Shown here piece by piece: positions 1 through 64,000 of a stretch of 64,000 nt of DNA; the stretch's first letter is position 1, and each line of letters begins with the position of its first letter. The stretch comes from Rhabdaerophilum sp. SD176 (GTDB lineage: Bacteria; Pseudomonadota; Alphaproteobacteria; Rhizobiales; Beijerinckiaceae): the NCBI RefSeq assembly GCF_030143245.1, contig NZ_JARJNS010000001.1:186001-250000 (forward strand). Reading direction: 5' to 3'. Under the pieces are notes generated by a model. The model saw only the letters and a program-made list of their open reading frames with translations. It made no database searches and was not told the origin of the DNA. The translations under genes and the position numbers were made by a program.

Positions 1-104
1 GAACGGCCGGCAGGCGCGATTCACATTCGGGTAACCTTGCTGTTCAACCGGACCTTAAGCTGAATCCGTCTTTACTCCGGATCATCGCCTTTGATGGTTA
101 CCGG

Positions 105-1541
105 GTGAGACGAGTAATGCGTGAGTTTCAATGGATTAGCGGGAAGCGCAAGCTTCTGGCGACGGTGATGGCAGCCGGCCTGCTCGGGGCCTGCTCCTCG
201 GACGTCACCCGGTTTGATAACGACCCTTTCAAAAATCCGTTCCGCTCCCGGGCTGCCTACGACCCTGTCCAGACCAATTCGATCAACCGGCCGACGCCCG
301 GGCCGCGCAGCCTCGAACCGGTTCGCCCCTCTGCCGCGACGACGCAGCCGCTGCCGCCGCCTAACCAGCCGATCATGGCCACGAATCCGTCGCGCGCGAA
401 CGCGCCCCTGACGACGGGGTCGGTCAGCGCGCCGAACTACGTTCCGCTGGCGCCCGTCGCGGAGCGTCCGGCAACCGCGCTTGGCCCGGCTTCTTCGACG
501 ACCGGCTGGTCTGCCGTCGGCGGTACGCCCGTCGTGCTGCGCGAAGGCGAGAGCCTGAACACGCTGTCCGCGCGCTACAACGTGCCGGTTAACGCCCTTA
601 TGGCTGTCAACGGCATTTCGAATGTCAATCAGGCCCGCCCGGGCCAGCAGATCATGATTCCCGCCTACAGCCCGGTTTCCGCCGCGCGGGCGCCCGTCGC
701 CAATTCCGTGATCCAGCGCCCGGCGGCTGTGCAGCAGCCCATGCCGGCGGCCAGTGCACGCTCGGCGCCGGCCATCCCGGCGCGGGTCGCCGAAGCGCCC
801 AAGCCAGCCGATCCGGTGCGCATCGCTCCGGTGGCGCGTCAGGTCCAGCCTGCCGGCCAGAGCGATGCTGAAAAGCGTGCCGCAGCCAAGCTGGAGGTCA
901 TGCGTCGCCAGAGTGAGGAAGCCCGCCTGAAACAGCAGGCGGAAGCCGCCACTGCCAGGAAGCTCGCCGAAGCCAGGGCAGCCGAGCGCAAGGCCAGGGC
1001 GGAAGCGGAGAAGGCCAAGGCGCAGGCCCTCGTCGCCAGCCGCAAGAGCAAGGCAGACGAGGAGCCGGCAACCACAGCGTCGATCCCCGAAGCGAAGCCG
1101 GTCCCGGCCCGCACGCAGCCCATGCCGGAGAAGGAAGCTGCCGCCCCGGCAGAGGCCAGCGAGACGCCGAACTTCCGCTGGCCGGCCCGCGGCCGCGTCA
1201 TTTCCGGATTCGGAGCCCGGGGCACGGGCGGCGCGAATGACGGCATCAACATCGCGCTGCCTGAAGGCACGCCTGTGCGCGCGGCCGAAGGCGGCACGGT
1301 GGTCCATGCCGATGACGCGCTGAAAGGCTATGGCAAGCTGGTGCTGATCCGGCATCCGAGTGGCTATGTCTCGGTCTATGCCCATAACAGCGAACTCAAG
1401 GTCAAGCGTGGCGAGAGCGTCCGGCGTGGCCAGGTCATTGCCAGTTCCGGCCAGTCCGGCAACGTTACCGCGCCGCAGCTCCATTTCGAGATCCGCAAGG
1501 GCGCGACGCCGGTTGATCCGAACAAGTATCTGACGGAATGA
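105..1541 (+). CDS. LysM and degenerate M23 (LytM) lipoprotein, murein hydrolase activator (NlpD/EnvC type)
   Basis: The 478-residue product begins with a lipoprotein signal: a hydrophobic stretch ends in LLGAC with the lipidated Cys at residue 30 counted from the GTG at 105, or 26 from the ATG at 117. Both starts keep the signal. A long Pro/Ala-rich linker follows, then a LysM domain (about 143-187), an Ala/Lys/Glu-rich stretch that is probably coiled coil (about 250-320), and a C-terminal LytM/M23 domain (about 357-478). The zinc-binding residues of active M23 enzymes are missing: the HxGxD-type site reads NDGIN and the HxH site reads QLH. This matches NlpD and EnvC, which activate amidases at the division septum and do not cut peptidoglycan. 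A terminator follows the gene. Confidence 0.88.
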   Translation: MRRVMREFQWISGKRKLLATVMAAGLLGACSSDVTRFDNDPFKNPFRSRAAYDPVQTNSINRPTPGPRSLEPVRPSAATTQPLPPPNQPIMATNPSRANAPLTTGSVSAPNYVPLAPVAERPATALGPASSTTGWSAVGGTPVVLREGESLNTLSARYNVPVNALMAVNGISNVNQARPGQQIMIPAYSPVSAARAPVANSVIQRPAAVQQPMPAASARSAPAIPARVAEAPKPADPVRIAPVARQVQPAGQSDAEKRAAAKLEVMRRQSEEARLKQQAEAATARKLAEARAAERKARAEAEKAKAQALVASRKSKADEEPATTASIPEAKPVPARTQPMPEKEAAAPAEASETPNFRWPARGRVISGFGARGTGGANDGINIALPEGTPVRAAEGGTVVHADDALKGYGKLVLIRHPSGYVSVYAHNSELKVKRGESVRRGQVIASSGQSGNVTAPQLHFEIRKGATPVDPNKYLTE

Positions 1542-1592
1542 GCATTTCTATATCCGGTGGGGATCTCGCGAGACCTTGACCCTCACCGGAAC

Positions 1593-1629
1593 AACCCCGC
1601 TGCCTCCAAGGAAAGGGGCAGCGGGGTTT
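1593..1629 (+). terminator. Rho-independent terminator after the NlpD-like gene
   Basis: A 12-bp perfect stem (AACCCCGCTGCC with GGCAGCGGGGTT, 1593-1604 and 1617-1628) encloses a 12-nt loop and is followed by a T-rich TTTCTACTTTC. It lies 50 bases after the stop and just before the convergent DUF815 gene. Confidence 0.75.
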
Positions 1630-1642
1630 CTACTTTCAGGGC

Positions 1643-2506
1643 TCAGCCCTCGATGCGCTTGCCCTGCCGCCCGGCAAGGTCCGAAATATACTGCCAGGCT
1701 ACGCGGCCAGCCCGGCTGCCCCGGGTAGTCGACCATTCCAGTGCCTCGTGATGCAACTGCTCCTTCGGCAGCATGAGGCCGAAATGCCCGGCATAGGCGT
1801 CGATCATCGCCAGATACTCGTCCTGGCTGCATTTGTGGACGCCGAGCCAGAGGCCGAACCGGTCCGACAGTGAAACCTTTTCCTCGACGGCTTCGTTGGG
1901 GTTGATCGCCGTGGAACGTTCGTTCTCCATCATGTCGCGCGGCAGCAGATGCCGCCGGTTCGATGTCGCATAGAAAAGTACATTGTCCGGCCGCCCCTCG
2001 ATCCCGCCATCGAGAATCGCCTTGAGCGACTTGTAGGCATTCTCGCCGGCATCGAACGAGAGGTCGTCGCAGAACAGGATGAAGCGGAACGGCGCGACGC
2101 GCAGGCGGTTCATGAGGGCAGGGAGCGACTCGATATCCTCCCGGTGCAGCTCGATCAGCTTGAGCGGATGTCCCAGCCGGACCATCTCGGCATGGGCAGC
2201 CTTGACCAGCGAAGACTTGCCCATGCCCCGCGCACCCCAGATCAGCACATTGTTCGCGCTGTGGCCTTCCGCAAAACGCCGCGTATTCTCGACGAGAATA
2301 TCGCGGATATGGTCGATCCCGACCAGCAGCGCGAGCGGAATGCGCTGGATCTTCGGCACGGGCTGCAGCCGGTCCTCGGCAGCATGCCAGAGGAACCCTT
2401 CGGCCGCTGCGAAATCCGGCGCGGGTGGCGGCGGCGGCGCCATGCGTTCCAGCGCTTCGGCGATACGGGTCAGGAGGGGCATGAGGGCAGGGTTGTCGAA
2501 CGGCAT
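1643..2506 (-). CDS. DUF815-family AAA-type ATPase
   Basis: This 287-residue protein belongs to the DUF815 family of P-loop ATPases found near secDF in rhizobia. A Walker A motif GARGMGKSSL lies at residues 91-100, and the Walker B-like stretch FILFCDDLSF follows around residue 145. The conserved family region covers most of the protein after a Pro-rich N-terminal linker. The biochemical role of DUF815 proteins is not settled, so no specific function is claimed. The gene is divergent from yajC and convergent with the NlpD-like lipoprotein gene. The length is normal for the family. Confidence 0.85.
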   Translation of the reverse strand: MPFDNPALMPLLTRIAEALERMAPPPPPAPDFAAAEGFLWHAAEDRLQPVPKIQRIPLALLVGIDHIRDILVENTRRFAEGHSANNVLIWGARGMGKSSLVKAAHAEMVRLGHPLKLIELHREDIESLPALMNRLRVAPFRFILFCDDLSFDAGENAYKSLKAILDGGIEGRPDNVLFYATSNRRHLLPRDMMENERSTAINPNEAVEEKVSLSDRFGLWLGVHKCSQDEYLAMIDAYAGHFGLMLPKEQLHHEALEWSTTRGSRAGRVAWQYISDLAGRQGKRIEG

Positions 2507-2626
2507 TCGGGCAAGACCTTCGGCTGAGAGGTCTCCGGCTTAGCGGATCGCACGCGGCGGCGCCATATTCCTGCGTCGTTTCCGCACCAGCCTGAGCCCG
2601 GATGCGGGAAAAGCCGTAACGAACAT

Positions 2627-2654
2627 TTGCGTTTCATGGCCCCATCACTATATT
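2627..2654 (+). promoter_or_regulatory. Putative sigma70 promoter of yajC-secDF
   Basis: A -35 like TTGCGT (2627-2632) and a -10 TATATT (2649-2654) are separated by 16 bases. They sit 58 bases before the preferred yajC start, in the divergent gap with the DUF815 gene. The call rests on sequence match alone. Confidence 0.45.
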
Positions 2655-2711
2655 CCGGCGCGAAATCACGCGGGCGCCGGCGGTTCGGGCCTGACAGTCT
2701 TGGAGTGGGCC

Positions 2712-3041
2712 TTGTTCATTACCCCTGCTTATGCTCAGGCGGCTGCCGCCCCCGGCGCGAACGATATGTTCATGCAGCTGCTGCCCTTCGTTTTCGTGCT
2801 GATCATCATGTATTTCCTGCTGATCCGCCCGCAGCAGAAGCGCGCGAAGGCGCATCAGGAAATGGTCAAGAACCTCCGGCGCGGCGACACGGTCGTGATG
2901 ACCTCCGGCATGATCGGCAAGATCACCAAGGTCATCGACGATGCCGAGATCGAGGTCGAGATCGCCGACAATGTCCGTGTCCGCCTTGTGCGCGGCATGG
3001 TTGCGGAAGTGCGGAACAAGAGCGAGCCGGTTCAGTCCTGA
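2712..3041 (+). CDS. yajC: Preprotein translocase subunit YajC
   Basis: YajC is a small inner-membrane subunit associated with SecDF that helps Sec-dependent export. The protein has a short N-terminal segment FITPAYAQ typical of alphaproteobacterial YajC, one membrane helix (LLPFVFVLIIMYFLLI) and a basic cytoplasmic domain with RPQQKRAKAHQEM and the conserved GDTVVMTSGMIGKI region. I chose the TTG at 2712 because GGAG lies six bases upstream and relatives begin with a similar residue pattern. An in-frame TTG at 2700 would add four residues. secD follows 60 bases downstream with its own ribosome binding site, so yajC, secD and secF probably form one transcript. Confidence 0.9.
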   Translation: MFITPAYAQAAAAPGANDMFMQLLPFVFVLIIMYFLLIRPQQKRAKAHQEMVKNLRRGDTVVMTSGMIGKITKVIDDAEIEVEIADNVRVRLVRGMVAEVRNKSEPVQS

Positions 3042-3101
3042 CCGGACGAACCTTCCGCCCCTGATGAAGCTGGAACCGCCGGAATCCCGGCGGGAGGGTC
3101 A

Positions 3102-4700
3102 ATGTTCAGACAATCCACCCTGAAATCCGTCCTGATTGCCTTCACGCTGTTCTTCGCGGCCTATGTGTCGCTGCCGACGATACTCGGACCGGACCGCATG
3201 AAGGCCATCACCGGGATGCTGCCGTCCTTCCTGGTTCCGAAGGGCGCCATCAAGCTCGGGTTGGACTTGCGCGGCGGCGTCCATGTGATGCTCGAGACCG
3301 ACAAGGCCGGCCTGTCCCGGGATCTGGTGCGCCAGCTTCAGGAAGATGTCCGCCGCGTTCTCCGCACCGAGCGCGTGGCCCCGACAGGTGGCATCGTCGC
3401 GCAGAGCCGAGGGGTCAGTTTCCGCGTCACCGATGCAGCCGCCCGCACGCGAATCCTCCCGAAGATCCAGGAACTTTCGGTTCCGGTCAGCAATGCCGTG
3501 CTCGGCAATACCGGGCAGCGCAGCCTCGAGGTTATCGATCTCGGCGACGGGCTGATCCAGCTCGTCATCACCGATGCCGAACTCAATGAACGCATCCGCC
3601 GCGCCGTCGACCAGTCGATCGAGATCTTCCGCCGTCGTATCGACCCCGAGGGCGTGAAGGAACCGTCAATCCAGCGCCAGGGCCTCGACCGGATCGTGGT
3701 GCAGGTGCCGGGCGCGCAGAATTCCAAGGAAATCACCGACGTCCTTCAGCCCGGCAAGCTCGAATTCCGCATGGTGTCCGAGCCCGGCGCCAATCCGGCC
3801 GAGATCGAGACCCTGCCTTACACGGATGAAGGCGGCGGCACGATTCAGGTCGAAAGGCGCGTTCTCGTCCGCGGCGAGGACCTGACCTCCGCGGAGCCGA
3901 CCTTCGACCAGCGGACGGGTGAACCCGTCGTCAGCTTCCGCTTCAATGTGAAGGGCGCGCAGGCTTTCGCCAAGGTCACGACTGAAAATGTCGGCAAGCC
4001 CTTCGCCATCATCCTCGACAACAAGGTGATTTCGGCACCCCGCATCATCTCGCCGATCACGCAGGGTCAGGGCCAGATTTCGGGCCGCTTCACGGTCGAG
4101 CGCGCCAACGCGCTGTCGATCCTGCTGCGCTCCGGCGCGCTGCCGGCCAGCTTCACGCTGGTGGAAGAGCGCACGGTCGGGGCAGGCCTCGGCGCAGATT
4201 CGATCGATGCCGCTGTTGTGGCCTCGATCGTCTCGCTCGTGGCGGTCTCCATCTTCACGCTCGCGACCTATGGCGTCTTCGGCATCATCGCCCTTGTCGC
4301 CCTGACAGTGAACTTCATGTTGCTGATCGCGCTGATGGCTCTGCTCGGCTCGACGCTGACATTGCCCGGCATTGCCGGGATTGTGCTGACCTTGGCCATT
4401 GCAGTCGATTCCAATGTGCTGATCTACGAGCGGATCCGCGAGGAGCAGGCGGCCGGCCGTTCAGCCATCTCCTCGCTGGATTCCGGCTTCACCCGCGCGC
4501 TGGCGACCATCCTTGATGCCAACATCACCAGCTTCCTTGCCAGCGCGATCCTCTATCTCGTCGGCACCGGCGCGGTGAAGGGCTTTGCGGTAACGACAAG
4601 CCTCGGCATCGCCACCACGATCTTTACCGCCTTTACGCTGACGCGGATGATGGTGGCGGCCTGGTATCGCTGGTTCAAGCCGAAATCCGTTCCGATCTGA
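3102..4700 (+). CDS. secD: Protein translocase subunit SecD
   Basis: SecD is an inner-membrane, proton-motive-force-driven partner of SecYEG that pulls exported proteins into the periplasm. The 532-residue protein has an N-terminal membrane helix, the family signature LGLDLRGGVHV near residue 50, a large periplasmic region (P1, about 60-360) and five further membrane helices in the C-terminal third, including the conserved AVDSNVLIYERIREE. The length is normal for the short alphaproteobacterial form. A strong ribosome binding site (GGGAGGG) sits just before the ATG. secF follows after 43 bases. Confidence 0.97.
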   Translation: MFRQSTLKSVLIAFTLFFAAYVSLPTILGPDRMKAITGMLPSFLVPKGAIKLGLDLRGGVHVMLETDKAGLSRDLVRQLQEDVRRVLRTERVAPTGGIVAQSRGVSFRVTDAAARTRILPKIQELSVPVSNAVLGNTGQRSLEVIDLGDGLIQLVITDAELNERIRRAVDQSIEIFRRRIDPEGVKEPSIQRQGLDRIVVQVPGAQNSKEITDVLQPGKLEFRMVSEPGANPAEIETLPYTDEGGGTIQVERRVLVRGEDLTSAEPTFDQRTGEPVVSFRFNVKGAQAFAKVTTENVGKPFAIILDNKVISAPRIISPITQGQGQISGRFTVERANALSILLRSGALPASFTLVEERTVGAGLGADSIDAAVVASIVSLVAVSIFTLATYGVFGIIALVALTVNFMLLIALMALLGSTLTLPGIAGIVLTLAIAVDSNVLIYERIREEQAAGRSAISSLDSGFTRALATILDANITSFLASAILYLVGTGAVKGFAVTTSLGIATTIFTAFTLTRMMVAAWYRWFKPKSVPI

Positions 4701-4743
4701 TGATGTCGAAGCGCCCGTTCTCCCGTCCTGACCGGAAATCCCG

Positions 4744-5700
4744 ATGAAGCTCCTTCGCCTCGTTCCCGACAATACCCGCTTCGGCTTCATGCGGTTCCGC
4801 CGCGTGTCGTTCCCGCTTTCGGCGCTTCTGTCGATCGTTTCGGTCGTTACCTTCCTGTGGCTCGGCATGAATGTCGGCATCGACTTCAAGGGCGGCACTG
4901 TTGTCGAGTTGCAAGCCCGTGGGGATCGCGCCAACATCGCGCAGGTTCGGGAGACAGCGTCGGGCCTCAATCTCGGCGATGTCGAGGTTCAGGAATTCGG
5001 GTCGCCGCGTGAGGTGATTCTCCGTGTCGGCCTCCAGGAGGGCGGCGATGCGGCTCAGGCCCAGGTTGTAACCAAGCTGCGCAACGCGTTCGAGGCAGCG
5101 TATGAATTCCGCCGGGTGGAGGTGGTTGGCCCGCGCGTCTCGCAGGAACTCGTCCAAAACGGTACGATCGGCGTTCTGCTGGCGATCATGGTCATCCTGG
5201 TCTACCTGTGGTTTCGCTATGAGTGGCAATTCGCCGTTGGCGCGGTCATCGCCACGATGCATGACCTGGTGCTGACCATCGGCTTCTACGCCGTCACCCA
5301 GATCCAGTTCGACCAGACCTCGATCGCCGCGATCCTGACCATTATCGGCTATTCACTCAACGATACCGTCGTCGTCTATGACCGCGTTCGGGAATTGCTC
5401 CGCAAATACAAGAAGATCGGCCTGCATGAGCTGCTCGATCTCTCGATGAACTCGACACTCTCGCGAACAGTCATCACCTCGATCACGGCCATCCTTGCCC
5501 TCATCGCTCTTGCGATCTTCGGCGGTGATACGATCCAGGGCTTCTGCCTTGCCATGCTGTTCGGGATCGTTGTCGGCACCTATTCGTCCATCTTTGTGGC
5601 AGCGCCGATTCTGATTTATCTTGGGGTCCGCGTCGGCGAAGGTGTGGGCGCGGCCGCGGGCAACGCCGACAAGGCCATCAATTCCGGAGCAACCAAATGA
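4744..5700 (+). CDS. secF: Protein translocase subunit SecF
   Basis: SecF pairs with SecD to form the export accessory complex. The 318-residue protein shows the SecF signature GIDFKGGTVVEL in the first periplasmic loop, six membrane helices, and the conserved SLNDTVVVYDRVRE motif in the fourth helix region. The C-terminal IFGGDTIQGFCLAM helix is also typical. Its stop codon overlaps the start of the next gene (ATGA), so the Mth938-family gene is probably translationally coupled to it. Confidence 0.97.
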   Translation: MKLLRLVPDNTRFGFMRFRRVSFPLSALLSIVSVVTFLWLGMNVGIDFKGGTVVELQARGDRANIAQVRETASGLNLGDVEVQEFGSPREVILRVGLQEGGDAAQAQVVTKLRNAFEAAYEFRRVEVVGPRVSQELVQNGTIGVLLAIMVILVYLWFRYEWQFAVGAVIATMHDLVLTIGFYAVTQIQFDQTSIAAILTIIGYSLNDTVVVYDRVRELLRKYKKIGLHELLDLSMNSTLSRTVITSITAILALIALAIFGGDTIQGFCLAMLFGIVVGTYSSIFVAAPILIYLGVRVGEGVGAAAGNADKAINSGATK

Positions 5701-6062
5701 GCGGCTACATCCCCGGCGGACATCAGATCGAGTCCTACGGCAATGGCGGCTTCCGCTTTGCCGGCATGTCCCACCAAGGCTCGATCATCGCGTTGCCGAC
5801 CGGCATCCAGTCCTGGGCCGTCACCTCGCCGAACCGGATCGACGTATCCTCGCTGACGCCGGTGATTGTCGAGATGAACCAGCTCGACATGCTGCTGATC
5901 GGCACCGGCGAGAAGGCCCTGCCGCAGGATTCGCCCTTTGCCCTGGCGCTTCGCCAGCTCGGGTTCAATGTCGAGGTGATGGACACAGCAGCCGCTGCGC
6001 GCACCTACAACGTGCTGTTCGAAGAGGGGCGCCGGGTCGGCGCAGCGCTTATCGCCGTTTGA
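5697..6062 (+). CDS. Mth938-like domain (DUF498) protein
   Basis: The 121-residue product is a full-length member of the Mth938/AAMDC family (DUF498), a small alpha/beta fold related in mitochondria to the complex I assembly factor NDUFAF3. Visible features are the N-terminal IESYGNGGFRFAG, the central LLIGTGEK and the C-terminal TAAAARTYNVLFEEGR. The start overlaps the secF stop by four bases. The bacterial role is unknown. The next gene is related to the complex I assembly factor NDUFAF6, so the NDUFAF3-like and NDUFAF6-like genes sit side by side. That is suggestive of a shared role in complex I assembly but unproven. Confidence 0.88.
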   Translation: MSGYIPGGHQIESYGNGGFRFAGMSHQGSIIALPTGIQSWAVTSPNRIDVSSLTPVIVEMNQLDMLLIGTGEKALPQDSPFALALRQLGFNVEVMDTAAAARTYNVLFEEGRRVGAALIAV

Positions 6063-6156
6063 ACAACCTATCCACAGCCAAGGACGAGGGAATGGGGACA
6101 GACCGCTTTCCTTGGCCCGGTCCCGCTCCATATCCGGGACTGGGAGGAAAGGCTGG

Positions 6157-7059
6157 ATGAATTCGCCACTCGCCATGCCCGGCCTTGCGGATCGAGCGGG
6201 CCGGGATCTGGACGCGGCTTTTGCAATCTGCATGGCGCAGGTGCGAGCGCTTGATCCGGACCGGTATCTGGCCTGCCTGTTCGCACCGCGCGAGGCGCAA
6301 CCCGGCCTTTTCGCCCTCTATGCGTTCAGCAGCGAGATCGCCCGGATCCGGGACATCGTGTCGGAACCAATGCCGGGGGAGCTTCGCCATCAATGGTGGC
6401 GTGAGGCCCTGTCCTGCAGGGGCGAGGAGGCCGGGCGGCAGAACCCGGTCGCCCTTGCGATTCTGGAGACGCTCCGGCGTTATGCCCTGCCGCCTGAACC
6501 GCTGCTGGCGCTGATCGAGGCGCGCAGCTTCGACCTCTATGACGATCCGATGCCGACCTGGCAGGATCTCGAGGGTTATTGCGGCGAGACCTCGTCTGCC
6601 TTGGTCCGGCTGGCCTCGCTAATTCTGGCGGGGGGAGAAGAGCCCGGAAGCGCGGATCTCTGCGGCTATGCCGGTGTCTGCTATGCCATGACAGGCCTGC
6701 TCCGGGCGTTCCCGATCCATGCCCGGCGGCGGCAATGCTTTCTGCCGCACGAAATGCTCATCTCCTGCGGTATCTCGCTGGATGATATCACGGAGGGCAA
6801 GGACAGCGACAACCTCCGGGCTGCCCTGCACGAGGCGCGGCAGCGCGCGAGGGGTCATTTTGAAACCCTGTGCAGCCGGATCGGCGAGATCGATGCGCGG
6901 ATCCGGCCGGCCTTCCTCGCCTGCTGCCTCGTGCCGGCCTATCTCGGCAAGATGGAGCGGGCGGATTACCGCCCCTTCGAGACGCTGGTCGATCTCAACC
7001 CGCTGCGGAAATGGTGGATCATTGGTCGCTCGGCCTGGAAGGCCAAGCGCTACCGCTGA
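6157..7059 (+). CDS. Squalene/phytoene synthase family protein (NDUFAF6-like)
   Basis: The 300-residue protein has the all-helical squalene/phytoene synthase fold, seen from RYLACLFAPREAQPGLFALYAF, the QWWREAL segment and the central YCGETSSALVRL. The two Asp-rich metal-binding motifs of true prenyl synthases are weak: the first reads EIARIRDIVSEP and the second DDITEGKDSDN. With no carotenoid or hopanoid gene nearby, I favour an NDUFAF6-like role in complex I assembly over prenyl condensation. I chose the ATG at 6157 because GGGAGGAAAGG ends four bases upstream; an upstream in-frame ATG at 6112 lacks such a site. The gene is convergent with trmFO, six bases away. Confidence 0.8.
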   Translation: MNSPLAMPGLADRAGRDLDAAFAICMAQVRALDPDRYLACLFAPREAQPGLFALYAFSSEIARIRDIVSEPMPGELRHQWWREALSCRGEEAGRQNPVALAILETLRRYALPPEPLLALIEARSFDLYDDPMPTWQDLEGYCGETSSALVRLASLILAGGEEPGSADLCGYAGVCYAMTGLLRAFPIHARRRQCFLPHEMLISCGISLDDITEGKDSDNLRAALHEARQRARGHFETLCSRIGEIDARIRPAFLACCLVPAYLGKMERADYRPFETLVDLNPLRKWWIIGRSAWKAKRYR

Positions 7060-7065
7060 TCGGCT

Positions 7066-8499
7066 TCACGCCGCCGCTTCGGACAGGGAAGGCGCGAGCG
7101 CATGGTCCGCCATCCAGGCTGCAAGGGCAGCTTTGGCCCGCGAAGTGATCATGCGCTTCTTGGCCACTGCCTTGTCCTTGCCGCGCAGCCTTTTGCCATT
7201 CTCGTCACGCGGGGCAGCCTCGAACTGTGGAAAGAGGCCGAAATTGATGTTCATCGGCTGGTATGATTTCGGGCCTGTATCGATGGTCTCGATATGGCCG
7301 CCGGTAATGTGGTTGAGCAGCGCGCCGAGCGCCGTCTCGGGCGGAGGCACCGCCAGCGCGCGACCGAGCCTTTCTGAACTGGCCAGCAAACCCGCCAGAA
7401 GCCCAATCGCCGCGCTCTCGACATAGCCCTCGCACCCGGTGATCTGCCCCGCAAAGCGCAGGCGCGGCTGGGCCTTCAGGCGCAGAACGGAATCAAGGTG
7501 GCGGGGCGAGTTGAGATAGGTGTTGCGGTGGATGCCGCCGAGCCGGGCGAATTCTGCCTGTTCGAGGCCGGGAATCATCCGGAAGATCGTCGATTGCGGC
7601 CCATATTTCAGCTTCGTCTGGAAACCGACCATGTTGTAGAGCGTGCCGAGCTTGTTGTCCTGCCGGAGTTGGACCACGGCATAGGGCTTCACGGTCGGAT
7701 CATGCGGGTTCGTCAGTCCGACCGGCTTCATCGGCCCGTGCCGGAGCGTTTCGACACCGCGTTCGGCCATCACCTCGATCGGAAGGCAGCCGTCAAAATA
7801 CGGCGTATCCTTCTCCCACGCGCGGAATTCGGCTTTTTCCCCGGCAATGAGGGCGGCAACAAAGGCCTCGTACTGCGCCTTGTCGAGGGGGCAATTGATA
7901 TAATCTGCCCCGGTACCGCCGGGACCTGCCTTGTCATAGCGGGACTGGAACCAGGCCACATCCATGTTGATCGACTCGCGATGGACGATCGGCGCGATCG
8001 CATCGAAAAAGGCCAGCGAATCCTCGCCGGTCAGCGAACGGATCGCCTCCGCCAATGCCGGGGATGTCAGCGGTCCCGTTGCCAGGATCACGCTGTCCCA
8101 TTCCTCCGGGGGAAGGCCCGCAACCTCGTTCCGGTCGATCATGATGAGCGGATGGGCCTCGAGCCGGGCCGTGACATCACCCGAGAACGCATCCCGATCC
8201 ACCGCCAGCGCGGAGCCGGCTGGCACCTGGTGCCGGTCAGCCGCGTGCATGATCAGCGAGCCCAGCCGGCGCATCTCGTCATGGATCAGCCCGACGGCAT
8301 TGAGATCCGAATCATCGGACCGGAAGGAATTGGAACAGACCAGTTCGGCCAGCCCTTCCGACTTGTGGGCCTCGGTCATGCGGCGTGGCCGCATTTCATG
8401 AAGCACGACGGGAACACCGGCCTGCGCGATCTGCCAAGCCGCCTCGCTGCCGGCCAGGCCACCGCCGACAACATGGATCGGGGAAAGGTTTCGGTTCAT
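7066..8499 (-). CDS. trmFO: Methylenetetrahydrofolate--tRNA-(uracil-5-)-methyltransferase TrmFO
   Basis: TrmFO makes ribothymidine at position 54 of tRNA with 5,10-methylene-THF as carbon donor and FADH2 as reductant. The 477-residue protein starts with the FAD-binding [13 protein letters not shown] motif, has the redox Cys in [11 protein letters not shown] (about residue 55), a second Cys in [14 protein letters not shown], and the C-terminal [16 protein letters not shown] and [10 protein letters not shown] motifs. The length is normal. It is distinct from the SAM-dependent TrmA of enterobacteria and ties the window's methylene-THF metabolism (folD, sarcosine oxidase) to tRNA modification. 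Confidence 0.96.
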
Positions 8500-8544
8500 G
8501 CCCGGTCAATAGTCGTTTGCGCGGCCGAAGGCGAGGGGGCGCAT

Positions 8545-8569
8545 AAAAAAAGGCCCGCCGAAGCGGGCC
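8545..8569 (-). terminator. Rho-independent terminator with UUCG tetraloop
   Basis: On the minus strand GGCCCGC and GCGGGCC close a UUCG tetraloop and are followed by seven T. It sits between the DUF1127 locus and trmFO and ends transcripts coming from the right. Confidence 0.85.
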
Positions 8570-8672
8570 ATTCGCACGTAAGGGCCGGGAGTTAGCCGAT
8601 ACGCGTAGGGACAACACGCGAGGTCAGGCGCCAGGTGGGAGAGGTCTGCCGCCTGACCCGCGTGAAGCAGGA
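8545..8672 (-). ncRNA. Candidate small RNA downstream of DUF1127 gene (Cuckoo/CcsR-like)
   Basis: After the first hairpin that follows the DUF1127 gene, the minus strand carries a very stable hairpin: CACGCG (8615-8620) and GGTCAGGCG (8622-8630) pair with CGCGTG and CGCCTGACC (8650-8664), leaving one bulged A. The 19-nt loop is pyrimidine-rich and reads CCTCTCCCACC on the minus strand. A strong terminator ends the unit at 8545. In Rhodobacter the CcsR RNAs, members of the Cuckoo family, are cut from the 3' region of a DUF1127 mRNA and expose CUCCUCCC-like loops. The arrangement here matches, though the loop motif is not exact. A short open frame through the hairpin has no good start codon. 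Confidence 0.5.
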
Positions 8673-8674
8673 AA

Positions 8675-8715
8675 ACGGGCAGGCCGGGACGGGGAGAACA
8701 TCCGGGCCTGCCCGT
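8675..8715 (-). terminator. First hairpin after DUF1127 stop (terminator or processed sRNA hairpin)
   Basis: An 11-bp perfect stem (8675-8685 with 8705-8715) begins five bases after the DUF1127 stop codon. On the minus strand it is followed by TTTTCC and its loop contains TTCTCCCCG. It could be a terminator, a processed sRNA hairpin of the Cuckoo type, or both. Confidence 0.65.
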
Positions 8716-8719
8716 TGTC

Positions 8720-8875
8720 TCAGGCGCCGACTGCCTGGCGGGCCGCCTGTTCGATGCTGCCGCGGTTCAGGCCGATATCGGCGAGCTCGCGGTCGGAAAG
8801 CTGCGAGAGGATCTCGACATTCCGACGGAAACGCAGCCACGACTGGATGCGGGCGATAATGTGGGTCAGGATCAT
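8720..8875 (-). CDS. DUF1127 small protein (YjiS-like)
   Basis: The 51-residue product is almost all DUF1127 domain, with the typical LSDRELADIGLNRGSIEQA ending. DUF1127 proteins are small basic proteins. In alphaproteobacteria, members affect phosphate and carbon metabolism or RNA turnover, and CcaF1 of Rhodobacter binds RNA. I chose the ATG at 8875 because GGAGAAG lies five bases upstream and the domain begins there; an upstream in-frame ATG at 8956 would add 27 unlike residues. The gene has its own promoter and is followed by a row of hairpins that look like a small-RNA locus. Confidence 0.88.
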   Translation of the reverse strand: MILTHIIARIQSWLRFRRNVEILSQLSDRELADIGLNRGSIEQAARQAVGA

Positions 8876-8959
8876 GGGTCTTCTCCAGAATTGAATGTCG
8901 CGACCCGCCGACTGCCGCTGCATCACCGTGAGGGACGCTGCCGTCGTCTTGGGCATGGC

Positions 8960-8987
8960 TGCTTATGTGCAGTGCAAAAAAGGCAAA
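8960..8987 (-). promoter_or_regulatory. Putative promoter of the DUF1127 gene
   Basis: On the minus strand, TTTGCC (8982-8987) and TAAGCA (8960-8965) are separated by 16 bases. Transcription would begin near 8953 and leave a leader of about 78 bases. Confidence 0.4.
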
Positions 8988-9023
8988 GTCTAGGCAGAGC
9001 TGGCGCCTCAGCGGCCACCAGAT

Positions 9024-9038
9024 ATGCGGATTACGCAT
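9024..9038. promoter_or_regulatory. Dyad of LysR-type (T-N11-A) upstream of the DUF1127 promoter
   Basis: ATGCG-GATTA-CGCAT is a perfect 15-base dyad containing T-N11-A, the LysR-type consensus shape. Its centre lies about 78 bases before the predicted transcription start. That is slightly further than the usual -65 activator site of LysR-type regulators, so the fit is approximate. Confidence 0.4.
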
Positions 9039-9084
9039 GCCTGTTTGATAAAACTTTAATGATTGCGCGAGAACCGCCTGGGCC

Positions 9085-9710
9085 TCAGCTGGACGGCGCA
9101 ATGAAAGGCTGCGTGATTTCCCGAAAGACTTCCGTGGCTTCGAGCCGTGCAGCGAGCGCGGCCAGCCGCGGATGGGCCTCGAGCCGGCCGAGATCCGGAT
9201 GCGCCTCGCCCAGATGGCGCAGGATCGACACGGCCGTAATGTCCGGTTGGCTCATCCTGTCGTCGCTCCAGAACGGACCAGGGCGCGTGGCATAGGCCGC
9301 CTCGAGCCAGGCGAGACCGTCGCGGATCTGGCGCTGGCACCGTTCGACATAGAAGGCGGAAGGGGCCTCGTGCAGGCGCAACTCGTAGAACAGGGCCACG
9401 GCCTTGTCGCCGACACCCCCGGCAACGGCGCAGATGCGCATCGCCTCCGCCCGTACCAGCCCGCCGGCGGGCAACAGCCGGCGCTCCGGCTCGACCAGCC
9501 CGTCGAGATGGTCGAGGATTGCCTGGCTGTCGACAAGGGCCGTGCCATCCTCCAGCACCAGGGTCGGCACACGAAGCAGCGGATTATACGCGCGGATACG
9601 GTCGGCATCGCCGAAGACCGACCAGGGCGCATGCTCGAACGGGATCCCGTAGAGGCGCATCGTGATGGCGACCCGGCGGGTGAAGGGCGAATCGAATTGC
9701 CCGATCAGGA

Positions 9711-9714
<4 letters not shown>
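9085..9714 (-). CDS. Glutathione S-transferase family protein
   Basis: The 209-residue protein has the GST layout: an N-terminal thioredoxin fold with the [15 protein letters not shown] start and the [10 protein letters not shown] and DSQAILDHL glutathione-binding motifs, followed by a helical C-terminal domain with [12 protein letters not shown]. The catalytic residue is probably a Ser or Tyr near SPF, but the class is uncertain. The ATG overlaps the uvrA stop by four bases, so translation is probably coupled to uvrA and the gene may share its SOS control. The substrate cannot be told from sequence. Confidence 0.88.
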
Positions 9715-12662
<2,948 letters not shown>

Positions 12663-12793
12663 GACAAACCGGCTGAGGAGAGGGCTGTTCCTGCTCAAGT
12701 AAGGCGGGGGGCAGGGGGCTTCAACCGGGAATCGACATTCCCGACCGCGCTTTCCTGTAAAACAACCCTTGCACAGGCCGAGACATCCGTCTA

Positions 12794-12808
12794 GAACAAA
12801 AAGCGAAC
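12794..12808 (-). promoter_or_regulatory. LexA (SOS) box upstream of uvrA
   Basis: GAAC-AAAAAGC-GAAC has two half-sites with exactly seven bases between them, the alphaproteobacterial LexA operator (GTTC-N7-GTTC when read toward uvrA). uvrA is a classical SOS gene and lexA is in the same window. Confidence 0.8.
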
Positions 12809-12818
12809 AACATCACGA

Positions 12819-12843
12819 ATTGCTGACATACCTTGTCAGCAAT
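12819..12843. repeat. Perfect 25-base inverted repeat between the small exported-protein gene and uvrA
   Basis: Ten-base arms ATTGCTGACA and TGTCAGCAAT surround TACCT. It lies 13 bases after the stop of the minus-strand small gene and 10 bases before the SOS box. No T-run follows on either strand, so it may be an operator and not a terminator. Confidence 0.6.
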
Positions 12844-12856
12844 CCTCGGAGCATCG

Positions 12857-13150
12857 TCAGGAGGCGCCCATGGGAGCCCAGAAACAGGCCGGTTTCCCGG
12901 GGATCGAGATCATCTTTCCCTTGCCGTCTTCATGACGGCAGACATGAAACCGTCCATCGGGAGAGGGCCGGGCTTCCCGGTGGCCGATGAAGGTTCCGTC
13001 GAGGAGCATCCAGCCCCCGGTGGTGGACTTCACCTGCTCCACCGCCACGGGGTAGCAATCCCGGTCGGAGCAGCATTCATAGGGATACCAGCTATGGGCA
13101 AGGGCAGCGGTCGGAACAAGCAATACAAGAAGAGCAGAACCAAGCTTCAT
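12857..13150 (-). CDS. Small exported Cys-rich protein of unknown function
   Basis: The 97-residue product has a clear Sec signal peptide (MKLGSALLVLLVPTAALA) whose AxA site would leave a mature protein starting with His-Ser-Trp. The mature part has five Cys (ECC, DRDC, HVC, PAC), the motif WYPYECCSDRDCYPV and a C-terminal ACFWAP. Similar short proteins are common and unannotated in Rhizobiales. I recognise no domain with a known function. The start is supported by GGAGG five bases upstream of the ATG. A mature N-terminal His with further His residues could bind a metal, but this is a guess. Confidence 0.82.
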   Translation of the reverse strand: MKLGSALLVLLVPTAALAHSWYPYECCSDRDCYPVAVEQVKSTTGGWMLLDGTFIGHREARPSPDGRFHVCRHEDGKGKMISIPGKPACFWAPMGAS

Positions 13151-13444
13151 CAGAACCTCCAGGGCGCTTGACGTCAGAGACAACGGCAGGACGTGCGGCG
13201 CGCGGGGTGCGCGCCGTGGAGACAGCTTCACTTCATCTTCTGATTGTTGGGGGAGCCTGCCGTGGAGAAAGCAAAGCGACGGCAGCCCACCATCGAGACA
13301 GGCTATGGGACAGATGGTTAATTTTTTGTTTCCGGCCTTGTGCAGGGGCGCTGTGGACAAGGACAACGACCTTCTGTCCCCGGGGCTGGCACCTCACTAA
13401 GGTGCGGCGAAGTTGGATGGAACGGCAGCATTCGGGAGCAGGCC
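13151..13444. other. Divergent gap between the small exported-protein gene and ssb
   Basis: The 294 bases hold one strong hairpin, CGGCGCGC-N5-GCGCGCCG at 13196-13216, without a T-run, and an AT-rich patch near 13318-13330 (TTAATTTTTTG) that probably belongs to the ssb promoter. I find no GTTC-N7-GTTC SOS box and no credible gene here. Confidence 0.5.
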
Positions 13445-13948
13445 ATGGCCGGTAGCGTGAACAAGGTAATCCTCGTGGGCAATCTCGGGCGGGACCCGGA
13501 AACCCGTCGCCTGGCCAATGGCGACCCGGTGGTCAATCTCCGGATCGCCACGTCGGAAAGCTGGCGCGACAAGCAGTCGGGCGAGCGTCGCGAGAAGACC
13601 GAGTGGCACTCCGTCGTGATCTTCAACGAGAACCTCGCCAAGGTGGCGGAGCAATATCTCCGCAAGGGCTCGAAGATCTATGTCGAGGGCCAGCTGCAGA
13701 CCCGCGAATGGCAGGACAAGGATGGCCAGAAACGCTATTCGACCGAAATCGTCCTGCAGCGCTACCGCGGCGAACTGACCCTGCTCGACGGCCGCGAAGG
13801 CGGCGGCAGTGCCCCGCGCGAGGTCGATGACATGGGCGGCGGTGGCTATTCCGCGCCGCGCATGGGCAGCGGTAGCGGCGGTGGTGGCGGGGCGCGCCCG
13901 TCCGGAGGCGGCGGCCGCCCCGACATGGATGACGACATCCCGTTCTGA
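13445..13948 (+). CDS. ssb: Single-stranded DNA-binding protein SSB
   Basis: The 167-residue protein has the SSB OB fold at residues 1-110 ([60 protein letters not shown]). A Gly/Pro-rich flexible linker follows, and the acidic tail DMDDDIPF recruits partner proteins. I chose the ATG at 13445 because the conserved domain starts there and GGGAG precedes it. The placement next to uvrA, in divergent orientation across a small gene, is common in alphaproteobacteria. No SOS box is seen upstream. Confidence 0.97.
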
Positions 13949-14004
13949 TCGGCGAGGCTGCACCACACAGCACCTCCGCCAAACACAGGGCCACAGCGGC
14001 AAGC

Positions 14005-14036
14005 GAAGCCCGCCCTGCAGGGACAGGACGGGCTTC
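14005..14036. repeat. Hairpin between convergent ssb and sulfurtransferase genes
   Basis: GAAGCCCG-C-CCTG pairs with CAGG-A-CGGGCTTC around a six-base loop. No T-run follows on either strand, so a terminator role is only possible. Confidence 0.4.
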
Positions 14037-14106
14037 CGGGGCCGATCCAGCTCAACAGCAACCGGATCGTGTTTGAGGAGCTTCCTTCAGGAGAGCCGGG
14101 GGTTGT

Positions 14107-15051
14107 TCAGGAACCCGAGCCAGCAGGCTTCTCGACAGGACCTTTTTTCTCCAGCGAGTATTCGAGCATCGAGCCGTCATAGAGCTTCACGCCGGGCAGG
14201 CCGAGCACTTCGCTCATCACGAACCAGTCAGTCGCCGCCCAGTGGCCGGTGTTGCAATAGGCGATCGCACCGCTGGCATTGGCCGCCGCGCTGAATTCAC
14301 GGGCAAGCGAGGCCTTGTCCTTCAGTCGGTTGTCGGCCGTGAAGGCACGGGCATGCGAGATGTTGACAGCACCTGGAATATGGCCGGCCACCGGGATGGC
14401 CTTGTGCTTTTCCTTGCCGCTGAAGAAACTTTCCGGCCGGCTGTCCACCAGCAGCGTGCCGGATTCATGCGCCTTCAGCACGTCTCCCAGCCGGGCGCGC
14501 AGGCTTTCGTCAGGCCGGGCTTCGTAGATAGCAGGAACCGGCGTTGTATCCCCGGTAGCGACCGGGCGGGCCTTGACGTCGGTCCAGCCCTTGTAGCCGC
14601 CATCGAGAATGGCGATCGAGGCATGGCCCATGGCCTTGAACGACCAGTAGACTCGCGCCGCCGCGCCGAAGCTGCTGCTGTCGGTACCCTCATGCACGAT
14701 CACCACGTCCGATTCCGGCGCGATGCCGAGATCACCGGCCAGCGCCTCGAACTGCGCCGGCTCAGGCAGGTAGAGCGAGGTATTCTCACGCGGCAGGCGC
14801 CAGCTGGCATGGCCGTAATCGGCATGGACCGCACCGGGAATATGCCCGGCCTGGAACAGGGCGCGGCCCTTTTCGTGCGTCTCGCCAGAGCGGATATCCA
14901 CGACAACAAGGTTTGGGTCGCCGAGGCGTGCGGAGAGGCCACCGGCATCGATCAGGCCACGCAACGGCGTGCCAGCCAAAGCGGCGGCCAGCGGTGTCAG
15001 CAAGGCGCCGGCAACAAGGGAAGCCAGGACGAAGCGACGATGAAGGAACAT
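14107..15051 (-). CDS. Exported sulfurtransferase (thiosulfate/3-mercaptopyruvate type, tandem rhodanese)
   Basis: The 314-residue protein has an N-terminal signal (MFLHRRFVLASLVAGALL, cleavage near LAG) and two rhodanese domains. The first, non-catalytic domain spans about 35-165 and the catalytic one about 180-300. The active-site loop is YCNTGHWAA, with the Cys that carries the persulfide; the loop differs from the CGTG or CRxG forms of the best-known enzymes, so substrate choice is uncertain. A periplasmic place is predicted. The gene is divergent from an Lrp-type regulator, which may control it through the shared AT-rich promoter region. Confidence 0.88.
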   Translation of the reverse strand: MFLHRRFVLASLVAGALLTPLAAALAGTPLRGLIDAGGLSARLGDPNLVVVDIRSGETHEKGRALFQAGHIPGAVHADYGHASWRLPRENTSLYLPEPAQFEALAGDLGIAPESDVVIVHEGTDSSSFGAAARVYWSFKAMGHASIAILDGGYKGWTDVKARPVATGDTTPVPAIYEARPDESLRARLGDVLKAHESGTLLVDSRPESFFSGKEKHKAIPVAGHIPGAVNISHARAFTADNRLKDKASLAREFSAAANASGAIAYCNTGHWAATDWFVMSEVLGLPGVKLYDGSMLEYSLEKKGPVEKPAGSGS

Positions 15052-15096
15052 GAGTCGATCCTCTAGGGGCTGGCTCTGGCAGCCCGACATGGCCTT

Positions 15097-15125
15097 GATT
15101 TAGAAAAATCTTCTTCCATTGACAA
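15097..15125 (-). promoter_or_regulatory. Putative promoter of the sulfurtransferase gene
   Basis: On the minus strand TTGTCA (15120-15125) and TAAATC (15097-15102) are separated by 17 bases. This is a good sigma70 match in an otherwise GC-rich window. Confidence 0.5.
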
Positions 15126-15137
15126 TTGAAGCAATTG
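15123..15137. promoter_or_regulatory. Candidate Lrp-type operator in the divergent promoter region
   Basis: CAATTG-AAG-CAATTG forms a symmetric dyad in an AT-rich 40-base patch. It overlaps the -35 of the sulfurtransferase promoter and lies about 90 bases before the Lrp-type gene. Confidence 0.4.
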
Positions 15138-15228
15138 ATATAGGGAAATCCTTCCAAATTCGGATCGGCTTCAGGAACGGTCGACCGTTTCGGGGCAGGA
15201 GAAGCAAAAGGGTTTCTGGAGGCGCGGA

Positions 15229-15720
15229 ATGGATTCTTTCGATCGGGCGATCCTGTCGCTGATCCAGGCAGACGGCTCGCTTCCCCTGAACGAGATCGCC
15301 TCGCGCGTCGGCCTGTCGCCGACCCCATGCTGGAACCGCATCCGCAAGATGGAGGAGTCAGGCATCATCGCGCGCCGGGTTGCCATTCTGGATGCTGCGA
15401 AACTTGGTCTCGGCGTGACGATTTTCGTCTCGATCGAGACATCGGATCATTCCGAAGGCTGGCTTGCCCGCTTTGCCGAAGCCGTGAAGGACATGCCGGA
15501 GGTCGTCGATGTCTACCGCATGTCCGGCGATGTCGACTACATGATGCGGGTGGTCGTGCCTGGTATCGACGCCTATGACGATTTCTACCGCCGGCTGATC
15601 AAGGCCGTTCCGCTCAAGAACGTGACGTCGCGCTTCGCGATGGAGAAGATCAAGGCGACGACGGCTTTGCCGCTCGAGCAATCACCGGTCTTCAAGGCCC
15701 GGAAAAAGACGCTGAAATAG
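15229..15720 (+). CDS. Lrp/AsnC family transcriptional regulator
   Basis: The 163-residue protein has the N-terminal helix-turn-helix of the Lrp/AsnC family (LPLNEIASRVGLSPTPCWNRI, about 18-38) and a C-terminal RAM domain (about 70-150) with the SGDVDYMMRVVVPG ligand-binding motif. Such regulators sense amino acids or related compounds and often control a neighbouring divergent gene. Here that gene is the exported sulfurtransferase, so a sulfur amino acid such as cysteine is a reasonable but unproven effector. Confidence 0.93.
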   Translation: MDSFDRAILSLIQADGSLPLNEIASRVGLSPTPCWNRIRKMEESGIIARRVAILDAAKLGLGVTIFVSIETSDHSEGWLARFAEAVKDMPEVVDVYRMSGDVDYMMRVVVPGIDAYDDFYRRLIKAVPLKNVTSRFAMEKIKATTALPLEQSPVFKARKKTLK

Positions 15721-15730
15721 TCCGGCCTGC

Positions 15731-16363
15731 TCAGCGGACAGCCTTGATCCCGTCGATCACGAACTGCACGGCCAAAGCGGCGAGGATCACCCCCAGCAGA
15801 CGGGTCAGCACCAGATTGCCGGTCACGCCCAGAAGCTTCGACAGCCTGTCGGCGATCAGGAAAACCAGCAGGCACGAGATCGAGACCAGCGCGATCACCG
15901 CCACCAGCGCGCCAAGTTTCACGCCGTCTCCACCGGCCGAACCCGCAATCAGCATCGTCGCGGTGATCGTGCCCGGCCCTGCCATCAGCGGAATGGCCAG
16001 CGGAAAGGCCGCGATGTTGCGGATATGGTCCTCGTCGATGGCCGTGCGCGCCACATTGTTCTTCCGCCGGCCCCGCAACTCGAAAATCATCTCGAACGCA
16101 ATCCAGAACAGCAACAAACCGCCGGCAATCCGGAAGGCCGGGAAGCCGATGCCGAGCGCGCCGAGCACCGGCTGCCCGAAAAAGGCAAAACCGAGCATGA
16201 TTGCCCCGGCAATGATCGTCGCGCGGACAGCCACGTTCCGCCGCTCGGCCGGTGTCAGCCCGACAGTCAGGCTGAGGAAGATCGGCGCCAGGCCCGGCGG
16301 ATCAACCGTGACCATCAGCGTTGTCAGGGCGGCGAGAAAATACTCGGTGACCGCTGCGCTCAT
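15731..16363 (-). CDS. MarC family integral membrane protein
   Basis: The 210-residue protein has six predicted membrane helices and the MarC family features: FLAALTTLMVTVDPPGLAPIF at the N-terminus, GIGFPAFRIAGGLLLFWIAFEM in the middle, and PLAIPLMAGPGTITATMLIA. The function of MarC proteins is unknown; an early link to multiple antibiotic resistance in E. coli was not supported. I chose the ATG at 16363 because GGGAGA lies six bases upstream; the in-frame ATG at 16369 would touch that site. It is convergent with the Lrp-type gene, 10 bases apart. Confidence 0.9.
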   Translation of the reverse strand: MSAAVTEYFLAALTTLMVTVDPPGLAPIFLSLTVGLTPAERRNVAVRATIIAGAIMLGFAFFGQPVLGALGIGFPAFRIAGGLLLFWIAFEMIFELRGRRKNNVARTAIDEDHIRNIAAFPLAIPLMAGPGTITATMLIAGSAGGDGVKLGALVAVIALVSISCLLVFLIADRLSKLLGVTGNLVLTRLLGVILAALAVQFVIDGIKAVR

Positions 16364-16441
16364 TGCCATCTCCCGCCTTGCCGGCGCTGAAAACCGATGT
16401 AAGTACACATTACATTCAATGCGAGGCGACAGGACCGCGCC

Positions 16442-16843
16442 ATGACCCTAGCGCCTTTTTATGCTGCCCCGCTCTTTGTCAAGCTTCACATTCTCTCGGC
16501 ACTGCTGGTTGTCGCACTCACGCCATTCCAGTTCGTCGGCTTCCGCAAGGGCAGTCCGGGCCACCGACTGACTGGGCGGCTCTGGCTTCTCGCCATGATC
16601 GCCGTGGCACTTACCTCGCTGACCATCTCCTCGCGGTTCCGGTATTCGATAGCCGGGTTCGGCCTGATCCACCTGCTCTCCCTTCTCACGCTCGCCTCTT
16701 GCTACGGCGCGTGGCAAGCGGCGCGTAACCATGCGGTCGAACGCCATCGCCAGATGCTGGTCGGCCTTACCGCAAGCTTTTTCTTGGCAGGGGCCTTCAC
16801 CTTCCTCCCGGAACGGATCATGCACCGGATCGTGGCCGGGTGA
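16442..16843 (+). CDS. DUF2306-type small membrane protein
   Basis: The 133-residue protein has four predicted membrane helices (about 12-30, 45-65, 70-90 and 105-125). The motif FRKGSPGHRLTGRLWL and a later ERHRQMLVGL are typical of DUF2306, a family of predicted haem- or quinone-linked membrane proteins with unknown function. The gene stands alone between marC, which is divergent, and gyrA. Confidence 0.78.
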   Translation: MTLAPFYAAPLFVKLHILSALLVVALTPFQFVGFRKGSPGHRLTGRLWLLAMIAVALTSLTISSRFRYSIAGFGLIHLLSLLTLASCYGAWQAARNHAVERHRQMLVGLTASFFLAGAFTFLPERIMHRIVAG

Positions 16844-16974
16844 GGGGACTTATCCCCATGCCGCATTCGCATCTCGCCGCGGAATCGCCTAGAAGACAGC
16901 GGACAGGCATGTGGCAGGGCCCCGCCCGGTCCGGCCATGCCGAAGACCCGTTTCTCTGAACTTGGGATTCATCC

Positions 16975-19719
16975 TTGTCCGACGACCAGAACGACAAAAA
17001 GCCCGGTCTTCCCTCCGGAGACGGCTCCGATATCCGTCCGATCTCGATCACGGACGAGATGAAGCGCTCCTATCTCGATTATGCGATGAGCGTGATCGTG
17101 AGCCGGGCGCTGCCGGATGCCCGCGACGGGCTGAAGCCCGTGCATCGCCGCATTCTCTTCTCGATGCACGAAAACGGCTACACGCCGGAAAAGGCCTATC
17201 GCAAATCGGCCCGCGTCGTCGGTGACGTCATCGGTAAGTATCACCCCCATGGTGACCAGTCGATCTACGACGCCATGGTCCGGATGGCGCAGGAATTCTC
17301 GATGCGCCTGATGCTGATCGACGGGCAGGGCAATTTCGGCTCTGTCGATGGTGATCCGCCCGCAGCGATGCGCTACACGGAATCGCGCCTGTCCAAGCCG
17401 GCAGTGACCCTGCTGGAGGATCTGGACGAGGACACCGTCAACTTCCAGCCGAACTACGATGGCTCGGAACATGAGCCGACGGTTCTGCCAGCGCGCTTCC
17501 CGAATCTGCTGGTCAACGGCGCGGGTGGCATTGCCGTCGGCATGGCCACGAACATCCCGCCGCACAATCTCGGCGAAGTCATCAACGCCGCTCTGGCGCT
17601 GATGGCCAATCCGGAACTCGAGATCGAGGACCTGAACGAGATCATTCTCGGCCCGGATTTCCCGACCGGCGGCTATATTCTCGGCCGCTCGGGCATCCGC
17701 TCGGCTTACCATACCGGCCGCGGCTCGGTGGTGATGCGGGCGCGGGCGACGATCGAGGAAATCCGCAAGGATCGCGAGGCGATCATCGTCAGCGAGATCC
17801 CGTATCAGGTGAACAAGGCCACGCTGATCGAGCGGATCGCCGAACTCGTGCGCGAGAAGAAGCTCGAAGGCATTGCCGACCTGCGCGACGAGAGCGACCG
17901 CCAGGGCATGCGTATCGTCATCGAGCTGAAGCGCGATGCGGTGGGCGATGTCGTGCTCAACCAGCTCTACCGCTACACGGCGCTGCAATCGAGCTTCGGC
18001 GTCAACATGGTCGCGCTCAATGGCGGCCGGCCGGAGCTGATGAATCTGAAGGACCTGCTTTCGGCCTTCATCGCCTTCCGCGAGGAGGTGATCAGCCGCC
18101 GGACCAAGTTCCGCCTCAACAAGGCGCGGGACCGGGCGCATGTCCTTGTCGGCCTCGCCATCGCAGTCGCCAATATCGACGAGGTCATCGCCACGATCCG
18201 CACCTCGCCGGACACACCGACGGCACGCGAGCGCCTGATGTCGCGCGACTGGCCGGCGGAGCAGGTGGAGTCGCTGATCGCGTTGATTGATGATCCGCTC
18301 CACCGCGTCACGGAAGGCGGCACCTACCGGCTCTCGGAGCGGCAGGCCAATGCCATCCTCGAACTGCGCCTCAACCGCCTGACGGCCCTCGGGCGCGAGG
18401 AGATCGCCGGCGAACTGGAAAAGATCGCGGCAGAGATCCGCGACTTCCTTGACATCCTCTCGTCGCGGGTGCGCATCCACAGCATTATCAGCGACGAGCT
18501 GACCCAGATCCGCGATGCTTTCGCCACGCCGCGCCGCACCGAGATCACGGATTCGGACTCGGATATGGAGGACGAGGACCTTATCGCCCGCGAGGACATG
18601 GTCGTCACCTTCTCGCATTCCGGCTACATCAAGCGCGTCCCGCTCTCAACCTACCGCGCCCAGAGGCGCGGCGGGAAAGGCCGCTCCGGCATGTCCACAC
18701 GCGACGAGGATTTCGTCTCGCGGCTCTTCGTCGCCTCCACGCATACGCCGATCCTGTTTTTCTCCTCGGCCGGGCAGGTCTACAAGGAGAAGGTCTGGCG
18801 GCTGCCGATCGCGCCGCCGAATGGCCGTGGCAAGGCGCTGATCAACATGCTGCCCCTCGACAAGGACGAGCGCATCACCACGATCATGCCGCTGCCGGAG
18901 GATGAGACCACCTGGGATGCGCTGGACGTGATGTTCGCCACGGAATCCGGCAATGTCCGCCGCAACAAGCTGTCGGATTTCATCCAGGTCAACCGCAACG
19001 GCAAGATTGCGATGAAGCTGGACGAGGGCGATCATATCGTCGATGTCGCGACCTGCTCGGAAGCCGATGACGTGCTGCTGACCACAGCCCTTGGCCAGTG
19101 CATCCGCTTTTCGGTGGACGAGGTTCGCGTCTTCAAGGGCCGTGATTCCACCGGCGTGCGCGGAATCAATCTCGGCAGCAAGGACCGCGTGATCTCGCTC
19201 ACCATCCTGCGCCATGCCGAGGCCTCCTCGGACGAGCGCGCGGCCTATCTCAAGATGCGCCGTGCCATGAACGGCGAGGTCGGCCCCGATGAAGGCGCCG
19301 ATGGCGAAGTCGAGGCCAATGCCGGCTTCGCCCTGCCGAACGAGCGTTATATCGAGATGAGCGCACAGGAACAGTTCGTCCTGACCATCTCCGAGAACGG
19401 CTACGGCAAGCGGACCTCCTCGTTCGAATACCGGATTACCGGGCGCGGCGGGAAGGGAATCGTGGCCATGGCCGTCAACGAGCGGAACGGCGATCTTGTC
19501 TCGTCCTTCCCGGTCGAGGAGACGGACCAGATCATGCTGGTCACCGATGGCGGCCAGCTCATCCGCTGCCCGGTCAACGGCATCCGCGTGGCCGGCCGCG
19601 GGACGCAGGGCGTGATCGTGTTCGACACGGCTGATGGCGAGAAGGTCGTCTCGGTCGAACGGGTCTCGGAGCCGGAGGGCGACGAAGGTGATGAAGGCGA
19701 GAGCGAGGGCGAGGGCTGA
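16975..19719 (+). CDS. gyrA: DNA gyrase subunit A
   Basis: GyrA is the DNA-breaking subunit of gyrase, which introduces negative supercoils. The 914-residue protein has the winged-helix domain with the catalytic Tyr in MRYTESRLS, the tower and coiled-coil region, and a C-terminal beta-pinwheel with the gyrase box [10 protein letters not shown], which marks gyrase and not topoisomerase IV. The start is a TTG at 16975, giving MSDDQNDKK as in relatives. The quinolone region reads [10 protein letters not shown], so the residue aligned with E. coli Ser83 is Gln. The C-terminus ends in an acidic tail. Confidence 0.97.
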
Positions 19720-19743
19720 TTGCCCTTGCTCTCCTGATGCTGC

Positions 19744-19771
19744 TTGCCCGGACCACAAAAACCGATAAGCT
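19744..19771 (+). promoter_or_regulatory. Putative promoter of the thiC leader
   Basis: TTGCCC (19744-19749) and TAAGCT (19766-19771) are 16 bases apart. Transcription would begin near 19778, exactly where the riboswitch begins. Confidence 0.4.
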
Positions 19772-19777
19772 GGCTTT

Positions 19778-19868
19778 ATCCGAGGGGCGTCGCATCGGCG
19801 GCTGAGATTGGGGGAATGAACCCAAGCACCCTTAGAACCTGATCCGGGTCATGCCGGCGAAGGGACGG
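19778..19868 (+). ncRNA. TPP riboswitch (THI element) of thiC
   Basis: The core THI-box blocks are all present in order: GAGGGGCG, GGCTGAGA, ACCCTTAGAACCTGATC and the closing CCGGCGAAGGGA. The element binds thiamine pyrophosphate and normally shuts off thiC. The remaining leader (19869-20026) holds several GC-rich hairpins, including GGCCGAACGGCC and a CGCGGC-TCT-GCCGCG hairpin directly before the AAGGAAGG ribosome binding site. No T-run follows, so control of translation is more likely than of transcription. The 307 bases between gyrA and thiC contain nothing else I recognise. Confidence 0.95.
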
Positions 19869-19906
19869 GTCTGGTGCTGCAACACCGCTTTTCCTTTCCG
19901 TCGTGA

Positions 19907-21889
<1,983 letters not shown>

Positions 21890-21960
21890 CCGCGCCGGAG
21901 GGGCTGGCCTTTTGCCGTGAAATGCGGCAAGGGCATGCCCCACCAGTCGGGGAGACAGGA

Positions 21961-22815
21961 ATGGGACAGCCTCTGGTCCTGCGTAGCGTGGCCGCCCTGC
22001 GGGCCTGGCGGCAACAATGCCGCCGCGCCGGCGAGACGATGGGCCTCGTGCCGACGATGGGCGCGCTGCATGTCGGCCATCTGAGCCTCGTCAACCGCAT
22101 CCGGCAGGAAGCGGACAGGGCCGTTGTGTCAATTTTCGTCAACCCGACGCAATTCGCGCCGAACGAGGATTTCTCGATATATCCGAGAACGTTCGAGCGT
22201 GATCTTCAACAATTATCTGAAATAGGCGCCGATGCCGTCTTCGCGCCGACTGTGCAGGAAATGTATCCGGATGGTTTCGCCACCACGGTCACGGTGGCCG
22301 GGCCGGCCAAAGTCGGGCTGGAAGATGCCTTCCGCCCGACGCATTTCGGCGGGGTGGCGACGGTGGTGAGCAAGTTGCTGCTGCAGGCCCTGCCGGAATG
22401 CGCGATTTTCGGCGAGAAGGATTACCAGCAGCTCGCGGTCATCCGGCATATGGTCCGCGATCTCGATATCCCGGTCGAGATCCTTGCCGGCCTGACGGTG
22501 CGCGAAGCGGACGGCCTCGCCATGTCCTCGCGCAATGTCTATCTCTCGCCCGAGGAGCGTGCCCTGGCCCCGAAGATCCAGGAGATCCTGCAGGGTTGTG
22601 CGGAAAAGCTGCGCAAGGGATCTGCCATCCTCGCGGCCGAGACCTGGGGCCGGACGGAACTGGCAATCGCCGGCTTCGAGGTGGACTACATCGCCGTACG
22701 CGATGCGGCGAGCCTCGCTCCGGTCGACGAGCCCCGGCCCGGGCAGTCACTGAGGATCCTCGTGGCGGCGAAACTCGGCCGGACGCGGCTCATCGACAAC
22801 ATTGCCGCAAACTGA
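21961..22815 (+). CDS. panC: Pantothenate synthetase
   Basis: PanC joins pantoate and beta-alanine with ATP to make pantothenate, the first half of coenzyme A synthesis. The 284-residue protein has the nucleotidyl-transferase HIGH-type motif PTMGALHVGHLSLV, the pantoate-binding region FVNPTQFAPNEDF, FGEKDYQQLAVIR and the KMSKS-like MSSRNVYLS. The ATG at 21961 is preceded by GGGGAGACAGGA. coaD, a later step of coenzyme A synthesis, is 1.8 kb downstream. panB is not in the window. Confidence 0.97.
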   Translation: MGQPLVLRSVAALRAWRQQCRRAGETMGLVPTMGALHVGHLSLVNRIRQEADRAVVSIFVNPTQFAPNEDFSIYPRTFERDLQQLSEIGADAVFAPTVQEMYPDGFATTVTVAGPAKVGLEDAFRPTHFGGVATVVSKLLLQALPECAIFGEKDYQQLAVIRHMVRDLDIPVEILAGLTVREADGLAMSSRNVYLSPEERALAPKIQEILQGCAEKLRKGSAILAAETWGRTELAIAGFEVDYIAVRDAASLAPVDEPRPGQSLRILVAAKLGRTRLIDNIAAN

Positions 22816-22822
22816 CGCAGGG

Positions 22823-23725
22823 TCAGCTTTCCAGCAGAGCTTTCCGGGCTTCGCCGAGCTTCTTCATCGCATCGACGGAGAGCGTCGGGAAGGCGAGATC
22901 GAGGCCCTCCATTTCGGCGATGATGGCCTGCATCACCGCCAGACGCATGAACCATTTCCGATCAGCCGGAATGACATACCACGGCGCATACGGCGCGGCG
23001 GTGGCCCGGATCGCCGCCTCATACGCCGCCATGTACTCTTCCCAATGGGCGCGCTCGGCCACGTCGCGGGCATTGAACTTCCAGTTCTTCGCCGGATCGT
23101 CGATCCGCCCGAGCTGGCGTTCCTTCTGCTCGTCCTTCGAGACATGCAGGAAGAATTTCATGATCCGCATGCCGGACCGGGCGAGATGGCGCTCGTGATC
23201 GGCGATGGCCTCCAGCCGCTCCTCCCAGAATTTCTCGCTTCCGGCTTTCTTCCCAAAGCCGTTTTCCGGCAGACGCTGCGCGCCAAGAAACTCCGGATGC
23301 ACGCGAACGACCAGCACCTCCTCGTAATAGGAGCGGTTATGGATGCCGATCCGGCCGCGCTCGGGCAGGGCCTTGGCGGTGCGCCAGAGGAAATCATGGT
23401 CGAGTTCCTCGGGCGAGGGCGCCTTGAAGGAATGCACCTGGCAGCCCTGCGGGTTCACGCCGCTCATCACATGCTCGATCGTCGAATCCTTGCCGGCCGC
23501 ATCCATCGCCTGGAGGATCATCAGCACCGACCATTGATCGGCAGCATAGAGCAGTTCCTGCAGCTTCTTCAGCCGGACCTTGCCTTCCTCGAGCAACGCC
23601 TTGCTTTCCTCCTTGTCGATCGCGTGCCCGCCAAGGCTGTCGCAGGCATGGTCGGCCAGCGAGAATTTCCGGCCATTCGTCACCCGGAACGGCGCGACGA
23701 ACTTGGCGGCATTGTCGATCGGCAT
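22823..23725 (-). CDS. ppk2: Polyphosphate kinase 2 family protein
   Basis: The 300-residue protein belongs to PPK2, which moves phosphate between polyphosphate and nucleotides. The P-loop MDAAGKDSTIEH lies near residue 70, followed by the lid region with NRSYYEEVLVVRVHPE and the C-terminal WKFNARDVAERAHWEEYM. PPK2 proteins of this single-domain kind usually phosphorylate AMP, ADP or GDP with polyphosphate; the nucleotide preference cannot be told here. I chose the ATG at 23725 because GGGGGAGG lies just upstream. It is convergent with panC, seven bases apart. Confidence 0.93.
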   Translation of the reverse strand: MPIDNAAKFVAPFRVTNGRKFSLADHACDSLGGHAIDKEESKALLEEGKVRLKKLQELLYAADQWSVLMILQAMDAAGKDSTIEHVMSGVNPQGCQVHSFKAPSPEELDHDFLWRTAKALPERGRIGIHNRSYYEEVLVVRVHPEFLGAQRLPENGFGKKAGSEKFWEERLEAIADHERHLARSGMRIMKFFLHVSKDEQKERQLGRIDDPAKNWKFNARDVAERAHWEEYMAAYEAAIRATAAPYAPWYVIPADRKWFMRLAVMQAIIAEMEGLDLAFPTLSVDAMKKLGEARKALLES

Positions 23726-23835
23726 CGGAACCTCCCCCGTTTTCGGCAGTTCACGGGCCTTCGCGGGAAAAGGCAAGCCCGAACCGTCTGGTCTTTTGCC
23801 TTTGAAACCGGAGGGGAGTCGACTAAGGCACCTGC

Positions 23836-24507
23836 ATGGAACATGCGATCATCTACGATTGTGACGGCACGCTGATCGACAGCGAGCATATTGCGGGGTC
23901 GGTCTGCGCCGAGGCGCTGAGTTCGATCGGCTATCCGATCACGATGGAGGCCTTCAACAGCCGTTTCAACGGCATCCCGGTTGCCGCAACCTGGGCCATG
24001 CTGCGCGCCGAGATCGGCCGGCCGCTGCCGGAGGGCTTCAACGAGGCGATCAATGCCGAGATCTATCGCCGCATGGCCATCGAACTGAAGCCGATCGACG
24101 GGGTCGCCGAGGCCATTGCCACGATCGGCGGCAACAGGGCCGTGGCCTCCTCGACCAGCCTCGAGCCGCTCTGGCGCAACCTGCGCAAGACCGGCCTCGC
24201 GGATCTTTTCGAGCCGCATATCTATTCGGCGACGCAGGTGGCGCGCGGCAAGCCGGCCCCGGATGTCTTCCTCTATGCGGCGAGCCAGATCGGCGTCGAT
24301 CCGCATCATGCGGTTGTCATCGAGGATTCGGTGGCCGGGGTGATGGCCGCCAGGCGGGCCGGGATGCGGGTGATCGGCTTTTCCGGCGCCAGCAACGGCA
24401 TCGTCGACCTGCAGGACAGGCTCGAACAGGCCGGCGCCGTTGCTGTCATCCGCCATATGTCCGGCCTGCCGGATGCAGTCGAGGCCGTTCTGCAGATGCC
24501 GCGCTGA
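23836..24507 (+). CDS. HAD-superfamily hydrolase (beta-phosphoglucomutase-like)
   Basis: The 223-residue protein has the four HAD motifs: the nucleophile loop YDCDGTLIDSE (Asp-x-Asp), motif II ASSTSLEP, the Lys in RGKPAPDVF and the acidic VIEDSVAGVMAA. The helical cap sits between motifs I and II, as in the subfamily of beta-phosphoglucomutase and phosphoglycolate phosphatase. The substrate is unknown. The gene is divergent from ppk2 and 78 bases before coaD. Confidence 0.9.
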   Translation: MEHAIIYDCDGTLIDSEHIAGSVCAEALSSIGYPITMEAFNSRFNGIPVAATWAMLRAEIGRPLPEGFNEAINAEIYRRMAIELKPIDGVAEAIATIGGNRAVASSTSLEPLWRNLRKTGLADLFEPHIYSATQVARGKPAPDVFLYAASQIGVDPHHAVVIEDSVAGVMAARRAGMRVIGFSGASNGIVDLQDRLEQAGAVAVIRHMSGLPDAVEAVLQMPR

Positions 24508-24585
24508 GCCAGCGTCGCGGCGGTTTGGCTTGAGTTTCCCCGGATTTCCCGATAGCTGGCTTCATCGCCCCGCGGATCGCTGCCC

Positions 24586-25080
24586 ATGCCCCATATCGCC
24601 TTCTATGCCGGCTCCTTCGACCCGCCCACCAACGGGCATCTCGATGTCATTCGCCGCAGCTACGCGATCGCGGACGAACTGGTCATCGCCATCGGCACGC
24701 ATCCCGGCAAGGCGCCGATCTTCACGGCAGACGAGCGTATCGCGATGCTCCAGGCCGTGGCCGGGCCGTTGGCCATGGGCAAGCCGCTGACCATCACCAC
24801 CTTCAACGATCTCACGGTCGATGCCGCCCGCCGCCACGGCGCCACCATGCTGATCCGCGGCCTGCGCGATGGCACCGACCTTGACTACGAGATGCAACTC
24901 GCCGGCATGAATGGGCAGATGGCGCCAGATATCCAGACCGTCTTCCTGCCGGCCTCGCCGAATGTCCGCCCGATTACCGCCACGCTTGTCCGCCAGATCG
25001 CGGGGATGGGTGGCGATGTCAGCAGCTTCGTGCCCGAACAGGTGCGCGCCGCGCTGGCGGCCAAGTTCAGCCGGCCCTGA
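24586..25080 (+). CDS. coaD: Pantetheine-phosphate adenylyltransferase
   Basis: CoaD transfers AMP from ATP to 4'-phosphopantetheine, the next-to-last step of coenzyme A synthesis. The 164-residue protein has the TxGH-type nucleotidyl-transferase motif in [16 protein letters not shown], the conserved [15 protein letters not shown], and the C-terminal [13 protein letters not shown] that aligns with the SSS-hinge region. The length is normal. A position downstream of gyrA and upstream of cyclophilin genes and queA is typical of Rhizobiales. Confidence 0.97.
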
Positions 25081-25116
25081 TCCGGCACCCATCCCCAGAA
25101 ACCCCGAGGAGATCCC

Positions 25117-25665
25117 ATGCTTCGCCGTACGCTGCTCGCCGGTCTTGCCGGCCTTGTCCCGGGCCTCGCTTTGGCGCAGGCCGGGCTCGACCCCAACAAC
25201 ACGCTCGCGATTGACCTGAAAGATGGCCGCGTGCTGATCCAGCTCCGGCCCGACCTCGCGCCCAAGCATGTCGAGCGCATCAAGACTTTGGCCAAGCGCG
25301 GCTTCTATGACAACATCGTCTTCCATCGCGTCATCGAAGGCTTCATGGCCCAGACCGGCGATCCGCGCGGCAACGGCACCGGCGGCTCCGATCTGCCGGA
25401 CCTGCCGGCAGAATTCTCGCGCGAACCCTTCGTGCGCGGCACGCTGGGCATGGCGCGCGCGCAGAACCCCAATTCGGCCAATTCGCAGTTCTTCATCTGC
25501 TTTGCCGATGCCCAGTTCCTGAACAACCAGTACACCGTCTTCGGCAAGGTCGTTCAGGGCATGGAATTCGTCGACCGCATCAAGCGCGGCGACCGCAATA
25601 ACAACGGCGCGGTGACCAATCCCGACAAGATGGTCCGCGTCCGCCTTCTCGCCGACATCAAGTAA
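25117..25665 (+). CDS. Exported cyclophilin-type peptidyl-prolyl isomerase
   Basis: The 182-residue protein has a signal peptide (MLRRTLLAGLAGLVPGLALAQ) and a compact bacterial cyclophilin domain with the catalytic Arg in FHRVIEGFMAQTGD, then [15 protein letters not shown] and a C-terminal TVFGKVVQGM. It should assist proline isomerisation during folding in the periplasm. A cytoplasmic copy follows 101 bases downstream. The two share long identical stretches, including [13 protein letters not shown], and are therefore a gene duplication. Confidence 0.95.
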   Translation: MLRRTLLAGLAGLVPGLALAQAGLDPNNTLAIDLKDGRVLIQLRPDLAPKHVERIKTLAKRGFYDNIVFHRVIEGFMAQTGDPRGNGTGGSDLPDLPAEFSREPFVRGTLGMARAQNPNSANSQFFICFADAQFLNNQYTVFGKVVQGMEFVDRIKRGDRNNNGAVTNPDKMVRVRLLADIK

Positions 25666-25766
25666 CGAAACACCCTGGTTCCGGCACCGCCGAAGCCAGG
25701 GAGCGAATGCGACGCCGAGCAGGGCTGACCTGCAGCCCGTTGCGAGGGACAACAAAGGAAAAGACC

Positions 25767-26234
25767 ATGGCTACCGCAGAGAACACCCTGATCCTCGACA
25801 CCACCAAGGGTGTCGTCACCATCGAGCTCCGCCCGGATCTCGCCCCCAAGCATGTCGAGCGCATCAAACTTCTCGTGCGCGAAGGCTTCTATGACGGCGT
25901 GACCTTCCACCGGGTGATCGATGGCTTCATGGCCCAGGGCGGCTGCCCGCATGGCACCGGCACCGGCGGTTCGGACCATCCGGACCTGCCGGCCGAGTTC
26001 AACGACGAGCCGCACATCCGTGGTGTCTGCTCGATGGCCCGCGCCCGCAGCCCGAACTCGGCCAATTCGCAGTTCTTCATCTGCTTTGACGATGCCTCGT
26101 TCCTCGATGGCCAGTACACGGTCTGGGGCAAGGTCACATCGGGCATGGAAGCGGTGGACCAGTTCGCGCGTGGCGAGCCCGTCCGCAACCCCGACCGGAT
26201 CAACAAGGCGACCATCGCCGCCGATCAGGCCTGA
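25767..26234 (+). CDS. Cytoplasmic cyclophilin-type peptidyl-prolyl isomerase
   Basis: The 155-residue protein is a PpiB-like cyclophilin without a signal peptide. It has [14 protein letters not shown] with the catalytic Arg, [15 protein letters not shown] and [11 protein letters not shown] chose the ATG at 25767, preceded by AAAGGAAAAG; an upstream in-frame ATG would add only unlike residues. It is followed by queA after 14 bases. Confidence 0.95.
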
Positions 26235-26248
26235 ACCGGGCAGGGCGC

Positions 26249-27343
26249 GTGAAGCTCTCGGATTTCGATTTCGAGCTTCCGGAAGACCGGATCGCGCTCC
26301 ACCCCGTCTCCCCGCGGGATTCCGCCCGCATGCTGGTTGTCCGCCCCGGCGGACAGCCTCTTCTGGCCGATAGCCGGTTCAGCGACCTGCCAGCAGCGCT
26401 GGAGCCCGGTGACCTGCTGGTTTTCAACAATACCCGCGTCCTGCCGACGCGGCTGCTCGGCCGGCGCATCCGCGGCGAGAACAGCGTCGCCATCGAGGCG
26501 CTGCTCATCCGCCGCCTCGACGAGGCCTGCTGGGAAGGCTTTGCCAGGCCGGGCAAGCGGCTCGCGCCGGCCGACCGCGTGATCTTCGGCAACGCCAATC
26601 CGGCCTGCCAGCTGGGCACACTCGAGGGCGAGGTCATCGCCAAAGGTGAGGAGGGTCTCGTCACCTTCCGGTTCGACCTGTCCGGACCCGCTCTTGACGA
26701 AGCGCTCGCTCTGGTCGGCGCCATGCCGCTGCCGCCCTATATCCTCGAGGCCCGCCGCCGCCTCGGCGACACGGCCGAAGCCGATGACCGGGCCGATTAC
26801 CAGACCATCTTCGCCGAACGCGACGGCGCCTTGGCTGCGCCGACAGCCTCGCTGCATTTCACGCCGGCACTGATGGCGGGCCTTGCCGCGCGTGGCATCG
26901 ACCATTGCTTCGTCACGCTCCATGTCGGCGCTGGCACATTCCTGCCGGTCAAGACCGATAATCTCGAAGAGCATCGCATGCATGCCGAATGGGGCGAGAT
27001 CACCCCCGCCGCGCGGGACCGGATCCACGCCGCCAAGGCCGCTGGCAGGCGCGTGATCGCTGTGGGCACCACCGCCTGCCGCCTGCTCGAAAGCGCCGGC
27101 CGTTCCGGCATGATCGAGACCTGGCTTGGCGAAACCGACATCTTTATCCGGCCGGGCTTCCGGTTTCAGGTCATCGACGGGCTCATCACCAATTTCCACC
27201 TGCCGAAATCGACCCTGCTGATGCTCGTCTCGGCCTTCGCCGGCATAGACACCATGCGCGCAGCCTATGCCCATGCCATCGCCTCGGGCTATCGCTTCTA
27301 TTCCTACGGGGACGGCTCGCTGCTGTTTCCGGCGCGGGTCTGA
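26249..27343 (+). CDS. queA: S-adenosylmethionine:tRNA ribosyltransferase-isomerase QueA
   Basis: QueA adds an epoxycyclopentane unit from the ribose of SAM to preQ1-modified tRNA, making epoxyqueuosine. The 364-residue protein starts with a GTG ([18 protein letters not shown]) and has [40 protein letters not shown] and the C-terminal [16 protein letters not shown]. The length is full. tgt, the previous enzyme of queuosine synthesis, follows 82 bases downstream in the same orientation. Confidence 0.97.
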
Positions 27344-27425
27344 AGCGCCGATCGGCATCACCGGGCGAAGGCGCGTCAAGTACTTCCCGTTGGCCTTCCC
27401 GCCGGCTTGAGCTAGGAAGCGCGGC

Positions 27426-28568
27426 ATGAGCCATGACATCCCCGATTTCCGCTTCGAGATCCATGCCCGCGACGGCAAGGCACGGCAGGGCACGATCACC
27501 ATGCCGCGCGGAGAGATCCGCACGCCCGCCTTCATGCCGGTCGGCACCGCCGGCACGGTGAAGGGCCTCTACATGGATCAGGTCCGGGCCACCGGCGCGG
27601 ATATCATCCTCGGCAATACCTATCACCTGATGCTGCGCCCGGGCGCCGAGCGCGTCGCGCGGCTGGGCGGGCTGCACACCATGACCACCTGGTCCGGGCC
27701 GATCCTCACCGATTCCGGCGGCTTCCAGGTGATGTCACTCGCCGCCTTGCGCAAGCTGACCGAAAACGGTGTGACCTTCCAGTCGCATATCGACGGCTCG
27801 AAACACGAATTGACGCCGGAACGCTCGGTCGAGATCCAGGTCCTGCTGGATTCGAACATCATCATGCAGCTGGACGAATGCATCCGCCTGCCGGCCAGCC
27901 ATGAGGAAACGCAGCGCGCGATGGAACTCTCGCTCCGCTGGGCCGACCGCTCGCGCAATGCCTTCCGCGCCATGGTGAAGCCGGGCGAGGGCAGGGCCTT
28001 GTTCGGTATCGTGCAGGGCGGGACCGAGCCGGACCTGCGCCGCCAGAGCGCCGAGGCCCTCGCCGCGCTCGACCTGCCGGGCTATGCTGTCGGCGGCCTC
28101 GCCGTGGGCGAACCGCAGGCCGACATGCTCCGCACGATCGAGGCGACCGAGCCCTTCCTGCCGGCGGAGAAGCCGCGCTACCTGATGGGCGTCGGCACGC
28201 CGGACGACCTGATCGAGAGCATTGCCCGCGGCATCGACATGTTCGATTGCGTCATGCCCACCCGCGCCGGACGGCATGGCACCGCCTATACGCGCTTCGG
28301 AAAATTCAACCTGCGCAATGCCAAATTCGCCGAGGATACGCGCCCGCTCGATGCGGAATCGCCATGTCCGGCCACGCGCGACTATTCCCGCGCCTATCTG
28401 CACCACCTCACCAAGGCCGACGAGATGCTCGGCCAGATGCTGCTGACCTGGAACAATATCGGCTATTACCAATGGCTGATGAACGAGGCCCGCGCCGCCA
28501 TCCGCGCCGGCCGCTATGCCGATTTCCTGGCGGAAACCAAGGAAGGCTGGCGTCGCGGCGAAGGGTGA
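27426..28568 (+). CDS. tgt: tRNA-guanine transglycosylase
   Basis: Tgt swaps guanine 34 of certain tRNAs for preQ1 in queuosine synthesis. The 380-residue protein has the substrate-binding [12 protein letters not shown] with its catalytic-site Asp, the DECIRLPAS loop, GGLAVGEPQ and the nucleophile Asp in FDCVMPTR. Near residue 312 the usual zinc site CxCxxC reads SPCPAT: only the middle Cys remains, although the downstream YSRAYLHHL with the fourth ligand His is intact. The enzyme may therefore work without structural zinc. Similar sequences are known to me in other Rhizobiales. Confidence 0.96.
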
Positions 28569-28575
28569 GAGGGCC

Positions 28576-31389
28576 CTACACCGTCCGCACGCGCGCCGCC
28601 GCGAATTTGAATTCCGGAATCTTGCCGAAAGGGTCCAGAGCCGGGTTGGTCAGCCGGTTGGCCGCCGCCTCCTCGAAGGCAAAGGGCACGAAGACCATGC
28701 CCTCCGCGACATCGCGGTCGGCGCGCAGCCGGGCCCGGATGGTGCCCCGACGCGTCTCCACCTCGATCAGCCCGCCGGGTTCCAGCCCCAGCCGCTCGAT
28801 TTCCGCCGGGTGAAGCGCCGCAAGCCCCTCCGGCTCGATCCGGTCGAGCACAACGGAGCGACGCGTCATCGCGCCGGTATGCCAATGCTCCAGCAGGCGC
28901 CCCGTCGTCAGGACCAGCGGGAACTCGGCATCGGGCACCTCGTCCGGTGGCTCCAGCCCGGCCGGGACGATGCGCCCCTTGCCGCCAGCCCGCGGAAAGC
29001 CGGTCCGGAACAGGATATCCTCGCCCGGCGCCTCTGGCGAAGGCGCGGGATAGGTGGCGGTGCCATCCCGTTCGATCCGGCTCCAGGGCAGGCCGGACAG
29101 CGAGGCCATATGCCGGCGCATTTCCTCGTAGATTCGCCCGATCTCCGCCCCGGTCTCCACCCCGTCCGGCTGCAGCCTCTGGCCGTAATTCCAGCCAAGG
29201 CCAAGCCGGTTGGCGAGGGAAACGAGCAGGTCGACATCCTGCCGTGCCTGGCCCGGCAAGGGCAGAACCGGCCGGCCGAGCTGCACCTGCCGGTTGGTGT
29301 TGGTATAGGTGCCCAGTTTCTCCGCATGGGCCGAGGCCGGCAGCACCACATCGGCATGCCAGGCCGTCTCGGTAAGGAAAATATCCTGCACGACGAGATG
29401 ATCGAGCTTGGCCAGCGCTGCCCGGGCATGGTGCTGGTCCGGATCGGACATGGCCGGGTTCTCGCCCATGATGAACATGCTGCGGATCGTCCCCGCGAGA
29501 ATGGCATCTATCACCTCGACGACGGTGAGCCCCTTCTTCGCATCGAGCGGCCGGCCCCATTCATCCTCGAAACCGGCCCGGATCGAGGCATCCTCGACCG
29601 AGCGGTAATCCGGGAAGACCATAGGAATCAGGCCGGCATCGGAAGCGCCCTGCACATTGTTCTGGCCGCGCAAGGGGTGGAGGCCCGTGCCCGGGCGGCC
29701 GACCTGCCCGGTGACAAGGGCCAGCGCGATCAGGCAGCGGGCATTGTCGGTGCCATGGACATGCTGGGAAATACCCATGCCCCAGAAGATGATCGAGGCG
29801 CGCGAGCGGGCATAGAGCCGCGCCACCTCGCGCACCCTTTCCGGGGTGATACCGGAAACCGGCGCCATGGCCTCGGGCGAGAATTCCGCCACACGGGCCT
29901 TCAGCGCCTCAAAGCCCTCGACGTTCCGGGAAATGTATGACCGATCATACAAACCTTCGGAAACAATGACATGGAGCATGGAATTGAGCAGGGCCACATC
30001 GGTGCCGGGCTTGAAGCGCAGGGCATGCGTCGCGTGGCGCATCAGGCCGGAGCCGCGCGGATCCATGACGACCAGCGTCTTCCCGGCCTTCGCCGCCTGC
30101 TTGAAATAGGTGGCCGCGACCGGGTGGTTCTCGGTCGGCCGCGCGCCGATCACGAGGATGCACTCGGAATCCGCCACTGCCGTGAACGGCGCCGACACCG
30201 CCCCGGAGCCCACGCCTTCCATCAGCGCCGCAACGGAGGAGGCATGGCAGAGCCGCGTGCAATGATCGACATTGTTGGTGCCGAAACCCTGACGCACCAG
30301 CTTCTGGAAGAGATAGGCTTCCTCGTTCGAGCATTTCGCGCTGCCGAAGCCGGCAAAGGCCTGCCCGCCATGGCGTTCCAGCACGGCGCGGAAGCCGCCG
30401 GCGGCCCGCTCGAGCGCTTCCTCCCAGCTGGCCGCGCGGAAATGCGTGAACGGATGGGCCGGATCGACCCGGTCCTCGCCGCGTTTCGGCGCGTCGCTCC
30501 GCCGGATCAGCGGCACGGTCAGGCGATGCGGATGGCGGACGTAATCCTGCCCGAACCGACCCTTCACGCAGAGCCTGTTCTCGTTGGCCGGCCCGTCGCG
30601 GCCATCCACGCGCACGATCCGGTCATCCTTCACGCCCACGCGGGTCAGGCAGCCGACCCCGCAATAGGGGCAGACCGTATCAACCTCGCGATCCGGCACG
30701 ACAACTCCGCGCGTGGCGGTCGGGTCCATCAGTGATTTCTCATAAAGCGCGCCGGTCGGGCAGGCCTGCACGCATTCCCCGCAGCCGACGCAGGTGGAAT
30801 CCCCCATCGGATCGGCAAGATCGAAGACCGGCCGCGCCGCGTGCCCGCGATAGCCCATGCCGATCACGTCATTGACCTGCACCTCACGGCAGGCCCGCTC
30901 GCAAAGGCCACAGGCGATGCAGGCGTCGAGATTGACGGCAATCGCCGCATGCGAGGCATCATGCAGGGTGAGGCCGGCTTCATGCGGGCTGCCATGGCCC
31001 TTCCGGCGCGGCAGGCGGCCCTTCCCGGGCTTCAGGGCCTCATGCCAGCGCCAGAACGCGGCATCCGGATCCGGCGCTGCCTCGCGCGGCGGCATATCGG
31101 CTGCCAGCAGCTCGAACACCATGCGCCGTGCCGCCTCGACGCGCGTGCCGCCGGTCTCGACCACCATCCCCGGTTGCGGCTGGCGGATGCAGGAAGCGGC
31201 CAGAACCCGCTCGCCCTCGATCGCGCAGAGACAGGCCCGGCAATTGCCATCCGGCCGGTAGCCCGGCTGGTCGAGATGGCAGAGATGCGGAATCGCGATG
31301 CCCTCGCGCTGCGCGACCTGCCAGATCGTCTCGCCCGGCCGGGCCTCGACCATCCGGCCATCGAGCTGGAAAAGCACGGGCGCGCTCAT
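28576..31389 (-). CDS. fdsA: NAD-dependent formate dehydrogenase, alpha (catalytic) subunit
   Basis: The 937-residue protein oxidises formate to CO2 at a molybdenum or tungsten bis-pyranopterin centre. It begins with a [2Fe-2S] domain (CHLDQ, NCRACLCAIEG, ASC), then two [4Fe-4S] clusters (CIACGLCERAC and CVGCGECVQACPTG) and the NuoG-like CPYCGVGC site of the oxidoreductase domain. The active-site Cys is expected in TRLCHASSVA. I set the start at 31389, overlapping the stop of the NuoEF-like gene by four bases. A molybdopterin dinucleotide-binding domain ends the protein. It is convergent with tgt, seven bases apart. The maturation gene fdhD (fdsC) is not in the window. Confidence 0.94.
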   Translation of the reverse strand: MSAPVLFQLDGRMVEARPGETIWQVAQREGIAIPHLCHLDQPGYRPDGNCRACLCAIEGERVLAASCIRQPQPGMVVETGGTRVEAARRMVFELLAADMPPREAAPDPDAAFWRWHEALKPGKGRLPRRKGHGSPHEAGLTLHDASHAAIAVNLDACIACGLCERACREVQVNDVIGMGYRGHAARPVFDLADPMGDSTCVGCGECVQACPTGALYEKSLMDPTATRGVVVPDREVDTVCPYCGVGCLTRVGVKDDRIVRVDGRDGPANENRLCVKGRFGQDYVRHPHRLTVPLIRRSDAPKRGEDRVDPAHPFTHFRAASWEEALERAAGGFRAVLERHGGQAFAGFGSAKCSNEEAYLFQKLVRQGFGTNNVDHCTRLCHASSVAALMEGVGSGAVSAPFTAVADSECILVIGARPTENHPVAATYFKQAAKAGKTLVVMDPRGSGLMRHATHALRFKPGTDVALLNSMLHVIVSEGLYDRSYISRNVEGFEALKARVAEFSPEAMAPVSGITPERVREVARLYARSRASIIFWGMGISQHVHGTDNARCLIALALVTGQVGRPGTGLHPLRGQNNVQGASDAGLIPMVFPDYRSVEDASIRAGFEDEWGRPLDAKKGLTVVEVIDAILAGTIRSMFIMGENPAMSDPDQHHARAALAKLDHLVVQDIFLTETAWHADVVLPASAHAEKLGTYTNTNRQVQLGRPVLPLPGQARQDVDLLVSLANRLGLGWNYGQRLQPDGVETGAEIGRIYEEMRRHMASLSGLPWSRIERDGTATYPAPSPEAPGEDILFRTGFPRAGGKGRIVPAGLEPPDEVPDAEFPLVLTTGRLLEHWHTGAMTRRSVVLDRIEPEGLAALHPAEIERLGLEPGGLIEVETRRGTIRARLRADRDVAEGMVFVPFAFEEAAANRLTNPALDPFGKIPEFKFAAARVRTV

Positions 31390-33068
31390 GACAGGGCCTC
31401 CGGGAAGAAGCGCAGCAGGGATCGGACCGGGTTCGGCGCCGCCTGGCCCAGCCCGCAGATCGAGCCATCGCGCATCACCTGGTCGAGATCGGCGATCAGC
31501 GCCCGGTCGGGCGAGGGCCGGTCGAGCAGGGCGGTCATCTTCTCCGTGCCGAGCCGGCAGGGCGTACATTGCCCGCAGCTTTCATGCGTGAAAAAAGCCA
31601 ACAGGTTCCGCGCGATCGCCTTCGGATCATCCCGGTCGGAGAAAATGACCACCGCATGCGAGCCGACGAAGCATCCGACCTCGTCGAGCCGGCCGAAATC
31701 GAGTGGCAGGTCGCCGAGGCTGGCCGGAAGCATCCCGCCCGAAGCGCCGCCGGGCAGATAACCCCGGAAGACATGCCCTTCGGCCATGCCACCGCAGGCC
31801 TCGATCAGCTCCCGCGCCGTGCTGCCGGCGGGCATCAGCCGCATTCCGGGCTCGCGGACGCGCCCGGAAACCGAAAAGCGCCGCAGGCCCTTGGCGCCGC
31901 GCACACCCTGCCCGGCGAACCATTCTGCCCCGCGGGCGAGGATCTCCGGCACCCAGGCCAGCGTTTCGACATTGTGGTTGAGCGTCGGCCGGCCAAACAA
32001 TCCGCGTTCGGCGATGAAGGGCGGGCGATGCCGGGGCAGGCCGCGCTTGCCTTCCAGGCTCTCGATCATCGCGCTTTCCTCGCCGCAGATATAGGCGCCC
32101 GCGCCCCGGCGCAGATGGATCGGCACGAGCCCGGGCAAACCGGACGCGGCGAGCGCGGCGATTTCCGCCGCGAGGATCGCGAGGACAGCCGGATATTCGT
32201 CACGCATATAAAGATAGATCGCCTCGGCCTCGACGGCCCAGGCCGCGATCAACGCCCCCTCGAGCAGGGCATGCGGCGTGGCTTCGAGCAGGAGCCGGTC
32301 CTTGAAGGTGCCGGGCTCGCCCTCGTCGCCATTGATCGTCATGAGCCGCGGGCCCGGCTGGCTGCGCACCACGGCCCATTTCCGTCCGGCAGGAAAACCC
32401 GCTCCGCCCAGCCCGCGCAAGCCGGCATCCGACAGCGTGGCGATGGCCTGATCGCGGCTGATCTGGCCGGAGAGGCCGGCTTCCAGCAGCGCATAGCGCC
32501 CGTTCGCCCGGGCTGCGGCGAAATCCTCATAGGCCGGCCGGAGCGGTTCCGGCATCGGCCCGGCCGCAAGGGCGGCGAGCGTTTCGGCATCGGCCCGCCC
32601 GACAAGGCGCCGCCCGACGAGCGCCGCCGGCGCCTCGGCACAGGCGCCGATGCAGGGCGCCGGCACAATCCGGACACGGGCAGGGTCGACCAGCCCGGCC
32701 AGCCGCGCCCGCAGCGCCTCGCCGCCGGCCATCATGCAGGACACGCTGTCACAGACGCGGATCGTCAGCGGGGCAGGGGCGGCCTCGCCCTCCTTCACGA
32801 TATCGAAATGGTGGTAGAAGCTCGCCACCTCGAAAATCTCGGCCTCGGAGAGGCTCAGCCATTCCGCCAGCGCCTTGAGATGCCTCGCATGCAGCGCGCC
32901 GAACCGATCCTGCACGGCATGCAGCATCTCGATCAGCAGGTCGCGGCTTTTCGGCATCCCCGCCAGCAGGGCCTCGACCTCGGCGAGCGCCCCGTCATCC
33001 AGCGGGCGGCCCTTGGCCTGCAGGGCGCGGCCCTGTCTTGCGAACGCCTTCACCATCGAATCCGCCAT
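31386..33068 (-). CDS. fdsB: Formate dehydrogenase beta subunit, fused NuoE-like and NuoF-like (FdsG-FdsB)
   Basis: The 560-residue protein is a fusion. Residues 1-150 match the NuoE-like [2Fe-2S] domain (CDSVSCMMAGG and CIGACAEAP). The rest is NuoF-like, with the FMN-binding NGDEGEPGTFKDR, the NAD region AGFPAGRKWAVVR and the [4Fe-4S] motif ESCGQCTPCRLG. It passes electrons from FdsA to NAD. Many bacteria have separate fdsG and fdsB genes. I chose the ATG at 33068, which starts MADSMVKAFA, over an upstream start that lacks a binding site. The gene reads away from the sarcosine oxidase operon across a 118-base gap. Confidence 0.93.
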   Translation of the reverse strand: MADSMVKAFARQGRALQAKGRPLDDGALAEVEALLAGMPKSRDLLIEMLHAVQDRFGALHARHLKALAEWLSLSEAEIFEVASFYHHFDIVKEGEAAPAPLTIRVCDSVSCMMAGGEALRARLAGLVDPARVRIVPAPCIGACAEAPAALVGRRLVGRADAETLAALAAGPMPEPLRPAYEDFAAARANGRYALLEAGLSGQISRDQAIATLSDAGLRGLGGAGFPAGRKWAVVRSQPGPRLMTINGDEGEPGTFKDRLLLEATPHALLEGALIAAWAVEAEAIYLYMRDEYPAVLAILAAEIAALAASGLPGLVPIHLRRGAGAYICGEESAMIESLEGKRGLPRHRPPFIAERGLFGRPTLNHNVETLAWVPEILARGAEWFAGQGVRGAKGLRRFSVSGRVREPGMRLMPAGSTARELIEACGGMAEGHVFRGYLPGGASGGMLPASLGDLPLDFGRLDEVGCFVGSHAVVIFSDRDDPKAIARNLLAFFTHESCGQCTPCRLGTEKMTALLDRPSPDRALIADLDQVMRDGSICGLGQAAPNPVRSLLRFFPEALS

Positions 33069-33186
33069 TCCCTTGTTGCCCTCCGTTCTAAAGAAGCCTT
33101 GGCGGCGCGCAAGGCGAGCGGCGGCGGCGGACACGCTGGATTCTTCGGAACGGGCCAGCTAGGCATAGGCGCAGGAGACTCGGACC

Positions 33187-34437
33187 GTGAAGTTTTCGCT
33201 CTTTTCCCTTCTGCATCAGGGCCTGACCGGCAATCAGGGCTGGCAGCCGCAATGGCGCGACCCCGCGCCGAAACCTGCCTATGACGTGATCATCATCGGT
33301 GCGGGCGGCCATGGCCTCGCCACGGCCTATTACCTTGCGAAGGAGCACGGCATCCGCAATGTCGCGGTGCTGGAAAAGGGCTGGCTCGGCGGCGGCAATA
33401 CCGGCCGCAACACCACGATCATCCGCTCGAACTACCTCTGGGAGGAGAGCGAGGCGCTCTACGAGCACAGCGTGAAGCTCTGGGAAACGCTCTCGCACGA
33501 ATTGAACTACAACGTCATGTACTCGCCGCGCGGCGTGATGATGCTCGCCCATTCCGTGCATGATGTTCAGGTCACCAAGCGGCATATCCATGCCAACCGC
33601 CTTGCCGGCATCGACAATGAATGGCTGACGCCGGAACAGGCGCAGGAATTCTGCCCGATCCTCAACATCTCGCGGGATATCCGCTATCCGATCCTCGGTG
33701 CTGCCCTGCAACGGCGGGGCGGGGTGGCGCGCCATGATGCCGTCGCCTGGGGCTATGCCCGCGGCGCGGACAAACTGGGCGTCGACATCATCCAGAATTG
33801 CGAGGTCACCGCCATCCGGCGCGATGCGTCCGGCTGCGTCACCGGGGTGGAGACAACGCGCGGGCCGATCTCCGCCCGCAGGATCGGCGTGGTGGCGGCC
33901 GGGCATACCTCGGTTGTCATGGGCATGGCGGGCATCCGCATGCCGCTGGAAAGCTTCCCGCTTCAGGCGCTGGTTTCGGAGCCGGTCAAGCCGCTCATGC
34001 CCTGCGTCGTGATGTCGAACACGATCCACGCCTATATGTCGCAATCGGACAAGGGCGAACTGGTGATCGGCGCCGGCACCGACCAGTATACCTCCTATTC
34101 CCAGACCGGCGGGCTCCATATCAGCCAGCACACTTTGGATGCGATCTGCGAATTGTTCCCGATGACGCGGCGTTTGCGCATGCTGCGCAACTGGGGCGGG
34201 ATCGTCGATGTCACACCCGATCGCTCGCCGATCATCGGCCGCACGCCGGTTCCCGGCCTGTTCGTCAATTGCGGCTGGGGGACGGGCGGGTTCAAGGCGA
34301 CGCCGGGTTCCGGCCATGTCTTCGCCGCCACCATCGCCCGCGAGGAACCGCATCCGATTGCCGCGCCTTTCACGCTGGAACGCTTCACCACCGGCCGACT
34401 GATCGACGAGGCGGCGGCAGCGGCCGTCGCGCATTGA
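33187..34437 (+). CDS. soxB: Sarcosine oxidase subunit beta
   Basis: SoxB is the FAD-bearing catalytic subunit of heterotetrameric sarcosine oxidase, which turns sarcosine and THF into glycine, methylene-THF and H2O2. The 416-residue protein has the FAD motif [20 protein letters not shown] and [22 protein letters not shown], and the C-terminal [15 protein letters not shown]. It starts with a GTG at 33187 with GGAG upstream. soxD follows after 10 bases. Confidence 0.97.
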
Positions 34438-34447
34438 GGAGGGGCCC

Positions 34448-34765
34448 ATGCTGCTGATCCGCTGCCCCTGGTGCGGGATGGACCGCCCCGAGATCGAGTT
34501 CCGTCATGCCGGTGCCGCGCATATCACCCGGCCGGGCCCGCCTGACCGCGTGAGCGACGAGGAATGGGCCGCCTTCCTCTATCTGCGTGACAATCCGAAA
34601 GGCCGCGTGGCCGAGCGCTGGCGCCATGTCCATGGCTGCGGCCGCTTTTTCAACGCCGTGCGCGATACGGTGACGGATGTCTTCGTCGTGACCTACAAGG
34701 CGGGCGAGCCGAGGCCGCCGGAAACCGGCCCCGGCGAGAGCCAGCCGACGGAGGCCCGGCCATGA
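34448..34765 (+). CDS. soxD: Sarcosine oxidase subunit delta
   Basis: The 105-residue protein is the small zinc-binding subunit of sarcosine oxidase. It begins with IRCPWCGMDRPEIEFRH, which holds two of the zinc-ligand Cys, and has the family pattern WRHVHGCGRFFNAVRDTV. The stop overlaps the soxA start by four bases, so the two are coupled. Confidence 0.95.
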   Translation: MLLIRCPWCGMDRPEIEFRHAGAAHITRPGPPDRVSDEEWAAFLYLRDNPKGRVAERWRHVHGCGRFFNAVRDTVTDVFVVTYKAGEPRPPETGPGESQPTEARP

Positions 34766-37689
34766 CGGCGTTCCGCAGCCCCGCAGGTGGCCGGATCGAC
34801 CGGTCGAAACCGATCCGCTTTACCTTCGACGGCCGGCAGATGCATGGCCATGCCGGGGATACGCTGGCCTCGGCCCTGCTGGCCAACGGCGTCCATCTGG
34901 TCGGCCGCTCGTTCAAGTATCACCGCCCGCGCGGCATCCTCTCCGCCGGCCCGGAGGAGCCGAACGCGCTGGTCACGATCGATCGCGGCGGCGGGCGCGA
35001 GACGCCCAACCTGCGCGCCACGCAGGTCGAGCTTTATGAAGGCCTCGTCGCGCGGAGCCAGAACCGCCTTCCCGGCCTGCGCTTCGATATCGGCGGCATC
35101 AACAACGCCTTCTCGCGCTTTCTCGGCGCCGGCTTCTACTACAAGACCTTCATGGGCCCACAGGCGCTGGGCGGGGCGAAGCTCTGGGCGCGCCTGTTCG
35201 AACCGGCGATCCGCCGGGCGGCCGGGCTCGGGCGGGCGCCCGCCGGGCCGGACCCGGACCGCTATGCCAATCGCTTCGCCCATTGCGAGGTGCTGGTCAT
35301 CGGCGGCGGCGAGGCCGGCCTCGCCGAAGCCCTGCGCCGGTCGGAGGATCCGGCCTGCCGGGTGATCCTCTGCGACGAGCAGGCCGAATTCGGCGGCTGG
35401 ATGCTGGTCGAGGCGCCGGAACGCGCCGACGAAATGGTCAAGGCCCTGTCGGCCCGCCCGAACGTGACGATGCTCCGCCGCAGCCAGGCTTTCGGCGCCT
35501 ATGCGCAGAATTTCGTGGCCATCGCCCAGCAGCTCACCGACCCATTGGCCACGACCGATGCAGAAGCCCCGTGCGAGCGGCTCTGGCAGGTCAGGGCGGG
35601 CGAGGTTGTGCTGGCCAGCGGGGCCATCGAGCGTCCGCTCGTCTTCCCGGATAATGACCGGCCGGGCATCCTGCTCGCCGGCGCGGCGGAAACCTATCTC
35701 CGCCGCTATGGCGTGCTGCCCGGGCGGAAGATCGTCATCCTCACCGCCTGCGACACGGCCTATGGCGCGGCCTTCGCGCTGCAGGATGCCGGGGCAGAGA
35801 TCGTCGCCATCGCCGAGACGCGGGCCGCGCCCGGTGCGGGCGACATCGCGGCCCGCGCCTTGGCCCGCGGCATTCCCGTCCTGCCGGGCACAACCATCCT
35901 CGGCACGACCGGGCATCTCCGCGTTTCGAGCGTCCGACTCGGGCGGATCCGTCCCGACGGCGAGGCGGAGCCCTCCGGCGGGTTTACCGCCGATACGGTG
36001 CTGATGTCGGGCGGCTGGACGCCCTCGATTCATCTCTTCTCGCAGACAAAGGGCAAGCTGCGCTGGGAGGAGGGGCTCGGCGCCTATCTCCCCGCCCTGC
36101 CGGCGCCCGGCCAGGCGATCCGTGTCATCGGCGCGGCGGCGGGTGAGATGCCAGCCGGGATGCGCTCGCCGGCGCTCGGCGCCCTGCCGGTTGCCGGATC
36201 GCCCGACCGGGTGAAGGCCTTTGTCGACTTCCAGAACGATGTCACCGCCCGCGATCTCCGCCTCGCCACGCGGGAGGGGTTCCGCTCGATCGAACATGTG
36301 AAGCGCTACACCACCACCGGCATGGCCACCGACCAGGGCAAGACCTCGAATCTCAACAGCCTCGGCATCGTCGCCGCGGAAACCGGCCGTTCCGTGCCGG
36401 AAATCGGCCTGACCACCTTCCGCGCGCCCTATACGCCGGTCACCTTCGGCCTCTTCGCCGGTCAGGCGCGGGGCGACCTGTTCGATCCGGTCCGCCGAAC
36501 GCCGATGCATGACTGGGCCGAAAGGAACGGCGCCGTCTTCGAGGATGTCGGAACCTGGAAGCGCGCGCATTATTTCCTGCCGCGCCGTCCGGTGGATGCC
36601 ACGGCGTCCGGCCATGCCGCCATGCACGAGGCGGTGCAGGCCGAGTGCCGCAAGGTCCGCGAGGCTGTCGGCCTGTTTGACGCTTCGACCCTCGGCAAGA
36701 TCGAATTTGTCGGCCCCGATGCAGCGGAATTCCTCGAACGCGCCTATGTGAACCCGGTCAAGGGGCTCGCGGTCGGGCGCTGCCGTTATGCCCTGCTGCT
36801 CAACGAGGCCGGCTTCATCATCGATGATGGCATCATCGCGCGGCTGGCGCAGGACAGGTTCCACGTCACCACGACAACAGGCGGTGCCGCGCGCGTCTTC
36901 GGCATGTTCGAGGATTATCTCCAGACCGAGTGGCCAGACCTCAAGGTCTGGCAGACCTCCGTCACCGAGCATTGGGCGGTGATCGCCGTGCAGGGCCCGC
37001 GTTCGCGTGAGATCATCGCCGATCTCGTCGAGGGGATCGAACTTTCCGATGCCGCCTTCCCGCATATGGCGGTCCGCGAAGGGCGCATCACCGGCACGCC
37101 CTGCCGGCTTTTCCGCGTGAGCTTTACCGGCGAGCTGGGCTACGAGATCAACATCCCCGCCGGGCTGGCCCTGCCGCTCTGGGAAAAGCTGGCTGAACGC
37201 GCGGCCGAATTCGGCGGCGGGCCCTATGGCACCGAGGCGATGCATGTCCTTCGCGCCGAGAAGGGCTATATCATCGTCGCGCAGGATACGGATGGCACGA
37301 TGACGCCGGAGGATATGGGCCTCGGCTGGGCCATCGGGAAGAAAAAGCCCGATTTCATTGGCAAGCGCGGCCTGATGCGGCCCGACCTGACTGCCTCAGG
37401 CCGCAAGCAGCTGGTTGGGCTTGTGGCGGAAGACAGAAGCCGCGTGCTGGAGGAAGGCGCGCAGATCGTGCCGGACATACTGGCACCGGCAGGCAGCCAT
37501 GCGATCGGGCATGTCACCTCGGCCTATTCCAGCGCAGCGCTCGGCCATGGCATCGCTCTGGCGGTGATCGAGGATGGCCGCAACCGGATCGGGCAGCTGC
37601 TCCATATCCCGATGGAGCGCGAAACGATCGCCGTCCGGGTCGTCGAACCCGTCTTCCTCGATCCCGAAGGAGCGCGCCTCCATGGTTGA
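34762..37689 (+). CDS. soxA: Sarcosine oxidase subunit alpha
   Basis: The 975-residue protein carries NAD-binding and THF-binding parts of sarcosine oxidase. The N-terminal region is ferredoxin-like but has no cluster Cys, with the motif VGRSFKYHRPRGIL. An FAD/NAD domain follows (VLVIGGGEAGLAEAL near residue 175, GAIERPLVFPDNDRPG) and a C-terminal GcvT-like aminomethyltransferase region from about residue 600. The length is normal for the family. soxG overlaps its last eight bases. Confidence 0.96.
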   Translation: MTAFRSPAGGRIDRSKPIRFTFDGRQMHGHAGDTLASALLANGVHLVGRSFKYHRPRGILSAGPEEPNALVTIDRGGGRETPNLRATQVELYEGLVARSQNRLPGLRFDIGGINNAFSRFLGAGFYYKTFMGPQALGGAKLWARLFEPAIRRAAGLGRAPAGPDPDRYANRFAHCEVLVIGGGEAGLAEALRRSEDPACRVILCDEQAEFGGWMLVEAPERADEMVKALSARPNVTMLRRSQAFGAYAQNFVAIAQQLTDPLATTDAEAPCERLWQVRAGEVVLASGAIERPLVFPDNDRPGILLAGAAETYLRRYGVLPGRKIVILTACDTAYGAAFALQDAGAEIVAIAETRAAPGAGDIAARALARGIPVLPGTTILGTTGHLRVSSVRLGRIRPDGEAEPSGGFTADTVLMSGGWTPSIHLFSQTKGKLRWEEGLGAYLPALPAPGQAIRVIGAAAGEMPAGMRSPALGALPVAGSPDRVKAFVDFQNDVTARDLRLATREGFRSIEHVKRYTTTGMATDQGKTSNLNSLGIVAAETGRSVPEIGLTTFRAPYTPVTFGLFAGQARGDLFDPVRRTPMHDWAERNGAVFEDVGTWKRAHYFLPRRPVDATASGHAAMHEAVQAECRKVREAVGLFDASTLGKIEFVGPDAAEFLERAYVNPVKGLAVGRCRYALLLNEAGFIIDDGIIARLAQDRFHVTTTTGGAARVFGMFEDYLQTEWPDLKVWQTSVTEHWAVIAVQGPRSREIIADLVEGIELSDAAFPHMAVREGRITGTPCRLFRVSFTGELGYEINIPAGLALPLWEKLAERAAEFGGGPYGTEAMHVLRAEKGYIIVAQDTDGTMTPEDMGLGWAIGKKKPDFIGKRGLMRPDLTASGRKQLVGLVAEDRSRVLEEGAQIVPDILAPAGSHAIGHVTSAYSSAALGHGIALAVIEDGRNRIGQLLHIPMERETIAVRVVEPVFLDPEGARLHG

Positions 37690-38227
37690 CGGCTTCGCTG
37701 ATACATCCCGGTTCCGCCTCGTCGAGGCGCCACCTCTGGCGCGCTTTGTGTTGCGCGCCCCGGATACGGCCCTGAAAGCCGCCGGCAAGGCCTATGGGCT
37801 CGCCTTGCCCGAAGCCCTGAACCACGGCGCCAGCCATGGCGAGCGGGGCAAGCCCGGCGCCCGGGTGGCGCTGCATCTCGGCCCGGACGAATGGTGGCTC
37901 ATCGTGCCCGAAGCCGAGGGACCGGACGTGGCAGCTGCGCTTGAAAGCGCGCTGGGTTCCCATCCGCATAGCCTTGTCAACGTTTCGCACCGGCAGGTCG
38001 GCTATGTGCTGGAGGGCGAGGGCGCAGCCGGCCTCCTCAATGCCGGCTGCCCGCTCGACCTGTCGGAAGCGGCCTTCCCGCCGGGCATGGCCACCCGCAG
38101 CCTGTTCCATCGGGTCGGCCTGATGATCTGGCGGATGGCGCCCGGCCTGTTCCGCCTCGAAATCGACCGCAGCCTCGCCCCGTATTTCGTGGCTGCCCTG
38201 GCGGAAGCGGCGAAGGACCACAGCTGA
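37682..38227 (+). CDS. soxG: Sarcosine oxidase subunit gamma
   Basis: The 181-residue protein is the gamma subunit, which together with alpha forms the THF-using part of the complex. It has the GcvT-like core typical of the family, ending in the [20 protein letters not shown] stretch. The ATG at 37682 lies inside the end of soxA, eight bases before its stop, so translation is coupled. Confidence 0.92.
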
Positions 38228-38321
38228 TCGCGGAGCATCCGCGCGAACCGGGTTCCAACCGCGCGACTCGGGGCGTATAGAGGCGCCATCGCCGGGTAGC
38301 GGCCGGTTCGGAGGGCAGGGC

Positions 38322-39191
38322 ATGGCAGCAGCATTGATCGATGGCAAGGCGATCGCGGCATCCCTGCGGCAGAGCCTTGCCGCCCGTGTCGCCGGCTGGA
38401 CCGCGAAGGGCCACCGCGCACCCGGCCTTGCGGTCGTGCTGGTGGGCGAAGATCCCGCCAGCCAGGTCTATGTCGCCTCCAAGGCCCGCCAGACCGTCGA
38501 GATCGGCATGGTCTCCGTCGAGCACAAGCTCCCGGTGGAAACAAGCGAAGCGGCGCTGCTCGCGCTGATCGCGCAGCTGAACGCGGATCCGGCCATTGAC
38601 GGCATCCTCGTCCAGCTTCCGCTACCGCCGCAAATCAACCCGGATCGGGTGATCGAGGCGATCGACCCGGCCAAGGATGTCGATGGCTTCCACCCGGTCA
38701 ATGTCGGGCGGCTCAGCATCGGCAGCCGGGCTTTCATTCCCTGCACGCCGCGCGGCTCGCTCCATCTCATCCACAGCGTCCGGAAAGACCTTTCCGGCCT
38801 CAATGCCGTGGTGGTCGGGCGGTCGAATATTGTCGGCAAGCCGATGGCGGCCCTTCTCCTGGCGCAGAGCTGCACGGTGACCATCGCCCATTCGCGGACG
38901 CGCGATCTCGATTCGGTCTGCCGCTCGGCGGATATCCTCGTCGCCGCGGTCGGCCGTCCGAAAATGCTGGATGCGCGCTACGTCAAGCCGGGCGCGATCG
39001 TGATCGATGTCGGCATCAACCGCATCACCGATCCGGAAACCGGCAAATCCCGGCTTGTCGGCGATATGGATTTCGCCTCGGCGCGCGAGGTGGCCGGCGC
39101 GATCACGCCGGTTCCCGGCGGCGTCGGCCCGATGACCATCGCCTGCCTGCTCGAGAATACGCTGGATTCCTACGAAGTCCGGATCGGCTGA
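38322..39191 (+). CDS. folD: Bifunctional methylene-THF dehydrogenase / methenyl-THF cyclohydrolase
   Basis: FolD converts the methylene-THF released by sarcosine oxidase into 10-formyl-THF, making NADPH. The 289-residue protein has the catalytic Lys region [20 protein letters not shown] (YxxxK), [27 protein letters not shown] for NADP and the C-terminal [19 protein letters not shown]. The ribosome binding site is GGAGGG. A gap of 94 bases separates it from soxG, so a common transcript is likely. Its end overlaps the end of the opposite DUF1289 gene by 22 bases. Confidence 0.97.
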
Positions 39192-39400
39192 TCCGGCGCT
39201 GCCGGATCGCCTGCCTGTGCCCCGGACAGCCGGGCGAGCCGGCGCGGCAATTCCGCCATCAGCGCCAGCCGCTGACCGGTGCTCATGAAGATCCAGTCGC
39301 CGATCTCGTCGCCTGTCCGGCCACAGCCGATGCACCAGCCGGTTGCAGCGTCGAGCTGGCAAATCCGGATGCAAGGGCTCGGGGGCGGTACGGGGGGCAT
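39170..39400 (-). CDS. DUF1289-family small protein
   Basis: The 76-residue product matches DUF1289: [20 protein letters not shown] gives a four-Cys pattern that may bind zinc or iron, followed by [13 protein letters not shown]. The family has no assigned function. Its C-terminal end overlaps the folD C-terminal codons on the other strand by 22 bases. The ATG lies 28 bases from the start of the tRNA-derived repeat. Confidence 0.85.
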
Positions 39401-39428
39401 ATGGAGAACCAGCCTTGTTGGCGACGAT

Positions 39429-39469
39429 CCGCCGATGCATCCATGGTGAGTTCGGTGGGATTCGAACCC
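39429..39469 (-). repeat. Duplicated tRNA-Lys 3' end plus flank
   Basis: 41 bases match 39537-39577 with two differences. They include the tRNA T-arm 3' side, acceptor end and CCA plus 16 downstream bases, 108 bases from the true gene. No matching 5' half of a tRNA is found, so this copy cannot make a tRNA. Confidence 0.9.
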
Positions 39470-39551
39470 GGGTTCTCTTGGTCTGCCATTCCGGGCAAAG
39501 CCCGACCATGCCAGCCGGATAAAGTCGTGGGTTCTTCCGCCGACGCATCCA

Positions 39552-39627
39552 TGGTGAGCTCGGTGGGATTCGAACCCACGACCCCATGATTAAAAGTCAC
39601 GTGCTCTACCGACTGAGCTACGAGCTC
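39552..39627 (-). tRNA. tRNA-Lys (anticodon TTT)
   Basis: The minus strand folds as a full 76-base tRNA with CCA encoded: acceptor GAGCTCG with CGAGCTC, D arm GCTCAGTCGGTAGAGC, anticodon loop CTTTTAA with anticodon TTT, and T arm GTGGGTTCGAATCCCAC. Confidence 0.97.
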
Positions 39628-39647
39628 TCACCTTGGATGGAGCGCGC

Positions 39648-39676
39648 CTGATAGAGGCTCCCGCTCCCGGGGTCAA
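39648..39676 (-). promoter_or_regulatory. Putative promoter of tRNA-Lys
   Basis: On the minus strand TTGACC (39671-39676) and TATCAG (39648-39653) are separated by exactly 17 bases. The -10 ends 20 bases before the tRNA 5' end. Confidence 0.6.
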
Positions 39677-39741
39677 TGCGTCAGAGTGCGGGCGGGCGAT
39701 TTTCCGGTGTGAGCCGGCTGAAGCTGCCCCGCAAATGCAAA

Positions 39742-39763
39742 GGGCCGGGTTGAACCCGGCCCC
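39742..39763 (-). terminator. Terminator after the BON-LysM gene
   Basis: GGGCCGGGTT-CA-ACCCGGCCC forms a stable hairpin on the minus strand, followed by TTTGCATTT, about 20 bases after the stop codon of the BON-LysM gene. Confidence 0.65.
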
Positions 39764-39783
39764 GTGCGGAAGCCATGAATCCC

Positions 39784-40230
39784 TCAGGCCAGCGGCGGAA
39801 TACGCAGGATCTGGCCCGGATAGATCTTGTCCGGATGCGTCAGCATCGGCTTGTTGGCATCGAAGATCATGTCGTATTTCGCGCCCTTGCCCTTGCCGTA
39901 ATGTGTCTCGGCGATCTTCCAGAGCGTGTCGCCCTTCTTGACCTCGTACATCACGGCTGCAGGGACTTCCTCGCTGACGATCAGCTTCGATTCAACCTCA
40001 GAGACGCCGAGCGTATTGCCCAGCGCGAGAATGATCTTCTCGGCCTCTTCCGTGTTCGTCGTCGAGCCGCCAACGGTCACCTTGTTGCCGGAAACCTGGA
40101 TATCCAGCCCGTTGACATTGAGGCCATGCTTGGAGACCTCCTTGGCCAGGGTATCGGCCGGAGCGGCCTGGGCCTCGCTGGCGCCGAAGACCTTCTCGCC
40201 TACCGACTTGATGAATTTGAACAGTCCCAT
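39784..40230 (-). CDS. kbp: BON and LysM domain protein (Kbp/YgaU-like)
   Basis: The 148-residue protein resembles E. coli Kbp (YgaU), a cytoplasmic potassium-binding protein. The BON domain spans about 25-88 (VNGLDIQVSGNKVTVGG) and the LysM domain about 93-146 (YEVKKGDTLWKIAETHYGKG). There is no signal peptide, which fits a cytoplasmic site and argues against cell-wall binding. Potassium binding is inferred from the family only. A promoter with a dyad around its -10 lies just upstream. Confidence 0.88.
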   Translation of the reverse strand: MGLFKFIKSVGEKVFGASEAQAAPADTLAKEVSKHGLNVNGLDIQVSGNKVTVGGSTTNTEEAEKIILALGNTLGVSEVESKLIVSEEVPAAVMYEVKKGDTLWKIAETHYGKGKGAKYDMIFDANKPMLTHPDKIYPGQILRIPPLA

Positions 40231-40244
40231 CTTCTACTCCCCTA

Positions 40245-40267
40245 GGCTTGTCCTGTATCGACAAGCC
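40245..40267. promoter_or_regulatory. Operator-like dyad around the -10 of the BON-LysM gene
   Basis: GGCTTGTC and GACAAGCC are perfect 8-base arms separated by seven bases. On the minus strand the -10-like GATACA (40254-40259) falls in the centre, with TTGCGG (40277-40282) 17 bases upstream. Confidence 0.5.
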
Positions 40268-40282
40268 CTAACCTAGCCGCAA
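40254..40282 (-). promoter_or_regulatory. Putative promoter of the BON-LysM gene
   Basis: TTGCGG (40277-40282) and GATACA (40254-40259) on the minus strand are separated by 17 bases, about 24 bases before the ATG. Confidence 0.45.
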
Positions 40283-40407
40283 CCCGGAGCCGGAAACAAG
40301 GACTACATACACTTGTGCAAGCGGTTGCCGGTGCATCGTCGGAGGACGGCGATTGATGCGTCTGTAAGGATTTTGGTCTAGATCGCAGGCAAATGAGGGA
40401 TTCTTCC

Positions 40408-41796
40408 ATGACATCTGCCGCCTCCCATCTTGCGATCATTCTCGCCGCCGGCGAGGGCACGAGGATGAAATCGGCGCAGCCCAAAGTGCTGCACGAAGTC
40501 GCCGGCCTCAGTCTTGTCGGCCATGCGATCCGCAGCGCGCAGGCCGCCGGGATGAGCCATCTGGCGGTAGTGATCGGGCCGGACCGGCCGGATGTCGCCC
40601 GCGAGGTCGCCCTGCTCGCGCCCGATGCCACGGTTCTGGAACAACGCGAACGGCGGGGCACGGCGCATGCCGTCCTGCAGGCCGAAGCACTGATCACGAA
40701 GGGCCATGCCGCCGTGCTTGTGCAGTTCGGCGATACGCCGCTCATCCGCGCGGAAACCCTCCGCGCGCTGGCGGAAGCGGTCACGACCGGCGGAAACGCG
40801 CTGGCTGTCCTTGGCTTCGAGGCAAAGGACCCGACCGGCTATGGCCGCCTCCTGATGGGGCCGGATGGCATCGAAGCGATCCGCGAACACAAGGATGCGA
40901 GCGAGGAGCAGCGCCGCATCACGCTCTGCAATGGCGGTCTGATGGCGTTGCGCGGCGATATCGCCCTCTCGCTGCTCAAGGCTGTGAAGGCCGAGAATGC
41001 CCAGAACGAATACTACCTGCCGGATTGCGTCGGCCTGGCGCGGGCGGCGGGAGAGCGCGTAGCCCTGGTCGAGGTGGCCGAGGAGGAGGCGCTGGGGGTG
41101 AATGACCGCGTCCAGCTGGCCGCCTGCGAGCGCGTCATCCAGCACCGCCTGCGCGAACAACATCTCCGCAACGGCGTGACCATGATCGCGCCCGAAACCG
41201 TATTCCTGTCGCTCGATACCGAACTCGGCCGCGATGTCCTTGTCGAGCCGAATGTGGTGTTCGGCCCCGGCGTGGCGGTGGGCGAGGGGGCGGTGATCCA
41301 TGCTTTCAGCCATCTCGAAGGGGCCAGTGTCGGTGCGAAGGCAACCATCGGCCCCTATGCACGGCTGCGCCCTGGCACCCGCATCGGCGCGAAGGCAAAG
41401 ATCGGCAATTTCGTCGAGATCAAGAATGCCGAACTCGGCGAAGGCGCCAAGGCCAGCCATCTGACCTATCTCGGCGACGCCAGAATCGGCGCCGAGACGA
41501 ATATCGGTGCCGGCACCATCACCTGCAATTACGACGGCTTCCTCAAATTCGAGACCGTGATCGGCGCCAACGCGTTCATCGGGTCGAATTCGGCCCTCGT
41601 GGCCCCGGTGACGATCGGTGACGGCGCTTTCGTCGGCTCCGGCTCGGTGATCACGGAGAACGTTCCCGCCAATGCGCTGGCACTGGCGCGCGGCCACCAG
41701 GCGGTGAAGGCGGGCTGGGCCGATGCCTTCCGTGCCCGGCCGGAAAATATCGAGAAGGCCCGCAAGGACGCCGCGAAAAAGGACGGCGGCGCCTGA
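40408..41796 (+). CDS. glmU: Bifunctional N-acetylglucosamine-1-phosphate uridyltransferase / glucosamine-1-phosphate acetyltransferase
   Basis: GlmU makes UDP-GlcNAc, the precursor of peptidoglycan and lipid A. The 462-residue protein has the uridyltransferase domain (AIILAAGEGTRMKS...PKVLHEVAG, LVQFGDTPLI) and the left-handed beta-helix acetyltransferase domain with hexapeptide repeats (GAKATIGPYARLRPG, KIGNFVEIKNAELGEG, GAGTITCNYDG). I prefer the ATG at 40408, with GAGGG seven bases upstream, though an in-frame ATG at 40393 adds five residues. glmS, which feeds the same pathway, follows 125 bases downstream. Confidence 0.97.
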   Translation: MTSAASHLAIILAAGEGTRMKSAQPKVLHEVAGLSLVGHAIRSAQAAGMSHLAVVIGPDRPDVAREVALLAPDATVLEQRERRGTAHAVLQAEALITKGHAAVLVQFGDTPLIRAETLRALAEAVTTGGNALAVLGFEAKDPTGYGRLLMGPDGIEAIREHKDASEEQRRITLCNGGLMALRGDIALSLLKAVKAENAQNEYYLPDCVGLARAAGERVALVEVAEEEALGVNDRVQLAACERVIQHRLREQHLRNGVTMIAPETVFLSLDTELGRDVLVEPNVVFGPGVAVGEGAVIHAFSHLEGASVGAKATIGPYARLRPGTRIGAKAKIGNFVEIKNAELGEGAKASHLTYLGDARIGAETNIGAGTITCNYDGFLKFETVIGANAFIGSNSALVAPVTIGDGAFVGSGSVITENVPANALALARGHQAVKAGWADAFRARPENIEKARKDAAKKDGGA

Positions 41797-41921
41797 AGCC
41801 GCCCGGCCACGGCATGCGGCTTGCGTGGGAGCCGGTCACAAACGGTTTCGCAAGTTGATTTGTGCCAAATAGGCCCGGCTGGCATCCATCCGGCGACAGG
41901 AATCGGAACAGGAAGAACGAA

Positions 41922-43748
41922 ATGTGTGGCATTGTCGGAATTCTGGGACAGGAACCGGTGGCCTTCCAGCTGGTCGATGCCTTGAAGCGGCTCGAATATC
42001 GCGGCTATGATTCGGCCGGGATCGCCACGATCGAAGGCGGGCAGATCGTCCGCACCCGCGCCGAGGGCAAGCTCCGCAATCTCGAAGCGAAGCTGCGCGA
42101 GACGCCGCAGCAGGGCCTTGTCGGCATCGGCCATACCCGCTGGGCCACCCATGGCCGCCCGACCGAGAACAACGCCCATCCGCATGCGACCGGCCACCTT
42201 GCCGTTGTCCATAACGGCATCATCGAGAATTTCCGCGAGTTGCGCGAGGAGCTGATCGCTTCCGGTGCGGAATTCGTCACGCAAACCGATACCGAAGTCG
42301 TGGCCCATCTCGTCACCCGCTTCATGAAGCAGGGCCAGTCCCCGCGCGAGGCGGTGGCCGCGGCGCTGCCGATGCTCCACGGCGCCTTCGCGCTCGGCTT
42401 CCTGTTTACCGGCGAGGACAACCTGCTGATCGGCGCCCGCCGGGGCGCTCCGCTCGCTATCGGCTATGGCCAGGGCGAGATGTATCTCGGCTCGGATGCA
42501 CTGGCGCTTGCCCCCTTCACCGATACGCTGTCCTATCTCGATGAGGGCGACTGGGCAGTCCTGACGCGTGAAGGCGCGCAGGTCTACGACGAGAGCAACC
42601 GCCCGGTGAAGCGGAAGATCCAGAAGAGCCAGGCCGGCGCCTTCCTCGTCGACAAGGGCAACCATCGCCATTTCATGCTCAAGGAAATCTACGAGCAGCC
42701 GGAAGTGGTGGGCCGCACGCTCGCGCATTATGTCGACATGAGCGCCGCCAGCGTGAAGCTTCCCTTCGATCTGCCCTTCGACTGGGCGAAGATTGGCCGG
42801 CTCTCGATTTCGGCCTGCGGCACGGCCTATCTCGCCGGCCATATCGCGAAATACTGGTTCGAGCGCATCGCGCGCCTGCCGGTCGAACTCGATATCGCTT
42901 CGGAATTCCGCTACCGCGATGCCCCGATGACGCCGGGTGACGTGATGATCGTCATTTCGCAATCCGGCGAGACGGCCGACACGCTGGCCACGCTCCGTTA
43001 TGCCAAGGGCTGCGGCAACAAGATCCTTTCGATCGTCAATGTCCCGACCTCGACCATTGCCCGCGAGAGCGATGTCGTCGCGCCCACTTTGGCCGGGCCG
43101 GAAATCGGCGTCGCCTCGACAAAGGCTTTCACCTGCCAGCTCACCGTGCTGGCCAGCCTCGCCATCGCGGCGGGCCGCGCACGCGGCGCCATCGATGCGA
43201 AGCGCGAGGCGGAACTCGTCAACCAGCTCATCGCTCTGCCGGGCCTGATCGCCGAGGCCCTGCGCCACGAAGAGCCGATCGAGCATCTCGCCCGCGATCT
43301 CGCCAAGGCGACGGATGTCCTCTATCTCGGCCGCGGCACCTCCTTCCCGCTGGCCCTGGAAGGCGCGCTGAAGCTCAAGGAAATCAGCTATATCCATGCC
43401 GAGGGCTATGCGGCCGGCGAACTGAAGCACGGCCCGATCGCGCTGATCGACGAAATCCTGCCGGTCATCGTCATCGCGCCGCAGGACCATTGGTTCGAGA
43501 AAACCGTCTCGAACATCCAGGAGGTTGCGGCGCGCGGCGGCGAGATCGTGCTGATCGGCCCGAAGGGCGTCGGCGCGGCGGCCGCCATCCGCACCATGGC
43601 CGAGATCGAGATGGCCCCGATGGCACCGGATTTCGCGGCCATCGCCTATGCGGTGCCGGTGCAGCTGATCGCCTACCATACCGCCGTGGTCATGGGGAAA
43701 GATGTCGACCAGCCGCGGAATCTGGCGAAAAGCGTAACGGTGGAGTGA
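41922..43748 (+). CDS. glmS: Glutamine--fructose-6-phosphate aminotransferase (isomerizing)
   Basis: GlmS makes glucosamine-6-phosphate from fructose-6-phosphate and glutamine. The 608-residue protein starts with Met-Cys, so processing exposes the nucleophile Cys1 in CGIVGILG. It has the glutaminase motifs HTRWATHG and HNGIIENF, and two SIS domains (SACGTAYLAGHIAKYW, ISQSGETADTLATLR, EGYAAGELKHGPIALI). The ATG at 41922 overlaps no other gene. A VOC-family gene starts one base inside its stop. Confidence 0.98.
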   Translation: MCGIVGILGQEPVAFQLVDALKRLEYRGYDSAGIATIEGGQIVRTRAEGKLRNLEAKLRETPQQGLVGIGHTRWATHGRPTENNAHPHATGHLAVVHNGIIENFRELREELIASGAEFVTQTDTEVVAHLVTRFMKQGQSPREAVAAALPMLHGAFALGFLFTGEDNLLIGARRGAPLAIGYGQGEMYLGSDALALAPFTDTLSYLDEGDWAVLTREGAQVYDESNRPVKRKIQKSQAGAFLVDKGNHRHFMLKEIYEQPEVVGRTLAHYVDMSAASVKLPFDLPFDWAKIGRLSISACGTAYLAGHIAKYWFERIARLPVELDIASEFRYRDAPMTPGDVMIVISQSGETADTLATLRYAKGCGNKILSIVNVPTSTIARESDVVAPTLAGPEIGVASTKAFTCQLTVLASLAIAAGRARGAIDAKREAELVNQLIALPGLIAEALRHEEPIEHLARDLAKATDVLYLGRGTSFPLALEGALKLKEISYIHAEGYAAGELKHGPIALIDEILPVIVIAPQDHWFEKTVSNIQEVAARGGEIVLIGPKGVGAAAAIRTMAEIEMAPMAPDFAAIAYAVPVQLIAYHTAVVMGKDVDQPRNLAKSVTVE

Positions 43749-44182
43749 TGGATGACACGGCGCTTGCGACAGCCTCGGGCCCTCAAATCGGCCGGACTCT
43801 GACGCCTTTCGGGGTCAACCTGCTGGTTCGCGATGGCAAGCGCACGGCGACCTTCCTGACCGAAGTCCTTGGCTTCACGCAGATCCGGCTGGGCGATGGC
43901 TATGGCCTGTTCCGGCTGGGCGCAATCCTGATCCAGATCCACGAAGATGCCGCCTATGCCGGCCATCCCCTGCCTTCCTTGCTTCCCGAGGCGGGGGCGC
44001 GAGGAGGTGGTGTCGAACTGCGCCTTTTCGAATGCGATCCGGATGACGCCGAAGAGCGGGCTCGCGCGCGCGGTGACATGGTGTTGAGGGAAACACTCGA
44101 CCGGCCGCATGGTTTGCGGGAATGCTTCATTCTCGATCCGGACGGCTATTGCTGGGTGCCATCGAGGCGGCTGCCCGCATGA
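43748..44182 (+). CDS. VOC-family (glyoxalase/bleomycin resistance fold) protein
   Basis: The 144-residue protein has the vicinal oxygen chelate fold: GVNLLVRDGKRTATFLTEVL, GLFRLGAILIQIHEDA and the C-terminal ECFILDPDGYCWVP with the last metal-ligand-type position. Substrate and metal are unknown. Its ATG overlaps the glmS stop (TGATG), so translation is coupled and a role near glmS is suggested but not shown. The stop codon lies in the terminator stem that follows. Confidence 0.8.
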   Translation: MDDTALATASGPQIGRTLTPFGVNLLVRDGKRTATFLTEVLGFTQIRLGDGYGLFRLGAILIQIHEDAAYAGHPLPSLLPEAGARGGGVELRLFECDPDDAEERARARGDMVLRETLDRPHGLRECFILDPDGYCWVPSRRLPA

Positions 44183-44210
44183 AAAAGGCGCCTCGCGGCG
44201 CCTTTTTCAT
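44179..44210. terminator. Bidirectional Rho-independent terminator
   Basis: A perfect 14-bp stem (ATGAAAAAGGCGCC with GGCGCCTTTTTCAT) around TCGC has A-runs on one side and T-runs on the other. It can stop transcripts from either direction. Confidence 0.85.
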
Positions 44211-44298
44211 GTTTAGCATCACTGCATTCGCAACGTCGGATTCCGGATGCTGACCCTGCCGAAGCCCGAATGGGCGCCCGAGCTTATGCGAGGGAACC

Positions 44299-44317
44299 CG
44301 CGCGGCAACGCCGCGCG
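44299..44317. repeat. GC-rich hairpin repeat, first copy
   Basis: CGCGCGGC-AAC-GCCGCGCG is followed 41 bases later by a near-identical unit. Both are preceded by AACC on the plus strand. They sit in the 3' region of gltA, whose transcript reads through them. Confidence 0.7.
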
Positions 44318-44339
44318 AGAAAAACCACCCCTGCAACCC

Positions 44340-44356
44340 GCGCGGCAGCGCCGCGC
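44340..44356. repeat. GC-rich hairpin repeat, second copy
   Basis: GCGCGGC-AGC-GCCGCGC shares the flank AACCC on the left and a similar right flank (AAGAAA against GAGAAA) with the first copy. It begins 18 bases past the stop of gltA on the minus strand. On that strand the second unit is followed by GGGTTGCAGGGG and not by a T-run. Confidence 0.7.
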
Positions 44357-44373
44357 AAGAAATAAACCAACCC

Positions 44374-45666
44374 TTACCGCCGCTGTGCCATCGGGGTGTA
44401 GTCGCGGGCCGGTTCGCCGATATAGAGCTGGCGCGGGCGGCCGATACGCTGGCTCGGATCCTCGATCATTTCCTTCCACTGCGCGATCCAGCCGACGGTG
44501 CGGGCCAGCGCGAACAGCACGGTGAACATGTCGGTCGGGAAGCCCATCGCCTTCAGCGTGATGCCCGAATAGAAGTCGATGTTCGGATAGAGCTTCTTCT
44601 CGATGAAATAGCTGTCCGACAGCGCGATGCGCTCGAGTTCCACCGCCACGTCGAGCAGCGGATCGTCCTTGATCCCGAGTTCGTTCAGCACCTCATGGCA
44701 GGTCTTCTGCATGATCTTGGCGCGCGGATCGTAGTTCTTGTAGACGCGGTGGCCGAAGCCCATCAGGCGGAACGGGTCGTTCTTGTCCTTCGCCTTGGCG
44801 ATGTATTTCGGGATATTGTCGACCGAACCGATTTCCTGCAGCATCTGCAAGGCGGCCTCGTTCGCGCCGCCATGGGCGGGGCCCCAGAGGCAGGCAATGC
44901 CGGCTGCGACGCACGCGAAGGGGTTGGCACCCGACGAGCCGGCGAGGCGGACCGTCGAGGTTGAGGCATTCTGCTCATGATCGGCATGGAGGATGAAGAT
45001 CCGGTCCAGCGCGCGGCTCAGCACCGGGTTGACCTTGTATTCCTCGCACGGCACCGCGAAGCACATCCGCAGGAAGTTCGAGGTGTAGTCGAGATCGTTC
45101 TTCGGATAGACGAAGGGTTGACCGATCGAGTATTTGAACGCCATCGAGGCCAAGGTCGGCATCTTGGCGATCATGCGCATCGAGGCGACCATGCGCTGGT
45201 AGGGGTCGGAGATGTCGGTCGAGTCGTGATAGAACGCCGAGAGCGCGCCGACCGAGGCCACCATCACCGCCATCGGGTGGGCATCGCGACGGAAGCCCTG
45301 GAAAAACCGCATCATCTGTTCATGCACCATCGTGTGGCGCGTGACGCGGTAATCGAAATCCGACTTCTGGGTCGGTGTCGGCAGCTCCCCGTACAGCAGC
45401 AGGTAGCAGGTCTCGAGGAAATCGCCATGCTCGGCGAGCTGTTCGATCGGGTAGCCGCGATAGAGCAGCACGCCCTCGTCACCGTCGATATAGGTGATTT
45501 TCGATTCGCAGGAGGCAGTCGAGGTGAAGCCCGGATCATAGGTGAACATGCCGGTCTGGCCGTAGAGCTTGCCGATATCGACAACGGCCGGCCCGATCGA
45601 CCCTTCTTTCACCGGAAGATCGACGACCTGATCGCCTACTTTCAGCGTTGTCATATGCGCGGTCAT
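44374..45666 (-). CDS. gltA: Citrate synthase
   Basis: Citrate synthase condenses acetyl-CoA and oxaloacetate at the entry to the TCA cycle. The 430-residue protein is the hexameric type II form of Gram-negative bacteria, with the N-terminal [19 protein letters not shown], the catalytic His motif [27 protein letters not shown] and [15 protein letters not shown] chose the ATG at 45666 with GAGGAG upstream. gltX lies 198 bases upstream in the same orientation. Confidence 0.97.
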
Positions 45667-45844
45667 GGCAAACTCCTCTAGCGCTTGGGTGCGCCTGGCC
45701 CCCCCGCCAGCAGCACCGCCGCGGCTCCGCGTGTTGCAGTGCCGCATGGTCGAGCGTTTCCGTAGCTTAACATCCGTTCAGGTTCAAGTTGGGCTTCCGG
45801 CCAATATGACCGGCTGCCGAGCAAGAACCGGGTCAGGAAATCCG

Positions 45845-45862
45845 GAAAAAACCGCCGGTTTT
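45845..45862 (-). terminator. Weak terminator-like hairpin at the end of gltX
   Basis: On the minus strand AAAACC-GGC-GGTTTT is followed by TTCC. The stem is short and AT-rich, so it is at best a weak terminator. Confidence 0.3.
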
Positions 45863-45863
45863 C

Positions 45864-47294
45864 CTAGGCTTGGTCGCGGATCCGGGCGAGGCTTTCCTCC
45901 CGGCCGATCACGGCGAAAACGTCAAAAATTCCCGGCGATGTTGAACGTCCGGTCAAGGCTGCACGCAAGGGTTGAGCCAGCATGCCCAACTTCTGCCCGG
46001 TCGCTTCCGATTCCGCGCGAACCGCCGCTTCCAGCGTCGCCGCATCCCATTGCGTCACGGCCTCGAGCCGGGGCAGGAGGGCTTTCAGCACCGCGCGCCC
46101 ACCTTTTTCGAGAATCTCGCGGGCCTTGTCGTCGAGCGGCAGCGGCCGGGCGGCATAGAGGAACTTCGCCCCGTCGATCAGCTCGACCAGCGTTTTCGCA
46201 CGTTCCTTCAGGCCCGGCATGGCCTCGAGCCATTTGGCACGCAGCCCGCCATCAAGCCGCGCCGCGATGTCCGCGCCGCTATCGATATGCGGGAGCACCT
46301 GCTCGATCGCTGCCATCAGCTCGGCATCCGGCGTATGGCGCATGTAATGGCCATTGATGTTTTCCAGCTTGGCGAAATCGAAGCGCGCCGGCGAGCGGCC
46401 GACATTCTTCAGGTCGAAGGCCGCGATCATCTCCTCTGTCGAGAAGATTTCCTGATCGCCGAAGCTCCAGCCCAGCCGGACGAGATAGTTGCGGAGCGCT
46501 GCAGGCAGGTAGCCAAGGGCCCGATAGGCATCGACACCCAGCGCGCCGTGGCGTTTGGAAAGCTTCGCGCCATCCGCCCCGTGAATCAGCGGGATATGCG
46601 CCATGGCCGGCACTTTCCAGCCATTGGCCTCGTAGATCTGCGTCTGGCGTGCGGCATTGGTCAGGTGGTCGTCGCCGCGGATCACATGCGTGACGGCCAT
46701 GTCATGATCATCCACGACCACGGCGAGCATGTAGGTCGGCGTGCCATCGGAACGCAGCAAGACGAGATCGTCGAGATTTTCGTTCGCCCAGGTGACGCGG
46801 CCCTGCACAAGATCCTCGACCACGGTTTCGCCGGTCTGCGGCGCTTTCAGCCGGATCACCGGCTTGAGGCCCTGCGCGGCGGCTTCCTGGCGGTCAGACT
46901 CGCTGCGGTCACGCCAGCGGCCATCATAGCGCATCGGCTTGCCCTGCGCCTTGGCTTCCTCGCGCATCGCCTCGAGCTCTTCCGGCGTCGCATAACAATG
47001 ATAGGCCTTGCCCTTCGCCAGCATGTCCTCGGCCACCTCGCGATGGCGGGCGGCGCGGGCGAACTGGTAGACGACATCGCCATCCCAGGTCAGGCCCAGC
47101 CAGTGAAGGCCGTCAAGAATGGCGTCGATCGCTTCCTTCGTGGAGCGGGCGCGGTCGGTATCCTCGATCCGGAGCAGCATCTTGCCCCCGAGCTTCTTCG
47201 CCAGCAGCCAGTTGAACAGGGCCGTGCGACCGCCGCCGATATGGAGAAAACCGGTCGGCGAGGGGGCGAAGCGGGTGACGATCGGATCGGGCAT
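45864..47294 (-). CDS. gltX: Glutamyl-tRNA synthetase
   Basis: GltX charges tRNA-Glu. The 476-residue protein has the class I HIGH-type motif [19 protein letters not shown] at the N-terminus and the KMSKS motif KLSKRHGA near residue 245, with the C-terminal anticodon-binding helices. I set the start at 47294 where the conserved [13 protein letters not shown] begins; in-frame ATGs at 47306 and 47327 are possible and none has a clear ribosome binding site. It is divergent from comEC. Confidence 0.95.
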
Positions 47295-47454
47295 GCGGGG
47301 AACCATCAAACGGGAGGCAGGCACCATTGCGGTGGCCGGAACGGGGCTCTAGCATGGGGGCAAGCTGGACGGAAAGCCCTATGCCGCCGCCAAACCAAAA
47401 GAAGCCGCCCAACGGCTCGCTGCACAGCGTCGGAACACCTCCGGAGCGGGGCCG

Positions 47455-49740
47455 ATGACGCCCCGTGTCACCGCGCGGCCGGCTGTGCTGCCGGCCGGCC
47501 CGGCTCCGCTGGCGCTGCCGACATGGTCGCGCCTCCCGGCCATCCTCTCGCATTGCCTCGCGCAGGAGGCCAGCCGGCGAACCGGCTTTCTCTGGTTTCC
47601 CGTCGCCTATGGCGTGGGCATCCTTGCCTATTTCAGCCTGCCGGCCGAGCCTTCGCCCTGGGCCGCGCCGATCCTTGCTACCCTGCTCACCGTGCTGGCG
47701 GGCCTTGCCGGGGGCGGGCGGCGCTGGTTCACCCTGCTGGCGCTCATGGCCAGCCTCGGCATGATGGCAGGCAGCCTCCGCACGGCCCTCGTGGCCGCGC
47801 CGGTCGCCAGCCGGGCGCTCATTGCAGACGTGCAGGGCCATATCGAGACCATCGAGTTCACGCCGCAGCGCAGCCGCATCCTGCTGCGCGTCCACAAGGT
47901 GGAAGGCCTCGCACCGGCGGAGACACCCTATCGTGTGAAGATCGGCCTGCCGGGCCAGCTCGCCTTGCCAACCGGCTCTGCCGTAACGCTCCGGGCCAGC
48001 CTTGCCCCGCCGGCCGGTGCGGCGCTGCCGGGCGGGTTCGATTTCCGCCGCGAGGCCTTTTTTCGCGGCATCGGGGCCATCGGCTTTGCCATCGGGCCGG
48101 TGCGCCCCTGGGCCGAGGCGCCGCCACCCCCGGCCATGCTGGCCCGGCTCGCCCAGCTCGACGAGGCCCGCAACCTGCTCACAAGGCGGATCGCGGGGAT
48201 CATCGAGGGACCAGCCGGGGCTGTTACCGCCGCCCTCGTTACCGGCAAGCGTGGGCTTATCCCCGACGAAGCAAATGACGCACTGCGCCTCTCCGGCCTC
48301 TACCATATCGTTTCGATTTCCGGCCTCCATATGGTGCTCGCCGCCGGCGTGCTGTTCTGGTCCATCCGGGCGGGGCTCGCCCTTTCGACACGGCTCGCCC
48401 TGCGCTGGCCGATCCGCAAGATGGCGGCCCTCGGCGCCATGCTGGGCGCGACGGCCTACTGCCTCTTTGCCGGCTCGGAAGTCGCGACCATCCGCTCGCT
48501 CGTGATGACGCTGGTCATGCTGGGCGCGATCCTGCTCGACCGGCCAGCCCTCGCGATGCGCAATCTCGCCCTCTCGGCCCTGCTGGTGCTGACCTTCCAG
48601 CCCGAGGCCCTGCTCGGGCCGTCTTTCCAGATGTCCTATGCCGCCGTAGCCGCGCTGATTGCCGCGCAGGGGCTGTGGCGGCCCGGCCGGCCCGAAACGG
48701 AAGGCGAGAACCGCCTCTTCGCCGGCTGGCCTCGCCGGATCCTCGCTGCCTTCGCCGGCATCGTCATCACCACGATCGTGGCCAGCCTGGCGACAGCGCC
48801 GTTCGCCGCCTACCATTTCTATCGGGTGAACCCATTCGGCCTGATCGGCAATGCCCTCGGCATTCCGCTCGTTTCGCTTGTTGTCATGCCAGCCGCAGTG
48901 GCCGGGAGCCTGCTCTATCCGTTCGGCCTCGACGAACCGGTCTGGCGGCTGATGGGCCACGGCATCCGGGGCGTCATGGCCGTGGCAGAGTGGGTTTCCG
49001 GATTCGACAAGGCCAGCCTGCCCGCACCCTTGATCCGCCATTCGCAGTTCGGCGCGCTGGTCCTTGCCATGGCGCTGCTGATCCTGCCGGTCAGCCGCCT
49101 GCGGGCGTTGGCGATCGGGCCCTTCGCGCTTTGGCTGGCTTCCCTCGCCATGCCCGCCCGGCCCGACCTGATCGTGCATGAGAATGGCCGGATCCTGCTG
49201 GCACGCGGGGAGGGCGGCGCTTACCGCGTTCTCGCCTTCGGTCCGTCGCCGGATTTCGTGCTCGGCCAATGGCTGCCGGCTTTGGGCGATCCACGCCTGC
49301 CCAAGGCGCCCGACCTGAAAAACGGCGTCCGGTGTGACAGGCTCGGCTGCACCCTGCGCCTTGCCGATGGCCGCTGGCTGGCTTTCCCGCAACGACCGGA
49401 AGCCCTTCGCGAGGATTGCGCCCGTGCCGATATCCTTGTCACGCCGCTCGAGAACCGGATCTGCCCGCCGGACCGCGTGCCCGTCGATGGCCGGACGCTC
49501 CGCCAGCAGGGCACGCTCTGGCTCTGGGCCAAGGCCAATGGCAGCTGGCGGATCGAAGGCACGCGCGCCGCACACCATCACCGGCCATGGCAGCGTCTGC
49601 CGGCGGAAAACGAAAACCGGCCGAAAACCGGAGCCGATAACGGGAAGGCCGGACCGGCGCCGGACCTTGATCGAGACGAGGGCCGGAACACCGAAATGCC
49701 GCCGTTCCGGCCTGAATTCAGTAGCGGCGAACCAGGCTGA
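47455..49740 (+). CDS. comEC: ComEC/Rec2-family membrane protein
   Basis: ComEC forms the inner-membrane channel for single-stranded DNA uptake in competent bacteria. The 761-residue protein has the DUF4131 region at about 100-260, then the competence domain with many membrane helices ([54 protein letters not shown]). The C-terminal third lacks the HxHxDH motif of the metallo-beta-lactamase domain seen in Bacillus ComEC, a form seen in other alphaproteobacteria. No other competence gene is in the window. Its last 23 bases overlap the end of lexA. Confidence 0.88.
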
Positions 49741-50422
49741 CGAGCTTGCCCTGCACGCGCACCCGGTCCGGCCCGAAGATCCGCGTCTCGTAATTCGGAT
49801 TGGCCGCCTCGAGCGCGATCGAGGCGCCCTTGCGGCGCAGGCGCTTCAGGGTGGCCTCCTCGTCATCGATCAGAGCCACCACGATATCGCCGGTATCGGC
49901 CGTATCCTGCTTGCGGATGATCACGAGATCACCGTCGAAAATGCCGGCTTCGATCATCGAATCCCCGCGGACTTCGAGCCCGTAATGCTCACCATGGCTG
50001 AGGAAGTCCGGCGAGACATCGACCGTATGGCTGCGGCTCTGGATGGCGGAGATCGGCGTGCCTGCAGCAATCCGGCCCATGACGGGAATGGCGACGGCGC
50101 GGCTGGGCTCCACAGGCTCCGGCGCGGCGGCGGACGGGCGCACCTTGCCGAGATGGCCCTCGATCACGCTGGGTGAAAAGCGCTGGCGCCCCGGCCTCGG
50201 CACATAGGCATCGGGAAGGCGGATGACCTCGAGCGCGCGCGCCCGGTTGGGCAGCCGCCGGATGAAGCCACGTTCCTCCAGCGCAAGGATCAGCCGGTGG
50301 ATCCCCGATTTCGAGCGCAGGTCGAGCGCTTCCTTCATCTCGTCGAAGGAGGGCGGAACCCCGTTCTCCGTCAGCCGTTCATGGATGAACCGCAACAGCT
50401 CGATCTGTTTCTTGGTGAGCAT
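49718..50422 (-). CDS. lexA: LexA repressor
   Basis: LexA represses SOS genes and cleaves itself when RecA is activated. The 234-residue protein has the N-terminal winged helix ([21 protein letters not shown]), the Ala-Gly cleavage bond in GRIAAGTPI, the catalytic Ser in [10 protein letters not shown] and the Lys in [10 protein letters not shown] chose the ATG at 50422, which starts [10 protein letters not shown]; an upstream in-frame start at 50455 adds 11 unlike residues. Its promoter carries three GTTC half-sites, so it is autoregulated. It is convergent with comEC. Confidence 0.97.
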
Positions 50423-50466
50423 CGCACCTAACTCCCCGGGAATCACCCAAAACAAAGACAGAACAT

Positions 50467-50496
50467 TGATACCATGTTCAGCCGTTGTTCCGCAAC
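50467..50496 (-). promoter_or_regulatory. Putative promoter of lexA
   Basis: On the minus strand TTGCGG (50491-50496) and TATCAA (50467-50472) are 18 bases apart. The LexA half-sites overlap and flank the -35. Confidence 0.45.
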
Positions 50497-50502
50497 TGTT
50501 CG
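50477..50502 (-). promoter_or_regulatory. Double LexA (SOS) box of lexA, three GTTC half-sites
   Basis: GTTC occurs at 50477-50480, 50488-50491 and 50499-50502 with exactly seven bases between each, giving two overlapping SOS boxes on one face of the helix. The nearest end is 55 bases before the lexA start. Confidence 0.85.
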
Positions 50503-50509
50503 TCGGGCA

Positions 50510-51730
50510 TCAGCCGAGCCGGAGCACGCGCGCCGGGTCTCCGGGCTGGCCTGCGGGGGCATGCGGCCGCCGGATCAGGAGGCCATCGGCGCGGGCCAGC
50601 ACCGAAAGGAAGGAGGAATCCTGCCCGCCGGCTGGCCGGGCGATCCAGATCCCGCGCGCATCGCGCTCCAGCATGACGCGCACATAATCCTGCCGCTCGT
50701 CATTGGCCGGGAAATCCCCGCCGAGAACCGCCGCCTCGCTGAGATCCTGCCCGGCATGATGATCGCCCTGCATGGCGGCGATCAGTGGCAACAGGAAGAG
50801 GCGCGTACAGACCAGGGCCGAAACCGGGTTGCCCGGCAGGCCAAGCAGCAGCATGGGCCCGAGCCGGCCGAAATTCAGCGGTTTTCCCGGCCGCATCGCA
50901 ATCCTGTAGAAGGCGAGTTCGGCCCCGCGCGCCGCCGCGACCGGCCGGACAAGATCATGTTTGCCGACCGAGGCGCCGCCGATGGTGACAAGGCAATCCA
51001 CCGCTTCCGCCAGGGCGCGGTCGATGGAGGCATTCAGCGCCTCCGGTGTGTCGGCGGCGATGCCGAGATCGACGATCTCCACCTCCATCGGACGCATCAT
51101 CGCCATGGCTGCAAAGGCATTGGTCGCCACGATCTGGTGCGGCTCGCGCGGGGCGCCGGGCAAGACAAGCTCGTCGCCTGTCGCCAGAACGCCGATCCGG
51201 GGCCGGGCAAAAACGGGAATTCCTGCGTGGTTCATCGCTCCGGCCAGCGCGATATGGCCGGGCGTGAGGCGGGTGCCGGCAGAGAGCAGTCGCTGTCCCT
51301 CATGGAAGTCGCACCCCGCCGGGCGGATGTGCCGTCCCGCCTGCGCAGCCACGGCGAGCGTGACATGCTCGCCCTCGGCCGTGGCATTTTCCTGCATCAC
51401 GACGCAATCCGCGCCGGCAGGCAGGATCGCGCCCGTATAGATCCGGATGGCTTCTCCCCGGCCGACAGTGCCGGCAAAAGGGTGTCCCGCCGCACTCTCG
51501 CCGATGATCCGGAGAACCGAACCCGGCACGGCGCCATCGACCGAGCGAAGTGCAAACCCGTCCATCGCTGACATGGCCATCGGCGGTTGCGTACGAAGCG
51601 CGGCGAGATCGGCGGCAAGCACCCGGCCGCTCGCCTGCTGGACAGGCACCATCTCCTGCCGGCGGGGATGGGCAACGCCGGCCTCGACCAGCAGGGCCAG
51701 CGCATCCTCTACCGGCAGCAGCCCGGCCAT
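50510..51730 (-). CDS. moeA: Molybdopterin molybdenumtransferase MoeA
   Basis: MoeA inserts molybdenum into molybdopterin. The 406-residue protein has the MoeA layout, with the N-terminal dimer domain (SAMDGFALRS, IYTGAILPAGADCVVMQE), the MoCF-like domain (GVLATGDELV, VTIGGASVGKHDLV) and the C-terminal PGKPLNFGRLGPMLLLGLPGNPVSALV. Its ATG lies one base after the moaC stop, so the two are coupled. Molybdenum cofactor is needed by the formate dehydrogenase elsewhere in the window. Confidence 0.96.
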   Translation of the reverse strand: MAGLLPVEDALALLVEAGVAHPRRQEMVPVQQASGRVLAADLAALRTQPPMAMSAMDGFALRSVDGAVPGSVLRIIGESAAGHPFAGTVGRGEAIRIYTGAILPAGADCVVMQENATAEGEHVTLAVAAQAGRHIRPAGCDFHEGQRLLSAGTRLTPGHIALAGAMNHAGIPVFARPRIGVLATGDELVLPGAPREPHQIVATNAFAAMAMMRPMEVEIVDLGIAADTPEALNASIDRALAEAVDCLVTIGGASVGKHDLVRPVAAARGAELAFYRIAMRPGKPLNFGRLGPMLLLGLPGNPVSALVCTRLFLLPLIAAMQGDHHAGQDLSEAAVLGGDFPANDERQDYVRVMLERDARGIWIARPAGGQDSSFLSVLARADGLLIRRPHAPAGQPGDPARVLRLG

Positions 51731-51731
51731 C

Positions 51732-52220
51732 TCAGCCCTCCGCGCGCCAGTCGCCGGATTTGCCGCCGGTCTTCTCCAGCAGCCGGATCCCGCCGATCAC
51801 CATGCCACGATCGACCGCCTTGGCCATGTCATAGACGGTGAGGCAGGCGACGCTGACCGCCGTCAGCGCTTCCATCTCCACGCCGGTCTGCCCGGAAACC
51901 CGGGCGCGGGCGGTAATGCGCAGGCCGGGCAAGCGCTCGTCCGGTTCGAGATCGACGGCGACCTTGGTGAGCAGCAGCGGGTGGCAGAGCGGGATAAGCT
52001 CATGCGTGCGTTTCGCCGCCATGATCCCGGCAAGCCGCGCCACGGCGATGACGTCGCCCTTCTTGGACAGCCCGTCGCGGATCAGCGCCAGCGTCGCCGG
52101 CGCCATCACCACATGGCCCTCGGCAAGCGCCTCGCGGGTCGTCACCGCCTTCTCGCCGACATCGACCATGTGGGCGGCGCCGCTGGCATCGAGATGGGTC
52201 AGCCGGGCCGCCTCGCTCAT
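51732..52220 (-). CDS. moaC: Cyclic pyranopterin monophosphate synthase MoaC
   Basis: MoaC makes cyclic pyranopterin monophosphate, an early molybdopterin intermediate. The 162-residue protein has [16 protein letters not shown] at the start, [14 protein letters not shown] and [14 protein letters not shown] with active-site residues, and the end [16 protein letters not shown]. The ATG at 52220 overlaps the trpC stop by four bases. moaA is not in the window. Confidence 0.97.
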
Positions 52221-53029
52221 GCCGCGGCTCCGGCTCCCGGCAGGCCGAGCAGCGCCCGGGTGGCGCTCGCCACATCCGCCTGCCGCATCAGGCTCTCGCC
52301 GACAAGGAACGTGCCGATCCGGCTCTTGGCCAGCCGCTGGCAATCATCAAACGTGAAAATGCCGCTCTCGCCGATGATGATCCGGTCGCCCGGGATGCGC
52401 GGCGCAAGCCGCTCGCTCGTCGCCAGCGAAACCTCGAAGCTCCGGAGATCGCGGTTATTGATGCCGACCAGCCGCGAGGGCAAGGCGAGGGCGCGGTCCA
52501 GTTCGGCCTCGTCATGCACCTCGACCAGCGCATCCATGCCAAGGCCCTGCGCCGTCGCCACGAGATCGCGGGCGGCGGCATCGTCCACCGAGGCCATGAT
52601 GACGAGGATGCAATCCGCCCCCATCGCCCGCGCCTCGTAGACCTGGTAGGGCTCGAACAGGAAATCCTTGCGGATCACCGGCAACAAACAGGCGGCACGG
52701 GCCGCGACGAGGAATTCCGGCGCACCCTGGAAATAGGGCCGGTCCGTCAGGATCGACAGGCAGGTCGCGCCGCCTTCGGCATAGGCCCGGGCGAGGGCAG
52801 GCGGGTCGAAATCGGCCCGGATCAACCCCTTGGACGGGCTCGCCTTCTTGATTTCGGCAATCAGCGCGAAACGGCCGGCGGCCAGATGGGCCTCGATGGC
52901 CGCCTGGAAGCCGCGCACCGGCAGGGCCGCTTCCGCCAGGCGGCGCAATTCGGCCTCCGGCACGGCGCGCTTCGCCGCGGCGATTTCCTCACGTTTCGTC
53001 GCCTCGATCTGGCGGAGAATATCGCTCAT
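52217..53029 (-). CDS. trpC: Indole-3-glycerol phosphate synthase
   Basis: TrpC closes the indole ring in tryptophan synthesis. The 270-residue protein is a single-domain TIM barrel with the Lys motif [53 protein letters not shown] and [12 protein letters not shown]. Its ATG overlaps the trpD stop by four bases. The order trpD-trpC-moaC-moeA-lexA is conserved in Rhizobiales. Confidence 0.97.
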
Positions 53030-54048
53030 GCCACCCCCGCATTCGAGGTCTCGACGACCCGGGCGAGCAGAGCGGAAACGCGGCCTTCGTCCAAAGCGGC
53101 AGCGCCCAAGGCCACGCCGCCCCGGAGGTCAGGCGCCTTGTCAGCGATGACAAGGGCCGCAGCGGCATTGAACAGCGCGATGTCCCGATAGGCATTCTTC
53201 TCGCCCGCGAGCACAGCGCGCAGGGCCGCCGCATTCTGGCCCGGCTCGCCGCCCTTCAGCGCGGCAGGATCGGCAAGGGGGAGCCCGGCATCGGCAGGGC
53301 TGATCTCGAACCGGCGCAGGGCGCCGTCCTTCAGCTCGACGACATGGGTCGGCCCGGTGGTGGTGATCTCGTCCAGCCCGTCCGAGCCATGCATGACCCA
53401 GGCCCGCTCGGTGCCGAGATCCCGCAGGGTCTCGGCGATAGGGTCGAGCCAGGACTTCGCGAAAACGCCGAGCAGCAATCGCTTCACACCGGCCGGGTTC
53501 GACAGCGGACCCAGCAGGTTGAAGATCGTCCGGGTGCCCAGCTCGGTCCGCACCGGCGCGACATGGCGCATGGCCGGGTGATGGGCGGGGGCAACCATGA
53601 AGGCATAACCGGCCTTCTGGAGGCATTGCGTGATCTCGGCCGGTGTCAGGCCGATCTTGACGCCGAGAGCCTGCAGCACATCGGCCGCGCCGGAGCTGGA
53701 CGAGGCCGCCCGGTTGCCATGCTTGGCTACCGGTACGCCGCAGCTTGCCACGATCAGGCTGGCCAGCGTCGAGACGTTCCACGAGCCCGACGCATCCCCG
53801 CCCGTGCCCACGACATCCATCGAGCCTTCGACAGGCGGAACGACCAGCATCTTGCTGCGCATCGCCCGGACGGCGCCGAACAATTCATCCACCGTCTCGC
53901 CGCGCACGCGCAACGCCATCAGGAAGCCGGCATTCTGGGCCGGTGTGGTCTCGCCCGAAAGGATCTGCCCGAAGGCCATCTCGGCTTCCGCGCGGGTCAG
54001 GGGAAGGCCGGCCGCGACCTTGGCGATCAATGGTTTGAAGGCGTCCAT
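53026..54048 (-). CDS. trpD: Anthranilate phosphoribosyltransferase
   Basis: TrpD joins anthranilate to PRPP, the second step of tryptophan synthesis. The 340-residue protein has the PRPP-binding [35 protein letters not shown] and the [16 protein letters not shown] motif. It is not fused to TrpG. A 140-base gap separates it from trpG and shows no clear terminator, so a common transcript is possible. Confidence 0.97.
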
Positions 54049-54188
54049 ACTGAACTCGTGGTGATGGCTTCACTCTTGGTGGCTGGGCTCGTCGCGACAG
54101 GTGCCTGGCAGGCGCCGGATCGGGCGTTTCCGCCATTTCGAATACGGGCTGGCGCCCGCGAAGACAAGGCGCGATGCGGGATCCGGCC

Positions 54189-54785
54189 TCACGCAGCCCG
54201 CGTGCAGGCATGGAATTCGCGGGCGAGCGTCAGGAAATTCCGGCAGATCTGCGCGCCCTGTTCGGTGGCGATGCTTTCCGGGTGGAACTGGACGCCATAA
54301 ATCGGCATCGCACGGTGCTGCAGCGCCATGACCAGCCCGTCCTCGCTCCGCGCCGTGGCGACCAGAGCCTCGGGCAGGCTCGCCGCCTCGACAACCAGCG
54401 AATGATAGCGCGTCACCGAAACCGGGCCGTTGATCCCCCGGAACAGGCCTTTGCCGTCATGCGTGATGCGCGAGATCTTGCCATGCATCGGCTGGTTGCG
54501 GATCACCTTGCCGCCGAAAGCCTGCCCGATCGCCTGGTGCCCGAGGCAGATGCCGAACAGCGGCACCTTCCCGGCGGCCAGCCGGATCGTGTCGAGCGAG
54601 ATACCGGCCTCGTTCGGCGTGCAGGGCCCGGGCGAGATCACCACCGCATCCGGCTTGCGCGCCAGCAGCTCCTCGGCCGAAAGCGCATCATTCCGCCAGA
54701 CCTCGACCTTCGCGCCTTCCGCCCCGAGGGCATGGACGACGTTGAAGGTGAAGCTGTCGTAATTGTCGATCAACGCGATGCGCAT
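54189..54785 (-). CDS. trpG: Anthranilate synthase component II (glutamine amidotransferase)
   Basis: TrpG supplies ammonia to TrpE from glutamine. The 198-residue protein has the glutaminase nucleophile in FGICLGHQAIG, the VISPGPCTPNEAG loop and the His-Glu pair in VQFHPESIATEQG. It lies downstream of trpE with one small gene between them, and its coding frame ends in RAA at 54189. Confidence 0.97.
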   Translation of the reverse strand: MRIALIDNYDSFTFNVVHALGAEGAKVEVWRNDALSAEELLARKPDAVVISPGPCTPNEAGISLDTIRLAAGKVPLFGICLGHQAIGQAFGGKVIRNQPMHGKISRITHDGKGLFRGINGPVSVTRYHSLVVEAASLPEALVATARSEDGLVMALQHRAMPIYGVQFHPESIATEQGAQICRNFLTLAREFHACTRAA

Positions 54786-54815
54786 GGGAAAGGATCTCGG
54801 TCTGTGTTTTGCCGA

Positions 54816-55052
54816 TCAGGGATAGGGATTACCAAGCTCGGTTTCGACTTCCCGCTCCAAGCCGGGATGCTGGCGATACACCGACATCAGGATATCACAA
54901 TAGGCGACGCCATGGAGTTCACCAACGGGTCTTGCGAGCAATTTCCAGTCATCGCCGTCGGCTTCCGGGACTGCAAGCCGCAACGCTGCATCAATCTGAT
55001 CCGTCGCTGCAATCACCGCTTTCACAAAGCGTTTGGCTGTTTCTCGATCCAA
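54816..55052 (-). CDS. Small protein of unknown function coupled to trpE
   Basis: A 78-residue frame begins with TTG one base after the trpE stop, with GGGGG six bases before it, and ends 30 bases before trpG. It has a hydrophilic, helical-looking N-terminal half (DRETAKRFVKAVIAATDQID) and a C-terminal part with VGELHGVAYCDILMSVYR and acidic VETELGNPYP. I recognise no family. The tight spacing and good ribosome binding site make it a likely real gene of the trp cluster, but its role is unknown; longer in-frame starts overlap trpE. Confidence 0.65.
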   Translation of the reverse strand: MDRETAKRFVKAVIAATDQIDAALRLAVPEADGDDWKLLARPVGELHGVAYCDILMSVYRQHPGLEREVETELGNPYP

Positions 55053-55053
55053 A

Positions 55054-56565
55054 CTACTGCCCCCGCTTGCCACGGCTGGCGAACCGCACCGCATCCTCGG
55101 CCGCGCGGAACAGGGCCTTCGCCTTGTTCTCGCACTCTGCCTGTTCGGAAGCCGGCACGGAGTCATGGACGATGCCGGCTCCCGCCTGCACATGCATCAC
55201 CCCGTCCTTGACGAGAGCGGTGCGCAGCACGATGCAGGTATCCATCGCGCCATCGGCGCCGAAATACCCGATCGCGCCGGCATAGGCGCCGCGCTTGTCC
55301 TTTTCCAGCTCGTCGATGATCTGCATGGCGCGGATCTTCGGCGCGCCGGAAACCGTGCCGGCCGGGAAGCCGGAGGCCAGCGCCTCGATCAGGTCATGGC
55401 GCGGGTCAAGCCGCCCCTCGACATGGCTGACGATATGCATCACCTGGCTGTAGCGCTCGATGAAGAAGCTGTCGGTGACCGTTACCGAGCCGATTTCGGC
55501 AACGCGGCCGACATCGTTGCGGCCAAGATCGAGCAGCATCAGATGTTCCGCGCGCTCCTTCGGATCAGCCAGCAATTCCTGCTCCAGCGCGCGGTCCTCG
55601 GCGAGGGTCGCGCCGCGCTTGCGCGTGCCGGCGATCGGCCGGATCGTCACCTTGCCCTCGACCACCTTGACCAGGATTTCCGGGCTCGAACAGACGATCT
55701 GGAAATCGTTGAAATCGAGATAGCACAGATAGGGCGAGGGGTTGACGCGCCGCAGCGAGCGGTAGAGCGCGAAGGCCGGCAGGTCGAACGACGTCGAGAA
55801 ACGCTGGCTCAGCACCACCTGGAAAATGTCGCCGGCAAGGATGTATTCCTTCGCCGCGGCAACCATCGCCTCGTATTCTGCCGGACTGGTATTGGACTGC
55901 GCCTCGGGAAGGCGGGCGAGGGCATCCTCGTCAGCCAGTTCCTGCACGAGCGGCGCTTCCAGCGCGCCGATCGCAGCCTGCAGGCGCTCGGCCGCCGCCT
56001 CATAGGCGGCGCGGGCCGGGCGACCGGCCACGGGGAAAACCGGGGTGATCACCACGATTTCGTCCTTCACCGCATCGAAGACGAGGACGAGCGTCGGGCG
56101 GATCATCAGCGCATCCGGCACGCCGATCGGATCGGCCTTGGCCGGGCCGAGCCGCTCCATCTGGCGGACCATGTCATAGCCGAGGAAACCGAACACGCCA
56201 CTCGCCATAGGCGGCAGGTCATCGAGATGCGGGATGCGGCTCTCGGCGATCAGCGCCCGAAGGGCATCGAGCGGCGCGCCGGGGCAAGGCTCGAAGGGCC
56301 CGCCGTGGCGGCTCGCTTCGGTCTGTCCATCCCGGCAGCGCCAGGTCAGGTCCGGCTTGAGCCCGATGATGGAATAGCGCCCGCGAACCGCGCCGCCTTC
56401 GACCGATTCGAGCAGGAAGCTCGGCGTGTCGCCCGCCAGTGCGCGCATCTTGAGATAGGCTGAAACCGGCGTCTCGAGATCCGCCACGAGGCGCGTGGCG
56501 AGGCACTGCGCCTCTCCCGCGCGGTAGCGCGCCTCGAAAGCGGCGAATGCAGGCTCGATCGACAT
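55054..56565 (-). CDS. trpE: Anthranilate synthase component I
   Basis: TrpE makes anthranilate from chorismate. The 503-residue protein has the tryptophan-feedback site in SFLLESVEGG, the chorismate-binding motifs PIAGTRKRGATLAEDRALEQ and the C-terminal SGAPKIRAMQIIDELE, and SGFPAGTVSG. The ATG at 56565 starts one base after the ppiD stop. No attenuator or leader peptide is visible because trpE is embedded in the operon. The trpE product pairs with TrpG further downstream. Confidence 0.97.
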   Translation of the reverse strand: MSIEPAFAAFEARYRAGEAQCLATRLVADLETPVSAYLKMRALAGDTPSFLLESVEGGAVRGRYSIIGLKPDLTWRCRDGQTEASRHGGPFEPCPGAPLDALRALIAESRIPHLDDLPPMASGVFGFLGYDMVRQMERLGPAKADPIGVPDALMIRPTLVLVFDAVKDEIVVITPVFPVAGRPARAAYEAAAERLQAAIGALEAPLVQELADEDALARLPEAQSNTSPAEYEAMVAAAKEYILAGDIFQVVLSQRFSTSFDLPAFALYRSLRRVNPSPYLCYLDFNDFQIVCSSPEILVKVVEGKVTIRPIAGTRKRGATLAEDRALEQELLADPKERAEHLMLLDLGRNDVGRVAEIGSVTVTDSFFIERYSQVMHIVSHVEGRLDPRHDLIEALASGFPAGTVSGAPKIRAMQIIDELEKDKRGAYAGAIGYFGADGAMDTCIVLRTALVKDGVMHVQAGAGIVHDSVPASEQAECENKAKALFRAAEDAVRFASRGKRGQ

Positions 56566-56566
56566 G

Positions 56567-58489
56567 TCAGTTCGTCTGGCCGAGGGCCTGGTTGAGAACC
56601 GTCTGGTTGATCGACACCCCGACCGACTTGCGCAAGGCGGCAATGTATTGCGCCATAAGGTCCTCGGCGAGGCCGGTGCTGATCTGCCGTTCGAGGCCGG
56701 AGGCCACATCCTGCGCCGGATCATGCGCCAGCAAGGTCGCGTCGACCGGAACGATCAGCGCCCGGCTGGTTCCGTCGCCTGCCAGCGCGCTGACCGGCTT
56801 GCCGACCGGGCCGGCAAAGGCCCGCTCGACGCCCGACGCACCCAGCGTCGCCTCGCGCGCATTCCGGCGGATCCCGGCGAAACGCTGCACCGGCAGCCCG
56901 AGTTCCTGGCTGATCGCGGCGAGGGTCGCCCCTTCCTCCACCCGTTTGAAGAGGCCGGTCATGAATTCGGCCAGGGCCTTGTCTCGACGATCGGCCAGAA
57001 GCCGCGTGCGGACCTGGTCCTTCACTTCATCAAAATTCTTGTCGCGGGCCGGCTCGACGGCATTCACCTCATACCAGGTGTAGCCGCCATCGCGGCCCTG
57101 CAAGGGCTCGTTGTCGAGCCCGATATCCGAAGCGAACACGGCGTTGATGGTCTCGGTGCCACCGGGAACCGGAACGCGGTTGCCATTGCCGTCATTGCCC
57201 TGCCGGTCGAGTGCAGCCAGCGTGACAAGCCGCGCACCGACCGCCTGCGCCGTCTCGGCAAGGCTCTTGCCGGCGATGCGCTGGTCCTCGATCTTCCGGA
57301 ACAGGCCGTCGACCTGCGCCTTGATCGAAGGGTCGCTCTGGAGCTTGTCCATCCGGGCATCGCCCTCGATCTGGCCGCGCACAGCCTCGAAAGGCGTCAC
57401 GCGGGCCGGCTCCACTTTCAGGACGCGCACGAGCACGAAGCCGAACGGGTCCTTTACCGGGGCGCTGAGCTGGCCTTCCGCCGTCTTGAAAACCGCATCG
57501 CGGAGGGCAGCATCGGTGAGCTCGGCAGCGGTTTTCAGGCCGAGATCGACATCGGCCGCACTCAGCTTGCGCTCGGCCAGCAGCGCCTCGAAGGTCATGC
57601 CGCCGGCCAGCTTCGCCGCTGCAGCCTTGGCCTCGTCCTCGCTGTCAAACAGCACGCGCTGCGCCTGACGGCGCTCGGGCGATCCGAAACGGCCTGCAAT
57701 GACCTGCCGGTCATAATAGGCGCGGAGATCGGCTTCCGTGATGACAAGGCTGGCCGCGAAATCCGCCGGCTGCACCTGGATGATCGAGACCTTGCGCGTC
57801 TCGACCGTGCGGAACTCGGCCTTGCGCTCCTCGAAGAATGCCTTGAGGGCCGCCTCGTCGGGCTCGGCCGCGGCTGGCACCTTGTCGACCGGCACGAGGA
57901 TCACATCGAGATTGCGCTCCTCGTTGCGGAACTGGTGCACGGCCTTGCCAAGGGCCTTCGCGCCGGCCATGCCGCCGGCGAGGCCATTGAAGATCTGCTG
58001 CCGCAGCAGAAGGTCGGTCTGGCGCTGAACGAAGGCCTGCTCGCTGAGCCCGGCCTGTGACAGCGCATCGGCGAGGCGGGCGCGGTCGAAAATCCCGCCA
58101 GTCTTGAATTCCGGCGCCTCGGTGATCGAACGCATCACGGTCAGCTGGTCGACAGCGAGACCGAGCTTGCGGGCCTGCTCCGTCAGCGCCAGTTCATCGA
58201 TCTGCCGGTTGAGCAGCCCGCGATCGAGCCCGAAGGCGCGCGCCTCCTCCGACGTGACCACCCGCCGCACCTGACGCTGGATGCGCTGCAGCTCGGTATT
58301 GTAGGCCGCGCGGAACTCGTCGGCGTTGATCGTGGCAGAGCCGACCTTCGCGACCGTCCGGTTCACACCGCCGCGGAAAATGTCGCCGATGCCCCAGATG
58401 GCAAAGGAAACGATCAGGAACCCCATGATCACGGTCAGCACGAGGCGGCCGAGCCATTTGGAAGAGGCGGTACGGATCGCAGTCAGCAT
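56567..58489 (-). CDS. ppiD: PpiD-like membrane-anchored peptidyl-prolyl isomerase
   Basis: The 640-residue protein has an N-terminal membrane helix (LVLTVIMGFLIVSFAIWG) followed by a SurA-like chaperone domain and a parvulin-type (PpiC) domain around 260-370 with FGFVLVRVLKVEPA, plus a C-terminal helical region. Such proteins act on exported proteins at the Sec exit in the periplasm. It is divergent from tpiA and heads the trpE transcription unit. Confidence 0.92.
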   Translation of the reverse strand: MLTAIRTASSKWLGRLVLTVIMGFLIVSFAIWGIGDIFRGGVNRTVAKVGSATINADEFRAAYNTELQRIQRQVRRVVTSEEARAFGLDRGLLNRQIDELALTEQARKLGLAVDQLTVMRSITEAPEFKTGGIFDRARLADALSQAGLSEQAFVQRQTDLLLRQQIFNGLAGGMAGAKALGKAVHQFRNEERNLDVILVPVDKVPAAAEPDEAALKAFFEERKAEFRTVETRKVSIIQVQPADFAASLVITEADLRAYYDRQVIAGRFGSPERRQAQRVLFDSEDEAKAAAAKLAGGMTFEALLAERKLSAADVDLGLKTAAELTDAALRDAVFKTAEGQLSAPVKDPFGFVLVRVLKVEPARVTPFEAVRGQIEGDARMDKLQSDPSIKAQVDGLFRKIEDQRIAGKSLAETAQAVGARLVTLAALDRQGNDGNGNRVPVPGGTETINAVFASDIGLDNEPLQGRDGGYTWYEVNAVEPARDKNFDEVKDQVRTRLLADRRDKALAEFMTGLFKRVEEGATLAAISQELGLPVQRFAGIRRNAREATLGASGVERAFAGPVGKPVSALAGDGTSRALIVPVDATLLAHDPAQDVASGLERQISTGLAEDLMAQYIAALRKSVGVSINQTVLNQALGQTN

Positions 58490-58647
58490 GGGCGGTCATT
58501 CGTCCGTGTTACGGGGCGGGAAGCGGGGCCGGACCATAGGGGCGGCCTCTCCCCTTGGCAAGCACGGGAACACGGCAAAAGCCGGGCAATTGCGCCTGAA
58601 ACAAGCCCATGATAGGCCGCGCCGGAACTGAAGCAGGGAGCAGAAGC

Positions 58648-59397
58648 ATGCGCAAGCCGCTGGTGGCCGGAAACTGGAAGATGAACGGGACGCGCGCGAG
58701 CCTCGCCGAAATCGGCGAGATGGCGAAGGCCTGCGACGCCACCCTCCGTGCGAAGGTGGATGTGATGGTCTGCCCGCCCGCGACGCTCCTGTTCCCGGCG
58801 GCAGCGCTGGCCCTCGGCTCTGCGGTTTCGATCGGCGCACAGGATTGCAGCCCGCTCGGGGAGGGCGCCCATACGGGCGATCTCTCTGCCGGAATGCTGT
58901 TTGATTCCGGTGCAAAGGCCGTGATTGTCGGCCATTCCGAGCGCCGCGCCGACCACGGCGAGAAGGATGCCGATGTCGCGGCCAAGGCGGCAGCGGTGCT
59001 GGCGCAGGGCATGATGCCGATCATCTGTGTCGGCGAGACGCGGGCCGAACGCGAGGCCGGCAAGGCCCTTGCCGTCGTGGCGCGGCAGGTTCGCGGCTCG
59101 GTGCCGAAGGATGCGCCGGCCGGCGGCTTTGTCGTGGCCTACGAGCCGGTCTGGGCCATCGGCACCGGCCTGACGCCGACGCTGCAGGACATTGCCGACA
59201 TGCATGCCGAGATCCGCCGGACGCTGGCCCGCCTGCTGGGCAAGCCTGCCGCGCAGGCGACGCGGCTTCTCTATGGCGGTTCGGTGAAGCCGGCCAATGC
59301 CGCCGAAATCCTCAACCTGGCTGATGTAGACGGGGCGCTGGTCGGCGGTGCCAGCCTGAAGGCAGCAGACTTCCTGGCCATCATCCGCGCGGCCTGA
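58648..59397 (+). CDS. tpiA: Triosephosphate isomerase
   Basis: TpiA interconverts dihydroxyacetone phosphate and glyceraldehyde 3-phosphate. The 249-residue protein has the catalytic Lys in AGNWKMNG, the catalytic His in VGHSERR and the catalytic Glu in AYEPVWAIGTG, and the phosphate-binding LLYGGSVKPANA. I chose the ATG at 58648, preceded by GGGAGCAG. The gene is followed by secG after 113 bases. Confidence 0.98.
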   Translation: MRKPLVAGNWKMNGTRASLAEIGEMAKACDATLRAKVDVMVCPPATLLFPAAALALGSAVSIGAQDCSPLGEGAHTGDLSAGMLFDSGAKAVIVGHSERRADHGEKDADVAAKAAAVLAQGMMPIICVGETRAEREAGKALAVVARQVRGSVPKDAPAGGFVVAYEPVWAIGTGLTPTLQDIADMHAEIRRTLARLLGKPAAQATRLLYGGSVKPANAAEILNLADVDGALVGGASLKAADFLAIIRAA

Positions 59398-59510
59398 CGC
59401 GGGTTTCGACGGGGCAGGGGTTGGAATTTTACTTCCCCTGCCGCCATATTGTCGCTAACAGACAGCGCAAATCGCATTCGCGGGGGTCAAACCCGCCCGA
59501 GCAGGCTTCC

Positions 59511-59891
59511 ATGGAAACCGTACTGATCGTCATCCACCTTCTGATCGTCATCGCGCTGTGCGGCGTGGTGCTGTTGCAGCGCTCCGAAGGCGGCGGCCTC
59601 GGCATGGGCTCAAGCCCGTCGGCCTTCATGAGCGGCCGCGGCCAGGCCAACCTCCTCACGCGGATCACGGCCATTCTCGGCACGGCGTTCTTCATCACCT
59701 CGATGGCCCTGGCTGTGATTGCCGCCCGCGGGCGGGCCCCGGCCTCGCCGCTGGACAATATCGCCCCGCCGCCGCCGACCACGCAGGGCGGAACTGTTCC
59801 CGCCGCGCCGCAGGGCACGCCGAACGTGCTGGACCAACTGCGTCAGATGCAGGGCGGGCAGAACCAGCAGCCGGGCCAGCCGCGTCCGTAA
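59511..59891 (+). CDS. secG: Preprotein translocase subunit SecG
   Basis: SecG is a small subunit of the SecYEG channel. The 126-residue protein has two membrane helices (VLIVIHLLIVIALCGVVLLQ and the ILGTAFFITSMALAVIAA segment) and the conserved SEGGGLGMGSSPSAFMSGRG between them. A Pro/Gln-rich C-terminal tail is typical of rhizobial forms. The tpiA-secG-pyrG order is conserved. A nested pair of hairpins and T-runs follows. Confidence 0.95.
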   Translation: METVLIVIHLLIVIALCGVVLLQRSEGGGLGMGSSPSAFMSGRGQANLLTRITAILGTAFFITSMALAVIAARGRAPASPLDNIAPPPPTTQGGTVPAAPQGTPNVLDQLRQMQGGQNQQPGQPRP

Positions 59892-59940
59892 GGGCGGCAC
59901 TCGACAGACGGGCCGTACGAAGGCGCCATCCGGTTCAGGG

Positions 59941-59997
59941 GGCGCCTTCTGTTTTTGAAGGCGCCATTTTTCTTGGGATGGCGCTTTTTTCTTTGCG
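59941..59997 (+). terminator. Nested Rho-independent terminators after secG
   Basis: GGCGCCTTC and GAAGGCGCC (59941-59965) close a loop and are followed by ATTTTTCTT. A second hairpin reuses GCGCCAT with ATGGCGC and ends in TTTTTTC. Both lie before pyrG, so pyrG must have its own promoter or need read-through. Confidence 0.75.
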
Positions 59998-60019
59998 CGA
60001 ATCGCGCCCCACAAGGTAA

Positions 60020-61660
<1,641 letters not shown>

Positions 61661-61774
61661 GGATTTCCCCAGCGCTGTGCGCTGCCGCACCCGGCGGAGG
61701 CGCGTCTCGTGCTTTCCTTGGACCCGCGCCTGAGTCATGGTGACATGAGGCATCGCGATCAGGGGGGCACGCGC

Positions 61775-62197
61775 ATGATTCAGGCTGGTTCGGGCATCGT
61801 GGCTTCGGCTTTGGGGATTCCCTTCTTCCTTCTCTACATCGCGGTCGGCGCGGCGATGCTGGCCCTGTTCGTGCTGGTCTATTCGCGGTTTACGGCGCAT
61901 GACGAACTCGCCCTGATCCGCGAAGGCAACTGGACGGCCTCGATTGCTCTCGCCGGCACGTTGGTCGGCTTCACCATCCCGCTCGCCAAGGCCATCTCTC
62001 AGGCCGGCAACATCGCCGACATGCTGCTCTGGGGCTTCGCAGCCTTCGTGGTCCAGCTGGCGGCGTATTTCGTTGTCCGCCTCATGGTTCCCGGCCTTTC
62101 GGACAAGATCGCCGCAAACCAGGCTTCCGCCGGCACGCTGCTGGCCGGCTGTTCGATCGCCTGCGGGCTGATCAATGCCGCGGCCATGACGATGTAA
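61775..62197 (+). CDS. DUF350-family membrane protein
   Basis: The 140-residue protein has four predicted membrane helices, with SGIVASALGIPFFLLYIAVG first and ASAGTLLAGCSIACGLINAA last. The motif WTASIALAGTLVGFTIPLAKAI is typical of DUF350 (YjfL in E. coli). I chose the ATG at 61775, with GGGGGG seven bases upstream; two upstream in-frame starts exist. It begins a three-gene set with a DUF1190 gene and a glutathionylspermidine synthase-like gene, a conserved association. Confidence 0.87.
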   Translation: MIQAGSGIVASALGIPFFLLYIAVGAAMLALFVLVYSRFTAHDELALIREGNWTASIALAGTLVGFTIPLAKAISQAGNIADMLLWGFAAFVVQLAAYFVVRLMVPGLSDKIAANQASAGTLLAGCSIACGLINAAAMTM

Positions 62198-62207
62198 GGC
62201 CGGAGCC

Positions 62208-62987
62208 ATGAAACGATCCCATGCGATTTTTATCGGCGCAACGGGGCTGATCTTTGCCGGCGCCTATGTCGGGCAGGTGGGCAAGACCCGTCTCGAGGAC
62301 GCACCCGCAGCCGAAGCTCCCGCCGAGGCCCGGCTCTATACCTCTCTCGAGGAATGCATGCGGGCCCATCAGGGCTGGACGTCCATTCCGCCGGTGTCCG
62401 GCCAGCCGGCACCGCTTTCGCCCGGGCAGGCCCAGTGCCAGCGCGACTTTGCCGATGCCAACGCATCCCATGTCCAGGCCGCGCCGAAATTCAACAACCA
62501 GTCCGAATGCGAGGCACAATACGGCGCACAGCAATGCCGGCCGGCCACGTTCAACGGCAGCTCCGTCTTCGTGCCGGCCATGCTTGGCTTCATGGTCGCC
62601 AACGCGCTCAACGGCCAGCGCAACAGCCAGGCCCTGCTGCCGCCGATGCGGAACGGCACGGCCTGCCCGCCCGGACAGACGCCGGAAACCATGCCGGGCT
62701 GCACCGCGCCACCGCGCTCGGGCAGCAGCACAAGCGGGTCTGGCGGCGGCTGGCGTTCCTATTCCACGTCGAGCGGCCACACCGTCAGCCGGGACACGTC
62801 GAAAGCCGCGTCGAGCGCAGTGACAGTGCCGGCCGGAGCGACGGGGGCACCGGCGGCGCGCAGTTCTGTCGGGGCAATTGCGGCCCGGCCATCCTCGTTC
62901 TCGCGTTCAAGCACGAGCAGCCGTTCGACAACGTCGCGCAGCGGCTTCGGTTCGATCGGACGCTCCATCTCGCGCTCGGGTTCGTAA
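62208..62987 (+). CDS. DUF1190-family protein (YgiB-like)
   Basis: The 259-residue protein has an N-terminal membrane helix or signal (FIGATGLIFAGAYVG), then a Cys-rich region (ECMRAH, CQRDFADAN, ECEAQYGAQQC) of the DUF1190 family, and a C-terminal tail very rich in Ser and Arg. The tail is low-complexity and may be partly disordered. The family is known as a neighbour of glutathionylspermidine synthase-like ligases, but its role is not established. The start is 10 bases after the DUF350 stop. Confidence 0.82.
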   Translation: MKRSHAIFIGATGLIFAGAYVGQVGKTRLEDAPAAEAPAEARLYTSLEECMRAHQGWTSIPPVSGQPAPLSPGQAQCQRDFADANASHVQAAPKFNNQSECEAQYGAQQCRPATFNGSSVFVPAMLGFMVANALNGQRNSQALLPPMRNGTACPPGQTPETMPGCTAPPRSGSSTSGSGGGWRSYSTSSGHTVSRDTSKAASSAVTVPAGATGAPAARSSVGAIAARPSSFSRSSTSSRSTTSRSGFGSIGRSISRSGS

Positions 62988-62988
62988 G

Positions 62989-64000
62989 ATGCGGCGCCTC
63001 GAGATGGACGAGCGACCGGACTGGCGCAGCAAGGCGGAGCAGGTCGGCTTCTCGTTCCACAGTGCCGATGACCGGCCCTACTGGGACGAGACCGGTGCCT
63101 TCGGCTTCACCCTCCAGGAAATCGAGGAACAGATCGAGGCACCTTCCGCCGAGCTGGAGGAAATGGCGCTCGAATTTGTCGGCAAGGCCTGCCGCGACGA
63201 GGCCATCCTGACGCGGCTGGCGGTTCCGCGCGCCTTCTGGGGCGAGATCTGGGAGAGCTGGCAGCGCGGGGACCGCAACCTCTACGGACGGTTCGACTTC
63301 GCCTATGACGGGCAGGGCCCGGCCAAGCTGCTGGAATACAATGCTGATACGCCAACCGCCCTGCTGGAGACCGGCGTCTTCCAATGGCTCTGGCTGGAAG
63401 AGATGATCGGCAAGGGCGCGCTGCCGCGCGGCTCGGACCAGTACAACTCGGTCCATGACAAGCTGATCGGCGCCTTCCGCAACCTCCGCAACGGCCGCGC
63501 CTACCGCCTGCACCTGACCTGCCTCGATGACAGCGACGAGGACCGCGCCACGGTGGCCTATCTCGAGGAATGCGCGCAGCAGGCCGGGCTTTCGACGCAA
63601 TTCCTCTTCGTCAACGAAATCGGGCTCACCAAGGCCGGAAAATTCGTCGATCTCGACGAGGCCCCGATCGAGGTGCTGTTCAAGCTTTATCCATGGGAAT
63701 GGATGATGCGCGAGGAATTCGGCAAGGCCATTCCCGGCTGCGGCACGCAATTCCTCGAACCGATCTGGAAGTCTCTGCTCTCGAACAAGGGGCTGCTGCC
63801 CTATCTCTGGCAGATGGCACCGGGCCATCCGAACCTTGTCCCGGCCTATTTCCCCGACGAGCCGGCGCCCGATCTCGGCCCGTCCTATGTCGAGAAACCG
63901 CTTTTCTCGCGCGAAGGGGCGAATATCCGGCTGTTCGAGCGGGGCCGCGCGCTGAGCGGCAACGAAGGCCCCTATGGCGAGGAAGGCTTCATCCGCCAGC
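62989..64000 (+). CDS. Glutathionylspermidine synthase-like ATP-grasp ligase, cut by window end
   Basis: From the ATG at 62989, one base after the DUF1190 stop, 337 residues are visible before the window ends. The frame matches the synthetase domain of glutathionylspermidine synthase (YgiC/YjfC-like): WGEIWESWQRGDRNLYGRFD, LLEYNADTPTALLETGVFQW, VLFKLYPWEWMMREEFG and KPLFSREGANI, with ATP-grasp residues. There is no N-terminal amidase domain. The family makes amide bonds between peptides and amines; the natural substrates of YgiC-like members are unknown. The C-terminus and stop are not in the window. Confidence 0.88.
   Translation, partial: MRRLEMDERPDWRSKAEQVGFSFHSADDRPYWDETGAFGFTLQEIEEQIEAPSAELEEMALEFVGKACRDEAILTRLAVPRAFWGEIWESWQRGDRNLYGRFDFAYDGQGPAKLLEYNADTPTALLETGVFQWLWLEEMIGKGALPRGSDQYNSVHDKLIGAFRNLRNGRAYRLHLTCLDDSDEDRATVAYLEECAQQAGLSTQFLFVNEIGLTKAGKFVDLDEAPIEVLFKLYPWEWMMREEFGKAIPGCGTQFLEPIWKSLLSNKGLLPYLWQMAPGHPNLVPAYFPDEPAPDLGPSYVEKPLFSREGANIRLFERGRALSGNEGPYGEEGFIRQ

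Follow-up and report, generated by a model that had tools for sequence, protein, structure and literature searches.

A probable cuckoo-type small-RNA module with a drifted seed in the 3′ untranslated region of a DUF1127 mRNA from Rhabdaerophilum

The mRNA of a small DUF1127 gene in a 64,000-nucleotide stretch of Rhabdaerophilum sp. SD176 (the window) probably carries a cuckoo-type small-RNA module in its 3′ untranslated region (3′UTR), which would yield a small RNA (sRNA) that masks ribosome-binding sites; we put the probability of this reading at roughly 0.7. It is favored because the region folds with a z score of -8.89, CUCCC occurs only in unpaired loops, 13 of 15 loci of the genus share the hairpin on changing stems, and the second hairpin, the third hairpin, and the terminator are conserved, and also because matches to the Rfam ar14 family fall at the same slot in relatives, a second DUF1127 gene is followed by UUCUCCCC hairpins, and in one relative (G006) the hairpin stays with DUF1127. 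We judge the RNA element to be real and conserved and to belong in kind with the cuckoo/CcsR RNAs, its seed having probably drifted; by analogy it is likely to have a function. Its features are as follows.

9711-12698, minus strand: uvrA-like gene, upstream of the GST-like gene
9085-9714, minus strand: GST-like gene, upstream neighbor of DUF1127
9024-9038, minus strand: palindrome ATGCGTAATCCGCAT with a T-N11-A box, a possible LysR-type, LsrB/VtlR-like site for a putative regulator
8961-8996, minus strand: conserved upstream block TGCCTAGACTTTGCCTTTTTTGCACTGCACATAAGC, a candidate core promoter or operator in an alignment of 15 genus loci
8720-8875, minus strand: DUF1127 gene, 51 amino acids (MILTHIIARIQSW...; PF06568, E 1.7e-13, 50.5 bits, cut-off 23.3)
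8719-8671, minus strand: hairpin H1, loop UUCUCCC, CUCCC at 8696-8692 (fold and accessibility)
8664-8615, minus strand: hairpin H2, loop ACCUCUCCCAC, CUCCC at 8641-8637 (fold and accessibility)
8605-8575, minus strand: hairpin H3, loop AACUCCC, CUCCC at 8591-8587 (fold and accessibility)
8545-8573, minus strand: intrinsic terminator, stem 8569-8552 (GGCCCGC-UUCG-GCGGGCC), seven T at 8551-8545
7066-8499, minus strand: trmFO (PF01134 GIDA, E 2e-97; the name TrmFO is our reading)

Along the minus strand, the uvrA-like gene is followed by the GST-like gene, DUF1127, the hairpins, and trmFO, with DUF1127 as the first gene of the proposed transcript and trmFO a neighbor that we do not count as part of the RNA. 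H1 starts directly after the DUF1127 stop codon (TGA, 8722-8720), and the gene and the hairpins lie on the same strand and share the terminator. The initial annotation had described three strong minus-strand hairpins behind this stop; its coordinates for H1, H2, and the terminator were right, and it had missed H3, a weaker hairpin placed between H2 and the terminator. The loops it gave for the first two hairpins returned in our fold, as did its terminator with a UUCG loop and seven T. The 177-nt hairpin region folded at -101.5 kcal/mol (z -8.89), and none of 200 dinucleotide shuffles did as well. The transcript was modeled as 8957-8543 (415 nt, with a guessed 5′ end); CUCCC occurs in it three times, each time in a hairpin loop with a probability of being unpaired of at least 0.998.

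The same genome was scanned for hairpins with CUCCC or CCUCC inside a loop of 6-14 nt, using both strands of a 464-kb sample (the window and 20 further stretches of 20 kb). The sample contained 56 such hairpins, the DUF1127 locus included, and 31 terminators by our strict rule. Two of these terminators had a motif hairpin in or before them, and both calls were at the DUF1127 locus, one being H1, which has four T after it, and the other the real terminator. A CTCCC-then-T-run pattern was not enriched in the genome (71 matches versus 91 for the reversed pattern; 65 versus 93); the pattern alone proves nothing, and placement in a hairpin loop does.

The DUF1127 protein was matched in 41 of 61 genomes, among them 15 of the 17 of the genus; the two genus members without a match, G004 and G010, are 83% and 78% complete. 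A CUCCC/CCUCC-loop hairpin was found at 13 of these 15 genus loci (17 hairpins in total), as compared with a mean of 0.38 loci and a maximum of 2 in 60 rounds of shuffling. Both loci missed by the scan retain the motif on inspection by eye, one as a hairpin with a bulged stem (L015) and the other as GCUCUCCCG on a stem of only 4 bp (L009). The comparison of loops across related genomes that the initial annotation had proposed bore out its expectation, as the loop core was kept over differing stems: no stem sequence is common to the loci, and such strongly varying stems with persistent loops are a mark of cuckoo/ar14 RNAs. One genus member (L011) has the loop UCUCCUCCC, and by eye H3 resembles the single CUCUCCC hairpin of locus L012. 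At a further genus locus (L013, in G007) the motif hairpin downstream of DUF1127 is followed by at least four tandem copies of the terminator GGCCCGCCGGAAACGGCGGGCCTTTTTT.

The five closest species (G000, which is the genome of the window, G011, G012, G013, and G015) were compared column by column. H3 and the terminator were identical throughout (65/65 columns) and H2 was nearly so (49/52 invariant), while H1 was invariant in 25/49 columns and its loop was lost, having degenerated, in G011. The comparison regions gave 141/153 invariant columns for the DUF1127 coding part, 100/129 for the start of the trmFO coding region, and 29/44 for the spacer after the terminator. MAFFT aligned the stems out of register, and covariation within the five species did not exceed that of shuffles (3 pairs changed on both sides versus 2.0).

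Beyond the genus, 4 of 14 other family loci had a motif hairpin, three of them clear (L021, L023, and L026) and one doubtful (L030), which is weak by itself given a shuffle mean of 0.52 and a maximum of 5. Among Afipia, Bradyrhizobium, and close kin the hairpin was found at none of 72 DUF1127 loci (shuffle mean 1.10), these loci coming from the best 80 of 169 confirmed stretches. The situation that the initial annotation had named as fatal to its proposal, a retained gene without hairpins, does occur further out, at these 72 loci, where trmFO still follows. One locus of the same order (L031), L039, L040, and six probable duplicates of genus genomes already counted (L033-L038) were left out of these counts; L039 has the loops CUCCUCCC and UCCUCCC, and L040 has no motif loops.

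Because the 72 distant loci, drawn from those best 80 of 169, do without them, the CUCCC hairpins are not needed for the DUF1127 gene as such. The same loci, together with the GC-rich stems and the terminator, could be taken to mean that the hairpins are a mere strong 3′ end, which terminates the short DUF1127 mRNA and shields it against exonucleases but does not affect other mRNAs. We regard this as unlikely: any loop sequence would do for a shield, whereas the core of the loop is retained at 13 of 15 loci of the genus while the stems change, and it is seen again downstream of amtB and of the second DUF1127 gene (see below).

Another possible role involves the downstream gene. Within a 1.5-kb flank trmFO follows DUF1127 at 14 of 15 genus loci, in most relatives the hairpins closely precede trmFO on its own strand, and in G019 (L235) ar14-like hairpins precede trmFO with no DUF1127 detected, all of which would suit control of trmFO read-through by attenuation, or a mobile palindromic repeat. 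Either reading is nevertheless very improbable. By eye, no CUCCC-loop hairpin was seen in the 300 nt preceding four trmFO genes that lack a neighboring DUF1127 (L230 in G018, L232 in G024, L234 in G025, and L229 in G030); in G006 the hairpin stays behind DUF1127 though trmFO is ~1.6 kb away; and the stems have no sequence in common from locus to locus, whereas copies of a mobile repeat would. A mere terminator, an attenuator of trmFO, and a mobile palindromic repeat were thus all rejected as the main reading. The hairpins usually accompany DUF1127 and may persist after the protein gene is lost.

With the sRNA module as the preferred reading, we infer the following course for its transcription, cutting, seed pairing, and targets. 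Transcription would start upstream of DUF1127, pass through H1, H2, and H3, and stop at the UUCG terminator. A cut by RNase E would then release the 3′ part as an sRNA of ~175 nt or as smaller pieces with hairpins; in Rhodobacter, RNase E takes part in excising the CcsR RNAs from the ccaF1 3′UTR (PMC8625941, PMC7866481). Each loop would present an unpaired CUCCC seed (UUCUCCC in H1, CUCUCCCAC in H2, and AACUCCC in H3), and this seed would pair with GGGAG-type ribosome-binding sites and so block translation of several mRNAs. Within the genus, the seed at the DUF1127 locus would have drifted from CCUCCUCCC towards (U)CUCCC.

Candidate targets were sought among ribosome-binding sites. The Shine-Dalgarno (SD) complement of the variant seed was not clearly enriched, GGGAGA being present before 3 genes versus 2.1 expected among 311 crude gene starts and at 1 of 171 tight-operon starts, likewise crude. 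Silencing of DUF1127 by its own loops was not supported, the mean longest match over 22 loci being 4.95 as compared with 4.86 when permuted, with 1405 of 5000 permutations as good. A GGAGGC lies just before the possible ATG of ntrB at 6 of 16 genus loci (G002, G003, G006, G007, G009, and G010); ntrB as a target, as for NfeR1, was not supported for the species of the window, with no such site evident in its clade and an uncertain start.

The lack of tracking between loop and own ribosome-binding site across species, seen in the 1405 permutations, also speaks against the idea that the hairpins are protein-binding sites, perhaps for the DUF1127 protein itself, which act in cis on their own mRNA in autoregulation or maturation. 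The hairpins are linked to DUF1127 genes, and in Rhodobacter the DUF1127 protein CcaF1 binds RNA and promotes CcsR maturation (PMC10253847, PMC12501420). For the Salmonella DUF1127 protein YjiS, on the other hand, no RNA binding was found, as told in PMC12501420, and the same kind of loop stands behind amtB, which is not a DUF1127 gene. We consider binding of this sort improbable, and somewhat more so than the exonuclease shield.

The region upstream of DUF1127 was inspected for conservation. The conserved upstream block contains TTGC[AG][CG]TGCA at 14 of 15 genus loci. In the upstream alignment the strict T-N11-A pattern of the palindrome was present at 8 of the 15 loci of the genus and at 4 of 8 from the rest of the family. 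The window has TGCG-N5-CGCA at 9037-9025, also a T-N11-A box, as compared with TGCA-N6-GCAT, the T-N11-A box upstream of the NfeR1 promoter at which LsrB activates that RNA (PMC10746234). In Brucella three DUF1127 genes are under positive control by VtlR (PMC12595884), as is a small-protein gene in Agrobacterium (PMC7486931), and by this analogy the palindrome is possibly an LsrB/VtlR site. The sequence TTGCACTGCANA was found twice in the genome, at 8966-8977 of the window, within the conserved block, and at L312 (G000:C11:562721-562732), where it precedes a gene that encodes a DUF4212 protein and has a transporter-like frame behind it. The two sites possibly share a regulator.

Hairpins of like kind were found elsewhere in the genome and genus. 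The ammonium transporter gene of G000 (PF00909, E 8.8e-114) has a UUCUCCUCCC-loop hairpin in its 3′UTR just before the terminator (L189, G000:C20:77000-79600). A comparison of the genus amtB loci (L197-L212) gave a motif hairpin at 14 of 16 (shuffle mean 0.18), whereas among 14 amtB loci outside the genus (13 of the family and 1 of the order) the scan flagged 3, with a single one (L219) looking clear. The second DUF1127 gene of G000 (L002, L258; G000:C18:353824-354090, minus strand) is followed by two long-loop hairpins with UUCUCCCC, which the scan missed owing to loop length, and by a terminator. By eye, these hairpins are kept at 5 of 16 genus loci (L258-L262), 4 (L269-L272) have UCUCCC in the terminator loop, and 7 have neither. 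With the amtB and second-DUF1127 hairpins, which are of like kind and may be homologous, the genome has several copies, as is usual for cuckoo/ar14 RNAs.

Further hosts appeared in other searches. The stronger ar14 matches of the genus are mostly away from the DUF1127 locus, behind amtB (L121 in G005 and L125 in G011), and an ar14-like hairpin lies behind a pair of small genes, one of them without a Pfam match, at L120, L122, L123, and L126. In these four genus members the loop of the terminator itself is UUCCUCCCA or similar. In G018 an ar14 match follows a phasin gene (L129). A CUCCC-loop hairpin in the 3′UTR of an aldehyde dehydrogenase gene (PF00171; L277, G000:C23) is present at 5 of 17 genus loci and is a weak lead. 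A 3′UTR hairpin with a UCUCCC-like loop was also seen at the end of a gene for a DctP-type binding protein in G000 (L190).

One may speculate that the genus maintains a network of 3′UTR hairpin cassettes in unrelated mRNAs (the two DUF1127 genes, amtB, the small-protein operon in some members, and possibly the aldehyde dehydrogenase gene), in which each host signal would release an anti-SD RNA of one common kind. There would be two classes of seed, CUCCUCCC (amtB) and (U)CUCCC (DUF1127), possibly for different sets of mRNAs, with nitrogen status entering via amtB. We hold this extension to be doubtful, and far less secure than the sRNA module at the DUF1127 locus.

The results extend the DUF1127-linked cuckoo-type RNAs to the Rhabdaerophilum lineage and suggest that drift is possible in a loop described as ultraconserved, with its CUCCC core retained. 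The loops UCUCCUCCC, UCCUCCC, CUCUCCC, and AACUCCC form a natural series for asking which seed bases matter. The ar14 RNA NfeR1 silences ntrBC in Sinorhizobium (PMC10746234), and the conserved hairpin in the amtB 3′UTR links the same RNA design to ammonium uptake. Recruitment of the same anti-SD cassette by the 3′UTRs of unrelated genes becomes testable. Neither the loop variant of the genus nor the amtB cassette was found in literature searches, which is weak evidence, as coverage was partial and most subscription papers fell outside it.

The relationship to ar14 was assessed with Rfam models. The covariance search that the initial annotation had called for gave no ar14 match in the window, and matches across the DUF1127 3′ region at 2 of 14 relatives' loci, L023 (E 2.6e-5) and L026 (E 4.4e-4), both below the curated cut-off. 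A search of 61 genomes used stricter filters, by which weak matches are lost; an ar14 match at E ≤ 1 turned up in 34 genomes, exceeding the cut-off in two, and the genome of the window had none. The match adjoins a DUF1127 gene on the same strand in 8 of these 34 (G023, G032, G035, G043, G046, G048, G051, and G059). A relaxed Rfam search of 8400-9100 returned 17 matches below the curated scores, which were taken as chance. The only matches at gathering score in the window are a TPP riboswitch (19773-19882, plus strand) and a tRNA (39555-39627, minus strand). Because ar14 matches occupy the slot in relatives and none is present in the genome of the window, the DUF1127 3′ region is within the wider family a slot for cuckoo RNAs, of which the window probably has a drifted version.

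Cuckoo RNAs consist of two to four adjacent hairpins, and three motif hairpins plus a terminator stand here. The cuckoo/alpha-r14 family (Rfam RF02344, ar14; NfeR1 of Sinorhizobium meliloti; the SmelA075 and SmelA099 models) has the same adjacent hairpins of variable stem, CU-rich anti-SD-like loop, and end terminator (PMC3927594, PMC10746234), as well as several cassettes per genome and the ar14 matches at the DUF1127 slot of two family members. PMC3927594 gives models with CCUCCUCCC loops that have three or four hairpins; PMC10746234 has three hairpins, and there the loops of ar14 act redundantly as anti-SD seeds on translation starts. The locus differs in its loops, which as the initial annotation had noted are a variant (UUCUCCC, CUCUCCC, and AACUCCC are seen here, and none of H1-H3 has CCUCCUCCC), and in the lack of an ar14 match in the window. 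NfeR1 is moreover a stand-alone transcript, whereas the hairpins here lie behind a protein gene.

AbcR1 and AbcR2 (alpha-r15) likewise have CU-rich partial anti-SD motifs in unpaired regions (PMC7143759), and in relatives AbcR RNAs and DUF1127-type genes are both under LsrB/VtlR control; they are, however, stand-alone sRNA genes of other structure, and the window has no match to them at gathering score. A similar arrangement is that of CcsR1-4 with ccaF1 of Rhodobacter sphaeroides (the CIN1 locus type), where a small DUF1127 gene is likewise followed by same-strand tandem hairpins and a terminator (PMC10253847). The locus type is already known, since short DUF1127 genes with CcsR-like sRNAs are frequent in alphaproteobacteria (PMC10253847). 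Four homologous RNAs are present in Rhodobacter as compared with three motif hairpins here, the loop motif is another, and the next gene here is trmFO; the RpoHI/HII promoter and RNase E processing are features of the Rhodobacter system. The likeness to CcsR and cuckoo RNAs claimed in the initial annotation holds for the motif hairpins of the genus and for the slot shared with ar14 in two family members, and fails as strict membership. We conclude that the element of the window, a variant by the strict motif test, probably works like, and descends from, RNAs of the cuckoo/ar14/CcsR kind.
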